IMG/VR virus record: IMGVR_UViG_3300038548_000363
Coordinates: 1 to 47,538 of that record
Source of the DNA: a virus
Length of the DNA: 47,538 nt
Direction: 5' to 3' (one strand)
The notes under the pieces were generated by a model. It searched no databases. It saw nothing but the letters and a program-made list of their open reading frames with translations, and was not told the DNA's origin. Shown piece by piece: positions 1 to 47,538 of this stretch. Made by a program: the position numbers and the translations under genes. Each line of letters starts with the position of its first letter. The first letter of the stretch is position 1.

Positions 1-503
1 AGCCAGGGCTCTTTCAGGCTGCAACGTGACCTCAGCGGCTACGTCGCTCTCTGTTCCCTGCTCGACGGCAACAAGTGGCTCGGGGCTGAGGGCAACATCG
101 TTCGCAACGTCCGACTCTGATGCCGACTCAAGGTTGAACTCCGGTTCAGGTGCAACGGTGGGGAGGCGACGCTGGGACCGACGAGAGCGACCCGCTACTC
201 CTGCCTGCCTTACTCCCCTGGGGTAGAAAGTTCGATCGCCAACTGATGGTGCATCGGGGTCCAGCGTGATTTCCGCAGCCACATCGGACTCGGTTGCTTG
301 TTCGATCGCAATGGCCCGCTCTGCGATCATCGCTACATCGGCAGCGGTGTCCGATTCGGTCGCTTGCTCCAGAACGATCTCTATTTCGGGAGCGAAGGCC
401 ACATCGTTGGCTACATCAGATTCGCTACCACTCTCGAGGTCAATGGCCGGCTCAGGGGCCAGCGCTAGCTCGTTGGCGGTGTTGCCTTCTCCGGCTGACT
501 CCA
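1..503. repeat. Imperfect terminal overlap, left copy
   Basis: Positions 1-503 align with 46970-47538 in the same orientation. Long stretches are identical (roughly 17-124 and 310-503, the latter with one visible mismatch). The middle differs by scattered substitutions, and a 66-base insertion is present only in the right copy. Because the difference is exactly 22 codons, the reading frame of the repeat protein is kept in both copies. Joining base 47538 directly to base 1 would shift the frame. The ends are therefore better read as overlapping variants of one locus than as a simple head-to-tail junction. Confidence 0.85.
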
Positions 504-1077
504 AGGCGAATGTCGGTTCGACGGCGAGGGTCTGATCGTCGGCAACGTCACTCTCGCTGGCGGCCTCCAGCTCGAACTCAGGCTCGGTGCTGGCATCGGG
601 AATCTCGAACTCGATGGCGTCAACAACGAGCGACCGGGCCGGGCCTCCGCCGAGTCCTCTAGCCCATAGGGTGAAGTAGAGATCGTTGTAATCGGTGATG
701 TTGCCGACCTCACCACCAGTCAGGGTGTAAGCAGTGGTGACTTCGGTGGCATCGAGGAGTGCAATCGTGTTATCGGCTATCAGCGTTCCAACATCAGGGA
801 TGCCCTGCCACAGCTCGAAGTGAGCCGTGAGGTCACGGGCGCTGGAGCTGGCCCACAGGACTCGGAGAATGTGATCGCCGGCACCAGGGTTGTCTATCCC
901 TGTGTTGGTACCTTCGAGGTCGAGGTCAGTGGAGTTGGCGTTGTTGCCGACCGCATCAGAAGTAACAACGTCGTCGCCGCCACCGCCGCCTATGTCCTCA
1001 TCGAGCTTGGAGAAAAACGGCGTGGACGACCAGGAGCCGTCCTGTACGTCTGCAATGGGGCGTATGAATTGGGCCAT
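1..1077 (-). CDS. Virion repeat protein, N-terminal part (runs off left edge)
   Basis: ATG at 1077; the frame is open through position 1. Residues 1 to about 160 form a beta-rich head starting MAQFIRPIADV, with a Gly-rich run near residue 32. This resembles N-terminal domains of accessory virion proteins that precede E-x-D-x-A repeats in other phages. From about residue 165 there are tandem 22-residue units of the form E-Q/S-A-x-E-S-D-V/T-A, about seven before the edge. They are interrupted once by a basic Arg-rich insert (SRRSQRRLP). The gene follows the 1090-1551 gene in the late operon. The C-terminal part is at the other window end (46157-47538). Treating 1-503 and 46970-47538 as the same locus gives one protein of about 629 residues. 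Role inferred: capsid or tail surface decoration. The function is not demonstrated. Confidence 0.8.
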   Translation of the reverse strand, partial: MAQFIRPIADVQDGSWSSTPFFSKLDEDIGGGGGDDVVTSDAVGNNANSTDLDLEGTNTGIDNPGAGDHILRVLWASSSARDLTAHFELWQGIPDVGTLIADNTIALLDATEVTTAYTLTGGEVGNITDYNDLYFTLWARGLGGGPARSLVVDAIEFEIPDASTEPEFELEAASESDVADDQTLAVEPTFALESAGEGNTANELALAPEPAIDLESGSESDVANDVAFAPEIEIVLEQATESDTAADVAMIAERAIAIEQATESDVAAEITLDPDAPSVGDRTFYPRGVRQAGVAGRSRRSQRRLPTVAPEPEFNLESASESDVANDVALSPEPLVAVEQGTESDVAAEVTLQPERALA

Positions 1078-1089
1078 GAGCCCGCCCCT

Positions 1090-1551
1090 CTACTCGTCGA
1101 AGGCCAGGAAACCCGCAGCCTGGATGGAGGCGTTCAGTGTGCCGCTAATCATCTCGAGGCCGAGGCGTTCACCAGCGGCAAGAGTGATCCAGCCTTCCTC
1201 CGGCCACCACACTTCGTATCCAGATTGGGCCGGTATGAATTGGGTGGGGTAGTCGTCGGTCTTGGTCGGCTCTACGGTGAAAGCGTTGCGAGCCGTCACA
1301 TCGAGGGTCCCTGCCTGTAGCCGATCCCGACGCCGGATGGACGCCGAGTAGTCAGCTGACGTACCGGCCGTGGTTTGTATCTGTGGCCGGACGGCTACCG
1401 CGGGGTCGGCCGAGGCCACCGAATTGAAGCTGATCCCATAACCAACGACCACGATCGGGTGATTGGTTGCAGCTATCAGCTGGAGCAACGTCTTGGTTTC
1501 AACAGTGGCGAGGGTCTGTTGGTCCTCGACAATGAGTTTGGTTCCGCTCAC
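1090..1551 (-). CDS. Late-operon hypothetical protein, 153 aa
   Basis: I do not recognise this protein. It starts MSGTKLIVEDQQ, contains a hydrophobic stretch (HPIVVVGYGISF, about residues 31-42) and is otherwise mixed and beta-leaning with no Cys. The start overlaps the stop of the 1548-2501 gene by four bases, which suggests translational coupling. It lies between a lectin-like protein and the repeat protein, so a role as a small virion surface or accessory protein is plausible by position only. Confidence 0.75.
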   Translation of the reverse strand: MSGTKLIVEDQQTLATVETKTLLQLIAATNHPIVVVGYGISFNSVASADPAVAVRPQIQTTAGTSADYSASIRRRDRLQAGTLDVTARNAFTVEPTKTDDYPTQFIPAQSGYEVWWPEEGWITLAAGERLGLEMISGTLNASIQAAGFLAFDE

Positions 1552-2501
1552 GCGAACACCTGCTTTCGCTTCCGTCGTGGATGGTACACAGGTCGTCTAA
1601 TCCTCGGAGGGAACCCTTCGTCCGGTGGTGCCGCTGCTTCGGGTGCGATCGCAGCTCGTCGGTACATCCCAAATGGGTCCTCAGCGAACTTCTCGACTTT
1701 CTCTTGGGTCCACCACGCATTCTCACTGGTGCCGATTTCGGTGGTACCCGTCCCACCCCAAGCCCAAAAGCCATAGAAGGTGATCCCCTCAGAAGGGTCG
1801 TTGCCATCCTGCCCCCCAACCAACAGGTCGGCAGTGTTGTTGGCATCGCCCAGGAGTCCTTTGTTGAACGCAAACTCACGAATGGTCGGATGGGCCTCGT
1901 CCATGCAGAAAACCGCCACGTTGTAGTCGTTGGAAGAGGCGTTTGCACGGTCGGACCACACGACAACGAGGGTTAGCTCGTCATCGAACACGGCGTTGGG
2001 GATGGCAACGGAGCTAGCGCCGATGTCGTGAGGCTCCACGTTGGTCTGAATCCGTAGTCGGAAGTCGCCTTGTGACACCAACGCCCGCTGGTCGCCAAGG
2101 TCGAGCCCGTCGTACTCAAACAGGACTGCAAACGCCATCGGAAAGTCTCTGCCGTTGATCCGAAACTGTCTGCCGTTGGCGCTGCCCCTCATCCCTTCGT
2201 TGATGGCAATAACCGTGGAGCTTTTCAGCCCTGGCCCGACCGGACCGAGCACCCAATCAGCCTCGTCGGTGTTGGTTCCGAACCAGTAAGGCGGGAGTAC
2301 CTGATCGCCCTGATCCATCTGAGGGTGCGATCCCTGGCCGAACCCTGCCATCGTCACATCGGGTGTAACGGCCTGGCCTGGTTCACCGTGGTAGGGCATG
2401 AACATATACAGGTCTTGCCAGTATTCCCGCCAGTACGGATTTACCGACGCAGCGTTAGCTGCCCACAGCCCCGGCTTCGGTTGAATCGTAATGCGGGCCA
2501 C
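1548..2501 (-). CDS. Lectin-like (LamG / concanavalin-A fold) virion protein
   Basis: GTG start with an upstream GGAGGACG ribosome site, three bases after the stop of the preceding gene; 317 aa. The middle and C-terminal regions look like a concanavalin-A-like beta sandwich: alternating beta segments, a GFWAWGG motif near residue 240, and the closing signature WTQEKVEKFAEDPFGMYRR around residues 258-276. In many phage LamG-type proteins this sort of segment (helix, then DPF-x-x-x-R) ends the domain. The C-terminus is short, Pro-rich and very basic (HPRRKRKQ). Likely a carbohydrate-binding decoration or receptor-contact protein on the virion. Fold assignment is by motif recognition; the ligand is unknown. 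Confidence 0.7.
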   Translation of the reverse strand: MARITIQPKPGLWAANAASVNPYWREYWQDLYMFMPYHGEPGQAVTPDVTMAGFGQGSHPQMDQGDQVLPPYWFGTNTDEADWVLGPVGPGLKSSTVIAINEGMRGSANGRQFRINGRDFPMAFAVLFEYDGLDLGDQRALVSQGDFRLRIQTNVEPHDIGASSVAIPNAVFDDELTLVVVWSDRANASSNDYNVAVFCMDEAHPTIREFAFNKGLLGDANNTADLLVGGQDGNDPSEGITFYGFWAWGGTGTTEIGTSENAWWTQEKVEKFAEDPFGMYRRAAIAPEAAAPPDEGFPPRIRRPVYHPRRKRKQVFA

Positions 2502-2503
2502 AC

Positions 2504-2863
2504 CTACGCCGTCCTCCGCTTGTACTCAAAGTCCACAACGTAGGTGTCGCCAGTGCTGGCCGACTCGACCCCGAATCGCACCCGGTAGTAGGCGGGCAGG
2601 GTGAACGACCGGATAAAGTCGTTGGTGTCGGGCGGCAGATAGCTCCAGACCGACCACAGCCCCCACGTTTCAGACGAGTCATCAGCCGTGACATAGACCC
2701 GAACGATCAGCGGATCGGCCGGTGTTACCTGGTCACTGTTGAGCGTGATCGTGAACTGAGTCTCGATCGCCAGCTGTAGATCAGCGACCGCCGAAAATTG
2801 CTCCGTATCTACAACAGCGGTGAGCTGTGTAAGGCTCTGAGTTGTTTCCCATGCGACTGCCAT
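2504..2863 (-). CDS. Small beta-rich virion protein, 119 aa
   Basis: Starts MAVAWETTQSLTQL. The sequence is rich in short beta strands and aromatic residues (WGLWSVWSYLPP around residues 67-78) and ends in YKRRTA. No catalytic motif or Cys is visible. It sits between two other late proteins downstream of the capsid gene, separated from them by 2 and 15 bases. The composition suits an immunoglobulin-like or beta-sandwich accessory protein of the capsid or tail. I do not recognise the family. Confidence 0.7.
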   Translation of the reverse strand: MAVAWETTQSLTQLTAVVDTEQFSAVADLQLAIETQFTITLNSDQVTPADPLIVRVYVTADDSSETWGLWSVWSYLPPDTNDFIRSFTLPAYYRVRFGVESASTGDTYVVDFEYKRRTA

Positions 2864-2878
2864 CGAGTCAACCTACCT

Positions 2879-3352
2879 CTACTCGGTTGCAGCCCACCAA
2901 CCAGACGGTGTGCGCCAGTGGAATGTCTCTCCGTTGGTCGCCACGACGGACGCCGGGATGGTGATTTGCACCGGGATGATCGTGGCGTCGCCACCCTGGG
3001 CGGCGTCGTATCCGATCACTGACGCTGCGATGTTCTCGCCCGCCTCCAACAGCCCGAAATCGAAGTCGGCTGTGTCGAAGGTCTGTTGGTCGCCACCCTG
3101 GTCAACAGTCGGCGGTGCTACGTCCGTGTCGGTGAGGGCAAGCCGGGCGTAGGACGCCACCGCAGACTCGGTGTTGGCCGCTGCCAGGATCGTGGCGAAA
3201 GTGGTGTGGTCCCTCAGCAGAGCCAATGTCTGCAAGCCCGCGTCGGTCAACAGCATGACGACGAACTGAGCCGTCGCCGGGTCGTTGCCATCGACACGGA
3301 TCACATACTCGTTGATCCGGCCCTTGGCAATGTTTGGAATGGTCGCTGTCAT
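2879..3352 (-). CDS. Capsid-proximal virion protein, 157 aa
   Basis: First gene after the major capsid gene, with a clear AGGAGG site ahead of the ATG at 3352. It starts MTATIPNIAKGRINEYV. The N-terminal half (to about residue 70) looks helical or mixed (FVVMLLTDAGLQTLALLRD). The rest is beta-rich and ends in a HWRTPSGWW motif. Phages with DUF5309-type capsids often carry one or more such accessory proteins here, acting as head decoration or fibre-like proteins. The precise role is unassigned. Confidence 0.7.
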   Translation of the reverse strand: MTATIPNIAKGRINEYVIRVDGNDPATAQFVVMLLTDAGLQTLALLRDHTTFATILAAANTESAVASYARLALTDTDVAPPTVDQGGDQQTFDTADFDFGLLEAGENIAASVIGYDAAQGGDATIIPVQITIPASVVATNGETFHWRTPSGWWAATE

Positions 3353-3376
3353 CTGTACCTCCTGTTCTACCCGGCA

Positions 3377-3405
3377 GGGCCGAGGGGCTCCATACCCCCC
3401 GGCCC
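3377..3405 (-). terminator. Strong hairpin after the capsid gene
   Basis: GGGCCGAGGGG (3377-3387) pairs with CCCCCCGGCCC (3395-3405) across a seven-base loop, with one mismatch. On the minus-strand transcript it lies about 11 bases past the capsid stop and before the ribosome site of the next gene. There is no U-run, so it may be a partial terminator, an RNA-stability element protecting capsid mRNA, or both. Confidence 0.55.
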
Positions 3406-3415
3406 TTCCAGTGGG

Positions 3416-4444
3416 TTAGCTAACGGTCAAGTTCGTGATCTTGCCGTGCATCAGCTCGGGGCCGTACTCGATCCCGTACTGGCCGTAGATGGCGGTTTTC
3501 ACCGAGGCACCGTCGGCCGGCTTGTCCTCGAGGAACAGGAACCCCTTACCGGGAACCTCGTACCACCGTGGCATGCAGTAGAACAGGTCGATGATTGCCA
3601 GCACGCCGGCAGCCATGTGCCTGTTCAGCACGATCGGGAGCTCGCCCTGTTCGGTGATGATGGTGTCCACCGACATCCCACCGACAGTTGAGGATCGGAC
3701 ATTCAGAGAGCCGACAAGGGTGTAGGCCTCCGAAATCTTGATCTTCTGAAACGAGTTCACGAAGATCACCGGCTGCACCAGCATCGCCCCGTTATCGAAC
3801 ATATCCTTGAGCAGGTTGTCGATGTAGGTCATCCCCAATGGAGTACCCAGGGTGGCGTCGTTGGTACCGCCTGTGACACGATCTCCCGCGATGTCCGCAG
3901 GAGCCGCAGCACCCGCGTCCAGCGCGATCTCGTTGGTTGTGGTTGCTGTGATGATCCCCCGCGTCTGACGAGCAGATGCGTTGGTGGCCGGGTCCACGAA
4001 CGTCCCATCGAGGAACGCGATTTCCATGGACCGCTTTATCTCTATCAGCTTGTGCTGCAACTGACGGACCATCTCGTTGCTGACCGGGTTCTCACCCAAG
4101 ACAGCTGTGGCGTTGGAACCACCCGCAGCGGCATCCAACAGCCCGAGGTTTCCGAGAGCTGAGTACGTCAGCTCCACACCGCGATAGACGATCTGGACGA
4201 CGTTCGAGACTTCCGAGCGTGTCCGCGCGGCGTAGGTCGGGGTTGCACCCTCGACCAGGCCGGTGGAGCTGGGGTCCTCGAGGTCGTCGGTCTGCCAGGT
4301 GAACAACTTATTTTGAGTTGCCACCCCACCGCGCTCGCCACCAAGCATGGTGACCAGCGGGGTATCGGTCGGTGTGATCTGATAGAGGGGGCCGACAAAG
4401 TTGGGACGGTCAAACGTAGTGACCTGTCCGAGTACCTGACCCAT
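3416..4444 (-). CDS. Major capsid protein (DUF5309 / SU10-type, HK97 fold)
   Basis: 342 aa. The N-terminus reads MGQVLGQVTTFDRPNFVG followed by LYQITPTDTPLVTML. This I/L-x-P-T-x-T-P-L motif is typical of DUF5309 (SU10-like) major capsid proteins. A WQTDDLEDPSSTGLVEGA segment follows and the C-terminal region is beta-rich. Length is normal for the family, with no N-terminal delta domain; a separate scaffold gene lies just upstream (4481-4984). The start is supported by GGAGGAG six bases ahead of the ATG. It would assemble into the procapsid shell around the scaffold and portal. A strong hairpin follows the stop. Confidence 0.85.
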   Translation of the reverse strand: MGQVLGQVTTFDRPNFVGPLYQITPTDTPLVTMLGGERGGVATQNKLFTWQTDDLEDPSSTGLVEGATPTYAARTRSEVSNVVQIVYRGVELTYSALGNLGLLDAAAGGSNATAVLGENPVSNEMVRQLQHKLIEIKRSMEIAFLDGTFVDPATNASARQTRGIITATTTNEIALDAGAAAPADIAGDRVTGGTNDATLGTPLGMTYIDNLLKDMFDNGAMLVQPVIFVNSFQKIKISEAYTLVGSLNVRSSTVGGMSVDTIITEQGELPIVLNRHMAAGVLAIIDLFYCMPRWYEVPGKGFLFLEDKPADGASVKTAIYGQYGIEYGPELMHGKITNLTVS

Positions 4445-4480
4445 CTCATTCTCCTCCGTAAGGCGCTGGGAGGAGAGTGG

Positions 4481-4984
4481 CTACTTGCCGGAAGGGCCTC
4501 CGAGGTCGATGGTGCCATCTTGCATCTGTTCAGCAACAAACGATCCGATGGCACCCGCCACGTCGCCCTTCTCCAGAGCCGCCTCGCCCTCATCCCTGAG
4601 CGCGTTTGGTTCAGCAGGTGTGGAGGCCTTATCCAGCAGTCCAATACGACTCTCAGCGTCGGAGACATCCGGCTTGGCCGTGGTCTCCGGTGGTGGTGCG
4701 GTGACTTCTGCCGTCCAGCCAAACTCGCCAGCGGCTTCCTTCAACGCGGTGGTGTCCTCGGGGTCAATTTCCCCCTCGAACGTCAACTTGAGCGCCTTGC
4801 CCACTCCCGCCTCGGCGGTGAGGCCAAGATCGGCAAAGGCCAGGCGTTCCAGTGTGGCGAGGGCCTTATCACGCTGGCCCGTCACCGTTTCGATCTGCTC
4901 CCGATACCAGGCTGGGTCACGGTCTCCCGCTTCCTCACCTTGGGGGTCGGGCTCAATCGAAGGAGTCGTATCTTCAGTTGTCAA
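4481..4984 (-). CDS. Capsid scaffolding protein
   Basis: TTG start chosen at 4984 (MTTEDTTPS) because AGGAGGAG lies seven bases before it. An ATG at 5002 would place that ribosome site inside the gene. About 167 aa, acidic and low-complexity, with a coiled-coil-prone stretch (WYREQIETVTGQRDKALATLERL, about residues 25-48, shown here only in part by key residues) and no Cys or Trp-rich core. Composition, size and position directly before the major capsid gene are typical of phage scaffolds. The C-terminus (EQMQDGTIDLGGPSGK) may contact the coat protein. Assigned by context and composition. Confidence 0.72.
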   Translation of the reverse strand: MTTEDTTPSIEPDPQGEEAGDRDPAWYREQIETVTGQRDKALATLERLAFADLGLTAEAGVGKALKLTFEGEIDPEDTTALKEAAGEFGWTAEVTAPPPETTAKPDVSDAESRIGLLDKASTPAEPNALRDEGEAALEKGDVAGAIGSFVAEQMQDGTIDLGGPSGK

Positions 4985-5091
4985 AGGTCTCCTCCTCTGC
5001 ATCTGCCTGCGACCCCTGGGCGATGCGATCCCGAGGCGTCCTGGGAGGGTCTTAATGGCGTACCCTGCCTAAGCCGTTGCGCGGACGATAG

Positions 5092-5111
5092 CATGTTTAA
5101 CGTGAAACATG
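5092..5111. promoter_or_regulatory. parS-like palindrome
   Basis: The 16-mer TGTTTAACGTGAAACA (5094-5109) matches the bacterial ParB-binding consensus TGTTTCACGTGAAACA at 15 of 16 positions. The flanking C and G extend the palindrome to CATGTTT/AAACATG arms. It is in the 128-base gap between the 5113-5964 gene and the scaffold gene, outside any coding sequence. No parA or parB gene is seen in the window. It could bind host ParB, bind another regulator, or act only as an RNA hairpin. Confidence 0.5.
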
Positions 5112-5112
5112 C

Positions 5113-5964
5113 CTACCCCGGTGTGAGCCCTTCGACCGCGCCGGCACGCCGACCTCGCAGCGGGCGGAAGGCCGAGAACGACGCACGTTCCTGGTTCAGC
5201 AGGCGGTTGATCCGAGACAGCTGCTCCTGGTCGTCGAACACCGAAGCCTCGATGAACTCACCAAGGTCGAAGTCGTCGTCGGGGTCGAAGTGTCGCTCGG
5301 CCAGGCGACCGAACAGCGGCACCTGCGCGGCCGCCTGACCGAACAGGTCTTGAGCCTGGCCCTGGGTGGTGATGTTGGCGTCGAACAGCGACGAGGCCAG
5401 CTGGAGGCCCACATCGAAGCCCCGAATCTCACCCTCGAAGCCGACCACAGCCGTGCCCACCGAGCGCCGGATCGAATCACTGTTCCCGCTGAATGCCGAC
5501 TCGAGGATCGCAGCGTCAGAGATGCCGGTGGCACCGAACTGGTCAGCGAAGTACTCACGGATGCCATCGGAGCGCGACAGGATGCTGTTGGACAGCTGGC
5601 GTACCCGCGCCTCAAACTCAACCACATCCACGTCGCCCTGGATCAAGCTCACATAGAGGCCCTGGTCGAACACGCTGGCGTTCATCCCGAGCTGGCTAAT
5701 CACATCAGCGTGCTCGCGTCGGGTCTGCCAATAGGCTCCCTCGAGGAGATGCACCGAACCATCGGAGGCGCGGTTACCGGGGAACCAGACTTCGTAACGA
5801 GAGTCCTGGCGCAGGGTTGCCATTGCGACATCGAAGCCAAAGTCGGCATTAGCCGCCCACGCATTCGCCGCCGCGGTGAGGAAGTCGGCAGGCATATCGG
5901 GGAACATGCCGCGCACCCGATCGAGGAATTGTTCTCCAGTGGCGTCGGGGAGTTCGGTGGTCAT
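5113..5964 (-). CDS. Putative internal virion protein, 283 aa
   Basis: Starts MTTELPDATGEQFLDRVRGMFPDMPADFLTAA. It is predominantly helical, acidic and without Cys. The ATG overlaps the stop of the LysM gene (5961-7325) by four bases. It closes the portal-to-scaffold cluster that holds the giant protein and the M23 and LysM proteins, so it is most likely carried inside the head or at the portal and ejected with DNA. The C-terminus is basic (RPLRGRRAGAVEG). No enzymatic motif is visible and I do not recognise the family by sequence. Confidence 0.7.
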   Translation of the reverse strand: MTTELPDATGEQFLDRVRGMFPDMPADFLTAAANAWAANADFGFDVAMATLRQDSRYEVWFPGNRASDGSVHLLEGAYWQTRREHADVISQLGMNASVFDQGLYVSLIQGDVDVVEFEARVRQLSNSILSRSDGIREYFADQFGATGISDAAILESAFSGNSDSIRRSVGTAVVGFEGEIRGFDVGLQLASSLFDANITTQGQAQDLFGQAAAQVPLFGRLAERHFDPDDDFDLGEFIEASVFDDQEQLSRINRLLNQERASFSAFRPLRGRRAGAVEGLTPG

Positions 5965-7325
5965 TGGATGAGGTTTCGCGCGCCGCCGCCGAAGGCACGG
6001 AATGCGTCCTTGGTGAAGTTGCCGACCACCTGAGCGTTGTTGGTGTCGAGGCCGTGCTGACGGATTTGTGTCTTAGCTGCTTGCAGGTCGTTGCCTTGCA
6101 CGGTGTCTTGGAAGGCACTTGAAGTCTCGTCGGGGTCCTGGCCCATGATCTGGAACCACACCGAGCGCCACGGCTGGGCGATCTCGTCGTAGCTGCGTAG
6201 AGGGTCCTCATATTCAGGGAACAGACCGAGGCGCTGGGACTGGAGGTCGGCAATCCATTCCGCCTCGTAGTTCGGGTCGTTGCGGAGCCGTCCCGCGATG
6301 TCTCGCACCGCCTGGTCGCCAAGGATGCCGAAGGTAGGGCCAAGCCATTTGCGGGCCTGGGCGCGCGCCCACTCCTCACGGTCTGTGTTGCGGTCAATCT
6401 CGAGCGGGTCATTCGGGTCGTCGATGATGTTCACCAGGTCATCGTCTACCGCCGAGTCGTAGTAGGGATCGGCAACGGCGTTGATCTGATCCCTCGCCAT
6501 CACCTCGCTCCACACTCCGGTAGTCCAACGGTCAGCGATGAAGTTGGTGATCCGGTCGTCGGGCTCGAACACACCAGCCGAGACCAGCAGCTGCTTGACG
6601 GTACGACGGTTGGCGTCGCGCAGCGCTTGCGCGCCCTTCGGGTTCGCAGCGTCGAGGAGGAGCCAGGTCTGCTCGGCACCGGAATGCGCTTGGAACCAGA
6701 CGGTGGATTCCACCTCAGCGGTGGTGGGGGTGCGGCCCTCGAGGCCGGCAGCAGCGAACAGGGCAGCAACCTCGGGGTCGAGCAGGTAGGGACGTACCGA
6801 AGCCTCACGCTCGTAACGCTCCAGCCATCCCTCCCAGGGGTTGCCCTCGGTCAGGTCGATCTCGGTTCGCACGCCCTGTGAGAGCGCACCGATGCTGGTC
6901 AGCTCGGCCTCGGTGTACACCCGGTCATAGGCAATGGCGTGGGTGCCGAACAGGGCTTTTAGGTCCTCCTCGCTCTCGATGATCCAGGTCATCGGGACCG
7001 GAGGCTCGAACCCTGGGATGAAAAACACCAGCAGGTCCTGGCCGGTGTCCGAGTTGTGCCATATCTCGGGCGAACCCGCAAGGCCGTGGAAACGTACATC
7101 GTCCTCGCCGGTGTAGGACTCCTTGGTGTTCCCGGCAACCGGGCCACCACCACCACCTTCGCCACCGGCCGCGCCGTCGATGTCGATGATCGCACCAATC
7201 TGGAGGGTGCGGGCATCTCCCGGTTTGGAGAAGGCGCTGGATACGGCCATCACCTTGTCAACGGACACCCCGAGAATGGCGGCGATCTTGTTTGGAGTGT
7301 CGCCCTTCTTGACGGTGTAGGCCAT
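5961..7325 (-). CDS. LysM-domain internal virion protein
   Basis: 454 aa. Residues 2-50 are a LysM domain (AYTVKKGDTPNKIAAILGVS, then a QIGAIIDI motif), which binds peptidoglycan N-acetylglucosamine. A Gly-rich linker (GGEGGGGGP, about residues 53-63) follows, then a long helical body with repeated W and RD motifs. The start overlaps the stop of the M23 peptidase gene, so a peptidoglycan binder and a peptidoglycan cutter are translated in tandem. Likely role: an ejected or vertex-associated protein that anchors the virion lytic machinery to the wall during DNA entry. Domain call from motif; role inferred from neighbours. Confidence 0.75.
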   Translation of the reverse strand: MAYTVKKGDTPNKIAAILGVSVDKVMAVSSAFSKPGDARTLQIGAIIDIDGAAGGEGGGGGPVAGNTKESYTGEDDVRFHGLAGSPEIWHNSDTGQDLLVFFIPGFEPPVPMTWIIESEEDLKALFGTHAIAYDRVYTEAELTSIGALSQGVRTEIDLTEGNPWEGWLERYEREASVRPYLLDPEVAALFAAAGLEGRTPTTAEVESTVWFQAHSGAEQTWLLLDAANPKGAQALRDANRRTVKQLLVSAGVFEPDDRITNFIADRWTTGVWSEVMARDQINAVADPYYDSAVDDDLVNIIDDPNDPLEIDRNTDREEWARAQARKWLGPTFGILGDQAVRDIAGRLRNDPNYEAEWIADLQSQRLGLFPEYEDPLRSYDEIAQPWRSVWFQIMGQDPDETSSAFQDTVQGNDLQAAKTQIRQHGLDTNNAQVVGNFTKDAFRAFGGGARNLIQ

Positions 7326-8092
7326 CAGGTTTTACCCAGCAGTCGATTCAGGGGGCCGGTCCTGGTGGTTTCCTCGGTAGCGCTGGTCTCCCCGACCGCC
7401 TTGACCCGCAGCCCCTCAGCGGTGATGTCTGAAAGCCCCACGTTGCGGTAGTCGAGCCTGCTTCCACCGGCCACCAGATCGGACGCTGCCGACAGCGCGC
7501 CTCCCAGGACCTCCGAAGCGGTGAGTGGCTTCACCTGCTCGTCGTCCTCACCGATCACCCCGGCCACGATCTCGTCGGCATTGGCGAACGCCAGCTCAGC
7601 TATGGGGGGCTGCTGTTGCTGCTCCTCACCTTGGGCATCGACATAGGACAGGCCGGGTGGGGCGTCGAGCTTGTACCCGTCAGTGAGGTAGGAGACCGGG
7701 TTGATAAAAGCACCCGTGTTCGACCGCATCGAAAAGTGGAGGTGCGATTTGGTGTTTTTGGCCGACCCGGTAGTACCAACCCTGCCAATGATGGCTGCTT
7801 TGCTGATCCGTTGACCCTTTTGGAGATGGGAAAGCTGCTGCATGTGAGCGAAGTAGTAGACGATCCCATCGTCGCCTTTGATGCGGACGTAGTTGCCGCC
7901 GATCTTGCCCGACGCTGAGGCCATCACGGTGCCCGATACGGGGGCGACGATCGGGGTGCCAGCGATGGCGTAGATGTCGATAGCGGCATGGGTGCGGCCG
8001 CGGTGGGTGAGGGTGTTCGGCATCCACGATCCGGCGCTCCATTCCTGAGTTCCAGCGACCGGGTTCACCCAATTCAGTCCATGCCTGGTCAT
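7325..8092 (-). CDS. Virion M23-family peptidoglycan endopeptidase
   Basis: 255 aa. Residues about 30-125 contain the M23 (lysostaphin-type) zinc site: H35-x-x-x-D39 (HAAID), H83 in FAHM, and H117-x-H119 (HLHF), with the usual G-T-P-I-V-A-P-V-S-G-x-V core between. The C-terminal half (from about residue 130) lacks a known motif and probably links it to the virion. There is no signal peptide, so it is not exported on its own. Its place among portal and scaffold genes, away from the lysis cassette, indicates a virion-associated hydrolase that cuts peptide cross-links at infection. Coupled by overlap to both neighbours. Confidence 0.85.
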   Translation of the reverse strand: MTRHGLNWVNPVAGTQEWSAGSWMPNTLTHRGRTHAAIDIYAIAGTPIVAPVSGTVMASASGKIGGNYVRIKGDDGIVYYFAHMQQLSHLQKGQRISKAAIIGRVGTTGSAKNTKSHLHFSMRSNTGAFINPVSYLTDGYKLDAPPGLSYVDAQGEEQQQQPPIAELAFANADEIVAGVIGEDDEQVKPLTASEVLGGALSAASDLVAGGSRLDYRNVGLSDITAEGLRVKAVGETSATEETTRTGPLNRLLGKT

Positions 8093-9384
8093 CGACGCCC
8101 TCCGATCAGCCCATCGACCATATTGAGGGTGGCGGCACCGATAGCTTCGCGCTGGTTGAGAGCGGCACCGCGTTTACGCACGTCGATCTCCCCACCAAAC
8201 CGCTCATCGAAATGCTCAGCGAAGCGGGCGGCCGGGTTCACAGACTGCACCGTACCCGAGGATTGAGCCACATCGGTGTCGATGGCGCGGGTAGTGGCGT
8301 CGAACTCGGAACGCAGCGCAGCGACCTGGGCACCAAACTCGGCGCGGTAATCGGTACCGAGCGTGTCGATCAACTCTCCCATCTCATCCCCGGTAGGTTC
8401 ACGGCCCAGGCGCTGGCGCACCGACTGTTTGACCGCTTGAGACAGGGTTGCCATGTCGGGCTTGAGGAACGCCGGGGCAACGAACGGGCGACGATCAGAG
8501 ACTCGGCCCTTGGCGCGACGCTTGGCGGCCTCGGACGGGTTAGCAGCGACCTTGGCTAGCTGGAGGTTCCACGGCACCCCGGCACCGTTGGACTCATCGG
8601 CCAGAGCCGCCATTGCCGATGCCTCAGCGAACGCCCAGGTCGCCCCTCCAGCCGCCTGGTCGGGGTCCAGGTACCCGGCGCGTACCAGGCTGTCTTTGAG
8701 GATCACCCGGCGCGGGGCGTCCCATGATGCCGGGCTCCAGTCGAAACCAAGGTGGTAGCGCTGCACCGGGTTGAGCAGCTGGTCAGCGAGCGGGCCACCA
8801 CGCAGCAGGGTTCCTATTGAGACACCTTCACCGGCAGGGAAGCCTTGAGGCTCGAACACTGGCCGATCTTCACCAACGGTCCCTGGGCCGGGTCGGCCAC
8901 CAATGAAGGGCAGATCGAGTATCGCGGTGAGGTCCTCGCCTGGCGCTCCTCCGACGATGGCCGACAGCAGACCATCTGAGGTGTCGGTTCCGAACTGAGC
9001 ATTGACTTGATCTACGTCGAGGACTTCGCCGGTCAGCTTGTTGACGAAGTTGCCGTCCTCGTCCTCCTCGTAGATGAACCCTTCGCCCCGCTCGCCAACT
9101 ACGTTCGTTCTGGTGAACTCCTCATAGGTGTTGAAAAAGGCCTCGCCGTCCTCACCGAGAATGTCCATGAGCATGAGCATCACTTGACGCAGGCCCTCGA
9201 TGGTGTCGGCAGCATTCACCCCCGCTTGGAGATGCGCCGGCATCCGAACAGTGGTGGTCTCGAGCCAGGCAGCGATAAGGGTTGCCTTGGTCTTGACGAG
9301 CGATTTCCCATCCCCGCCACCACTGGTCCTCGGCGCTCCGGGCTGGTTGAATCGTTCAAAAACGGATTCTTTGCCATGAGGCAT
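8089..9384 (-). CDS. Putative internal virion protein, 431 aa
   Basis: Starts MPHGKESVFERFNQPG. The N-terminal third is helical with LRQVMLMLMDILGEDGEAFF (about residues 67-86). The centre is Gly/Pro-rich. The C-terminal third holds a helical module with RQRLGREPTGDEMGELIDTLGTDY (key residues R-E-P-T-x-D-E), a pattern seen in actinophage internal proteins. It overlaps the giant gene by one base and the M23 gene by four. No catalytic motif is visible. By position it belongs to the ejection or internal-core set. Confidence 0.7.
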   Translation of the reverse strand: MPHGKESVFERFNQPGAPRTSGGGDGKSLVKTKATLIAAWLETTTVRMPAHLQAGVNAADTIEGLRQVMLMLMDILGEDGEAFFNTYEEFTRTNVVGERGEGFIYEEDEDGNFVNKLTGEVLDVDQVNAQFGTDTSDGLLSAIVGGAPGEDLTAILDLPFIGGRPGPGTVGEDRPVFEPQGFPAGEGVSIGTLLRGGPLADQLLNPVQRYHLGFDWSPASWDAPRRVILKDSLVRAGYLDPDQAAGGATWAFAEASAMAALADESNGAGVPWNLQLAKVAANPSEAAKRRAKGRVSDRRPFVAPAFLKPDMATLSQAVKQSVRQRLGREPTGDEMGELIDTLGTDYRAEFGAQVAALRSEFDATTRAIDTDVAQSSGTVQSVNPAARFAEHFDERFGGEIDVRKRGAALNQREAIGAATLNMVDGLIGGRR

Positions 9385-12300
9385 TAGAACGTCATCCCTT
9401 CGAGAGTCAGCGGGTCTGGCGTCTCGTCGCGGTTCAGCTCTCTGCGGAACACGTCGAACCAGAGCTGCCCGAACTCAGGGTACACAGCCATGATGGCTTC
9501 GGAAGCCTCTCGGAGCCAGTCGCGCCACACCCTCATCGAGGTCGCTGACTGCCAGGAGTCGGGCATCAGCCCGCGGCGGAAGGCTTCATTTTCTGCCATC
9601 TTTCGCAGCTCCAGATACACCGCGAGTCCCTGACCAGCGTTGGAGCCACCAAGGCGGGGTTCGGCTGCCCAGCGCTCCAGCTCACGCACCAGGGTTTCGG
9701 TGTCGGCACGACGCGGGATACCGGCAATGTCAGCATCGAAGCCTGTGTACTCGCTGGCAAGGTTGAGCCGCACGTCACGCAGCCACAGCCTGGCCTTTCG
9801 GTCGGTGCGCCCGACAACAGCCTCCTTGGCCTTGTCGTATGCGAGGTTGCCAAGCAGCTCGTTGCGGCGCTGCAACCATTGCTCGGGTGTCAACGCTGCT
9901 CGAGCTCCGGTGGCGAGGCTGTCCTTGTACGCCTCGTAATTGAAGTCGTCCCACTCCAGGTCCTGCATGCCGTAGGCCGCGGTGTTCGGGAAGGCATCCG
10001 CCTCGAACAGGTCGCCGTTGGTGCGTCGCCAGCCGTGGCCGGTCTCAGTGACCGAGCGCTCTTGGACCGAGATGGTCTTGGGGGTGGTGAACAGGGTTGC
10101 AACACCCAGGCCGTCCAGGTAGTTCTGACCGAACCCGAAGCGCTGGATGAACTCGGTCAGGGCTATCTCCTGGTCGAAGTCGGCGGCCCGTAGCAGGCGG
10201 TAATACTCCGAGATCAGCGCCTGGGTTTGCCACACCTTCCCATCGGTGTCTCGCACGTCGTATTCGATCGACGGGCCGGTGGGGAGGATGAACCCAGCCC
10301 CGGCGCGTACGAAGGACAGGAACGATGCTTTTTGTGAAGCCTCCTCCATGAGGTCCCACGCCGCCGCCGAGCTGTTCATCTTCTCAGGGTTCTCAGCCGC
10401 CAGGATGCGGAACACATCCATGACCGTGTTGTGGTGAAGGCGCTGGTACTCGCTGGACCCGGTGCCGATCGCCACCATCAGCTTCTCGAACCAGGCTGGC
10501 AGGCCAAGGTCTAGCAGGTCACCGGGGGTGCGTATCCCTTCCTCCCCGAACGGGGTGACCAGATTGCGGATGGTGTCGAACTGCGGCATGTTGGGCACCA
10601 GCATCGAGACCGGCACCTGGGCGACCGGGCCGAAGCCTGGGATGTATTGGCCGAGAGCCAGGTTGATTCCCGCAACCGAGCCGGTGAACTTGACCTCTGT
10701 ATCCTCGCCGGTACCGAGCAGCGCCCTGGTGATGAACTCCGAGCCGGGGTACGCGAAGACCTCCTCGCCATTGGCGTCGGTATAGAAAAAGCCCGACTCG
10801 CGTGCTGCTTCGACACCCTGCTGGGCACGCCGGAACACCCGCGGATTCTCAAACATGATCCGTGACCACACGGTGATGATCTCGGCCCACGCCTCAGCGA
10901 ACGGGAACACATTTCTCAGCGCGTCCGATGCGTTGTGCTTGGTGGTTACGTCGTACAGGAGCCTCTTGGTCTCCTCGAGGGCGTAGCCCTTGGCGATCTG
11001 GTCGATCTCTTGGATGGACAGCGAGGCTGCCTTGGTGTTGGGTGCGCGATCCACCCAACCCTCGGGCACCGGAGCTTTGCGTCTGAGGTCTGATTTCTTG
11101 AACTTGAGGTCGCCAAGCAGCATGTTGTCAACCTGGCGAGCGGTGTCCTCATCAACGAAGGTCTTGAGGTGCTGGACTCGTTTCAGGTAGAACTGACGCC
11201 ATGCCGGGGCGCGGGCCAGCTTGTTGGTGACACCGCCGCCGAGCGTGTAGAAAACCGTGTTGAGCATCTTGTCCCACACGCCACGATCGTCGGCAGAGAG
11301 ATTCGGGTCGGGGTAGGGCAGCACCGGGGGTGCCTTGTCAACGCGATCCGAAAGGAACTGCTTGGAGGTCGCCACCTGGTCGATGTCCTCGGAGTGCGAC
11401 ATCGGGTTGCCTTCGGGGAACAGCTGTATCTCGTCGTCGTCTGCGAGTCGGCCGACCCCGGTATCCATGGCGTCCCACATCTCGTCGTCGGGCTGGCTGG
11501 TGATGACGTAGTGGCTGGATTCAAACTCGGGGTCACCAGGTCGCAGTTGACGCCCGGCCGCTGGCGGTGGCGGTACCGACGCCGACTCAGGCAGCGCTGC
11601 TTGACGCGGCGGCCCCGTTACCGGGACGTGCGGGGAATCCGGCACCTTGGGCAGAGCGACACCGCGAGCGTCGATAGCGCCCAGGGCATCGCGAGGGGTA
11701 TCGACGATCATCCGCTCGAGACTCTCATCGAACTTCTGGCTGGCTCGGAATATGCGATCCGAACCGATCAGCTCGGTACCCATGTCGGCCACGAACTCGA
11801 GGGCCCGCCCAGCTTCCTCAAGTGGAATCTCCTGCTTTTCAGCGAGCCGGTGTACCGCGTCCACCAGCGTGGCATCGAACCGGCCCGGCTCACGCGCGTC
11901 GGACAGCTCGCCGCGGAACTTCAACTCCTCGATGATCTCCTGTAGCCGTCGCTCGGTGCCGGTGCGTACAGCCTCTGAGCCTGGCTGGAGCTGTCGCGAG
12001 ATTTCGTTGGCACGGATGTTGCGTGTCCACATCTGGTAGGCACCGTCGAAAGCCTCGTCGAGGAGGGCATCGGTGGTAGCGGTCTCTTTCGAGATCGGGT
12101 GGAACTTGGGCCGCGGGGGCGCGCCGGGCGGGACGGTCTGTGAAATGTCCCGGCCAAGCTGACGCAAGAAGTCGCCGGTGGCCTGCTCGGGGGAGACACC
12201 GCCGAGCCGGAGCAAAGTCTGTTTGAGGGCATCAAGCCCATCCGGTGACAGCACCTCGTCGAAGCTGGAAATCAGCTCCAGCAACTCCGAGCTAGTCCAC

Positions 12301-15300
12301 CGCCCATCCACAGAGCCCGCAATGATGCGAGGGGCGGCACCTTCCAGGGTCCACACTCCGCGGGTTCCTTCGATGAGGGCACGAAGGTCGTTTCCAAGCA
12401 GGCCGAAGCGATCCGCTCCGACGTTGCCCTTCACCACCACCTGCTTGCCAACAAATTGGGTGTGACCGGCGAGTTTGGCTAGCTCATCGACAAGGAAAAG
12501 GATCGACTCCTGCTCCAGTATTTCAGCATCCAACACATCCAGGTTGGAGCGACTGAATGCCTCATCCATCGCAGCACGCAGCCGGCGCACCCCCTCGAGG
12601 TCCAGATCATCGGTCAAAGCAGTCAGGTCAACCGTGACGAAGGACCCCGGCTCCAGGGTGACGTACGCCTCGGCACCCCCGCGAGTCTCAGCAGCCGCCA
12701 GCTGTCTCGGGCCATCTGCCGTGTCATCGACAAACCCGCGCACCAGGGTCGGTTGGCCTTCGGCTTGTCGGCCGAAGTCGATGAACTCCTCAAGACCTAT
12801 GACGGATTGGCCGCCAGTTTCCGTCGTATCGTCTATGAGAGCCTTCCCGATGCCCCGCTCTCGCATCCATGCCGCCGTATTCTCAAACGACCGATCGAGC
12901 TGGCGAAAATCCGACAGGCGACGGTTACCCCTTGGCCCGAGGAGAATGTCATCCGCTAGGAGGGCTTCTGAAAGACCAGGGTTTGCAGCAAGGGTGGCGT
13001 CAAGAGACTCGGCACGAAAGTTGACCGTTTCACCGTAGATTTTGGTCTTGATGACCCGCGAGCCTGGGTTTCCCTGACGTGAGTAGACAGCCCGAGCAAC
13101 ATCTTCGTCATCGGTGAAGTAGAACTTGCGACCCTGCTCTGGAACCTGGGCAGCCCCTGTGCCCCCTGATCGACTTTTCGTGCCTTCTGCCGTCGTATCA
13201 AACACCTCGAAGGGTGCATCTGTCCCATGAAAGAACTCGTCGCCTGTTCCTCCTAGCCGCTGAGCGGAAGTGGTGCCTCCAAGGTCGTCAACCAGGTCAT
13301 CGACGCTACGCACCACAGCACGGTTCATCTGATCCCCGCCCACCGAGCGCAGCGCAGCTACAAGGGGATGGTCGGCGGTGATCGAACGGAACTCGTTGGG
13401 GTAGCCGTCGAGGATGAGGTCCACCAGGTCCTCGGCGTTGCGGCCCCACCCGGTCTGGTTGACCGCCGCGGTGTCCAAGAAGCGGTACAGGAAGCGCAGC
13501 TCGTCGATGCGCTCAGGGTCGAGGTCCTCTGGAATGAACCGAGTCGTCCCTTCGAGGGCGACGCGCGGCTGGGACTTCATGCGGACGTAATTCACCAGGT
13601 CGAGCTGCTGCTGGTGGCGCGAGTTAATCATCCAGATCATCCACTCGGCGTCGGCCAGGATCGCATCGTCGGTGAGCGGGCGCACCCGGTTGAACTCGCG
13701 GAAGGCGTCGGCCAGCGCGTCGGGGTCCACAGTCCCATCGGCGCGTCCGAACATGCGGTACAGGTCGTCGATGATCCCGCCGATGGTGTTGAAGTCCTGG
13801 CCCACGTCGTCGATGACCGTTTGGGCATCCGGCGACTCATCCAGGTAGTTGATGAGGCGGGTGAACATGGTGTCGCTGTCGAACCCGGTGATCGAGTCGT
13901 CGTAGCCCATCACGGCAAAGTCCTTCTGCCGGCGCGGGTCCACACCGATCGACAGCTGTATCGGCTCGGTGACGGGACCTGGGAGCCTGCCCTGTTCAAA
14001 GAGAGCTTCACCCGATACGGACCCATCAGGAAGCTGCACAAGTTCTGCATCGGTGCCCTCGAGGAACGACTGGTACTCAGCCCACTCGGCAATCTCATCC
14101 TCGGTGTACCCACGGAGTCGCGAAAACTCCTCGTACTCACCAGCGTCGAAGGCGGCTCTCTCGGCTGGGGTCCAGTCGGCAGGGTTGGACACCTTTTCGC
14201 TACTGAACACTCGCCGCTGCAAGGCCTCGAAGCGGTCGATGGTTGCTTTTCGCTCGGCAACCTCTTTGGCGCTGCGAGCCTCCCCAGCGGCGGGGCCTTC
14301 GCCTTTCCTTATGGCGATCTTCTCGTCGCGCAGCTGGTTTTTGGCGATCCCAAACTCCCGGCTGTTCTCTGCCGCTCTCGCCATTATCTCGGGGTCAGCA
14401 ATATCGGCGGTGAAGGAGCTGGTGGCTATTTTCCCATTCTCTTTGAGAGTCCTTATCTCATAGCCAGTGACCTCGTTGGTTTTCGTATTGTGGGTGAGAT
14501 ACGGTTCATCGAACTTGGGTTGGATGTCTGTTCGCCCGAACTCATCGGGAGCCGGTCGATGCCCACCCTCAAAGTCGGTCCGCGTCACCAGCGCGTCCGT
14601 GCCTACGGCTCGACGCTCAACGTCGAGGTCCAACGCCTTTGCGGTCGTGGCCCCTGGATCGTTGGACGTAAGCTGCGAGGAAGGCGGGCTGGGGCGTTTC
14701 TGCATGTTGTCTGGAGGCTTGACCCCTGGCGGCTGAGGCTCGGGGAGGCCGTCTGAGGGGCTCGGCCCTTGTGAGCCATCGGGACGGGGGCGACCCGGTG
14801 GTGCGCGCAGCTCGGGAGGAGGGCCGGCAGGAAGGCCAAAATCTCTCGGGTTCACCACCTGGTTTGACGAGTTGTGCCACAGCTTGGTGTGCGGGTCCCA
14901 CCATATGTAGTCACCGCCTGTGCCGTGGACCATGCGCGCAAACTCAGACTCAAGGTGCCAGCGCAGGTTCTCGGGGCGTACATCATCGAGTTTGGAGCCG
15001 AGGAACGCCTGGCGGCGCGGGTTGCCTGACTCGACCATCTGTCTCAGATAGCCCTTGCCGCCTCCGTTCATCATCCACTCGATCGTGTCATCGACGCCGT
15101 TGCGTCGTAGGAAGCGCCCGACCGGGTTGGAGTGGAGCTTGCCCAGGTTCCACATCCAGGCGTCAACGACACGCCCTGCGTCGTTGGGATCGTCGCGGAA
15201 CACGTTGGTGTATTTCTTGTGCCCTGGTGCCTTGCCTCCGAAGTCGAGCCACCATCCAGAATCGACCATGAGCGCTTCGCCGTACTCGTTGAATTGACCC

Positions 15301-17573
15301 TGGCGCAGCTGTCCGACCGTGCTACGCCCGGTACCTCCGAGGCGGGCCGGGAGCGGGCCGACATCTTTGGGGAGCAGCTCGTCAACGAGGGTCCGGTTCA
15401 TCTTGTTGCCAAAGGCGTAGGCGAACCATGAGAACGGGTGGGTGAACATCGAATCCATACCGCTGAACGCCAAGCGGACCTGTTCCTCCATGCCAATGCG
15501 TACCGGCCACGCAATACGCAGCAGCACGAACGGTCTCCACACTTTCGACATATAGCCATCAACGACGTTGAGCCAGGCGCGGGCGTTGAGTTCTGAGTCC
15601 GACGAGGCCTTGGACACCCAGGAGCCGTTGACCCGCCCTAGTGCTCGGCGCAGCTCCCTGGGATCATCGAGCGGCAGTTCTTTCTGGAGCAGCTCGTTGA
15701 CCTGGTGTGCGGTGGGGCGAGCAATCGCCACTGTCTGGTCATCAACGATCATCTTGAGCTCGGTGTCGGGGAACCATTGCGCCTGACCAACCGAGTTCGC
15801 CCAATAGGAGCGGAAATCGTCCCACTCCTTGGGGTAGACACGCAACAGGGTCTCGCGGATGTGCTCGGGTATCTCGTCACCGAGCTTGTTCATCACGAAG
15901 TGGCGGCGGGCGTCGCGGTACACCGCGTACGCTCCCGCCGAGTCACCATCGGCCAGGCGCGCCCATCTCAGCAGGAAAGGCCCGCTCTCGTCTGCGGTGA
16001 ACGCAGCTGAGGTCATCCAATCCTCGAACTTGTCCAGCCCTCGATCGAGGTCCTCGAGGTCGAGCGAGCCGCGTGGCATCCGTGCCACCATCCGACCGGC
16101 CCAGGTGCCTTCCGAAGCGTGCCGGATCGCGGCTTTCAACCCGAATGCTTCGCCTACCAGGGCAGCCTCGGGATCACGGAACTGGCTGCCCAGGAACTGG
16201 CCCACCGTACGCGACTCGGGGCCGCGCACCCCCGACAGGATGTTGCGCGGGGTAGGCACCGACTCGAACATCCCGGTGTCGAGGTAGGAGCGGCGCGGTG
16301 GCGCTGGGATGCCTTGCCTCAGACCGGGGCTAGGCAGCCCGCGGAGGGTGGCGTCGATCCCGGCCGCTCCGTGGCGCTGCCCTTCCGTGACCAGCTCATA
16401 CAGCAGCCGGCGCGATTCGAGACCTTTGGGCGCGGAACCGAATTGACGGAGCTTGAGCGCGTTCTTGATGTCCTGTGCCGCGGAGGTGTTCTGAGAGAGC
16501 AGGGCCAGCTTCTCAGTCATACCGCGGTAGCTGGGTGATTGGACAAACTCATCGACACCGACGCCGAAGGTCGAGCGCCGCGTCCCTCCGATCAGCGCCT
16601 TGTTGGCTTTGCGTAGCTTGCCCAACCCGAACAGGGCGGCGTTGGTGGGGTCCAGCCACAGCTGAGAGGCGAAGTCCGCGGCACCAGAGACTATGTGGAA
16701 CGGCATGGTTCCGACCTCGAGGCCGAACCCCTTGGCGGCTAGACGCCCAGGGCTGATCGGTGTCCCGTCATCGAAGGTGATCCCGGTGTGGGCCTGAGCG
16801 CGGGCCATTTGTGACAGCGGGTCACCGAACTTCTGCTGGACCTGGGCAATGGCGTTGGGTTCGGGGATGCCCAGGCCGACCAGCATCTGGACCTCGACGG
16901 ATTCGGCATCGGCAAGGTTGGATTGAGGGAGGAAGCCGCCACCCAGGTTGACTTGAGCATTCGGGTCCGACTCAAGGGGAGTGAGGTTCTGTATAGCGGA
17001 CTCGAAACCCTCCTTGCTAAACGGCGATTCGCCGCCAAAGAACGTGCCCACGGCTCGTACCCCGGTGGAGGACCCAGCCGCCGAATGGGCCTCGGCAAAA
17101 TCCATGCCCTGGGAGATGCCGACCCCGGTGCGGGTGAGGCGCGGTGCCGCCTCCTCGTACAGAGCGTCGAAGGCGGTGGTCACCAGCCGGATGCCTCCGC
17201 GCAGGAACTGGAACGGGACCGAAAGGATGTTGTTGGATTGGGTGCGGATCGGATCGAGGGTGCGCGAGAGCGACACCCGCTCATTGAGTGATGCCAAAGC
17301 TGGGTGATCGACGGGGATGCCGCCGACAGCAGCCCCGGTGAGGACCGAGGCGGGCAGGTCGGGGTACAGCTCGGACATCTGCGCCAGGACGATCGCAATA
17401 CCGGGGTTGGCTGCCTGGATGCGGGCCTGCTCGGTGCGGCGGCGCAAGTCCTCCATCTCCGTACCGCGCTTGATGTCGTTGTGGAGGGCAAAGCGCTGAG
17501 CGGCGATGATGACGGGGCTGACCGCGAACGCCCGCGTCGGTATAGCTCTAAGGGCGTTACCGCGCGATGTCAT
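9384..17573 (-). CDS. Giant polyvalent internal virion protein with ART-like domain, 2729 aa
   Basis: Three blocks are separated by two Pro-rich linkers. Residues 1 to about 905 are long and mainly helical with hydrophobic patches. The linker at about 908-960 is rich in PPG/PPD. Residues about 960-1970 include an ADP-ribosyltransferase-like polyvalent domain at about 1440-1600: F-F-H-G-T near 1444, then GRKFYFTDDEDVARAVYS near 1490, then GIGKALID.TTETGGQSV and L-E-E-F. A second linker lies at about 1971-2014. Residues about 2015-2729 are helical with a possible membrane-active stretch (NLALGQYIPGFGPVAQVPVSMLV). It takes up about one sixth of the genome and sits between portal and capsid genes. 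Likely packaged and ejected, forming or delivering through a channel as T7 gp15 and gp16 do. Whether the ART domain is active is unknown. Confidence 0.8.
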   Translation of the reverse strand: MTSRGNALRAIPTRAFAVSPVIIAAQRFALHNDIKRGTEMEDLRRRTEQARIQAANPGIAIVLAQMSELYPDLPASVLTGAAVGGIPVDHPALASLNERVSLSRTLDPIRTQSNNILSVPFQFLRGGIRLVTTAFDALYEEAAPRLTRTGVGISQGMDFAEAHSAAGSSTGVRAVGTFFGGESPFSKEGFESAIQNLTPLESDPNAQVNLGGGFLPQSNLADAESVEVQMLVGLGIPEPNAIAQVQQKFGDPLSQMARAQAHTGITFDDGTPISPGRLAAKGFGLEVGTMPFHIVSGAADFASQLWLDPTNAALFGLGKLRKANKALIGGTRRSTFGVGVDEFVQSPSYRGMTEKLALLSQNTSAAQDIKNALKLRQFGSAPKGLESRRLLYELVTEGQRHGAAGIDATLRGLPSPGLRQGIPAPPRRSYLDTGMFESVPTPRNILSGVRGPESRTVGQFLGSQFRDPEAALVGEAFGLKAAIRHASEGTWAGRMVARMPRGSLDLEDLDRGLDKFEDWMTSAAFTADESGPFLLRWARLADGDSAGAYAVYRDARRHFVMNKLGDEIPEHIRETLLRVYPKEWDDFRSYWANSVGQAQWFPDTELKMIVDDQTVAIARPTAHQVNELLQKELPLDDPRELRRALGRVNGSWVSKASSDSELNARAWLNVVDGYMSKVWRPFVLLRIAWPVRIGMEEQVRLAFSGMDSMFTHPFSWFAYAFGNKMNRTLVDELLPKDVGPLPARLGGTGRSTVGQLRQGQFNEYGEALMVDSGWWLDFGGKAPGHKKYTNVFRDDPNDAGRVVDAWMWNLGKLHSNPVGRFLRRNGVDDTIEWMMNGGGKGYLRQMVESGNPRRQAFLGSKLDDVRPENLRWHLESEFARMVHGTGGDYIWWDPHTKLWHNSSNQVVNPRDFGLPAGPPPELRAPPGRPRPDGSQGPSPSDGLPEPQPPGVKPPDNMQKRPSPPSSQLTSNDPGATTAKALDLDVERRAVGTDALVTRTDFEGGHRPAPDEFGRTDIQPKFDEPYLTHNTKTNEVTGYEIRTLKENGKIATSSFTADIADPEIMARAAENSREFGIAKNQLRDEKIAIRKGEGPAAGEARSAKEVAERKATIDRFEALQRRVFSSEKVSNPADWTPAERAAFDAGEYEEFSRLRGYTEDEIAEWAEYQSFLEGTDAELVQLPDGSVSGEALFEQGRLPGPVTEPIQLSIGVDPRRQKDFAVMGYDDSITGFDSDTMFTRLINYLDESPDAQTVIDDVGQDFNTIGGIIDDLYRMFGRADGTVDPDALADAFREFNRVRPLTDDAILADAEWMIWMINSRHQQQLDLVNYVRMKSQPRVALEGTTRFIPEDLDPERIDELRFLYRFLDTAAVNQTGWGRNAEDLVDLILDGYPNEFRSITADHPLVAALRSVGGDQMNRAVVRSVDDLVDDLGGTTSAQRLGGTGDEFFHGTDAPFEVFDTTAEGTKSRSGGTGAAQVPEQGRKFYFTDDEDVARAVYSRQGNPGSRVIKTKIYGETVNFRAESLDATLAANPGLSEALLADDILLGPRGNRRLSDFRQLDRSFENTAAWMRERGIGKALIDDTTETGGQSVIGLEEFIDFGRQAEGQPTLVRGFVDDTADGPRQLAAAETRGGAEAYVTLEPGSFVTVDLTALTDDLDLEGVRRLRAAMDEAFSRSNLDVLDAEILEQESILFLVDELAKLAGHTQFVGKQVVVKGNVGADRFGLLGNDLRALIEGTRGVWTLEGAAPRIIAGSVDGRWTSSELLELISSFDEVLSPDGLDALKQTLLRLGGVSPEQATGDFLRQLGRDISQTVPPGAPPRPKFHPISKETATTDALLDEAFDGAYQMWTRNIRANEISRQLQPGSEAVRTGTERRLQEIIEELKFRGELSDAREPGRFDATLVDAVHRLAEKQEIPLEEAGRALEFVADMGTELIGSDRIFRASQKFDESLERMIVDTPRDALGAIDARGVALPKVPDSPHVPVTGPPRQAALPESASVPPPPAAGRQLRPGDPEFESSHYVITSQPDDEMWDAMDTGVGRLADDDEIQLFPEGNPMSHSEDIDQVATSKQFLSDRVDKAPPVLPYPDPNLSADDRGVWDKMLNTVFYTLGGGVTNKLARAPAWRQFYLKRVQHLKTFVDEDTARQVDNMLLGDLKFKKSDLRRKAPVPEGWVDRAPNTKAASLSIQEIDQIAKGYALEETKRLLYDVTTKHNASDALRNVFPFAEAWAEIITVWSRIMFENPRVFRRAQQGVEAARESGFFYTDANGEEVFAYPGSEFITRALLGTGEDTEVKFTGSVAGINLALGQYIPGFGPVAQVPVSMLVPNMPQFDTIRNLVTPFGEEGIRTPGDLLDLGLPAWFEKLMVAIGTGSSEYQRLHHNTVMDVFRILAAENPEKMNSSAAAWDLMEEASQKASFLSFVRAGAGFILPTGPSIEYDVRDTDGKVWQTQALISEYYRLLRAADFDQEIALTEFIQRFGFGQNYLDGLGVATLFTTPKTISVQERSVTETGHGWRRTNGDLFEADAFPNTAAYGMQDLEWDDFNYEAYKDSLATGARAALTPEQWLQRRNELLGNLAYDKAKEAVVGRTDRKARLWLRDVRLNLASEYTGFDADIAGIPRRADTETLVRELERWAAEPRLGGSNAGQGLAVYLELRKMAENEAFRRGLMPDSWQSATSMRVWRDWLREASEAIMAVYPEFGQLWFDVFRRELNRDETPDPLTLEGMTF

Positions 17574-17961
17574 TTACCAATCTCCGTATCTCTGGATGCG
17601 GAAAGACTTGGTAGATCGTTTTCAGTAGTAGGTCGGGATCGGCAGGGACGAAGCTGTTGCCAGCTGGGCGTGGCCCACCGGGGCCCGGCTGGGTGGTAGG
17701 GCCAAACAGCGCTTCTTGGGCGGGTGGAGGAGGAGGCGCAGGGCCAGCCCCGCCCTCAGCTACACCGGGTCCTGAGCGGTTATCCGGTAGTGGAGCGGCC
17801 CGTTGCGCCTCCTCCAACTCTTGACGCTCACCGAATGGGCCACCCGCAGCAACACGGATCGGCTGGGTCTTGGAACCGGGGCCACCGTCCGTGCGCTGGG
17901 ACAGAGCGCCCGGTCCCGAGACCGCAGCCGGATTCGCCGGAGTGGTTCGCTTGCGGGGCAT
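17557..17961 (-). CDS. Pro-rich small virion-region protein, 134 aa
   Basis: Starts MPRKRTTPANPAAV; low-complexity, very rich in Pro, Gly and Ala (PAPPPPPAQ near residue 77). It ends in a short ordered helix (PDLLLKTIYQVFPHPEIRRLVNDIAR, key hydrophobics L, I, V, F). The gene overlaps the start of the giant gene by 17 bases. A disordered protein with a single C-terminal helix next to the portal suggests a portal or internal-core adaptor peptide. Function not recognised. Confidence 0.65.
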   Translation of the reverse strand: MPRKRTTPANPAAVSGPGALSQRTDGGPGSKTQPIRVAAGGPFGERQELEEAQRAAPLPDNRSGPGVAEGGAGPAPPPPPAQEALFGPTTQPGPGGPRPAGNSFVPADPDLLLKTIYQVFPHPEIRRLVNDIAR

Positions 17962-18249
17962 CTAGACCTCTACAAGCCGTTCGGTTTTCTTGGGTGGCTT
18001 GATCTTGGCGCTCTTTTTGAGCGTGAACACTGGCGACGGGACCTTTATCAGCTCGCCGTCGTCGATGATCTCCTTGTCCTCGAAGGTGAGGACCATCTTG
18101 GGCTGAACCCCATAGACGCCGTGAGGGGTGTTGACCTCGCGGTAGGAGGGAACTTCCTGCTCGTAGATGAACCCGTCCTGACCGTTTTTCTCGTAGGTGT
18201 CAAAGAACGGACCCCACGATTCGTCGCTTACTGTTTTCTTCTTCGCCAT
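17962..18249 (-). CDS. Small Lys-rich protein downstream of portal, 95 aa
   Basis: Starts MAKKKTVSDESWGPFFDTYEKN after a GAAGGAGAAGGC ribosome site. It is beta-leaning with a Lys/Pro-rich C-terminal third (KKSAKIKPPKKTERLVEV). No Cys and no known motif. It lies 17 bases after the portal stop and directly abuts the next gene. Probably a minor structural or head-completion protein; the family is not recognised. Confidence 0.65.
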   Translation of the reverse strand: MAKKKTVSDESWGPFFDTYEKNGQDGFIYEQEVPSYREVNTPHGVYGVQPKMVLTFEDKEIIDDGELIKVPSPVFTLKKSAKIKPPKKTERLVEV

Positions 18250-18266
18250 GCCTTCTCCTTCGTTGG

Positions 18267-20033
18267 CTACGGTACTCGCCCAACGGTCTGGACCCCGCCA
18301 CCACCGACATCCCCACCCTGGGAAAGCTGGCTGAGCACGGTCTGCACGTCGGGGAGCTGCTGACCAGCTCCAGGTGGTCCTCCACCCTGACCCAAGAACT
18401 CCTCCTCCTCTGGTGAGATTTGAGGTTCCTCGGGGGTGAAAAACTTGGTGAGGGTGGTCCCGGCCTCGTCGGGGTCTTTGAAGATTTCAGCGAACACCAG
18501 CGCCGCGGTGCCATCGCCCTGTGACATGCGGAACTCAAGGGCGTCGAACATGCCGCGCTCGGCACGGTCCCGGCGCACGTTGTCTCGTATCTTGTCCAGC
18601 TGACCCAGGTTGTGGAGCATCTGGCGGAAGGTGTCGAGGTCGATCACGTTGGCTTGGAGCAGCTGGAGGCCGGCAACGATCTTGGTCGGCTCGTCGATCC
18701 CGGCCATCGGGCCGTACTCGCGTCTGATCTGCCACTGGAGCCCGATGTCTTTTGCGGGGGTGTAGTCCTCAAAGAAGGCTTCCCCGTCGTGGATGCCGTG
18801 GAGCGGCTTGGTGCCGTCGGGGTACATCTGGACATCCCATTCCAGGGACTTGGAGTCGAGCCATTCCAGGGTCTCGGAGAGGATCGCGCGGTATTCGCCC
18901 ACCATCTTGTCGCCCGATGCCGTGAGCCGGTCGATGCCCTCGCCGGTGGCGAATGACAGCGGGGATTGGCCGTCCTGGTCTACCGGGTATTGGGTCTGGA
19001 TGCGTAGCTGGCGCTCCAGGCGGTTGATCTGCTCGAAGGCGGCTACCGGGAAGTCGCCGGTAGGCCTCGACACCGAAGCCCCTGGGGGGAGGTAGTTGAC
19101 CGCAAAGCGGCCCCGCTCGTACTTGACGTTCTCGAGGCCACCTTCGATGTTGGTTTCACGGAACACCGAATCCTCGGTGGCGATCAGCGCCAGGACGTTG
19201 AGCTTCGCCATGTGGCTCATAAGTCCGATGGCGTTGTTGTACTGCCCGATCATCCGATTGACGGTGGGGCGTCTACCGATCGCGAACTTAGGGCCGGTTG
19301 TGAGGGGGTTATCAGCGCGGTCCAGCAGCGTGTCGCCGCCGTCCATCATTATCCAGGTGCCCTCCATGGAGTGGTATTCGATGACTTCGACCCCTGGGCG
19401 TGACAGCGAGTAGGCATCAGCGGTGTAGAGGGTCGAGAATGAGCCGGTGTGCTCCTCGATCTTGGACTTCTTGTCGGGGTACAAAGCAGCGAGGGTCATC
19501 GGGGGCACCCGGCGCACCGTCACCATCTCATCTACCTGCTCATCGAAGCTCCACCACGCCGGGTACGACGTGTACGGGTTGCGAATCTCACGCACCGGGT
19601 AGCGGTTGCCCTCTGAGTCGATGCGCTCGGTGATGACCCACACACAGTACGCGTACACCGGGAGCCACCGGGCCTGGAAACGCAGCTGGCGCTCGAGGCG
19701 GCGGTGGTCGTAGGACTCGACGATGCGGACACGCTTATCGGCCTTGTTCTGCTGGTCCTCCTGGGTGAGACCCCGAGCGGTCGGGAACGGGTCCGCTTTG
19801 GTGTCGGGTGGCCGTCCGAGGTCGTGGGCAAGCCGGGTGGCACCGGACTCGAACATATTGAGCGCCGGGATGTCACGGTCGCGCAGTTTCAGGCGGTTAC
19901 CGAGTAGTGCGCGCAGCCCATCGGGGCCTCCGTCGATGATGGCACGGACCCGGTGCCGGTCCTCCTCGAGTTCGCGGTACGAGTGTCGGACCAGGTTGAT
20001 CCGTTCCTTGACCAGGGTTTCTGACATCACCAT
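18267..20033 (-). CDS. Portal protein
   Basis: 588 aa, starting MVMSETLVKERINLVRHSYRELEED. The second Met at 20027 is an alternative, but GAGG six bases before 20033 favours the first. Features typical of podovirus or siphovirus portals are visible: an N-terminal helical wing, conserved WW and Y motifs (YPAWWSFDEQ near residue 153), a long helix (VNRMIGQYNNAIGLMSHMAKLNVLALI, residues about 256-282), and a disordered Gly/Pro-rich C-terminus. Location directly after the terminase (start overlapping its stop) supports the call. It forms the dodecameric DNA gate at one capsid vertex. Confidence 0.85.
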   Translation of the reverse strand: MVMSETLVKERINLVRHSYRELEEDRHRVRAIIDGGPDGLRALLGNRLKLRDRDIPALNMFESGATRLAHDLGRPPDTKADPFPTARGLTQEDQQNKADKRVRIVESYDHRRLERQLRFQARWLPVYAYCVWVITERIDSEGNRYPVREIRNPYTSYPAWWSFDEQVDEMVTVRRVPPMTLAALYPDKKSKIEEHTGSFSTLYTADAYSLSRPGVEVIEYHSMEGTWIMMDGGDTLLDRADNPLTTGPKFAIGRRPTVNRMIGQYNNAIGLMSHMAKLNVLALIATEDSVFRETNIEGGLENVKYERGRFAVNYLPPGASVSRPTGDFPVAAFEQINRLERQLRIQTQYPVDQDGQSPLSFATGEGIDRLTASGDKMVGEYRAILSETLEWLDSKSLEWDVQMYPDGTKPLHGIHDGEAFFEDYTPAKDIGLQWQIRREYGPMAGIDEPTKIVAGLQLLQANVIDLDTFRQMLHNLGQLDKIRDNVRRDRAERGMFDALEFRMSQGDGTAALVFAEIFKDPDEAGTTLTKFFTPEEPQISPEEEEFLGQGGGPPGAGQQLPDVQTVLSQLSQGGDVGGGGVQTVGRVP

Positions 20034-22045
20034 GGGAGGTCCTCATAGGTCGTGGTCTGGTAGTCAGCGAACACAGGTTCGTAGGTTAGCGATGCCTGGG
20101 TGGCTCGCTCTACTTGCAGCGAGCGGATCACTGGAGTCGGGAACCAGGAGGCATCGAGGAGGTCGGCTACCCGCTTCTTTCTGCCAACCATGTCGGGGTC
20201 GAAGTTGATGGCCTGACGGGTGAAAGCATCGACCAGCTCCCGACTTCGATCGTCGCCATAGGGGAGGTCCACCATGTCCTCCACATACCAATGCGCCATA
20301 GCGGGAATGCCGTACTCCTTGTCCAGCTTGCTAACGGCTCCGGTGTGATGCTTGTCGAGCGCGATGCCATGATCCGAAGCGTACTTACGCACCCGGCTGT
20401 CGGTGAGGTAGATGCCCTGGATGTTGGTGGTCTCCACCACCCAATGGCGCAGCTCGTAAGCCTCGAACCAGGCCTCCATGATTGACAGGAACTCGTCGAT
20501 CCCGCCGCCTTGAGGGTTGTCGGCGTCGAGCATGTAGATGCGGTGGGTCTTGAGGTTGTACAGCCATAGCCATGCCGCCTGGTGCCCGACCGCGGCAGGG
20601 TCGAGCCCGGCGACCAGCTGGTAGGGGGCCTTCGGCTCGGGGTCGCCCTGCTCATTCTCGCGGTAGAACCAGCCGAGGTCGCCAGCCGAGCGTGAGCGGT
20701 TGCGCGCAGAAAGCAACGCCTCTTTGGGGAACACGATCTTGGACGAGGGGCGGGGCCGGTTCTGCCACACCATCTCGAACAGGTGCTCGAGGCCCATGCC
20801 CTTCTGAGTCTGCCACTTCTGGTACCACCAGTGATACGGGTGCTTCTCGGGCCACAACATGCACTCGACGTGGATTTCGAGTTCGTGCGGGTCCAGTTCG
20901 CAGTTGTCGTCGTGGGCCTGTTCGACAATGGTGGCCCAATAGCGGTCCTCGATGAGGTAGCCGTAGAAATCGTCCCAATGCTGGCGGGACCCGATGATGA
21001 AAAAGGCGGTGTGAGTCTCGTTGCGTGAGTCGATCGCGGTGACCAGCTTGTGGCGGTTGGCTTCACGCTGACCGGGCTGGAGGGTGTTGCGATCGTCGAG
21101 CACGTCGTCGAGGATCATCACATCGACATCGCGTGACAGGATCGTGCCGGTCCAACCGACCCCGACCATGGTGGAGGACTTGCGCCCGGTGACGGTGCGG
21201 TTGGAGACCTTGAACTTGAGCCGGCCCCAGCCGCCACGCTTGGGCTTGTAGCGGCCTTCGATCCCCAAGAAGGCGTCGATGAGGGGCTGGTTGTTCACCA
21301 GGTGGTCCTTCACCGACCCCACCATGTCCTCAGCCATCTCCTCGTTCTTGGCGACCCACAGGATGCGGATGTCGGGGTTGCGGACGATCAGCCACACACA
21401 GAAGTGGATCAAGAGCTCGGTCTTGCCGTGACGAGGCGGGGAGAGGACCATCTGCTGACCGCCAGTGAATATGGCGTGCAGGATCGAGCGTATCCATTTG
21501 CGGTGATACGCCTTGTTGACGAAGCGTGCAATGACCTCACCGCGGCGGGACTCGATGAAAAACTGGTTGCGGAAGGTGACGAAGGCAGACACCAGGGCGT
21601 CGAGGAACACTTCGTATTCCGGTGTGCCGGCGTCGGGGGTTTCGGTGTCGCCGGGACCCATCAGCTTGCGGGCCTCATCGGCCTCGAGGACCGGGACCAG
21701 GCCTTGGGTGTTGCGTCGATCGACCACCACCGCGGCTAGGGCTCGGGTCATTGCTGTGCGTTCCGCTCCGATGATCTCGGCGGCTTCCCCGATCCCGATG
21801 GTGCCGTCGAGCACCTGGTCGGTGATTGGATGATCGGTGAGGATTTCGTACAGGTCACCGCGGCGCAGGAAGTCGTCTGTGACCCCCAGCTCGGAATACT
21901 TCTGCGCGAAACCGCCGATGTTGTGGCGGTTGCGATAGGACTGGCGGGCACTACAAGTGCGGGAATGGTATTTGCGTTGACGGCCAGCCAGAGCCTCTGT
22001 GCAACCCTCGGCCTGACAGATGCGTACCTTGGTGGCGGTGGTCAC
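20027..22045 (-). CDS. terL: Terminase large subunit
   Basis: GTG start at 22045; 672 aa. The N-terminus carries a small zinc-finger-like motif (C10, C15, H27, C31), then a helical region with an EIIGAERTAMTRAL helix-turn-helix look (about residues 85-105), possibly replacing a separate small terminase. The ATPase has a Walker A variant S-P-P-R-H-G-K-T near residue 205 and Walker B VMILDD near residue 310. The C-terminal RNase-H-like nuclease begins LVAGLDPAAVGH near residue 477. No separate small subunit is visible, so DNA recognition may be built into this protein. First gene of the late transcript, about 190 bases from the predicted minus-strand promoter. Confidence 0.9.
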   Translation of the reverse strand: MTTATKVRICQAEGCTEALAGRQRKYHSRTCSARQSYRNRHNIGGFAQKYSELGVTDDFLRRGDLYEILTDHPITDQVLDGTIGIGEAAEIIGAERTAMTRALAAVVVDRRNTQGLVPVLEADEARKLMGPGDTETPDAGTPEYEVFLDALVSAFVTFRNQFFIESRRGEVIARFVNKAYHRKWIRSILHAIFTGGQQMVLSPPRHGKTELLIHFCVWLIVRNPDIRILWVAKNEEMAEDMVGSVKDHLVNNQPLIDAFLGIEGRYKPKRGGWGRLKFKVSNRTVTGRKSSTMVGVGWTGTILSRDVDVMILDDVLDDRNTLQPGQREANRHKLVTAIDSRNETHTAFFIIGSRQHWDDFYGYLIEDRYWATIVEQAHDDNCELDPHELEIHVECMLWPEKHPYHWWYQKWQTQKGMGLEHLFEMVWQNRPRPSSKIVFPKEALLSARNRSRSAGDLGWFYRENEQGDPEPKAPYQLVAGLDPAAVGHQAAWLWLYNLKTHRIYMLDADNPQGGGIDEFLSIMEAWFEAYELRHWVVETTNIQGIYLTDSRVRKYASDHGIALDKHHTGAVSKLDKEYGIPAMAHWYVEDMVDLPYGDDRSRELVDAFTRQAINFDPDMVGRKKRVADLLDASWFPTPVIRSLQVERATQASLTYEPVFADYQTTTYEDLPW

Positions 22046-22077
22046 ACCGGGAGCGTACCGCAGAAACAGGCCGACCC

Positions 22078-22108
22078 CTCACATCGCCTTGTCCGCATTC
22101 GATGTGAG
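22078..22108. promoter_or_regulatory. Perfect 9-bp inverted repeat in late leader
   Basis: CTCACATCG (22078-22086) and CGATGTGAG (22100-22108) are exact inverted repeats separated by 13 bases. The element lies 33 bases upstream of the terminase GTG, inside the predicted 5' leader of the late transcript. It could be an operator or an RNA hairpin controlling late translation or antitermination. Confidence 0.5.
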
Positions 22109-22166
22109 AGGCCGCCCGCCGAGAGAGAAAACCTATGACGGTTCCTCCACCCCAAACGATACACAG

Positions 22167-22203
22167 GCCGAGAGCTAAGCGCCGTTTGACGGTGCTCTCG
22201 GCC
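22167..22203. promoter_or_regulatory. 10-bp inverted repeat over the early promoter
   Basis: GGCCGAGAGC (22167-22176) and GCTCTCGGCC (22194-22203) are exact inverted repeats 17 bases apart. They bracket the -35 box and cover part of the spacer of the plus-strand promoter. A further near-match continues outward (ACAC/GTGT). The position fits an operator for a phage or host regulator; in RNA it would also form a strong hairpin on the late leader. Confidence 0.55.
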
Positions 22204-22214
22204 GTGTGTACATT
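22186..22214 (+). promoter_or_regulatory. Early (rightward) sigma-70-like promoter
   Basis: TTGACG at 22186-22191, a 17-base spacer, and TACATT at 22209-22214. This closely matches the bacterial housekeeping consensus. The transcript would start near 22221, about 54 bases before the first early gene at 22275. It overlaps a 10-bp inverted repeat. Confidence 0.65.
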
Positions 22215-22240
22215 CGCACGCTATATGACTAGCACCGCGC

Positions 22241-22269
22241 ACGATACACCACCCCTCCCCCCCTGGCAA
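22241..22269 (-). promoter_or_regulatory. Late (leftward) sigma-70-like promoter candidate
   Basis: Read on the minus strand: TTGCCA (22269-22264), a 17-base spacer, and TATCGT (22246-22241). Transcription would start near 22234 and run across the rightward promoter toward the terminase gene, giving a leader of about 190 bases. The -10 match is moderate, so confidence is lower than for the rightward promoter. Confidence 0.45.
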
Positions 22270-22274
22270 CGCCC

Positions 22275-22499
22275 ATGAGGATTCGGGCATCCCTGGATTA
22301 TCGGTTCTCTCGACGGTTACGCATCATTGCATGCTGGGCCAAAGGCGGTCATATCTACTCGGCGGACGAGTGGGGCTACGGCTACACCGGGACCATCGAC
22401 CTCTACTGCGATCGGTGCTCGGTCCGCTTCGATACGGTGCCGCTGGAAGATTTCGAGGACATGGACGGTGTGCTGTCACTTATTGCGGTGCGGCCATGA
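22275..22499 (+). CDS. Early small protein with CxxC knuckle, 74 aa
   Basis: First gene of the rightward early transcript. Starts MRIRASLDYRFSRRLRII; a C-x-x-C pair occurs in LYCDRCSVRF (about residues 45-54), with an acidic C-terminal tail. There is no obvious ribosome site ahead of the ATG, only C-rich sequence. It overlaps the next gene by four bases (ATGA). Early small metal-knuckle proteins often target host processes, but no function can be assigned from sequence. Confidence 0.6.
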   Translation: MRIRASLDYRFSRRLRIIACWAKGGHIYSADEWGYGYTGTIDLYCDRCSVRFDTVPLEDFEDMDGVLSLIAVRP

Positions 22500-22678
22500 T
22501 CCTGTGGTCCCAACTCCACCACGGCGACCTCTACCTGCTCTGTGACCTCTGTGGCTCAATGGTGCCCAGCTTCGATCATGTCGCCAAGTCAACCCATGAG
22601 AACTGGCACACCAAGATCGAGGAGCTGGTCCTGTACCCCGCCATTGCGATCGAAGTCCGACCGGCAACGACCGCATGA
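22496..22678 (+). CDS. Early small zinc-finger-like protein, 60 aa
   Basis: Starts MILWSQLHHGDLYLLCDLCG. The pattern C-D-L-C with later H-x-x-x-W-H (STHENWHTK) resembles a C2H2-type finger. The ATG overlaps the preceding stop and its stop overlaps the next ATG, four bases each. It may be a DNA-binding or protein-binding early factor; the family is not recognised. Confidence 0.6.
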   Translation: MILWSQLHHGDLYLLCDLCGSMVPSFDHVAKSTHENWHTKIEELVLYPAIAIEVRPATTA

Positions 22679-22950
22679 GCGAGGGCATGAGTGAGCTGTA
22701 CGGCGCTCCGGTAGTCATCTACGACGGTACGAACGCCGAGGCGATCGTGGCGGCAATGCACCTCGAGGAGGGCGACGCCGTGGTAGAGATCGACGCCGAG
22801 AAAACCATCCTGCTGCGCGCTAGCCAGCTCGATATGATGCGTGCCGACGCTTTCTCGGCATTCACCCGAAAGCACTTCCCCCCCGCTCGACGCAAACCCA
22901 CCGCCAGCCATAATGGACTGCTGCGCCGGCTCTTGGAAGGCGACCGATGA
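22675..22950 (+). CDS. Early hypothetical protein, 91 aa
   Basis: Starts MSEGMSELYGAPVVIYDGTNAEAIV. The N-terminal half looks like a small alpha/beta domain (VVEIDAEKTILLRASQLDMM), and the C-terminus is basic (KHFPPARRKPTASH). Translationally coupled on both sides by ATGA overlaps. No recognised family. Confidence 0.6.
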   Translation: MSEGMSELYGAPVVIYDGTNAEAIVAAMHLEEGDAVVEIDAEKTILLRASQLDMMRADAFSAFTRKHFPPARRKPTASHNGLLRRLLEGDR

Positions 22951-23054
22951 AGCCGATCCACCTTGTCATCCGTGATTGGGCTGTGGCGATGATCCGCCAC
23001 TACCCGAGGGTGTTCCCGTTCGGTGAAGCCTGGACGGAGCTGTTGACCCGGTGA
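22947..23054 (+). CDS. Tiny early protein, 35 aa
   Basis: ATG overlaps the preceding stop (ATGA) and the stop overlaps the GTG of the next gene (GTGA). It starts MKPIHLVIRDWAVAMIRHY and ends ELLTR; aromatic, mildly basic and probably a single amphipathic helix. The perfect fit into the overlapping chain is the main evidence that it is translated. Function unknown. Confidence 0.5.
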   Translation: MKPIHLVIRDWAVAMIRHYPRVFPFGEAWTELLTR

Positions 23055-23536
23055 TCTTTAGACGCGGAGCCTTCGAGATCGAGGTCGAGTGGGATCACGG
23101 CCCTGATGTGTCGCTCATCTTCTACGGGCACCGCACCCACATTTTCAGTATCAGCTACGTCGCCTACCCAACGCTGCGCTCGGCGTCGGAGCCCCACTTC
23201 ATCGGCGTGCTGGATCGGATGTGGAAACAGGTGTACGCCGACTCCCCGACCGAGACCCCGTTCCGAGAGATGGTCAAGGACCTTCCCCGTCACGGCAAGA
23301 ACATCCAGGTCGCCAACCAGATGATCGAGGCGATGGAGGCAATCGCTGACGACCCGATCAACGACCTAGAGTCGATCCGCGAGATGAACGACCTCGAGCT
23401 ACAGAGGAAAATCGAAGCAGCCGGCCGCCAGGTGGAGCGCAACATGCTGACCCCCAACCGTCGCCGCTTCGACCGTCGCCGCTTCGCGGTGAACATCCAC
23501 CCGCCTGGCTGGTCACCCGAGGATGACGCCGCATGA
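23051..23536 (+). CDS. Early hypothetical protein, 161 aa
   Basis: GTG start overlapping the previous stop. The N-terminal half is beta-rich (FEIEVEWDHGPDVSLIFYG); the C-terminal half is helical and acidic, then strongly basic (NRRRFDRRRFAVN, about residues 136-148). An internal helix carries EMNDLELQRKIEAAGRQVE. No known motif. Coupled by ATGA to the next gene. Possibly a nucleic-acid-binding early protein given the Arg-rich tail, but this is only a guess from composition. Confidence 0.6.
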   Translation: MIFRRGAFEIEVEWDHGPDVSLIFYGHRTHIFSISYVAYPTLRSASEPHFIGVLDRMWKQVYADSPTETPFREMVKDLPRHGKNIQVANQMIEAMEAIADDPINDLESIREMNDLELQRKIEAAGRQVERNMLTPNRRRFDRRRFAVNIHPPGWSPEDDAA

Positions 23537-23760
23537 TCGGCAAAGACCATCCCACCTTCGACCAGGAGCGCGCCCGGCACCTTTCCTACGTCAAAACCGG
23601 CGAGATTTCCACCGGCCAATACCAGCAGGTGAACCAGCTGCTCGGATCGGTCGAGGACGGCACCTTCGACGGCGATTACGGTCAGCTGATGGCGTCCTAC
23701 CGCAAGATCATCCCCTTCAAGCCACTTCCAGAGATCACAGACAAGCAACCGGACCCCTAG
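23533..23760 (+). CDS. Early hypothetical protein, 75 aa
   Basis: Last gene of the first early block. Starts MIGKDHPTFDQERARHLSYVKTG; helical with YRKIIPFKPLP near the C-terminus. It ends at the edge of the large non-coding region. No recognised family. Confidence 0.6.
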   Translation: MIGKDHPTFDQERARHLSYVKTGEISTGQYQQVNQLLGSVEDGTFDGDYGQLMASYRKIIPFKPLPEITDKQPDP

Positions 23761-24272
23761 GCGCTGCTGCCGGGATCGGGACACCAATTAAGGGCCCCCG
23801 ATACAACCTGGCAGAGATATAAGGACCGGCGATCAAAAACTCGGTACACCCGGCTAGCCACCGGCATGAATGCTCCGTTAGACGGGCTCGCTAACCCCTG
23901 CCCATCCAGAGACACCCCCAGGGCCGTAACGGTATGCCTGGAGGCCCAAGATTCGGTGGGCGGAGGGGAAAAGCACCCCAGCGCTGACTTGTCACCATCG
24001 AGTCCGCGCCCCCCTGCCGATCCTCGCCGTCCGCCGTTTGTATCGGTGCTCGGAGAAAGGTTGCGCGTCCTCCTTTGCAACATGACCACAACCAATCCGA
24101 AAAGCACCGTAGGTGGACCGGGGGATCGCGATGTCTAGTAAGCCTGGCTAGCGACCCCTGGCCCGCCGATTTCCGCCTGAGAGGAGACCCGAGCACGTCA
24201 CCTCGAGGAGAGGGTGTCATCACCGTCATGCCCCGCTCAGGTCCTGTGGCCTCGCTACGCTCAGCGGCTTTG

Positions 24273-24298
24273 GTGACTAGTAACACCGGGGTGACTAG
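24273..24298 (+). repeat. GTGACTAG iterons, pair 1
   Basis: Two exact copies of GTGACTAG at 24273-24280 and 24291-24298, spaced 18 bases start to start. The same octamer recurs at 24606 and 24615, and with one change at 24629. Confidence 0.6.
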
Positions 24299-24411
24299 AC
24301 ATCAACTAGCGACACCTATGGCCGGTTATGCAAGGGTGCGTGACAGGAAGTGCTGAGAGGGTACATCCCCCCCATAGCCCCCCCCCAGGTTGAACTAGGG
24401 GGGTTTGACCC

Positions 24412-24567
24412 CAAGTAACAGCAGGTAGCGTCACCTTATCTCTGTTGTACCCAGGAGAGCTCAAGTAGGGTCAAGTAGCGTAGTTGGGAGTATGTAACGC
24501 ATTCGAGCCCGGTTTCCACCAAGTAGAGTGAAGTAAGAGCGAGCAGCGAGCGTAACATCAAGTACCC
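24412..24567 (+). repeat. CAAGTAG-family iterons
   Basis: Copies include CCAAGTAAC (24412-24420), the tandem pair TCAAGTAGGG and TCAAGTAGCG (24461-24480), CCAAGTAGAG followed directly by TGAAGTAAGA (24519-24538), and TCAAGTACCC (24558-24567). Neighbouring copies are spaced exactly 10 bases, about one helical turn, as expected for cooperative protein binding on one DNA face. Confidence 0.6.
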
Positions 24568-24605
24568 TCGGTTAGTACCACTTACCGTGGTCACCCATAG
24601 GGTAG

Positions 24606-24636
24606 GTGACTAGTGTGACTAGCTAGAAGTGACTAT
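24606..24636 (+). repeat. GTGACTAG iterons, group 2
   Basis: GTGACTAG at 24606-24613 and 24615-24622, then GTGACTAT at 24629-24636. The group lies immediately upstream of the 24651-24679 promoter, which suggests a regulatory role for the repeats. Confidence 0.6.
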
Positions 24637-24650
24637 CCTGAGAAACCACC

Positions 24651-24679
24651 TAGACACCGATGACGGCATAGGCTATATC
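24651..24679 (+). promoter_or_regulatory. Rightward promoter for the middle gene region
   Basis: TAGACA (24651-24656), a 17-base spacer, and TATATC (24674-24679), giving a transcript start near 24686. It sits 15 bases downstream of the last GTGACTA repeat and would drive the genes from 24934 onward. Confidence 0.55.
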
Positions 24680-24933
24680 TATAGGTGTCGGCTTCAAACC
24701 CGACAACGCCACACAAAGTGGCATCGGACATATGGGAACGCCTAGGTCGATTCCTAGGTGGCGGACTCCAGAAATGGACTGCGCGAGTAGCATGTCGGCA
24801 ATATCGGCCGATGGTGCCAGCCCAGGCACTTGCTAGCTATGCCGCCCACTACGCCGTGAGCGTTGTGAGGACAGACTTCTCTCTCTCTCGGGAATCCGCG
24901 AGACAAACGAGCGGACAGCGAGAGGATGAAGAT

Positions 24934-25392
24934 ATGCCAGAGTGGAATGCAGCGGCGACGATGCCAGACCTACTCGACGTAGTGATGGCAGCGATTCAGG
25001 CCGATACCCTAGAGGTCACTCAACCTGAGCAGCGAACGCCAGCACCGACGACTAGCAAGGTCGAGAGCATCGACGCCCGTACAGCACGACAGGTACTCGA
25101 CAGGCACCTAGCCGATGGAATGCCGTTAGCACAGGCTGTCGAGATGACCCGGCGCTACATGGAACGTGGCGGTGACTCGGTGATCTACCGAGTGACAACG
25201 CTTGCCGACCAGAAGCGGTACAACACCCAAGGACAGCGAGTGCGGTTCGAGGGCTTCTACCGAGGAGCGCCAGCGGTACACCAATCGGTGAGCTGCGGAC
25301 GCACCATACCGGAAGCGTCACAGGTGGCCGGTTCGAGCCGAAAGAGCAGAGCGTGGGCGCTAGCTGAGGAATGGCGAGCGATGCGCCGGTAA
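24934..25392 (+). CDS. Middle-region hypothetical protein, 152 aa
   Basis: Start chosen at the ATG preceded by GAGAGGATGAAGAT. The frame stays open further upstream, but that stretch lies over the promoter and control region and reads like chance translation. It starts MPEWNAAATMPDLLDVVMAA. A helical region (TARQVLDRHLADGMPLAQAVEMTRRYMERG, key residues R, D, L) comes before a basic beta-rich C-terminal part with YRVTTLADQKRYNTQGQRVRF. No Cys cluster. First gene of the module-led region; possibly DNA-binding. Family not recognised. Confidence 0.6.
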   Translation: MPEWNAAATMPDLLDVVMAAIQADTLEVTQPEQRTPAPTTSKVESIDARTARQVLDRHLADGMPLAQAVEMTRRYMERGGDSVIYRVTTLADQKRYNTQGQRVRFEGFYRGAPAVHQSVSCGRTIPEASQVAGSSRKSRAWALAEEWRAMRR

Positions 25393-25459
25393 CCCCCGCG
25401 GGTTGCCGAGGGAGAGAGAACCGCTACCACCGAGCGTATTCAGCGCTTGGCACCTCCCG

Positions 25460-25512
25460 GCAGCCGGCCGCTTGACGGTACTTGGCTGTTGGAAGCAGCG
25501 AGAGAGAGGACG
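25460..25512 (+). repeat. Leader module 1 (degenerate)
   Basis: CAGCC (25461-25465) can pair with GGCTG (25484-25488), followed by the AGCGAGAGAGAGG tract ahead of the 25518 ATG. The canonical GGTGC hairpin is not clear here, so this is a weak member of the family. Confidence 0.45.
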
Positions 25513-25517
25513 GGGAT

Positions 25518-26015
25518 ATGACCCGCAATCAGGTCGTGCAGGCCATGATCGACCGTGCCAACGCCTTCATCGGCAACGGCGACGGGAACGATGAGGTCAC
25601 GCCGGATCAGGTTGCCGAGGCCATCGGGGATGCCATCGTTGCGACCGCTGAGGTCAATGCTGAGGCTGCCGCAAGCAGCAACGGCGAGGTCACAGAGGAC
25701 GCCACTGATGACGCCCCCGACGATGAGGAACCGAAGCGGCAGAAGTTCGAGCCGCTGGACCCGGACGCCCTAGCGACGTTCGGTCAGAAACGGCTCCTGC
25801 AAGGCCTCGCCACCTACGCAGACGGCAAGCCCATTCGGCTGCTGTATGCGGCGGATTCGGACGAGCGAGCGATCGTGGATGGGAAGTGGACCGCAGGGCT
25901 CGCTTTCGAGGCGCTCGACGCCATGCTCCACTTCAGCAAGTGGCAGCACCCCTTGGGCTACACGTTGGTGCCCGACGCCGACGCTGTGACCAAGTTCCAC
26001 AACCAGCAGGCGTAG
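25518..26015 (+). CDS. Acidic hypothetical protein, 165 aa
   Basis: ATG chosen after the GAGAGAGAGG tract; an upstream in-frame TTG would place that tract inside the gene. Starts MTRNQVVQAMIDRANAF. The central part is strongly acidic (EDATDDAPDDEEPKR, about residues 60-75). The C-terminal half contains GLAFEALDAMLHFSKWQHPLGY and ends FHNQQA. The acidic segment could mimic DNA or serve as a flexible linker. No recognised family. Confidence 0.6.
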   Translation: MTRNQVVQAMIDRANAFIGNGDGNDEVTPDQVAEAIGDAIVATAEVNAEAAASSNGEVTEDATDDAPDDEEPKRQKFEPLDPDALATFGQKRLLQGLATYADGKPIRLLYAADSDERAIVDGKWTAGLAFEALDAMLHFSKWQHPLGYTLVPDADAVTKFHNQQA

Positions 26016-26070
26016 CCAGCGTGGGCTGCCCATTGGGTGGCTCACGGTGCCGACGCACCAGAGAGAGAGC
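26016..26070 (+). repeat. Leader module 2 (orphan)
   Basis: Hairpin 1: 26021-26045, GTGGGC...GCTCAC with an inner CCC/GGG. Hairpin 2: GGTGC (26046-26050), loop CGAC, GCACC (26055-26059). The GA tract is 26060-26069. No real gene follows: only GTG ATG CTT TGA at 26076-26087, then a 24-codon frame at 26113-26187 without a ribosome site. Confidence 0.7.
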
Positions 26071-26138
26071 TGGTCGTGATGCTTTGACTGTGTGACGGCT
26101 CGACCGACCAACATGGCCGAGAGGCCTCGCTGCTTAGG

Positions 26139-26286
26139 CAGCGTGGGAGCCATCGGATCAGGCGAATCAAGAAGCGGCACGCGGTGAGGACCGACGAACC
26201 CCTCGAAGGGTTGTGGACCACCGACCGCACACGCTCAAGAAAAGCCCCGGTGGCTCCCACGGTGCTTAGGCACCAGAGAGAGAGGA
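26139..26286 (+). repeat. Leader module 3 with long structured loop
   Basis: Hairpin 1 arms GTGGGAGCCA (26143-26152) and TGGCTCCCAC (26251-26260) are exact complements enclosing a 98-base loop. The loop contains its own stem AACCC/GGGTT. Hairpin 2 is GGTGC-TTAG-GCACC (26261-26274), then the GA tract and the ATG at 26290. The large loop makes it a candidate structured RNA. Confidence 0.65.
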
Positions 26287-26289
26287 ACC

Positions 26290-26580
26290 ATGCAGATTCG
26301 ACATGACGCCAGGTTGCGAGTGTTGATTCGATCCGGTGGCGTGACACTCAGCGAAGCCGAGGTCCGCGCCGAGGATCTGGACGCCCACCTCACGGTGCAA
26401 GCGTACATCTACAACGCCAACCCGTACTCGGGTGGCGGCTTGTGGTGGAACCCAGCATCCGGTGGCCGGCTCGCTAAGGCCCCAACGGCCAGCTACGAGC
26501 TGATCGACCCCGGTGACGAACTCACCAACGGCGACCTATGCACCTGTACGGCGTGCGTAGCCAGCGCGGAGGCTTCCTAA
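26290..26580 (+). CDS. Hypothetical protein, 96 aa
   Basis: Starts MQIRHDARLRVLIRSGGVTLSEAEV; begins five bases after an AGAGAGAGAGG tract. Aromatic and Gly-rich middle (YSGGGLWWNPASGG, about residues 46-59). The C-terminus has C-T-C-T-A-C (three Cys), which may bind metal. Its stop codon TAA forms the loop of hairpin 1 of the next leader module. Family not recognised. Confidence 0.6.
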   Translation: MQIRHDARLRVLIRSGGVTLSEAEVRAEDLDAHLTVQAYIYNANPYSGGGLWWNPASGGRLAKAPTASYELIDPGDELTNGDLCTCTACVASAEAS

Positions 26581-26619
26581 CGGAGGCCCCCCCGGTGCCA
26601 ACGCACCAGAGAGAGAGGC
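26571..26619 (+). repeat. Leader module 4
   Basis: Hairpin 1 GGCTTCC (26571-26577) with GGAGGCC (26582-26588) spans the stop codon of the preceding gene. Hairpin 2 is GGTGC (26594-26598), loop CAAC, GCACC (26603-26607), followed by AGAGAGAGAGG. Confidence 0.7.
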
Positions 26620-26625
26620 CATGAG

Positions 26626-26982
26626 ATGGATATGAATGTCGTGGTGATCGCCGGAACCCTGGCGGCGGCACCCGAGCATCGGGTGTACGAGTCCGGTGCC
26701 GGGCTGTGGAAGCTGCTGGTCACCACCAGGATGACCGAACCCCGCAAGCGGGTTGACGTTCTCCCGGTGACCTATTGGGACACCGACGAGGCCGAGCACA
26801 TGACCGTGCTCGACGCCCTCGACCGGGGCGACCGGGTATGGATCGTAGGCACGCTCCAACGCCGGTTCTGGTCCTCAGATGGTGGCGTGCGGCGCTCCAG
26901 CGTGGAGCTGATCGCCAACCACATCGAGGCCACCGAGGCCACCGCTACCGATGCCATTGAGGCAATGGTGCCCCAAGCGTGA
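26626..26982 (+). CDS. ssb: Single-stranded DNA-binding protein (OB fold)
   Basis: 118 aa. Pattern typical of SSB: N-terminal MNVVVIAGTLAAAPEHRV, then L-x-V-T-T-R, a LPVTYWD strand, GDRVWIVGTLQRRFW and a final V-x-L-I-A-N-H-I strand. It is shorter than bacterial SSB, and the C-terminus (EAMVPQA) lacks the classic DDDIPF acidic tip, so partner recruitment may differ. The ATG at 26626 gives a seven-base gap to the GAGAGAGAGG tract; a nearer ATG at 26621 yields only a four-residue peptide. Coats ssDNA during replication and recombination; works with the clamp at 28400 and the RecT-like protein at 34467. Confidence 0.75.
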   Translation: MDMNVVVIAGTLAAAPEHRVYESGAGLWKLLVTTRMTEPRKRVDVLPVTYWDTDEAEHMTVLDALDRGDRVWIVGTLQRRFWSSDGGVRRSSVELIANHIEATEATATDAIEAMVPQA

Positions 26983-27095
26983 GCGCACCGCGACGGCTTG
27001 GGCCCTTTGAAGATTGGACCGAAGCCGTAGCCTGGGTGGTGTTCGCCTTTGTGGGCGCATACTTCGGTTACCAATGGCTGATCTGGCTGCTGTAG
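26979..27095 (+). CDS. Small membrane protein, 38 aa
   Basis: GTG start overlapping the SSB stop (GTGA). Starts MSAPRRLGPFEDWTEAVAW; residues about 17-38 form one transmembrane helix (AVAWVVFAFVGAYFGYQW). It has a basic N-terminus and ends WLIWLL. Inner-membrane location predicted; function unknown. Confidence 0.55.
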   Translation: MSAPRRLGPFEDWTEAVAWVVFAFVGAYFGYQWLIWLL

Positions 27096-27172
27096 CCAGC
27101 ATCTCGTCGCCCTACCCGGCTCCCACCGACGTAGGGCGGCGGGCTGGTGCCAACAGCACCAGAGAGAGAGGA
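27096..27172 (+). repeat. Leader module 5
   Basis: Hairpin 1 CGCCCTAC (27108-27115) with GTAGGGCG (27131-27138). Hairpin 2 GGTGC (27146-27150), loop CAACA, GCACC (27156-27160). GA tract AGAGAGAGAGG, then the ATG at 27176. Confidence 0.7.
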
Positions 27173-27175
27173 AAC

Positions 27176-27520
27176 ATGGCAACGAGAGAAGCCACGGTCA
27201 CCGATCGGGTCGCTCGCGGAGCCGCTCTGCTCGACTCTTACGGGGGTTTCGCAGACGAGCCGAGCGATGAGGCTTGGTGGAATCAGATCGACCTGGACAA
27301 GCTCGACATGAGGATCGGGTACCCCGACTTCGACAACGGATGCGGGTGCATCCTGACTCAGCTGTACGGGGGGTTCGGGATCGGCAAGGACGAGCTGGAG
27401 ATCGACAGCTTGGAGGCCGAGGAGTTCGGCTTCGAGGCGATGGGCGTGCCGCTCAACATTGAGTACGAAGCGCTCCTCGAGGTATGGAGCGAGCTCATCG
27501 AGGCACGGCGATCGAAGTGA
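27176..27520 (+). CDS. Acidic hypothetical protein, 114 aa
   Basis: Start placed after the GAGAGAGAGG tract. Starts MATREATVTDRVARGAALLD. A central G-C-G-C-I-L-T-Q-L-Y-G-G-F motif (about residues 54-66) resembles small actinophage proteins of unknown function that carry a LDxxYPGWxxxI- and CILgQl-like pattern. The C-terminus is helical and acidic, then RRSK. Overlaps the next ATG by one base (TGATG). Confidence 0.6.
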   Translation: MATREATVTDRVARGAALLDSYGGFADEPSDEAWWNQIDLDKLDMRIGYPDFDNGCGCILTQLYGGFGIGKDELEIDSLEAEEFGFEAMGVPLNIEYEALLEVWSELIEARRSK

Positions 27521-27753
27521 TGGCCTTCACGATGGTGCATACCAAGACCTGCATCGTCTGTGGACAGGCCGGTTTCATCATGCTCGAAACCGAGAAGTGG
27601 GACCGCTATCAGGCCGCTCGGGATGACCATTCGCTACCGAGCCAGCACGTCCAAGACGTATGGCCCGACATGCCGGCCAGCCAGCGTGAGCAGATCACCT
27701 CCGGCACCCATTCACGGTGTTGGGATGAGCTGTTCGGTGATGACGAGCCGTAG
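27520..27753 (+). CDS. Actinophage-type zinc-ribbon protein, 77 aa
   Basis: Starts MAFTMVHTKTCIVCGQAGF: a C-x-x-C knuckle, then QDVWPDMPASQREQITSGTH and CWDELF. This layout (Cys knuckle, D-x-x-P-x-x-x-x-x-x-R-E, then G-T-H-x-x-C-W-D-x-x-F) is a small-protein family often seen in actinobacteriophages, with no known function. The start overlaps the preceding stop (TGATG). It is useful mainly as evidence for an actinobacterial host. Confidence 0.65.
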   Translation: MAFTMVHTKTCIVCGQAGFIMLETEKWDRYQAARDDHSLPSQHVQDVWPDMPASQREQITSGTHSRCWDELFGDDEP

Positions 27754-27757
27754 ACAG

Positions 27758-27831
27758 CATCCCTCCCGTCCCAGGATACGCGCCTAGGGGCGGGGGGGCT
27801 GGTGCCTACGGCACTAACGAGAGAGAGGAGC
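27758..27831 (+). repeat. Leader module 6
   Basis: Hairpin 1 CCCTCCCGTCCC (27761-27772) with GGGGCGGGGGGG (27787-27798). Hairpin 2 GGTGCC-TAC-GGCACT (27801-27815). GA tract GAGAGAGAGGAG, then the ATG at 27835. Confidence 0.7.
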
Positions 27832-27834
27832 AAC

Positions 27835-28170
27835 ATGGACATCAGCGACGTAGATGTGCCGCTGTTGGCCGAGCAAGTCCGCAAGATTGCGGAGGCAGAG
27901 CCACTTGGCAGAGCGCAATGTCGGTACTTCGAGGATGACGGCCAGCCCCTGTGCTTGGTCGGTCATGCCCTGGCCCTACAAGGCATCACACTGGCCGATG
28001 TCACGCACCACGGCAACGGGACGTACATCGGCACCGTGCTTGACACCGTTGGTGACGAACACGGCGTGATCTTGGACTGGCTGGGCGCAGTCCAGTACAA
28101 GCAGGACGCGGGGTGGCGGTGGGAAGCGGCGGTCAAGTGGGCCGACACCGAAGGCAACCACGCACCATGA
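27835..28170 (+). CDS. Hypothetical protein, 111 aa
   Basis: Starts MDISDVDVPLLAEQVRKIAEAEP. A C-R-Y-F-E-D-D-G-x-P-x-C-L-V-G-H-A-L pattern (about residues 29-46) recalls a widespread actinobacterial and phage small domain that contains a CxYF...PxCLVGHvL motif. The function of that family is not known to me. It overlaps the next gene by ATGA. Confidence 0.6.
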   Translation: MDISDVDVPLLAEQVRKIAEAEPLGRAQCRYFEDDGQPLCLVGHALALQGITLADVTHHGNGTYIGTVLDTVGDEHGVILDWLGAVQYKQDAGWRWEAAVKWADTEGNHAP

Positions 28171-28328
28171 GTGACACGTTCATTGCGGTCAAGCGACCGA
28201 AGGGTGGCGTCCACAAGCGGTGCATGCATTGCAACCTGCCGGCGACAACGACGGCGGTTCGCAAGGCCAACGGCCACAGAATGGAGGTCCGCTACTGCGA
28301 CGACCATGCCGAGCTGATAATCGGGTGA
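28167..28328 (+). CDS. Small zinc-finger-like protein, 53 aa
   Basis: Starts MSDTFIAVKRPKGGVHKRCMHC. The ligands C-x-x-C and C-x-x-H (YCDDH) form a plausible zinc site. It is basic at the N-terminus. Four-base overlap with the preceding gene. Function unknown. Confidence 0.6.
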   Translation: MSDTFIAVKRPKGGVHKRCMHCNLPATTTAVRKANGHRMEVRYCDDHAELIIG

Positions 28329-28333
28329 CTAGC

Positions 28334-28398
28334 AGCCAGCGGGGTGCAAGGCCCCGCCACCCACGGCTCGCAGAGTGCGAGCAACGAGAGAGAGGAGC
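28334..28398 (+). repeat. Leader module 7
   Basis: Hairpin 1 GCGGGGTGCAAGGCCCCGC (28339-28357). Hairpin 2 differs in sequence but keeps its form: GCTCGC (28366-28371), loop AGAG, TGCGAGC (28376-28382). Such compensatory change supports selection for structure. GA tract then the ATG at 28400. Confidence 0.7.
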
Positions 28399-28399
28399 A

Positions 28400-29059
28400 A
28401 TGATGGGACTAAGCGTGCTGTTTAGGCTCAGCCGGAGACAGGCGAAGGCCATCTCCTGGCTGGTTGAGGCCGCAAGCAAGGACCAAGCCAGGCCGACGAT
28501 CGCCAGCATCAACATGGAGTGGGTGCTGGAGGATGACGACCTGCTGGTGACCTTCGTGGCTACCGACAGCTACCTGCTGGCAACCCGCACATTGAGGTTC
28601 GTCAAAGGCACCTTCGAGGCCGAGCCCGACGAGGGCACAGCCTTGGTGCCGGCCAAGCGATTCACCGATGCGCTCAAGTCGGCAGTCAAGCATGGCCCGC
28701 CAGCGGTAGGTCCGAAGGCCACCGAGTTGCAAGACACGTTGGTTGAGATCACCGAAGCCGGGGTCAACGTGGCCTCGGTCAATGGTGACTACTTCGAGGG
28801 CATCCGGCTCGTCGAAGGCGACTACCCGAACTGGCGGCAGCTCATCCCCGAGCGCGGCGAGCACCTTGTGGCGCTGTCTCCGCACAACCTGTGGAAGGCA
28901 ACCCGCATCGTGAGCCAGCCGGTCAGCTCGCAGGATGCAAAGCCGATGCGTGTCTACATCAACACCAACGACCCGCTCAAGCCGGTGATCTTCGAGGTCA
29001 TCGACGAGGCCGCTGGTGCTGGTGAGTTGACGGTATTGGTGATGCCGGTACGGCTGTGA
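28400..29059 (+). CDS. DnaN-like DNA polymerase sliding clamp (short form)
   Basis: About 219 aa from the ATG pair at 28400/28403. Recognisable clamp features: FVATDSYLLATRTLRF, the core strand plus loop of a clamp domain (about residues 53-68); GTALVPAKRFTDALK; NGDYFEGIRLVEGDYPNWRQLIP; and the C-terminal VLVMPVRL, equivalent to the MPMRL end of bacterial DnaN. Bacterial clamps have three domains in about 370 residues, so this one probably has two and would need a different oligomeric state to form a ring. Likely tethers host polymerase III to phage DNA. Confidence 0.7.
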   Translation: MMGLSVLFRLSRRQAKAISWLVEAASKDQARPTIASINMEWVLEDDDLLVTFVATDSYLLATRTLRFVKGTFEAEPDEGTALVPAKRFTDALKSAVKHGPPAVGPKATELQDTLVEITEAGVNVASVNGDYFEGIRLVEGDYPNWRQLIPERGEHLVALSPHNLWKATRIVSQPVSSQDAKPMRVYINTNDPLKPVIFEVIDEAAGAGELTVLVMPVRL

Positions 29060-29253
29060 TCCTGGCCTACCAGGGCAACAAGGTCGTCGGTACCGTCGTC
29101 AGCTGGGAGGAGTGCCCGAACGGGCATGACACCATCGAGGGCGGCCCGGTCCAGATCGACGGCACCGAGGCATGGCAAGCGGTGTCGTGCTTGACGTGCA
29201 ACACGACCTGGACCGAGATATACCGAGCCTCGTCCCGCCTCATCGAGAGCTGA
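29056..29253 (+). CDS. Small Cys-pair protein, 65 aa
   Basis: GTG start overlapping the clamp stop (GTGA). Starts MILAYQGNKVVGTVVSWEECPNGH. C20-x-x-x-H and a C-L-T-C near residue 45 could form a zinc ribbon; ends SSRLIES. Function unknown. Confidence 0.55.
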   Translation: MILAYQGNKVVGTVVSWEECPNGHDTIEGGPVQIDGTEAWQAVSCLTCNTTWTEIYRASSRLIES

Positions 29254-29254
29254 G

Positions 29255-29315
29255 GCAGCGTGGGGTGCGCGAGCAATCGCGTGCCTCCCGGTGTTACAGC
29301 ACCAGAGAGAGAGGA
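29255..29315 (+). repeat. Leader module 8
   Basis: Hairpin 1 GGGGTGCGCGA (29262-29272) with TCGCGTGCCTCC (29277-29288), tetraloop GCAA. Hairpin 2 GGTGT (29290-29294), loop TACA, GCACC (29299-29303). GA tract, then the ATG at 29319. Confidence 0.7.
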
Positions 29316-29318
29316 CAC

Positions 29319-29555
29319 ATGACACCCACAGAGGACAGGCTGGTGGTGGACGCCCTCAACGAGGTGCGTCTAGCCATTGAAGAAGGCATCGAGAAGCTGC
29401 CTGAGTTCACTACATCCGACGCATATGTGGCGCTCGACATCGGGCGCTGCACCCTCGAAGGTGTCCTCGCCGGGGCCAACCCGGTCGAGGAGGGCTACGA
29501 GGTAGTGCGACGGTGGCGACACAAGGCGTCACGCTGGTCGGCAGCGAGGGGGTGA
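29319..29555 (+). CDS. Hypothetical helical protein, 78 aa
   Basis: Starts MTPTEDRLVVDALNEVRLAIEEG; predicted to be mostly helical, with a basic C-terminus (RRWRHKASRWSAARG). Begins eight bases after the GA tract. No recognised family. Confidence 0.6.
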   Translation: MTPTEDRLVVDALNEVRLAIEEGIEKLPEFTTSDAYVALDIGRCTLEGVLAGANPVEEGYEVVRRWRHKASRWSAARG

Positions 29556-29710
29556 CAGCGTGGGAGCCATCGCAGCAGAACCCTACGTCTGCTCGGTGAC
29601 TCCCACGGTGCTACCCGCACCAACCCGAGAGGGGAGTGGGGGAGGTGACCGCGAGCAAAGAAAGCTCCGCTCCCCCCTTCCCTCCACAAGTATACGAGAG
29701 AGGAGGGACA
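29556..29710 (+). repeat. Leader module 9 with extra hairpin
   Basis: Hairpin 1 GTGGGAG (29560-29566) with CTCCCAC (29600-29606). Hairpin 2 GGTGC (29607-29611), loop TACCC, GCACC (29617-29621). A third stem GGGGAGTGGGGGAGG (29631-29645) faces CTCCGCTCCCCCC (29665-29677). A second GAGAGAGGAGGG tract then leads into the ATG at 29714. Confidence 0.65.
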
Positions 29711-29713
29711 GAA

Positions 29714-30070
29714 ATGGGATTGCATGAGACATTGAGCGTGCTACCCGACCTGCATACCGTCGATGACCACCTGACACCCAACACCCGCGCGGTGTGGGTG
29801 TTCACCCCCGACTCCAGCCTTGACTGGCTGGTATGGGAGTACGACCCCATCAGCGGCATGGCCTTCGGGCTGTGCGACATGGGCCAAGGATCACCCGAGA
29901 TCGGCTCGGTGGTGATGACCCAGCGCGACGTGGGGTACGAGGACGACGACGTTGTGGACAAGCTGCGTGGAGGCTACGGCCTGCCCGTTGAGGTAGACAA
30001 GACGATCAACACGATCGCCAAGGGCTACCGCCACAAGGCGCTAACCGCGCCCGAAGGGCTGTTCACATGA
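29714..30070 (+). CDS. DUF2958-like protein, 118 aa
   Basis: Start set after CGAGAGAGGAGGGACAG. Starts MGLHETLSVLPDLHTVDDHLTPN. The central segment FGLCDMGQGSPEIGSVVM matches the shape of DUF2958 (F-G-L-x-D-x-G-x-G-x-P-E-L-G), followed by LPVEVDKTIN. The role of DUF2958 is not established; it is common on mobile elements and phages. Overlaps the next gene by ATGA. Confidence 0.6.
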   Translation: MGLHETLSVLPDLHTVDDHLTPNTRAVWVFTPDSSLDWLVWEYDPISGMAFGLCDMGQGSPEIGSVVMTQRDVGYEDDDVVDKLRGGYGLPVEVDKTINTIAKGYRHKALTAPEGLFT

Positions 30071-30453
30071 GGCCGCCAAAGTATGTGCCCGACGATCCAG
30101 ATGGCATCGTCTTGCAGAATTGGGGGCCAGTCACGCTGCAATACGGCCGCAACTACGGCGTGCCGCCAGTCAGCACCGCATGGGGAGCGCGTGCCATCCT
30201 CACCGATGGCGTGCTCGACCTGGTGGGCGACCGGATGGGCAGCGCAGGCCCACTCGGCAAGCAGCTGATCGAGTACCTGGTGGCCCACTTCCCCGACCTA
30301 GACAAGCGGGTTGAGGAGATGAGCTTCGATCCAGGTGACGACGAGCTCCATACCGTGTTCGAGGATGACGACGCCATCGTGGTCGCCTCGACCAACGCCA
30401 GCTACGGGTACCTGTACCTGCGAGCCTGGTTCAAGGTTGACGAGATCGTTTGA
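30067..30453 (+). CDS. Hypothetical protein, 128 aa
   Basis: Starts MRPPKYVPDDPDGIVLQNWGPVTLQYG. Mixed alpha/beta; acidic C-terminal half (FDPGDDELHTVFEDDDAIVV). The start overlaps the preceding stop. No known motif. Confidence 0.6.
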   Translation: MRPPKYVPDDPDGIVLQNWGPVTLQYGRNYGVPPVSTAWGARAILTDGVLDLVGDRMGSAGPLGKQLIEYLVAHFPDLDKRVEEMSFDPGDDELHTVFEDDDAIVVASTNASYGYLYLRAWFKVDEIV

Positions 30454-30526
30454 CAGCGTTCCGGCCATGGTGCCCGCGCACACCGTGGCCGGGCCGGTGC
30501 CAACCGGCATCAACGAGAGAGGAGAC
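30454..30526 (+). repeat. Leader module 10
   Basis: Hairpin 1 CCGGCCATGGTG (30461-30472) with CACCGTGGCCGG (30481-30492). Hairpin 2 GGTGCC (30495-30500), loop AACC, GGCATC (30505-30510, one wobble). GA tract CGAGAGAGGAG, then the ATG at 30531. Confidence 0.7.
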
Positions 30527-30530
30527 ACAC

Positions 30531-31007
30531 ATGGACATGCTCAACAGCGAGCGGGTGAGGCTGATCGAGTTGGCCCGCAACTTGGACAGCTCGGCTGACA
30601 GCTCGGCCCGCAGTCAGATCAACGCTGTGCTGGCAGCCGAGCCTGCCACCTACCCAGTGACGATCACCTTCCAAGTGCGTGACCCGTACCTGGAACTCGG
30701 TGACAGCCCGCAGAGCTACGAGCTGAGCGGGATCATCACCGACGCGGTGATCGAGGAGCTGGCACCCGAGTGGTTCCAAAAGGAACACGGTGCCGGCTGG
30801 TACGTCGATGCCACCAAGGACGGCACCGGCAACACCGGCACCGGGGGATGGACACCGATCGAGGTACCGACGGTGTACAGCTCGGCGCAGATCGACAAGA
30901 ACCTGCTGCGTGAACAGCTGCTCGAGGTCATCGAGGGGTTCGATACACGGACCTGGGGCCAAGCGCTGGACGCGCTCGCCAAGATCGAGAGCCTGATCCG
31001 AGCCTGA
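30531..31007 (+). CDS. Hypothetical protein, 158 aa
   Basis: Starts MDMLNSERVRLIELARNLDSSADS. An N-terminal helix precedes a beta-rich middle (TYPVTITFQVRDPYLEL) and a Thr/Gly-rich loop (TGNTGTGGWTP); it ends in two helices. Preceded by a full leader module. Family not recognised. Confidence 0.6.
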   Translation: MDMLNSERVRLIELARNLDSSADSSARSQINAVLAAEPATYPVTITFQVRDPYLELGDSPQSYELSGIITDAVIEELAPEWFQKEHGAGWYVDATKDGTGNTGTGGWTPIEVPTVYSSAQIDKNLLREQLLEVIEGFDTRTWGQALDALAKIESLIRA

Positions 31008-31008
31008 T

Positions 31009-31085
31009 TGACAGCGTGGGGTGCGTGGTCTGATACATGCCGCGTGCCCCACGGTGCCAACCGGCACCACTACGAGAGAGAGGAG
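31009..31085 (+). repeat. Leader module 11
   Basis: Hairpin 1 GTGGGGTGCG (31016-31025) with CGTGCCCCAC (31043-31052). Hairpin 2 GGTGCC (31053-31058), loop AACC, GGCACC (31063-31068). GA tract ACGAGAGAGAGGAG, then the ATG at 31090. Confidence 0.7.
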
Positions 31086-31089
31086 AGAC

Positions 31090-31659
31090 ATGGGACTGGA
31101 TATGTACCTGTACGAGAACGTGTACATGAGCAACTGGCCTCACAGCAAGGAGGCTGACGAGGCTCAGTACACCGACGCCCTATCGGTCCTGGCCCTCGCC
31201 GGGATCAAGCCCGACCCCCAAGTGGGCGGGTACGGCGTGGAGGTCAAGACCCCGGTGGTCTATTGGCGCAAGGCCAATGCGATCCACCTGTGGTTCGTCG
31301 CCCATTGCCAGAACGCGGTCGATGACTGCGGGAACTATGACGTGGAGGACGAGCAGCTCACGGAGCTGGTTGAGCTATGCCGCAAGGTGCTCGACGCATC
31401 CAAGCTGGTGCCTGACATGGTGTCCAACGGCCAAACGAGGGTCGATGGCAAGTGGCAGAACAACCAGGAGATGGGCCAGGTCATCCTTGACCCGTCCACA
31501 GCAGAGGAGCTGTTGCCCTCGGGTGAGGGGTTCTTCTTCGGCAGTACCGCTTACGACCAGTGGTACCACGCCGACCTGGTGCACACCGTTGCGGCCATCG
31601 AGGGTGCAATGGCACACCGGGTGGAGGGATCGGGGTTCGAGTATCACAGCAGCTGGTAA
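31090..31659 (+). CDS. Conserved phage protein (MGLDMYL family), 189 aa
   Basis: Starts MGLDMYLYENVYMSNWP, then VVYWRKANAIHLWFVAHCQN, DDCGNYDVEDEQL, and a C-terminal LPSGEGFFFGSTAYDQWYHADL. This order of motifs (MGLDMYL, YWRKANAIHxWF, DDC, GFFFGSTxYDxWY) marks a small-protein family widespread in phages and some bacteria. No biochemical function is known to me. Full leader module upstream. Confidence 0.7.
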   Translation: MGLDMYLYENVYMSNWPHSKEADEAQYTDALSVLALAGIKPDPQVGGYGVEVKTPVVYWRKANAIHLWFVAHCQNAVDDCGNYDVEDEQLTELVELCRKVLDASKLVPDMVSNGQTRVDGKWQNNQEMGQVILDPSTAEELLPSGEGFFFGSTAYDQWYHADLVHTVAAIEGAMAHRVEGSGFEYHSSW

Positions 31660-31682
31660 CAGCCAGCACCGAGAGAGAGGAA
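31660..31682 (+). repeat. Leader module 12 (reduced)
   Basis: Only the CAGCCAGCACC 3' part and the GAGAGAGAGG tract remain between the stop at 31659 and the ATG at 31685. The two hairpins are missing. Confidence 0.5.
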
Positions 31683-31684
31683 CC

Positions 31685-31972
31685 ATGGAAGCAAGCGAGA
31701 TACTGCGTGCCATCTCAATGGGTGACGCCGACGAGGTGCTCGACGAGCTGGGCCAAGCCATACGGGAGCGCTGGAAGGCGCGCACGATAGCGGCCAAGGA
31801 CGCGTTCATCATTGGTGACCGCGTTCAGTTCACCGACCAGGCCAGGCGATTCGCTGGTCAGATCGGTGTCGTCACCAAGAAGCTGCCAAAGAACGTCATC
31901 GTGACGTTGGATGACGGCTCGGGTGATGTGCGAGCAGCGCCGACGCTCATTGCGCTACTCGTTGTTGATTGA
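31685..31972 (+). CDS. KOW-like small protein, 95 aa
   Basis: Starts MEASEILRAISMGDADEV. The C-terminal half FIIGDRVQFTDQARRFAG-QIGVVTKKL-x-VIVTLDDG resembles a KOW / SH3-like barrel, which binds nucleic acid or ribosome-associated proteins. The N-terminal half is helical. Possible translation or transcription partner; tentative. Confidence 0.55.
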   Translation: MEASEILRAISMGDADEVLDELGQAIRERWKARTIAAKDAFIIGDRVQFTDQARRFAGQIGVVTKKLPKNVIVTLDDGSGDVRAAPTLIALLVVD

Positions 31973-32043
31973 CAGCGTGGGGGCCACCGACAACCATCGG
32001 TGGTCCTCCCGGTGCCAACCGGCACCAACCGAGAGAGGAGACA
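31973..32043 (+). repeat. Leader module 13
   Basis: Hairpin 1 GGGGGCCACCGA (31979-31990) with TCGGTGGTCCTCC (31997-32009), loop CAACCA. Hairpin 2 GGTGCC (32011-32016), loop AACC, GGCACC (32021-32026). GA tract CCGAGAGAGGAG, then the ATG at 32047. Confidence 0.7.
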
Positions 32044-32046
32044 GAG

Positions 32047-32889
32047 ATGCCAGGCATCACAAGCGACAAGCAATATGAGCATGGCAACTACGCCCGGTAC
32101 ACCCTGAATGGGTGCCGGTGCAAGCCATGCACCGCTGCGGTAGCCGAATACCGTAGGCAGAACGCTGGACGCACCCTGACTGTGGACTCTGAGCCCTACC
32201 GGACGAGGATTCGTGGCCTCATGCGACGCGGCTATTCCTACAAGGCAGTAGCCGACGCCGCTGGGGTTGCCCGATCCGCGGTGGGGTCCATCATCTACGG
32301 ACGCGTCGATCGCACCGCCAAGAGAATCAGGATCGCCACCGCCGAGGCTCTCGATGCGGTCACCATCAGTGACATCATCAAGACCGGCACCGGCGAGATT
32401 CCGTTCTCGGTGGTCGAACCGCTCCTCGAGGAGCTGCTTCGAGCCGGGGCAAAGAAGGCATGGATCGCCAGCTACATAGCAGGCAAGCCAACCGTTTCCT
32501 TCCAGCTAGGCAAGGGGCATGGGATCACAGCGTGGCGAGCCGTCAAACTGTGTGACTACTACGCCGAGTTCACTGGTCACAACCCGTGGCAAGTGATCGA
32601 CGAGGGTAAGGCCTCGATGTCCAACGTGTCTCGGATGTACGACCTGCTCGACACCGTGTGGGGGTCGTGGCTCAGCACCGACCGGCTTATTACCGAGTTC
32701 AACAACCGCTGGGACACGGACCCTGCGACCGTGCGTCGAGCGCTAGAACGGGTGCTTTCGGAGCACCGTGAGTGTGGCTGCTACCTGTACCGGATGGTGC
32801 CGAATGCAGTCGCCCGAGGCAAGGCGTACACCACCCGAGAGGTGTTCGCCACCAACCCATATACGAGAGAGGAGGACCATGTTGCATGA
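32047..32889 (+). CDS. Zinc-knuckle plus helix-turn-helix DNA-binding protein
   Basis: 280 aa. N-terminal domain HGNYARYTLNGCRCKPCTAA (about residues 12-31), a Cys-knuckle found in many actinophage proteins. Next comes RRGYSYKAVADAAGVARSAVGSII (about residues 59-82), a good helix-turn-helix. The C-terminal half is helical with WHR-like features (WLSTDRLITEFNNRW and VRRALERVLSEH). Candidate regulator of the leader-module region or of replication. Its 3' end overlaps the next gene's ribosome site and start. Confidence 0.65.
   Translation: MPGITSDKQYEHGNYARYTLNGCRCKPCTAAVAEYRRQNAGRTLTVDSEPYRTRIRGLMRRGYSYKAVADAAGVARSAVGSIIYGRVDRTAKRIRIATAEALDAVTISDIIKTGTGEIPFSVVEPLLEELLRAGAKKAWIASYIAGKPTVSFQLGKGHGITAWRAVKLCDYYAEFTGHNPWQVIDEGKASMSNVSRMYDLLDTVWGSWLSTDRLITEFNNRWDTDPATVRRALERVLSEHRECGCYLYRMVPNAVARGKAYTTREVFATNPYTREEDHVA
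32862..32876 (+). promoter_or_regulatory. GA-tract ribosome site inside the upstream gene
   Basis: ATACGAGAGAGGAGG lies within the end of the 32047-32889 gene and serves the ATG at 32879. It is the Shine-Dalgarno part of the leader module without the hairpins. Confidence 0.55.
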
Positions 32890-33163
32890 ACCCGACCGGC
32901 TCGACGAGGACAAGGAACGTGAGCAAGCCGAGCGAGACTACGACCCCAACGAGGTGATGGAGGCTCTCAATTCAGAGGACCTCATCGACATCGTTTGGGC
33001 AGTCATCGAAGGCGGCGAGCCTCTCGTCCTTGCCCTCTCGATCTACAAAGAGAGAGTGACACCACCCGAGCCCGACTACGAGCAGATCATGGAGGACCGG
33101 GCGCTCAGACATGGGCGTGATCCCGAAGCCGTCATGTGGGGCGGGGAGGACATCCCGTCCTAA
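32879..33163 (+). CDS. Acidic hypothetical protein, 94 aa
   Basis: Starts MLHEPDRLDEDKEREQAERDYDP; very acidic, helical, with Glu/Asp-rich ends. Start overlaps the preceding gene by 11 bases. It resembles DNA-mimic or partner-binding small phage proteins only in composition. Confidence 0.55.
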   Translation: MLHEPDRLDEDKEREQAERDYDPNEVMEALNSEDLIDIVWAVIEGGEPLVLALSIYKERVTPPEPDYEQIMEDRALRHGRDPEAVMWGGEDIPS

Positions 33164-33199
33164 TCCATTTCGTGTCACAAGCACCTGCTACGGTGACGC

Positions 33200-33290
33200 G
33201 ATCCACTGGTGATGGTGCCGGGGAACCTCCGTTCCTATTCCCATATGTCCGGTAACCCCCCGGCACCCCGCCACTGGACGAGAGAGGAAC
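33200..33290 (+). repeat. Leader module 15 (long hairpin)
   Basis: GGTGCCGGGG (33214-33223) pairs with CCCCGGCACC (33258-33267) over a 34-base loop, and is followed by GGACGAGAGAGG before the ATG at 33291. The segment 33164-33199 upstream is short and shows nothing definite. Confidence 0.55.
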
Positions 33291-33512
33291 ATGGCCGACG
33301 ACTCCGCAATCGTACGCATCGAACAGATCACCGGCGAGGCACTCGATCTCGCTGCGCTGCTCGACACCGAGATCGCACGCATCGACAACCCCGAGGCGTG
33401 GCGACTCGCACTCGGATTCGTCCACGGCGTTGAGTCCCGACTGTGGCGCATGGAGCGTGACATGCTCCGCGCCGCTCGCGACCAAGCCGACAAACATCGA
33501 GGGAGCAAATGA
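33291..33512 (+). CDS. Helical small protein, 73 aa
   Basis: Starts MADDSAIVRIEQITGEALDLAALLDTEIAR; helical with coiled-coil tendency, basic tail (DKHRGSK). First gene of a 15-gene overlapping chain that runs to 38702. The next ATG overlaps its stop (ATGA). Unknown function. Confidence 0.6.
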   Translation: MADDSAIVRIEQITGEALDLAALLDTEIARIDNPEAWRLALGFVHGVESRLWRMERDMLRAARDQADKHRGSK

Positions 33513-34243
33513 AAGCAGCCAACTATTTCGCGGTGGTCCCTCAGTGGATCATCCTCAACACCGACCTCTCCGATGGGGCAGTCCGGCTCTACGCCCTACT
33601 CCGACGCTACGCCGACAAGAGTGGCGAGGCCTGGCCCCGAGTTACCACCCTCGCTGACCAGCTGGCGAAGGGGCAGCGCACCATCCAACGCCACCTCCAA
33701 GAGCTTGAAACAGTCGGTGCCCTACGGATCAAGGCGTACCACCACGACGACGGGAGACAAGGAGCCAACCGCTACATCGTTGTCTCTGAAAACCCGTCAC
33801 TCCTGGCATGGGGGGGTGCCGAGGATGACACGGACGACCACGCCACTGGTGACACCCATAAGGAGAGCCATAGGAACGAGAGCCAACAAGGTAATCGTGC
33901 CAAGCTGTTCGACGCCATGATGAAGGCCTGGCTCAACCAGACCGACCACTCCAAGCTCACCAAGTCTGAGCGGGGCCGGATCAACGCAGCCATCGGTGAG
34001 TTGGACCGCATCGGGGCCACACCCGACGAGATCATCGACAGGGCCGACGCCTACCGGAGAAGGATGCCGTCCGCGACCATCAGCCCGCAAGCCATTGCGC
34101 GCAACTGGAACGCAATCGCACCCACCACCTTGAAGCACAACCACGCCTGGGACATGATCGACGACCGAGCCGATGGTGTCCTCTACCGCTGCAAGTGCGG
34201 GCTTGAAAGCCTCGTACCGGCAGCCGGAGAAGGAGCAAGATGA
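33509..34243 (+). CDS. Winged-helix replication-initiation candidate
   Basis: 244 aa. Residues about 17-72 form a winged helix: LSDGAVRLYALLRRYADKSG, PRVTTLADQL, TIQRHLQELETVGALRI. This layout is typical of phage and plasmid replication initiators and DnaD-like helicase loaders. A polar linker (about residues 100-130) leads to a helical domain (DAMMKAWLNQTDHSKLTKSERG) and a C-terminal end with a paired Cys (YRCKCGLE). Followed by the RecT-like gene, which supports a DNA replication role. Whether it binds the repeat region at 24273-24636 is a testable guess. Confidence 0.65.
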   Translation: MKAANYFAVVPQWIILNTDLSDGAVRLYALLRRYADKSGEAWPRVTTLADQLAKGQRTIQRHLQELETVGALRIKAYHHDDGRQGANRYIVVSENPSLLAWGGAEDDTDDHATGDTHKESHRNESQQGNRAKLFDAMMKAWLNQTDHSKLTKSERGRINAAIGELDRIGATPDEIIDRADAYRRRMPSATISPQAIARNWNAIAPTTLKHNHAWDMIDDRADGVLYRCKCGLESLVPAAGEGAR

Positions 34244-34470
34244 ACGACTGGCCGCAAGAGATCAGCAGAACCAAGGTCGAAGTGACGTTCTCCCCCACTA
34301 CCACGTTCCAAACGGTGTACCACCCGAAGGAGCGGTCCAGCGTCGTTCGCGAGATCACCGAGACCGGACGGCTGTGGGTTCAATCCTCCCAGGATGGACC
34401 CCGCGACACGGTGATCCCGATGACCCAAGTGATGACCGTGGTGTTTTGGCAGATGGAGGCCGGCACATGA
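34240..34470 (+). CDS. Hypothetical protein, 76 aa
   Basis: Starts MNDWPQEISRTKVEVTFSPTTTFQTVYH; beta-rich, no Cys, ends FWQMEAGT. Coupled to both neighbours by ATGA overlaps, between the winged-helix and RecT-like genes. Family not recognised. Confidence 0.55.
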   Translation: MNDWPQEISRTKVEVTFSPTTTFQTVYHPKERSSVVREITETGRLWVQSSQDGPRDTVIPMTQVMTVVFWQMEAGT

Positions 34471-35597
34471 CCAAGGCAGACCAGCTAGCCAAGGTCGAGG
34501 ACGCAATGGCTGCGGACCCCGACCTCGCCCGGCAAGCCTTCACCTGGAAAACCCTGCTTGCCATCATCGACACCGAGCTGGTGCCGAAGGAATACCGAGG
34601 CAACGTACCCAAGGCGCTCGCTGCGATCCTGGCCGGACGCGAGCGGGGGCTAGGTCCGATGCTCTCGATGCACTACATCGACGTGATCGACGGGCGCGGC
34701 GCACCATCGGGCGAGTACATGGTGGCTCAGATATTCAAGGCGGGCCACATCATCTACGCCTCCGAGCTGACCGACATCAGCTGCACCGCAATGGGGATAC
34801 GCCGTGAGAACGGCGAGGACATCGCCACGATGCAATACACCTTCGACATGACGATGGCCGAGCGCGCCGGGATCAACACCAAGCGCGACGGTGGACTCAA
34901 AGCCAACTGGAAGCACTACCCCGAGGCCATGCTGTACTGGCGGGCCACCAGCCAGCTGGCACGCATGTTCTTTGCCGATGCGATCGCCGGGCTCAGCCAC
35001 ATCGCGATCGAACTCGACCTCGACCGCAACCCCGAGCCGATCCCCGACGAGCATGGGGTGATCGAGGACACTCCCCCATTCGACTCAGAAGGCCGACCGT
35101 TGCCCGAAGGGGAGGTCCTCGACGAGGCCGAGGCCATAGCTGCCGACCTGCGGGAGCAAGGCCATGACGTGAGGGTGGTGACCGGCGACGAGGCGATCGA
35201 GGCCGAGGTCATTGACGAGGCCGTGGTGGTGGATGTCACCGAAGCCATCACCGAGAAGGCCCGCGCGCAGGCGACCTCGCACCTGGAATGGGAGGTCGCG
35301 CTGGACACAAGCGCAAGGGTCAAGTGCAAAAATCTTTGCGAGCGAAAGGACCCCTATTCCTCAGACTCGTACTGCTGTGAAGATGCCCATTTGCGCCGGC
35401 TCTACGGGCTGGCGACGGTCGCGTTCGACATTCCACACGACGACAGCCACGCCGACCTGCTGCACCAGGCGCTCGACAAGCACCAGCCTGGAGCCAGGCA
35501 CGTCGGTGACCTGAACAAGGTGCCGCTCGAGGCGCTCATCAACGCATCCAAGGTGAAGTTCACCGAGATGCTGTACGGAGGAGAACCCGCCGAATGA
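34467..35597 (+). CDS. RecT-like single-strand annealing protein
   Basis: 376 aa; ATG at 34467 overlaps the preceding stop. The N-terminal 190 residues carry RecT-family features: KALAAILAGRERGLGPMLSMHYIDVIDGR, GEYMVAQIFKAGHII, AERAGI, then ANWKHYPEAMLYWRATSQLARMFFADAI. The C-terminal part after an acidic linker has a Cys-rich patch (KCKNLCERKDPYSSDSYCC, about residues 286-308) not usual for RecT, suggesting an added metal-binding module. Anneals complementary ssDNA in recombination-dependent replication or genome circularisation. Confidence 0.7.
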   Translation: MTKADQLAKVEDAMAADPDLARQAFTWKTLLAIIDTELVPKEYRGNVPKALAAILAGRERGLGPMLSMHYIDVIDGRGAPSGEYMVAQIFKAGHIIYASELTDISCTAMGIRRENGEDIATMQYTFDMTMAERAGINTKRDGGLKANWKHYPEAMLYWRATSQLARMFFADAIAGLSHIAIELDLDRNPEPIPDEHGVIEDTPPFDSEGRPLPEGEVLDEAEAIAADLREQGHDVRVVTGDEAIEAEVIDEAVVVDVTEAITEKARAQATSHLEWEVALDTSARVKCKNLCERKDPYSSDSYCCEDAHLRRLYGLATVAFDIPHDDSHADLLHQALDKHQPGARHVGDLNKVPLEALINASKVKFTEMLYGGEPAE

Positions 35598-35887
35598 TGC
35601 TGGCCATCAACTTCATCACACACACCTGCGTCCACAAGGGGTGCGGGGCTGTGTTCGCGACCACGGTTGAGTTTGACAACACCCGCCATGACGATAAGGC
35701 CTGGTTCTACTGCCCGAACGGGCACAAGCAGGCGTACCTGGGAGAGAACGACGCCGAGAAGTACAAGCGGCGATACGAGACCGAGTACGCCCGGTGCAAG
35801 GAACTGACCTCCAACCTCGTCGGTGCGGAGGGAACGATCCGCGCCTACAAGGGCCACGCCACCCGCCACCGCAAGGCGAGCGTATGA
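35594..35887 (+). CDS. Zinc-ribbon / coiled-coil protein, 97 aa
   Basis: Starts MMLAINFITHTCVHKGCGAVFATT. Ligands C12, C17, C40 and H44 (FYCPNGHKQAY) form a zinc ribbon of a type common in phages, followed by a charged coiled coil (EKYKRRYETEYARCKEL) and basic end. Likely DNA- or protein-binding accessory factor next to the annealing protein. Confidence 0.65.
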   Translation: MMLAINFITHTCVHKGCGAVFATTVEFDNTRHDDKAWFYCPNGHKQAYLGENDAEKYKRRYETEYARCKELTSNLVGAEGTIRAYKGHATRHRKASV

Positions 35888-36135
35888 CTGACACCCAACA
35901 CGAACGCATCCTGGCCATGCTACGCGCCGAACCCGAGGGGGTGTGTGGCGTCACCTTCCTGCAAACGTACATGCCCACCTACAGCCAACGGATCGGTGAG
36001 CTACGCCGGGACAAGGGCTACACCATCATCCCGATCGAATGCCCCTACTCCTGGCACACTCACAACGGCAACATCGGCACCTACCAGCTGATCGAAGGCA
36101 TCCACTCCGAGCAACTGAGCATGACCGATGCCTGA
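35884..36135 (+). CDS. Small helix-turn-helix protein, 83 aa
   Basis: Starts MTDTQHERILAMLRAEPEGVCGVTFLQTYMPTYSQRIGELRRDKGYTI. This resembles phage helix-turn-helix or winged-helix proteins that end in a Q-R-I-x-E-L-R-x-x-G-Y motif. It may regulate genes or help load replication factors. Overlaps the next gene by eight bases. Confidence 0.65.
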   Translation: MTDTQHERILAMLRAEPEGVCGVTFLQTYMPTYSQRIGELRRDKGYTIIPIECPYSWHTHNGNIGTYQLIEGIHSEQLSMTDA

Positions 36136-36367
36136 GAATCCATACGGTTACGCGGTCATGTACCTCAACGGCGATGACATGGGTGAGTACCTCGGCTACT
36201 TCCAAGACAGCCTGGACACCGCCAAGTCGGTAGCCGACGAGCTGCACGTCGCAAACGCCGACGCAGCGTCCGCTGCCGGTGTCGGTGCGACCCCAATCGG
36301 TATCTACAAGCTGGTGCTGGTCGAGACCATCGAGGCTCCAGTCGAGGAGGATGATGACGATGCCTAG
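36128..36367 (+). CDS. Hypothetical protein, 79 aa
   Basis: Starts MPENPYGYAVMYLNGDDMGEYLG; Ala-rich middle helix, acidic tail ending DDDDA. Starts within the previous gene. No recognised family. Confidence 0.55.
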   Translation: MPENPYGYAVMYLNGDDMGEYLGYFQDSLDTAKSVADELHVANADAASAAGVGATPIGIYKLVLVETIEAPVEEDDDDA

Positions 36368-36650
36368 ATTGCTCGGCCCTAGCGGCAAGCCCCAGGTGTA
36401 CCTCCATATCCACGGCCCATTCTGGACACGCACCCAACAAGGCAGCGTGGTGCCCTGCGGCATAGCCGACGCCGAGTGGACGACGTTCGGATTCAGCATC
36501 GACAACGACTTCCGAGGCATGGAGTTCGACAACGCGGTGTCGATGCAGGGCGGGCACTCCCTCCCACCACCCGAGGTGGTCAAGGCAGCCGAGGGCATGT
36601 TGGTCAATCCGCCTGAGCCTGAGCCGGAGCCTGATGATGAGCAAGCGTAA
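36360..36650 (+). CDS. Hypothetical protein, 96 aa
   Basis: ATG at 36360 is nine bases after GAGGAGG; in-frame Met codons at 36351 and 36354 lie too close to it. Starts MPRLLGPSGKPQVYLHIHG; beta-rich with a Pro/Glu-rich tail (PEPEPEPDDEQA). Eight-base overlap with the preceding gene. Unknown. Confidence 0.55.
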   Translation: MPRLLGPSGKPQVYLHIHGPFWTRTQQGSVVPCGIADAEWTTFGFSIDNDFRGMEFDNAVSMQGGHSLPPPEVVKAAEGMLVNPPEPEPEPDDEQA

Positions 36651-36825
36651 GAACCCCGAGGACAACATCGGCAAGGGCAAGCTCAAGTGCCAGATTTGTG
36701 GTCGCCCGACAAGGGACCACCCAATAGGACGATGCGCCGAAGCCGACAGCGATCCCGACCTGTTCAAAGGCCCAGCCACCACCCGAGGACGAAGGAGCAA
36801 GAATGACATACCGATCCGACGATGA
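36637..36825 (+). CDS. Small basic Cys-containing protein, 62 aa
   Basis: Starts MSKRKNPEDNIGKGKLKCQICG, with an extra Met codon three bases upstream. C-x-x-C plus a later H and C (GRCAEA) may bind zinc; the C-terminus is basic (RGRRSKNDIPIRR). It overlaps both neighbours. Function unknown. Confidence 0.55.
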   Translation: MSKRKNPEDNIGKGKLKCQICGRPTRDHPIGRCAEADSDPDLFKGPATTRGRRSKNDIPIRR

Positions 36826-37090
36826 CTTCGAGGCGCACCTTGGAATCGCCCATGAGCGATTCCTAACCCACCTCGAGGCAGCCGTCAACGAGGCCAACGC
36901 TGCGCTGGGTTGGCTGCGAGCCTGGCCCAACAAGATCACCAACGCCGAGGAGGAACTGGAGTCGATTATCAACGTGCTGCGAGTGGCGTTGCGCCGAGCC
37001 GTGCCTGTGGGTGAGCCCGGCCCCATTCCAGGGCCGCTCCAAGAGCCGCCACTGGTTTCTTTCGATGAGAAGGGTGACGTGCGAACATGA
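36803..37090 (+). CDS. Helical hypothetical protein, 95 aa
   Basis: Starts MTYRSDDDFEAHLGIAHERFLTHLEAAVNEANAALGWLRAW; long helices then a Pro-rich tail (GPIPGPLQEPP). Preceded by AGGAGCAAGA. Overlaps the previous gene by 23 bases. Unknown. Confidence 0.55.
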   Translation: MTYRSDDDFEAHLGIAHERFLTHLEAAVNEANAALGWLRAWPNKITNAEEELESIINVLRVALRRAVPVGEPGPIPGPLQEPPLVSFDEKGDVRT

Positions 37091-37209
37091 TCGAAGCCAA
37101 CCAAGAGGCCTTGGTCCTCGTCACCATGTTCGCTGGTGCCGGGATCGCAGTCATGTGGATCATCAAGATGGCAGCCGAGGACTATCGCAACTGGAGGAGG
37201 AAACGATGA
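37087..37209 (+). CDS. Single-pass membrane protein, 40 aa
   Basis: ATGA overlap at the start, ATGA at the end. Starts MIEANQEALVLVTMFAGAGIAVMW; residues about 9-27 are a transmembrane helix, then a basic tail (YRNWRRKR). Inner-membrane, C-terminus inside by charge. Unknown role. Confidence 0.55.
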   Translation: MIEANQEALVLVTMFAGAGIAVMWIIKMAAEDYRNWRRKR

Positions 37210-37439
37210 GCGACCGAGACTACAGCGAGGAGGCTGTGCCCGAGTACCTGGGGTTCAGCGAGACACTGGCCTGCGGCCACACCGTCGAGGCGTCGGAGGA
37301 TTCCGGTGGCTTCGATGAGGAGCCGCGGGTCACCGAGAGGATGGTGCGCGACCTGCTCGCTTTCAAGATCAGGGTTCACAACTGCGAACTGACCGAGAAC
37401 CGTAGGCGGGTGCGGAACGCCATCGCCGGGCCGTTCTGA
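37206..37439 (+). CDS. Hypothetical protein, 77 aa
   Basis: Starts MSDRDYSEEAVPEYLGFSETLACGHTVEA. C-G-H near residue 23 and a later C in HNCELTENRRRVRN; acidic first half, basic end. Its ATG overlaps the preceding stop and a TGATG links it to the next gene. Unknown. Confidence 0.55.
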   Translation: MSDRDYSEEAVPEYLGFSETLACGHTVEASEDSGGFDEEPRVTERMVRDLLAFKIRVHNCELTENRRRVRNAIAGPF

Positions 37440-37807
37440 TGAGCGTCATCACCTTCGTCCAGGGCGTGCTGCTCGCAGCCATCATCGCCACCTGGATGTG
37501 GACCTGGTGGTGGAACCGCTACGTCGTGACCGACGAGCCGGAGCCGGACTACACCGCTGCCATGCGTGTGTTCACCCTCATGCTCCAAGAGTCAACCGTG
37601 CCCCTGTTCGCTCGCCGTCAACAGATTGTCAGAGCGGTGATCGACGTAGGCAACGGCACACTTGGCCGCGAGCTCACCATCAGCGAGATCAACAGACTCA
37701 CTAGCGTCTACCAGAAGGATGAAGCGATCCGACTCGCCAAGAACAAGACCATCAGCAAACGAACCCTGATGGAGCTACTGCTACCCCCCTGGAAGGAGCA
37801 ACAATGA
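37439..37807 (+). CDS. Membrane-anchored protein, 122 aa
   Basis: Starts MSVITFVQGVLLAAIIATWMWTWWWNRYV: one transmembrane anchor (about residues 3-24) with a Trp-rich end. The soluble remainder is helical (EINRLTSVYQKDEAIRLAKNKTISKRTLMELL), basic near the C-terminus and probably cytoplasmic or peripheral. Coupled to the next, secreted-type gene by ATGA. Confidence 0.6.
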   Translation: MSVITFVQGVLLAAIIATWMWTWWWNRYVVTDEPEPDYTAAMRVFTLMLQESTVPLFARRQQIVRAVIDVGNGTLGRELTISEINRLTSVYQKDEAIRLAKNKTISKRTLMELLLPPWKEQQ

Positions 37808-38514
37808 GCCAAGGACGACGACTCTACCTACTGATCCTGCTACTCGTCACCGGCGTGGTGATCGGGATGCTTCTGCTCCTGATCGTCACCGACGACGCCG
37901 AGGCTGAGGCGCAGAGTGGAGTGGACATACCACTCGACCGGGTACACCGGGGCGACGACGGCGAACGGTTCCTCGAGGCCGAGGTTGCAGCGACCAACGA
38001 GATCGGCTGGACCTGCGGTGCCATCCTGACACGGCACAACAACAGCTCGATCCACGCGGAGGATGGGCACGCCGACCACGGCACCAACCTCATCATCGAG
38101 AGCGGAGCCAACAGCGTGGTGTTCACCAACATCGAGAGCGTGGCCTTCGAGGAAGCGATCTTGGCCTTCGTCATCGACGGTGACATCAAGGTGTACACGC
38201 AGATCGGGGAGGACGGCGTGTCCTCGATGGGATTCCGATTGGAGTTTGAATGCAACCCCCCCACTACCACCACATCACCACCGGAGAGGTCCACAACGAC
38301 AACGACGGTCCCTGTGTCAGATACCACGGTGCCCCCTGCTACGACGACCACCGAACCACCACCGATCAACGGCGTGGACACTGGTGGCGGAGCCTTGGAG
38401 CATCTCGTCACCAGCGACCCAACACCCAGCAGCGGCAGTAACGGACTCATACTTGCCGGACTGCTCGCGATGCTCGGTGCCGGCCTATTCATTGGCTGGA
38501 GACAGCTACATTGA
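37804..38514 (+). CDS. Phage-encoded surface protein with Thr/Pro stalk
   Basis: 236 aa. N-terminal signal or anchor (residues about 6-29, LYLLILLLVTGVVIGMLLLLIV); a beta-rich ectodomain to about residue 150 with two Cys (WTCGAIL and FECN) that may form a disulfide; a Thr/Pro/Ser-rich stalk at about 153-190; a Gly/Ser segment; then a C-terminal transmembrane helix (NGLILAGLLAMLGAGLFIGW) and a short tail. The layout resembles actinobacterial wall or membrane surface proteins, but without an LPxTG box. Expressed with small membrane proteins; may alter the host surface, for example to exclude superinfecting phage. Confidence 0.65.
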   Translation: MSQGRRLYLLILLLVTGVVIGMLLLLIVTDDAEAEAQSGVDIPLDRVHRGDDGERFLEAEVAATNEIGWTCGAILTRHNNSSIHAEDGHADHGTNLIIESGANSVVFTNIESVAFEEAILAFVIDGDIKVYTQIGEDGVSSMGFRLEFECNPPTTTTSPPERSTTTTTVPVSDTTVPPATTTTEPPPINGVDTGGGALEHLVTSDPTPSSGSNGLILAGLLAMLGAGLFIGWRQLH

Positions 38515-38702
38515 CCGAGGTTTGGGGTCCGTTGCTCCTAGCCCTGCGAATCTTCGTGATCCTGTCGGTGTTCACCTTCATCGGCGTTGCTCTCGCAGCG
38601 GTGTACGCCTGGTGGAACGGGGCCGATCCCTGGGCGGCATGGACGTTCGCATTCTGGATGGTCCTGCTCGCCGGGGCCATCTGGTATTGGTTTGTCAGCT
38701 AG
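38511..38702 (+). CDS. Two-pass membrane protein, 63 aa
   Basis: TTG start overlapping the preceding stop (TTGA). Starts MTEVWGPLLLALRIFVILSVF; two hydrophobic helices (about 7-32 and 42-62), with little outside them. Last plus-strand gene; its stop overlaps the stop of the minus-strand basic peptide. May partner the surface protein or act as a small holin-like protein; not established. Confidence 0.6.
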   Translation: MTEVWGPLLLALRIFVILSVFTFIGVALAAVYAWWNGADPWAAWTFAFWMVLLAGAIWYWFVS

Positions 38703-38797
38703 CGACGGCGACGAGGAGCCTTGCGTTTGCGTCGCGTGTTGCGCGCCCTGCCACTCAGCGCCTTCGGTTTCTTTTTGTACCCTTTGCCTGGCGGCAT
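38699..38797 (-). CDS. Very basic peptide, 32 aa
   Basis: Minus-strand frame starting ATG at 38797 (or 38800) directly after AGGAGG (38803-38808), ending TAG at 38699-38701. It reads MPPGKGYKKKPKALSGRAR... and ends in a run of Arg, with about half its residues Lys or Arg. A strong ribosome site and protamine-like composition support reality. It lies at the tail of the late operon after the holin, and could bind DNA or RNA or be a virion-associated cationic peptide. It is too short for a firm call. Confidence 0.5.
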   Translation of the reverse strand: MPPGKGYKKKPKALSGRARNTRRKRKAPRRRR

Positions 38798-38871
38798 CAT
38801 GCCTCCTCACTGTCTCGTCCAAAACCACCACCTGATCCACTCCCAATAGGAGCGGAGCCGATCTAAGAAAG

Positions 38872-39096
38872 CTATCCGCCGTTCTGCTTGGCGTTGATAC
38901 CGAGCACAGCACCGAAGGCGGTCAGGCTGGCGAGAATTGCGACAAGCCAGGCGACAAGTTCGATGTCGCTGAACGCAGCACCTTCACCGATCTGAACTAA
39001 CACGGCGATGATCGAGCCGAGACCAGCGACCGCTCCTGCGAACAGGCCAGCGAGTGCTTTACCGATATATCCGATGATGGTTTGCCATACGGCCAT
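38872..39096 (-). CDS. Holin candidate
   Basis: 74 aa, starting MAVWQTIIGYIGKALAGLFAG after AGGAGGC. Two hydrophobic segments (about residues 6-34 and 46-67) and a short polar C-terminus (NAKQNGG). It follows the endolysin gene by eight bases. Size, topology and position fit a class II-type holin releasing the amidase. The weak point is that small phage membrane proteins are common, so this is inferred mainly from neighbours. Confidence 0.65.
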   Translation of the reverse strand: MAVWQTIIGYIGKALAGLFAGAVAGLGSIIAVLVQIGEGAAFSDIELVAWLVAILASLTAFGAVLGINAKQNGG

Positions 39097-39104
39097 GATG
39101 CCTC

Positions 39105-40028
39105 CTAAGTCTTTCCGGTTCGAGTGGCAGCTATGGGGTGGTCATGCGGGTGGGCATGAGGACCGCCGCCATCGACGGGCAATTCTCTGAGAAGTTTGTT
39201 GTGGGTGATGCCGTCGCAGACACCCTTGATGTTGTCCTTGGTGCCGACGAGCTGTGTGGCTGCCTGATACCGGCCGACCCAATCCTGGGTCTCGCCGCCA
39301 TAGTCGCCGTCATCCTTGAATCTTGGGAGGGCGCTGGAGTTCCATGCGATGAGAGCTTGCTGCATCTCCTCGACGGCATCGCCTTTGTCGCCTCGTCTGA
39401 GTGCCATATCGTCCTCCAGTGTAGGGGGCGGGGGTGGTGCTGCTGGGTCTTGTGCAAGGTGAGCGATACGGTCGAGGTTGAGCACGCCTGTATCCCAATG
39501 GGTCTGGCCGGTCACCGCACCGTGAGCAGAGATGCCATCGAAGTCAAGCCACGCCTGGCGAGGGAGCCGCCACGCTGAGCCTGACCCGGCTCTCCACCCA
39601 CCGGGGGGAGTGGAGGTGACGTGATCCAAACGGATGCCCCTCTCCTCCGATGCCCAGGCAGCGAACGCGGCGAGGTCTTGGTAGTGGTGATCCTCAAAGT
39701 CACCGACCCATATCCGGCTAGAGCGATCGACTTTGCTCCGATCGGAGTAGGCGATGATCTCTACCTGGATCGACTTCTCGTTTGCCGCCGTCCCGGTGCG
39801 CCTCGAGGACTTCATCGTTCCGACGTACCTGGTGAGGGCAGCCCCATGCCAGCGCCACTCACGCGTGGTCGCTTTGTACGAGTAGTGGGGAGCGACCAGA
39901 CCAAAGTTGTAGCCCGGCCAGCTGCCTGTCTCGGTGGTGTGGTACACCAGGGCGAGGGGGAGGCCACCCTTGGGGAGAGGCCCGTAGGTTCTCGCGGTCG
40001 GGCTACCCCGTTTGGCTGGCGGGAACAT
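39105..40028 (-). CDS. Endolysin: N-acetylmuramoyl-L-alanine amidase with peptidoglycan-binding domain
   Basis: 307 aa. Residues about 20-190 are an amidase_2 (T7 lysozyme-like) domain; likely zinc ligands are H30 (LVYHTTE), H169 (ISAHGAV) and D179 (HWDTG). Residues about 206-284 form a PG_binding_1-like domain (LRRGDKGDAVEEMQQAL ... DGDYGGETQDWVGRYQ). A Pro-rich linker separates them and the C-terminus is His-rich (PHAHPHDHP). No signal peptide, so release needs the holin. Start overlaps the fibre stop (TGATG). Cleaves the amide between MurNAc and L-Ala at lysis. Confidence 0.85.
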   Translation of the reverse strand: MFPPAKRGSPTARTYGPLPKGGLPLALVYHTTETGSWPGYNFGLVAPHYSYKATTREWRWHGAALTRYVGTMKSSRRTGTAANEKSIQVEIIAYSDRSKVDRSSRIWVGDFEDHHYQDLAAFAAWASEERGIRLDHVTSTPPGGWRAGSGSAWRLPRQAWLDFDGISAHGAVTGQTHWDTGVLNLDRIAHLAQDPAAPPPPPTLEDDMALRRGDKGDAVEEMQQALIAWNSSALPRFKDDGDYGGETQDWVGRYQAATQLVGTKDNIKGVCDGITHNKLLRELPVDGGGPHAHPHDHPIAATRTGKT

Positions 40029-41470
40029 CAGCGCGCTTCTAGCTCGGCAACCCTGGCAGCGAGCTTCTGTACCTCAGCCAGCAGGGGAGCTATCAGCCAG
40101 TCATAAGCAATCCCCTTGGGCTCTCCGTCAATGTCGAGGCTCACCACTTCGGGGAAGATCGGGAACGTGTCCTCAGCGATGAGGCCGACCGCTGCGCCAC
40201 CGTCACTTTTCCAATCGAATGACACTGGCTCGAGGTCGTAGATTCGCTCTGAGCCTTCGAGAGGTCGGATGTTGTTCTTGAGTTTGCGGGTTGATGCACC
40301 ATCGAATAGCTGCCCGTCAGAAGTTCGATAGCGCACCGTGTCAGGCACAGAACCACCGACCGCCAGATCAGCAAAGACATGGTTCCATCGAAAACCACTT
40401 GACCCTAAGTCAGTGGAGCCAGTGTCTTGTGGAGCAATGGCTGTTGTTCCAATAAGTAGTGTCTTGCCACCAACTGAAAGGTTGCTGATCTGGACTTGAC
40501 TGCTCTGATGTTCAATCCTGGCGTTGCTTTGGATTGTCAAAGCGCCGGTCATTGTGTCGCCGGTTTTGTTGACGAACCGGCTATCTGACTCCCCTTCGGT
40601 GAAGTACCGGGAGTCGTGGGTGTGCGAGTCGTTGAGCACCACCGCGGTCAGAACGACGTTGGCGGACCCGTCGATAACAACAGCTCCGGTGAGGTCACCG
40701 CCGAGGGTGATCGTCCGAGCTGTCTGCCATTTCAGGGCAGCATCAGCCGTGCCGGTGAGCGCCAGGTACAGGGCATCGGCTTCGGCTTGGGTGAGGTACA
40801 CCGCGTGAGGGTTGCCGGCACCTTCGTGGGTGGTAATCAACCCTTCGGCAAATAGCTTGTTGACCGCGCCCAGGTCAGCGGCTGGAGGGCCCGACAGGAT
40901 TATCAGCCCCGTCATCGTGTCGCCATCTACCTGCACATAGCGAAGATCACCCTCGGTCTGATCTATGAACGCGTCCGCGTACTGCTTGGTCGCTGCGTGT
41001 AGGGCGGCGGTTGGATCGGCGTCGAGGGTGATCTTGCCGACCATGGTTCCACCGGACTTCTCGAGGAAGGCCGCCGAGTCGAGGCCGTCGAGAGTGTCCG
41101 CGTCGATGTTGAGCGCATCATGCGCCGCCTTGGTGTCGTGGGCGTCGATGCGGTCGTGGATGTCCTCGATGTGTTGGGCGGTTGGCGTCGAGCGCACGAT
41201 CGCCCCGGAGGGATGCGTCAGGCCGGAGGGTGCCGCCGATCCTGGGAGGTAGCGAAAGGTCACATTCTGAGTGACAAAGGTAGAGCCTCCAAAGGTGCCG
41301 TTGAACCGGATGATCTCGCGCTGGAGGTCGTCGTCGGGTTCGATGACGATGAGGGCGGGCGAGGTCAACGTGCCCTTGGTGACCACGGCGGCGATCAGGT
41401 CGGTGGGACCCATCGGTGCAGTCAGCGTCGTTTCAAAGGCATTCTCTGATGATGTTTCCTCGGCAACCAT
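40028..41470 (-). CDS. Tail fibre with S74 intramolecular chaperone
   Basis: 480 aa. Residues 1-115 are nearly identical to those of the 41774-42898 protein (virion attachment part). The middle is a repetitive fibre shaft with GGTMVGKITLDADPTAALHAATKQYAD-like units. The C-terminal about 110 residues are a peptidase S74 / intramolecular chaperone autoprocessing domain: KLKNNIRPLEGSERIYDLEPVSFDWKSDG, then VGLIAEDTFPIFPEVV, ending in a coiled coil (LLAEVQKLAARVAELEAR). The chaperone trimerises the shaft and cuts itself off. Likely primary receptor-binding fibre. Confidence 0.8.
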   Translation of the reverse strand: MVAEETSSENAFETTLTAPMGPTDLIAAVVTKGTLTSPALIVIEPDDDLQREIIRFNGTFGGSTFVTQNVTFRYLPGSAAPSGLTHPSGAIVRSTPTAQHIEDIHDRIDAHDTKAAHDALNIDADTLDGLDSAAFLEKSGGTMVGKITLDADPTAALHAATKQYADAFIDQTEGDLRYVQVDGDTMTGLIILSGPPAADLGAVNKLFAEGLITTHEGAGNPHAVYLTQAEADALYLALTGTADAALKWQTARTITLGGDLTGAVVIDGSANVVLTAVVLNDSHTHDSRYFTEGESDSRFVNKTGDTMTGALTIQSNARIEHQSSQVQISNLSVGGKTLLIGTTAIAPQDTGSTDLGSSGFRWNHVFADLAVGGSVPDTVRYRTSDGQLFDGASTRKLKNNIRPLEGSERIYDLEPVSFDWKSDGGAAVGLIAEDTFPIFPEVVSLDIDGEPKGIAYDWLIAPLLAEVQKLAARVAELEAR

Positions 41471-41492
41471 GTCAGCTCAATTCTCCCACAGC
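41125..41492. repeat. Fibre-gene direct repeat, copy B
   Basis: Nearly identical to 42553-42920. It covers the first about 115 codons of the fibre gene, the stop codon and the last codons (encoding GELS) of the gene upstream. The duplicated unit therefore crosses a gene boundary. Confidence 0.8.
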
Positions 41493-41771
41493 ATCGGCAT
41501 CCATACGTTGTACTCCGATTGCCACAACTCCTGCCAGCTTCGATGTTTCACTAGCAACCTTGTCGTGACCCGCTGAAACCCGAGCAGTTTCCACCAATGT
41601 CTCCGCTTGTAGGGTCACCGACCAGTTGATCGAACAGTCCTTGTCAAGCACAGGTTCGCCATCAACTTCCTTGCCCCATATCTCTGTCCAAAACATGCAG
41701 GCATCCTCGATACATCCCTGTTGGATGAGTGGACAAAAGCGTGCACCTTCGACTGGCTTGGGCATCTTCAC
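41472..41771 (-). CDS. Conserved four-Cys phage protein, 99 aa
   Basis: Starts MKMPKPVEGARFCPLIQQGCIEDACMFW. Cysteines at C13, C20, C25 and C46 (DCSINW) fit a family found beside tail-fibre genes in many podoviruses (C-x6-C-x4-C-x-F-W ... D-C-x-x-x-W then an A/V-E-x-x-R-like helix). The family has no proven function; the fixed Cys set suggests a metal or iron-sulfur site. The C-terminal GELS matches the upstream 42900 gene because of the fibre duplication. Sits between the two fibre paralogues. Confidence 0.65.
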   Translation of the reverse strand: MKMPKPVEGARFCPLIQQGCIEDACMFWTEIWGKEVDGEPVLDKDCSINWSVTLQAETLVETARVSAGHDKVASETSKLAGVVAIGVQRMDADAVGELS

Positions 41772-41773
41772 CG

Positions 41774-42898
41774 TCAGTCCTTGGAGCAGAGGATCATGTC
41801 ACGGTGCAGCGGACGCCAGTTTGATACTGTAGCTGACCCTCCGGTAGCACCCTGAGTGTGGGTGTGATTCGCTTCGTTATCGGTCTGTCCGGTGCCGCCG
41901 CCACCAGTTACTCCTGTTCCCGCATTGCCAGTGTTGCCTTGACCTGTGTGGGTGTGAGGGAAAATGCTGTACTCAAAGGTGGCCCCACCATTTTCCTCAG
42001 CAACAGCCGTTTGACCGCCACCACTGGCGCTCGGTCCTGTTGATGGGTTGGTGTGATTGTGGTTCGGACCTGAGTGATTGTGATTAGGTCCAGCATGAGT
42101 GTGCGAACCACCACCGGCGCTAGTTGGGTTGGTGTGGGTGTGGTCCGGTTGAGTCCAAGTGCCGCCATCGGCTCTAGCTCCAGTGACGATGCGGATTACC
42201 TTGTCATCGACTGTCGAAATATCCCTAGTCCATCCGGTCGGTGCTGAGTCCTGGTCAAAGATCATTCGAGTGCCGGAAGGCAACGTCCCTGCATCGACGT
42301 ACTGCTTCGTGGCAGCCTTGAGCGCAGCATCGGGATCAGCGTCGAGGGTGATGTCGCCGGTCATCACTCCCCCCGCCAGGGGAAGCATCAGGTCTGCGTA
42401 AGCCTTGGTCGCCGCCTCGAGCGCCACGGTGGGGGCGTCGTTGAGGATCAGGTCGCCGGTCATGGTGTCGCCGCCGAGTTCGACGTAGCGAGCGTCACCG
42501 CGAGCGTCGGTGTGGTACTGCGTGTGGTCGTCGTCAGCAAGGCCCGCCAGGTCGTCACCGTGGTCGAGGGCGTCGATGCGGTCGTGGATGTCCTCGATGT
42601 GTTGGGCGGTTGGCGTCGAGCGCACGATCGCACCAGAGGGGTGAGTCAGCCCCGAGGGAGCTGCCGAGCCAGGCAGGTAGCGGAAGGAAACATTTTGTGT
42701 GACGAAGGTGGAGCCCCCGAACACACCATTGAACCGGATGATCTCGCGCTGGAGGTCGTCGTCGGGTTCGATGACTATGAGGGCGGGTGAGGTCAACGTG
42801 CCCTTGGTGACCACGGCGGCGATCAGGTCGGTGGGACCCATCGGTGCAGTCAGCGTGGTCTCAAAGGCATTCTCTTGTGACGTTTCCTCGGCAACCAT
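41774..42898 (-). CDS. Tail fibre / collar-like protein with His-rich tip
   Basis: 374 aa. N-terminal about 115 residues shared with the S74 fibre. The shaft contains GGDTMTGDLILNDAPTVALEAATKAYAD units. The C-terminal half resembles a tail-collar / tip domain: LPSGTRMIFDQDSAPTGWTRD, then repeated G-x-H-x-H motifs (THTNP, GGSHTHAGPNHNHSG, HTHTQG), and ends WRPLHRDMILCSKD. Such His pairs coordinate iron in fibre tips of T4 gp12 type. A second receptor-binding or short-fibre protein is likely. Confidence 0.75.
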   Translation of the reverse strand: MVAEETSQENAFETTLTAPMGPTDLIAAVVTKGTLTSPALIVIEPDDDLQREIIRFNGVFGGSTFVTQNVSFRYLPGSAAPSGLTHPSGAIVRSTPTAQHIEDIHDRIDALDHGDDLAGLADDDHTQYHTDARGDARYVELGGDTMTGDLILNDAPTVALEAATKAYADLMLPLAGGVMTGDITLDADPDAALKAATKQYVDAGTLPSGTRMIFDQDSAPTGWTRDISTVDDKVIRIVTGARADGGTWTQPDHTHTNPTSAGGGSHTHAGPNHNHSGPNHNHTNPSTGPSASGGGQTAVAEENGGATFEYSIFPHTHTGQGNTGNAGTGVTGGGGTGQTDNEANHTHTQGATGGSATVSNWRPLHRDMILCSKD

Positions 42899-42920
42899 GT
42901 CAGCTCAATTCTCCGACAGC
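42553..42920. repeat. Fibre-gene direct repeat, copy A
   Basis: Partner of 41125-41492, offset 1428 bases, with a few percent differences. Homologous recombination between the copies would delete the His-rich fibre and most of the four-Cys gene. Confidence 0.8.
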
Positions 42921-44861
42921 GAACTGTGGGACAGCGAACTTATCCTGACCCCAGCTAGCACCACTCGACGTACCACCGAACCCGGCCGCTGCTCCAGCGA
43001 TGTCCTCCCCCTGGATGGTGATGAACATGACCCGCAACCCGCTGCCGCGCTCGGGGAAAACCACTATCGGCTCCTCGATTCGTTCCAAGATGCCACGCAG
43101 CACGATTCCAAGTGCAAAGACTTCGACCGTCACCTGCTTGCCTTCCAGGGCACGCAGCGCCTGCTCGAGGACAATACCCCGGCCCCGTCGCAGCATCGCT
43201 CGCTTGCCGGGAGCCTCGAACTGATCCGACACGTTCACCGGAAGGCGAACAATGGTGTCACGATCCGAGCTGGGAAAGGCACGGAACGAATAGGAGCGGA
43301 AGCCGGGGGTGATCGTGTTGTCTGCCGAGGCCGTCAGCTCAACCTTGGCAACGTGGTAGCGACCATTACGCCCGGTGAGGTCATCGACCGAAACCTCGGA
43401 CTCGCCCGGTACCTGGACCTTGACCGCCAGCTCCCAATCGGGGTGGTTCGGGTCATTCAAAACGTCGATGTTGGTGGAGTCGAACAGGTTGACCTGGGTG
43501 CCTGGAGGTAGCTCGGGGATGGTGAGGTCGCCCGACACCCACTGTTTGGCGCGAGCGGTAAAGAAGTCGGCGGCTGGTCCGATCACATAGCCGCTGTCAA
43601 CAAAAGTGTCCTGCTCCTTCCACAGCCCATTAGAGGGATTGGCTACCCACATCCGATCGTCGATCTCCAGCGCCGAGACGCCGCCTCCCGCTGACGGCAC
43701 CGGAACCTGATGCGCCCGAGACCAGCCGCCAGTCGGCAGGTAGAAGCGGTAGAGCTCCAAGATGGGAACGCCGGGAGTTGCGATCACTGTGTAGATCGAG
43801 TCGCGAGTGCCCAACATGAAAAACGGGTGAAAGAACCCGGTGCTCTGACGGTCACCCACCTGGAAGATGAGAGTCACGTTCTCCAGTGTGCTCCCGTCGT
43901 CGGGGATGCTGGCGGTGTAGAACCGGACAACCTGTCCACCAGCCTCGGTTATCTCGCGGGTGGCGATACCGAGCACACCCTGGGCGAACGCTCCGACAAC
44001 AGGAATCTCGTCACCGAAATTGTATTGGCCCGTATTGACCAGCGCCAGGCTGGGGTCGAGGCCAAGGAGATAGATAATCCCGGTCGTCGTCATCACGACA
44101 ATGGAGTTACCGGCATCGACCACGCCCTGGTCAACAACCTCATCGGCTGGCGGCAGCGTCAGCAACAGGATCGGGGTGGTCCCGGCCTCCCAAAGCTCGT
44201 TACCATCCCTGGCGAGGATGCGGCTCTTTGCGCCATAGATTTTCGTGTAGGTTGCCACGGTGTCCACCGCCACCGGAGTGAAGCTGGGCGGATCGAAGCG
44301 AAGCACGCCAGTGGTCGAGTCGTTGCTGTAGAGGCTGTTACCCATGGCAAGGAAGTTGTACGAGCCAGGCGCCGCGGCCAGGGTGGCCTTGGCTGGGCTG
44401 GCCCCATATTCCCAAATCTCGTCGCCGCGCAGGTAGTAAATCTGATCGTCAATGCGCGCCAGACTGCCGAACTCGCCGGGGCTGATCGCGGTGTCAAGCA
44501 GCATCTCATTCATCAGCTTCGCCTCATACGGTTGGCCCAGGTCAGACGCAAACACATCGACACCAAACGAATCCCAAAAGCGTCGAGTAGCGCCTTCGAG
44601 TCGGTCGGGGCTGTGCAGGAAGTCGAACCCGGCTCCACCGTCGAGCCGGTTACGCGAGTAGCGGAAACCAGTGTCGTCCTGGTAGTCCTCGGCGGCTTCG
44701 CCGGTGTCTACTCGGGCTGGGACGGCCTCAGCGGTGACGATCTGTGTGGGGTCATCAGGGTTGACTGCCAGCTGCACCAGGATGTCGTCAATTCGGGCCT
44801 GATAGCCCCAAGCGCGTGGCTGAGGTACGTCCTCGACGACCGGGAGCAGGGGAGTCGTCAT
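42900..44861 (-). CDS. Beta-propeller-like tail nozzle candidate
   Basis: 653 aa, starting MTTPLLPVVEDVPQPRAWGYQARID. Repeated beta-blade patterns run from about residue 100 to 460 (DDQIYYLRGDEIWEYG, MGNSLYSNDS, GNELWEAGTTP, GIIYLLGLDP, DRMWVANPSNGLWKEQ), as expected of a beta-propeller. T7 gp12-type nozzle proteins contain a propeller and have similar size. It follows an adaptor-like gene, the standard order for a podovirus tail. The C-terminal part (about 470-653) is a mixed barrel. No enzymatic motif. The fold is inferred from repeat pattern only. Confidence 0.6.
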   Translation of the reverse strand: MTTPLLPVVEDVPQPRAWGYQARIDDILVQLAVNPDDPTQIVTAEAVPARVDTGEAAEDYQDDTGFRYSRNRLDGGAGFDFLHSPDRLEGATRRFWDSFGVDVFASDLGQPYEAKLMNEMLLDTAISPGEFGSLARIDDQIYYLRGDEIWEYGASPAKATLAAAPGSYNFLAMGNSLYSNDSTTGVLRFDPPSFTPVAVDTVATYTKIYGAKSRILARDGNELWEAGTTPILLLTLPPADEVVDQGVVDAGNSIVVMTTTGIIYLLGLDPSLALVNTGQYNFGDEIPVVGAFAQGVLGIATREITEAGGQVVRFYTASIPDDGSTLENVTLIFQVGDRQSTGFFHPFFMLGTRDSIYTVIATPGVPILELYRFYLPTGGWSRAHQVPVPSAGGGVSALEIDDRMWVANPSNGLWKEQDTFVDSGYVIGPAADFFTARAKQWVSGDLTIPELPPGTQVNLFDSTNIDVLNDPNHPDWELAVKVQVPGESEVSVDDLTGRNGRYHVAKVELTASADNTITPGFRSYSFRAFPSSDRDTIVRLPVNVSDQFEAPGKRAMLRRGRGIVLEQALRALEGKQVTVEVFALGIVLRGILERIEEPIVVFPERGSGLRVMFITIQGEDIAGAAAGFGGTSSGASWGQDKFAVPQFAVGELS

Positions 44862-45802
44862 CCGGTGTAGGTCACCGGCATCATATGCACACCTGGCCGG
44901 TGCTTAGCAATCTGCTTCTCCTTGCGCCGGGAAACCAGGTACTCGCGGTAGGCAATCATGGCCTGGGTGATGGTGGCACCGGACCGGACGGGGAAACGGT
45001 CGAGGCGCAGCTGTTGGGACAGGTACTCCTGGGTCACCGCGTCAATATCGACACCGGACAGCAACGAGATCGCACCGTCGAGCACCACGATCCGATTCCA
45101 GGCATCCTCCCACGGATCAAGCGTGTCGGCGGGCGTGTCGGGACGGCCGGGCTCTCGTCCGTAGCGGATCACACACAGCGCGCCGGGGCTGATGACGGGC
45201 ACCACCTGGACCGCGGCGAAGTTCGGGTCCTCGGGGTGGGTCTGGAACAGCTCGTACTCGGCGTCGAGCCATTCTGAGGAGGCGACACTGGACCCGATAA
45301 CGTGGTCACGACCCCACCGGGTGTCGTACTCGTACTGAACACGCAGGACCTCGACAGTATCGAGCGGGAGCGGCAGATACCCGAGGGTGTCGATGGTTAT
45401 GCGCTCCTCCTCAACGACGTACAGCGGCTTCCACAGGTTGTCGATCGCCTCGTTGAGGGCGTTGGCCTGAGACTGGCGGGGCCACCGGGTGGGAAGGCGC
45501 ATCGACGCGCCGGTCGCATGAGCGGCAGCGGGACCGCCGCCCTCGAAGGCGCGGCTGAGAACGGTCACCACAAATATGCTCGCATCGAAGCTGGCTACCT
45601 GCATCAGCTCGTAGTCGATCTCGACAACGGCACCGGGGCCGATCACGGCTTCCTCATCAGGCGAGAGAACCCCGTCAGTGATGGTGAACGTCAGCTCGCT
45701 GTCGTCCATGGGCGCAAGCAGAGGGGTCTTGGCGGTACGTTCCGACACCGGCTCGAGGTAGTCGGTCTCGAGGGTGATCCTCAGATCGTTGAGGGTGGTC
45801 AT
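44858..45802 (-). CDS. Head-to-tail adaptor candidate (gp11-like)
   Basis: 314 aa, starting MTTLNDLRITLETDYLEPVSERTAKTPL. The N-terminal part is beta-rich (about residues 30-100: ELTFTITDGVLSPDEE and VVEIDYELMQV). The middle is helical (QANALNEAIDNLWKPLYVVEEERITIDTLGY), and the C-terminal helices (WNRIVVLDGAISLLSGVDIDAVTQEYL and AYREYLVSRRKEKQ) fit a connector or adaptor ring protein. Position next to a propeller-like nozzle candidate supports a tail-adaptor role. The start overlaps the preceding stop. Confidence 0.6.
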   Translation of the reverse strand: MTTLNDLRITLETDYLEPVSERTAKTPLLAPMDDSELTFTITDGVLSPDEEAVIGPGAVVEIDYELMQVASFDASIFVVTVLSRAFEGGGPAAAHATGASMRLPTRWPRQSQANALNEAIDNLWKPLYVVEEERITIDTLGYLPLPLDTVEVLRVQYEYDTRWGRDHVIGSSVASSEWLDAEYELFQTHPEDPNFAAVQVVPVISPGALCVIRYGREPGRPDTPADTLDPWEDAWNRIVVLDGAISLLSGVDIDAVTQEYLSQQLRLDRFPVRSGATITQAMIAYREYLVSRRKEKQIAKHRPGVHMMPVTYTG

Positions 45803-46131
45803 GGCTGCTTGACTCGGGGGTGGACGATAACGATGTCAGAGGCGCGGGTAGGAAAGCTCTCGGGACCACCAGGGAAGGTGACTGTCCAATCTGCGTAGTA
45901 CACGCCCGGTACATCGGTGTCCGCGGCCACCCAGGTGTAGTGGAGGACACCGTTGGGCCCGTCGAAGATGGTGGCGGGGGCCTCGTCGATCTTCACCGCT
46001 GAGTCGTAACGGTTCCGCATCGTGAAGGTGACTGCGCTGGCTCCCTCGGCAGTCAGGTCAACAATGTTGGAGCCGCGTCGAATGACAGTCTCAGCAACGG
46101 GTTGCAGATCCTTTTCGCGTATCTCGATCAT
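45799..46131 (-). CDS. Ig-like virion protein, 110 aa
   Basis: Starts MIEIREKDLQPVAETVIRRGSNIVDL. Single immunoglobulin-like beta sandwich with the recurring phage motif TDVPGVYYADWTVTFPGGPESFP (key residues G-x-Y-Y-A-x-W-x-V-T-F-P-G-G). Proteins with this motif occur singly next to capsid or baseplate genes and inside baseplate proteins. Likely decoration or adaptor component. Short gap (26 bases) from the repeat-protein stop. Confidence 0.7.
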   Translation of the reverse strand: MIEIREKDLQPVAETVIRRGSNIVDLTAEGASAVTFTMRNRYDSAVKIDEAPATIFDGPNGVLHYTWVAADTDVPGVYYADWTVTFPGGPESFPTRASDIVIVHPRVKQP

Positions 46132-46156
46132 GCTCGCTCCTCAGTGTAGACCCAGG

Positions 46157-47538
46157 CTATTGCGGTGTTGAAGTTCCCACTTTGACACCCTCCTGAGAGT
46201 CTCCGACCTCGCCATCCTGAGCGGAATGGCCGGCAGCTGTGCCTTCGGTGCTGATCCCTAGGCCCACCCCCTCGTCGCTGCGCCCGATCCCTCGCGTCGG
46301 ATCGCGGAAGGCGAGCATCGTGATCTCGCCAGCGACATCACTTTCGTTACCGCTCTCGACAGTAAACAGCGGCTCAGGGGCCAGGACGAGCTCGGCGGCG
46401 GTGTCGGACTCCGCTGCTTGTTCAAGAAAGAACTCAGGCTGGGCGGTGGCCTCCAATACGATTTCGCCAGCAACATCAGATTCGCTCGCTTGCTCCACCG
46501 AGATGACACGCTCGGTAGCGAAGGTCACATCAGCGGCGGTATCCGTTTCGCTCGCTGACTCCAACACCACAGCCGGTTCAGGGGCCAGCACCACATCAGT
46601 AGCGACATCGCTCTCGTTGGCTGTCTCGATCGCCAGGGCTAGCTCGGGATTGAAAACAACATCGGCGGCCGTGTCAGCCTCGGTGGCCTGCTCGACACTG
46701 AAAATCGGCTCAGGTACACCTGTGCTGAGTTCAATTTCTCCAGCAACATCAGACTCGCTGGCTTGCTCCAGGGCCACCAGCGGTTCAGGGGCTAGACCGA
46801 CTTCGGTACCTACGTCCGATTCGGTCGCCTGCTCCACCGCCACCACAGGCTCAACGATGAAAGCTACGTCGGCGGCAACATCGGTCTCAGTGGCCTGCTC
46901 GATGGCGATAGCCCGGTCAGTGGAGAACGCAACATCGGTGGCAACATCGGACTCCCCCGCCGACTCGATCGCCAGGGCTTTCTCAGGCTGCAACGTGACC
47001 TCAGCGGCTACGTCGCTCTCTGTTCCCTGCTCGACGGCAACAAGTGGCTCGGGGCTGAGGGCAACATCGTTCGCAACGTCCGACTCTGATGCCTGTTCGA
47101 GAAAGAACTGTGGTTCAGCAGCAACGGTGGGGAGGCGACGTTGGGAGCGACGAGAGCGGCCCGCTACTCCTGCCTGTCTGACTCCCCTGGGATAGAACTC
47201 TCGATCGCCGGCTACTGGTGCATCGACCTCCATCGTGATCTCGCCAGCAACATCGGACTCTCCACCACTCTCGACGGCGATCACTGGCTCGGCGGTGACC
47301 ACCAGCTCGGAGCCAACATCTGATTCGGTCGCTTGTTCGATCGCAATGGCCCGCTCTGCGATCATCGCTACATCGGCAGCGGTGTCCGATTCGGTCGCTT
47401 GCTCCAGAACGATCTCTATTTCGGGAGCAAAGGCCACATCGTTGGCTACATCAGATTCGCTACCACTCTCGAGGTCAATGGCCGGCTCAGGGGCCAGCGC
47501 TAGCTCGTTGGCGGTGTTGCCTTCTCCGGCTGACTCCA
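46157..47538 (-). CDS. Virion repeat protein, C-terminal part (runs off right edge)
   Basis: Continuous open frame entering at 47538 and ending TAG at 46157; an ATG at 47437 is internal. About 17 units of a 22-residue repeat, consensus E-Q/S-A-x-E-S/T-D-V/T-A-x-E/D-V/I-x-L-x-P-E-P-x-x-A-V. One unit is extended by a basic insert with FYPRGVRQAGVAGRSRR, as in the N-terminal part at 1-1077. After the repeats the last about 50 residues are Gly/Asp/Ser-rich (GIGRSDEGVGLGISTEG), another repeat-like tail. Similar E-x-D-x-A tandem repeats occur in virion proteins of many phages. Repeat number is likely variable in the population. Confidence 0.8.
   Translation of the reverse strand, partial: ESAGEGNTANELALAPEPAIDLESGSESDVANDVAFAPEIEIVLEQATESDTAADVAMIAERAIAIEQATESDVGSELVVTAEPVIAVESGGESDVAGEITMEVDAPVAGDREFYPRGVRQAGVAGRSRRSQRRLPTVAAEPQFFLEQASESDVANDVALSPEPLVAVEQGTESDVAAEVTLQPEKALAIESAGESDVATDVAFSTDRAIAIEQATETDVAADVAFIVEPVVAVEQATESDVGTEVGLAPEPLVALEQASESDVAGEIELSTGVPEPIFSVEQATEADTAADVVFNPELALAIETANESDVATDVVLAPEPAVVLESASETDTAADVTFATERVISVEQASESDVAGEIVLEATAQPEFFLEQAAESDTAAELVLAPEPLFTVESGNESDVAGEITMLAFRDPTRGIGRSDEGVGLGISTEGTAAGHSAQDGEVGDSQEGVKVGTSTPQ
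46970..47538. repeat. Imperfect terminal overlap, right copy
   Basis: Matches 1-503 except for base substitutions and one extra 66-base unit. The extra 22 codons lie between the units that read EQATESDVGSEL and VDAPVAGDREF. Position 46970 aligns with position 1 and 47538 with 503, both in the same reading frame of the repeat protein. Confidence 0.85.

Follow-up and report, generated by a model that had tools for sequence, protein, structure and literature searches.

Phage T7 carries long, irregular RNase III hairpins between its cistrons, with mapped cuts, and phage HK022 makes put, an RNA of about 65 nt in which two hairpins almost touch and of which each early operon has a single copy, near its promoter. 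In T4-type phages, PeSL cassettes—each a promoter with a stem-loop—are dispersed between genes and bound exchangeable gene modules. Start-associated repeats in phages have been unexplained since 2011. For the ESAS of cluster K mycobacteriophages, the departures between arms do not support RNA pairing according to its authors (PMC3203893), and the element contains SigA-like promoters (PMC11373665). The 17-bp palindromic repeats of cluster O mycobacteriophages have been read as sites for a dimeric DNA-binding protein (PMC4351075).

Here we describe a family of elements in the early region of a 47.5-kb record of an uncultured phage (the window, analysed over its whole length), whose host group is probably actinobacterial. 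A sequence-only reading had noticed a repeated two-hairpin leader, and that observation is confirmed: the family comprises paralogous RNA elements, about 11 of them clear and 4 degenerate, each about 55-150 nt long, which lie between successive translational units in a single transcript of the early region. The clear copies lie on the + strand at 26.0-32.0 kb.

Architecture of the leaders

The clear copies share one order: CAGC, stem 1, stem 2, a purine-rich Shine-Dalgarno sequence (SD) and ATG. CAGC stands at the upstream stop codon or just past it. Stem 1 is 10-14 bp long in most copies, cut to 6 bp in the copy before 28400, and 136 of 140 stem-1 pairs are canonical (21 of these G.U). Stem 2, usually 0-2 nt further on, has 4-7 bp (10 bp in the last copy); together the stems give about 19 stacked pairs. 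Between the 3' end of stem 2 and the start codon lie 14-25 nt that hold the SD, (C)GAGAGAGAGG; the leader ends in GAGAGAGG(AG), purine-rich, strongly complementary to the anti-SD and about 5-10 nt before the ATG. The CAGC and GAGAGAGG boxes are near invariant and the stem-2 letters are the same in most copies; in stem 1 the letters and loops vary freely among copies and the fold is conserved. There are 26 AGAGAGAGG-like sites against a mean of 14 (above 100 of 100 dinucleotide shuffles), and the exact stem-2-plus-SD pattern has 4 matches against 0 expected. The copies are as follows.

M0, 25441..25509, + strand: degenerate leader before gene 25518-26015; hairpin GCTGTT/AGCAGC (25485-25499), then GAGAGAGAGG
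M1, 26017..26069, + strand: full leader directly after the stop at 26015 (E = 1.7e-7); stem 1 GTGGGCTGCCC/GGGTGGCTCAC, stem 2 GGTGC/GCACC, then GAGAGAGAG
M2, 26139..26285, + strand: leader before gene 26290-26580 (54 bits); stem 1 of 14 bp (26143-26156 / 26247-26260), stem 2 (26261-26274), SD
M3, 26562..26618, + strand: full leader before the SSB gene 26626-26982 (E = 4e-6)
M4, 27097..27171, + strand: full leader before 27176-27520 (E = 1.4e-7)
M5, 27755..27828, + strand: full leader before 27835-28170; stem 2 TGGTGCC/GGCACTA (E = 5e-8)
M6, 28337..28395, + strand: rearranged leader before the DNA polymerase processivity-factor-like gene 28400-29059 (E = 0.056)
M7, 29256..29314, + strand: full leader before 29319-29555; training copy
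M8, 29556..29703, + strand: leader with its two-hairpin part at 29556-29621 (E = 1.9e-8)
M9, 30454..30522, + strand: full leader before 30531-31007; stem 1 TCCGGCCATGGTG/CACCGTGGCCGGG; training copy
M10, 31012..31083, + strand: canonical full leader before 31090-31659; training copy
M11, 31652..31680, + strand: remnant before 31685-31972; CAGC, then CAGCACCGAGAGAGAGG (E = 7e-4)
M12, 31973..32038, + strand: full leader before 32047-32889; training copy
M13, 32841..32872, + strand: minimal form before 32879-33163 (E = 2.7, not significant)
M14, 33170..33287, + strand: divergent two-hairpin leader before 33291-33512 (E = 8.3, not significant)

Several copies depart from the common plan. M1, a full copy that the sequence-only inventory missed, is an orphan—no gene stands behind it, only ATGCTTTGA downstream. 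The stem-1 loop of M2 carries a 90-nt structured insertion; in M3, the 5' arm of stem 1 lies within the upstream coding sequence and the TAA stop (26578-26580) falls in the stem-1 loop. Stem 1 of M4, CTCGTCGCCCTAC/GTAGGGCGGCGGG, has letters wholly unlike the GTGGG type. In M6, stem 2 is a compensated swap to GCTCGC/GCGAGC, correctly recognised beforehand (28366-28371 pairs with 28377-28382). Between stem 2 and the ATG at 29714, M8 adds a further hairpin and another SD (29692-29703); translation could also start at an in-frame GTG, 29645. M11, in which a short hairpin GCTGG/CCAGC straddles the stop codon, appears to derive from an ancestral leader that lost the stretch between its two CAGC motifs. 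M13 sits inside the end of the upstream gene, with a GGTG/CACC hairpin and ACGAGAGAGGAGG, and M14 has hairpins TCGTGTCAC/GTGACGCGA and GGTGCCGGGG/CCCCGGCACC, then ACGAGAGAGG.

Every copy earlier called full is real, though M6 scores weakly in the model. The copies earlier called partial divide: M3 is complete, and M11 is indeed partial, an apparent deletion remnant. Those before 25518, 32879 and 33291 do have a hairpin beside an SD but score at noise level (M0 has E = 0.11 in one covariance model and 0.011 in another), so they are degenerate or independent.

Covariation

A covariance model trained on four leaders (M7, M9, M10 and M12) recovered seven further copies blind in the same record, with E from 1e-8 to 7e-4. 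Changes on both sides occur in 12 of 19 pairs, filling 36 cells where about 11 are expected (0 of 500 shuffles), and 11 of the 13 stem-1 pairs are altered in this way. When arms were swapped between copies, 0 of 20,000 permutations matched the observed complementarity. Selection on RNA structure, already proposed from the complementary arms together with a covariance-model test whose failure would have spoken against it, is strongly supported by this pattern: the covariation is significant, and highly so against shuffled and slid controls and against arm-swapping. The letters change while the fold stays, which argues that RNA shape is what evolution preserves. At least 11 diverged copies stand in this one genome, which thus yields by itself a covariation signal for which many related genomes are usually required, and the leaders show compensatory change beyond chance in a defined fold, as conserved structured RNAs do.

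The strand polarity of the fold is only moderately supported by the comparison of G.U with A.C mismatches (21:2), since its initial p of 1e-4 became 0.035 with composition-matched cross-pairs. Rfam 15 gave no match at the gathering score and one unrelated match below threshold (E = 0.72).

Gene context and expression signals

All positive gaps (25-274 nt) in the operon at 25.4-33.3 kb hold an element, no element stands at its -1 to -4 overlapping junctions, and the -11 junction before 32879 has the minimal form M13 only; the rule of one leader per overlapping gene set, proposed earlier, has no exception over this interval. All genes behind leaders start with ATG. Calculated with a generic actinobacterial anti-SD sequence, which may not be the host's 16S 3' end, SD binding is -10.5 to -17.4 kcal/mol for leader genes, against -2.5 to -11.7 for the region's remaining genes. 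The predicted openness of the ribosome-binding site (RBS) is 0.60 for leader genes versus 0.44 for non-leader genes; shuffling the leader lowers the former to 0.54 and leaves the latter unaffected (0.44 vs 0.43). This predicted gain is small and is absent in several copies (M3, M4, M7, M13 and M14). Upstream RNA is more stable than its shuffles, with a mean z of -3.2 for leaders versus -0.9 (p = 3e-4).

A promoter scan of 24.0-33.5 kb gave 0 promoter-like sites and no sigma-70 match, and the TANNNT motif is missing from M0-M13 and occurs once in M14. No U-tract follows the stems—GAGAGAG follows instead, and the longest T run per leader is 0-3—so the leaders lack the GC-rich hairpin with U-tract of an intrinsic terminator; terminator-like sites in the region are no commoner than in shuffles, and none lies at a full leader. 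The record has a single CT-repeat, TCTCTCTCTCTC at 24878. It belongs to the 5' leader of the operon's first gene, is complementary to the GA tract of the leaders and is predicted to pair in cis with the SD of that first gene. TAA, TAG and TGA are all found before leaders, and for that reason read-through, whether of the selenocysteine type or of stop codons generally, was discarded.

Search in other genomes

No leader was found in about 95 distantly related phage records or in 74 prophage-type loci; the best capsid identity was only 42%, and no close relative was found. The region had no DNA match among 50,697 phage records, M10 alone as a DNA query gave only matches with E near 9, and single-protein searches (genes 31090 and 28400, terminase and RecT) found no relatives; capsid and terminase alignments found distant kin only, none with leaders. 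From IMG/VR, each of two DNA-pattern scans returned 15 loci, every one a lone site in a different context, and a scan for records rich in identical short hairpins did not discriminate. One IMG/VR locus resembles a full leader—TGACAGCG, a hairpin, CGGTGC/GCACC, ACGAGAGAGG and ATG, at 40.5 bits—and is treated as a chance likeness because it is pattern-selected, single-copy and in a record with no terminase match.

Proposed function and alternatives

The best explanation we can offer, held at a little under even confidence, is that the leader is a structural insulator coupled to a strong SD, giving each gene set an independent start, and perhaps also an mRNA stability or processing site. The stacked hairpins would punctuate the message: they would keep ribosomes ending the upstream gene from drifting onward or re-initiating, and would prevent GC-rich upstream RNA from pairing with the next RBS. 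We propose that, with drift and occlusion both blocked, each overlapping (coupled) gene set would begin translation alone, from a strong open SD; in the event of a cut in the transcript, the hairpins would probably also shield mRNA ends or set where they lie. The free variation of stem-1 letters and loops favours a structural over a sequence-recognition role. Counting against the insulator, SD pairing alone would tolerate more variation than the GA tract shows, the degenerate M11 and M13 show that a gene can manage without stem 1, and the predicted gain in RBS openness is small and not in all copies.

A less probable but still credible function is RNA processing or stability. As at the intercistronic RNase III sites of T7, the early transcript would be split up, either by host RNase III acting on the stacked stems or by RNase E/J cuts beside them, so that of two neighbouring units one would have a protective hairpin at its 3' end and the other at its 5' end. 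The position right past the stop between cistrons, one per gene set, agrees with this, as do the length of the stacked helix and the tolerance of the stems to sequence change under a conserved structure; protective structures within operons are documented (PMC5927463). However, stem 1 by itself (10-14 bp) falls short of the usual length of an RNase III site, and a GA tract conserved as far as the start codon suggests a role in translation.

It is unlikely that the leader is a binding site through which a phage or host RNA-binding regulator, or an antisense RNA, would switch all early units together. Constant stem-2 letters in most copies, the near-invariant boxes and the complementary CT-repeat in the same operon would suit such a site, but the stem-2 loops vary, M0, M6 and M11 carry a swapped stem 2, the CT tract would by prediction pair in cis, and no candidate regulator was identified.

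The leader might also be a two-state RNA switch at each gene-set boundary, which we consider rather improbable. The 5' arm of stem 2, CGGTG, has a second possible partner in the near-invariant CAGCG that follows the stop (in M4 and M5 the two are TGGTG and CAGCA), and an extension of stem 1 by this pairing would melt stem 2; the predicted energy gap between the states is 0-6 kcal/mol, and about 2 or less in M1, M2, M3, M7 and M8. A ribosome ending the upstream gene sits over CAGCG and might decide between the states, and upstream termination would then control downstream initiation across the whole early operon.

Equally hard to credit is a transcriptional element, whether a put-like antiterminator, a Rho-excluding structure at untranslated gaps or a U-less terminator or attenuator: two adjacent hairpins, 0-1 nt apart within about 65 nt, resemble the layout of HK022 put and untranslated gaps could load Rho, but the stems lack a U-tract, no full leader has a terminator-like site, known antiterminators sit once near the promoter and not ahead of every gene, and SD and ATG belong to the conserved unit. 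A DNA-level palindromic operator or a recombination or mobile repeat, with the RNA fold as a by-product, would explain inverted repeats, dispersed copies and the apparent deletion between short repeats in M11, but is very improbable given that the arms diverge widely yet stay complementary, unlike a one-consensus operator, that all copies have a single orientation relative to genes, and that G.U exceed A.C mismatches (21:2, with p = 0.035 after allowing for arm composition).

That at least one start-associated system works as RNA is strongly supported. The copies form a natural variant set (full, deleted, insertion-bearing and orphan) for studying how the translation of neighbouring gene sets is separated, and, if the insulator reading is true, the leader is a compact natural intercistronic cassette for GC-rich hosts.

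Comparison with known systems

Like the T7 RNase III sites, the leaders place hairpins between the cistrons of an early message, about one for each gene or gene set; the T7 hairpins are longer and irregular, and the leaders have two short stems, stacked and attached to a fixed GA-rich SD. The likeness to HK022 put is one of layout; 11-15 copies occur here, each tied to a start codon. PeSL shares the dispersed intergenic hairpin cassettes, but no promoter was found here. The cluster O repeats are also dispersed short inverted repeats, many of them intergenic, but have invariant arms, lie inside genes in about a third of cases and are not start-linked (PMC4351075).

The cluster K SAS system, named as the nearest precedent in the sequence-only reading, is a precedent for position only; neither the arm departures of ESAS, which speak against RNA pairing, nor its SigA-like promoters fit the leaders. 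The SAS box is a 13-bp GGGATAGGAGCCC beside the start codon, where the leaders have (C)GAGAGAGAGG. ESAS is a 17-bp inverted repeat of near-fixed consensus with promoters, whereas here stem-1 arms differ among copies and two compensating stems stand without a promoter motif. What is common to both is placement: dispersal in the non-structural half before the starts of long-gap genes (PMC3203893), a box overlapping the RBS with an inverted repeat upstream, and mostly ATG starts.

The leader family and its genomic setting

The leaders ahead of gene sets at 25.4–33.3 kb (copies M0 to M14, + strand), typically a stem 1 hairpin, a stem 2 hairpin and an SD, are a real family of paralogous, covarying RNA elements, and selection acts on their RNA structure, not on DNA. 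The window, a complete 47,538-bp IMG/VR virus record, has 62% GC; its capsid protein matches that of Mycobacterium phage Mendokysei at ~40% identity aligned (37% by tblastn) and its terminase those of Streptomyces and other phages at just ~22–25%, making this, on sequence grounds, a distant tailed phage, probably of an actinobacterial host. Capsid and terminase genes occupy the - strand; the early operon starts at 24934 on the + strand and includes the following.

Early-operon genes (start, strand, product)
26626, +, SSB
28400, +, DNA-polymerase processivity-factor-like protein
33509, +, replication-initiation protein
34467, +, RecT

The divergent non-coding region at 23788–24933 (1.1 kb), with many short repeats (GTGACTAG, AAGTAGNGT), is a candidate origin or early promoter/operator region. 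The sole long CT repeat in the record, TCTCTCTCTCTC at 24878–24889 (+), lies ~45 nt 5' of the ATG at 24934 that begins the first early-operon gene; it is complementary to the leader GA tract and predicted to pair with the SD of its own gene.

Fold and covariation

Each leader was extracted and folded individually. Stem 1 spans 6–14 bp in ten leaders, and stem 2 beside GAGAGAGAGG terminates nearly all of them; across 12 copies, stem 1 has 115 Watson-Crick, 21 G.U and 4 other pairs. The two stems abut (0 nt) in M1, M2, M7, M8, M10 and M12; a single nucleotide separates them in M4 and M5. The 75 nt 5' of starts are more stably folded at leader genes, where z against own shuffles averages -3.2, than at other regional genes, where it averages -0.9 (Mann-Whitney p = 3e-4; a few non-leader starts are 1–2 bases off register).

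The sequence-only reading had proposed that the arms vary while staying complementary, implying selection on structure, and both points are borne out. The mean stem 1 duplex energy is -21.7 kcal/mol with the real partners and only -9.6 kcal/mol when 3' arms are swapped between copies, and 0/20,000 permutations equalled the real pairing; stem 2 behaved likewise, in a run where the M9 stem 2 5' arm was mis-placed with its letters unaffected. A covariance model trained on M7, M9, M10 and M12 also recovered M8, M5, M4, M1, M3, M2 and M11 (E 1.9e-8 to 7e-4) in an unfiltered search of the whole record, both strands; the top match outside the leader region had E = 0.078, and the top - strand match (E = 0.0086) is M12 antisense. 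Among the ten best copies, paired cells (93% vs 70% shuffled), cells with both sides changed (36 vs 11) and covariation score (0.64 vs 0.21) were each unequalled in 500 shuffles, and sliding partner columns by 1–3 abolished the signal; fitting added copies to the model biases their alignment toward structure, and a four-copy MAFFT alignment gave the same outcome.

Placement and variants

Elements run from CAGC, usually 0–2 nt past the upstream stop, to GAGAGAGG. The start of M3 (before 26626) reaches 16 nt into the upstream gene, and the M3 loop contains that gene's stop codon; the fold is thus kept even within coding sequence. Every positive intergenic gap (25 to 274 nt) at 25.4–33.3 kb contains an element or a remnant and no -1 or -4 overlap there does, as expected if one leader heads each overlapping gene set, the arrangement originally suggested. 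At the -11 overlap before 32879 just M13, a minimal form, is present, and beyond 33.5 kb genes overlap and elements cease.

M1 (26017–26069) is complete with no gene following; the gap after it (26071–26142) holds only tiny ORFs and may mark where a gene was lost. The M2 stem 1 loop carries a 90-nt structured insertion (26157–26246) for which no Rfam match was found, and M11 looks as if it arose by deletion between two CAGC motifs. M8 has an extra hairpin and a second SD; the gene at 29714–30070 (DUF2958-like) has an ambiguous start, its frame being open upstream to GTG 29645/29636 (region 29636–29713).

Proposed function

No promoter motif or U-tract was found at the leaders, so translation-level punctuation is the role that we infer to fit best: genes inside one set would be translationally coupled, and starts in different sets would be insulated from one another. 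Predicted pairing to a generic actinobacterial anti-SD is strongest for leader genes (-10.5 to -17.4 kcal/mol, vs -2.5 to -11.7 for other genes, two of which were scored one base out of register). Predicted RBS openness is also highest there (0.60 vs 0.44); it fell to a mean of 0.54 when leaders were shuffled and did not change when sequence upstream of non-leader genes was. RNA processing at the leaders is the main rival, and is compatible with translation punctuation. An alternative CAGCG/stem-2-arm pairing, computed to be 0–6 kcal/mol less stable than the main fold, leaves room for a two-state switch; however, M6 has an altered stem 2 and an unaltered CAGCG, which is evidence against one.

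Relation to known systems

No Rfam family matches the element. It was not found in kin records, an absence that says little because the closest kin share only ~42% capsid identity; near relatives are possibly missing from collections. One leader-like site occurs at 10454–10530 (-) of L010, a pattern-scan locus from a seemingly unrelated IMG/VR phage record, in which three genes have (A)GACGAGAGAG(G) ahead of the start.

The start-associated sequences (SAS/ESAS) of cluster K mycobacteriophages, the precedent first offered, remain the nearest known system in position; the likeness stops there, as mRNA hairpins were unsupported according to their authors (PMC3203893) and ESAS contain promoters according to later work (PMC11373665). 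A 2025 survey still terms SAS/ESAS function unverified. Cluster O repeats are DNA palindromes (PMC4351075), in contrast to the RNA leaders here. We place the leaders in a known class, dispersed start-associated elements, as a variety whose RNA-structure form is new and whose mechanism is only proposed.
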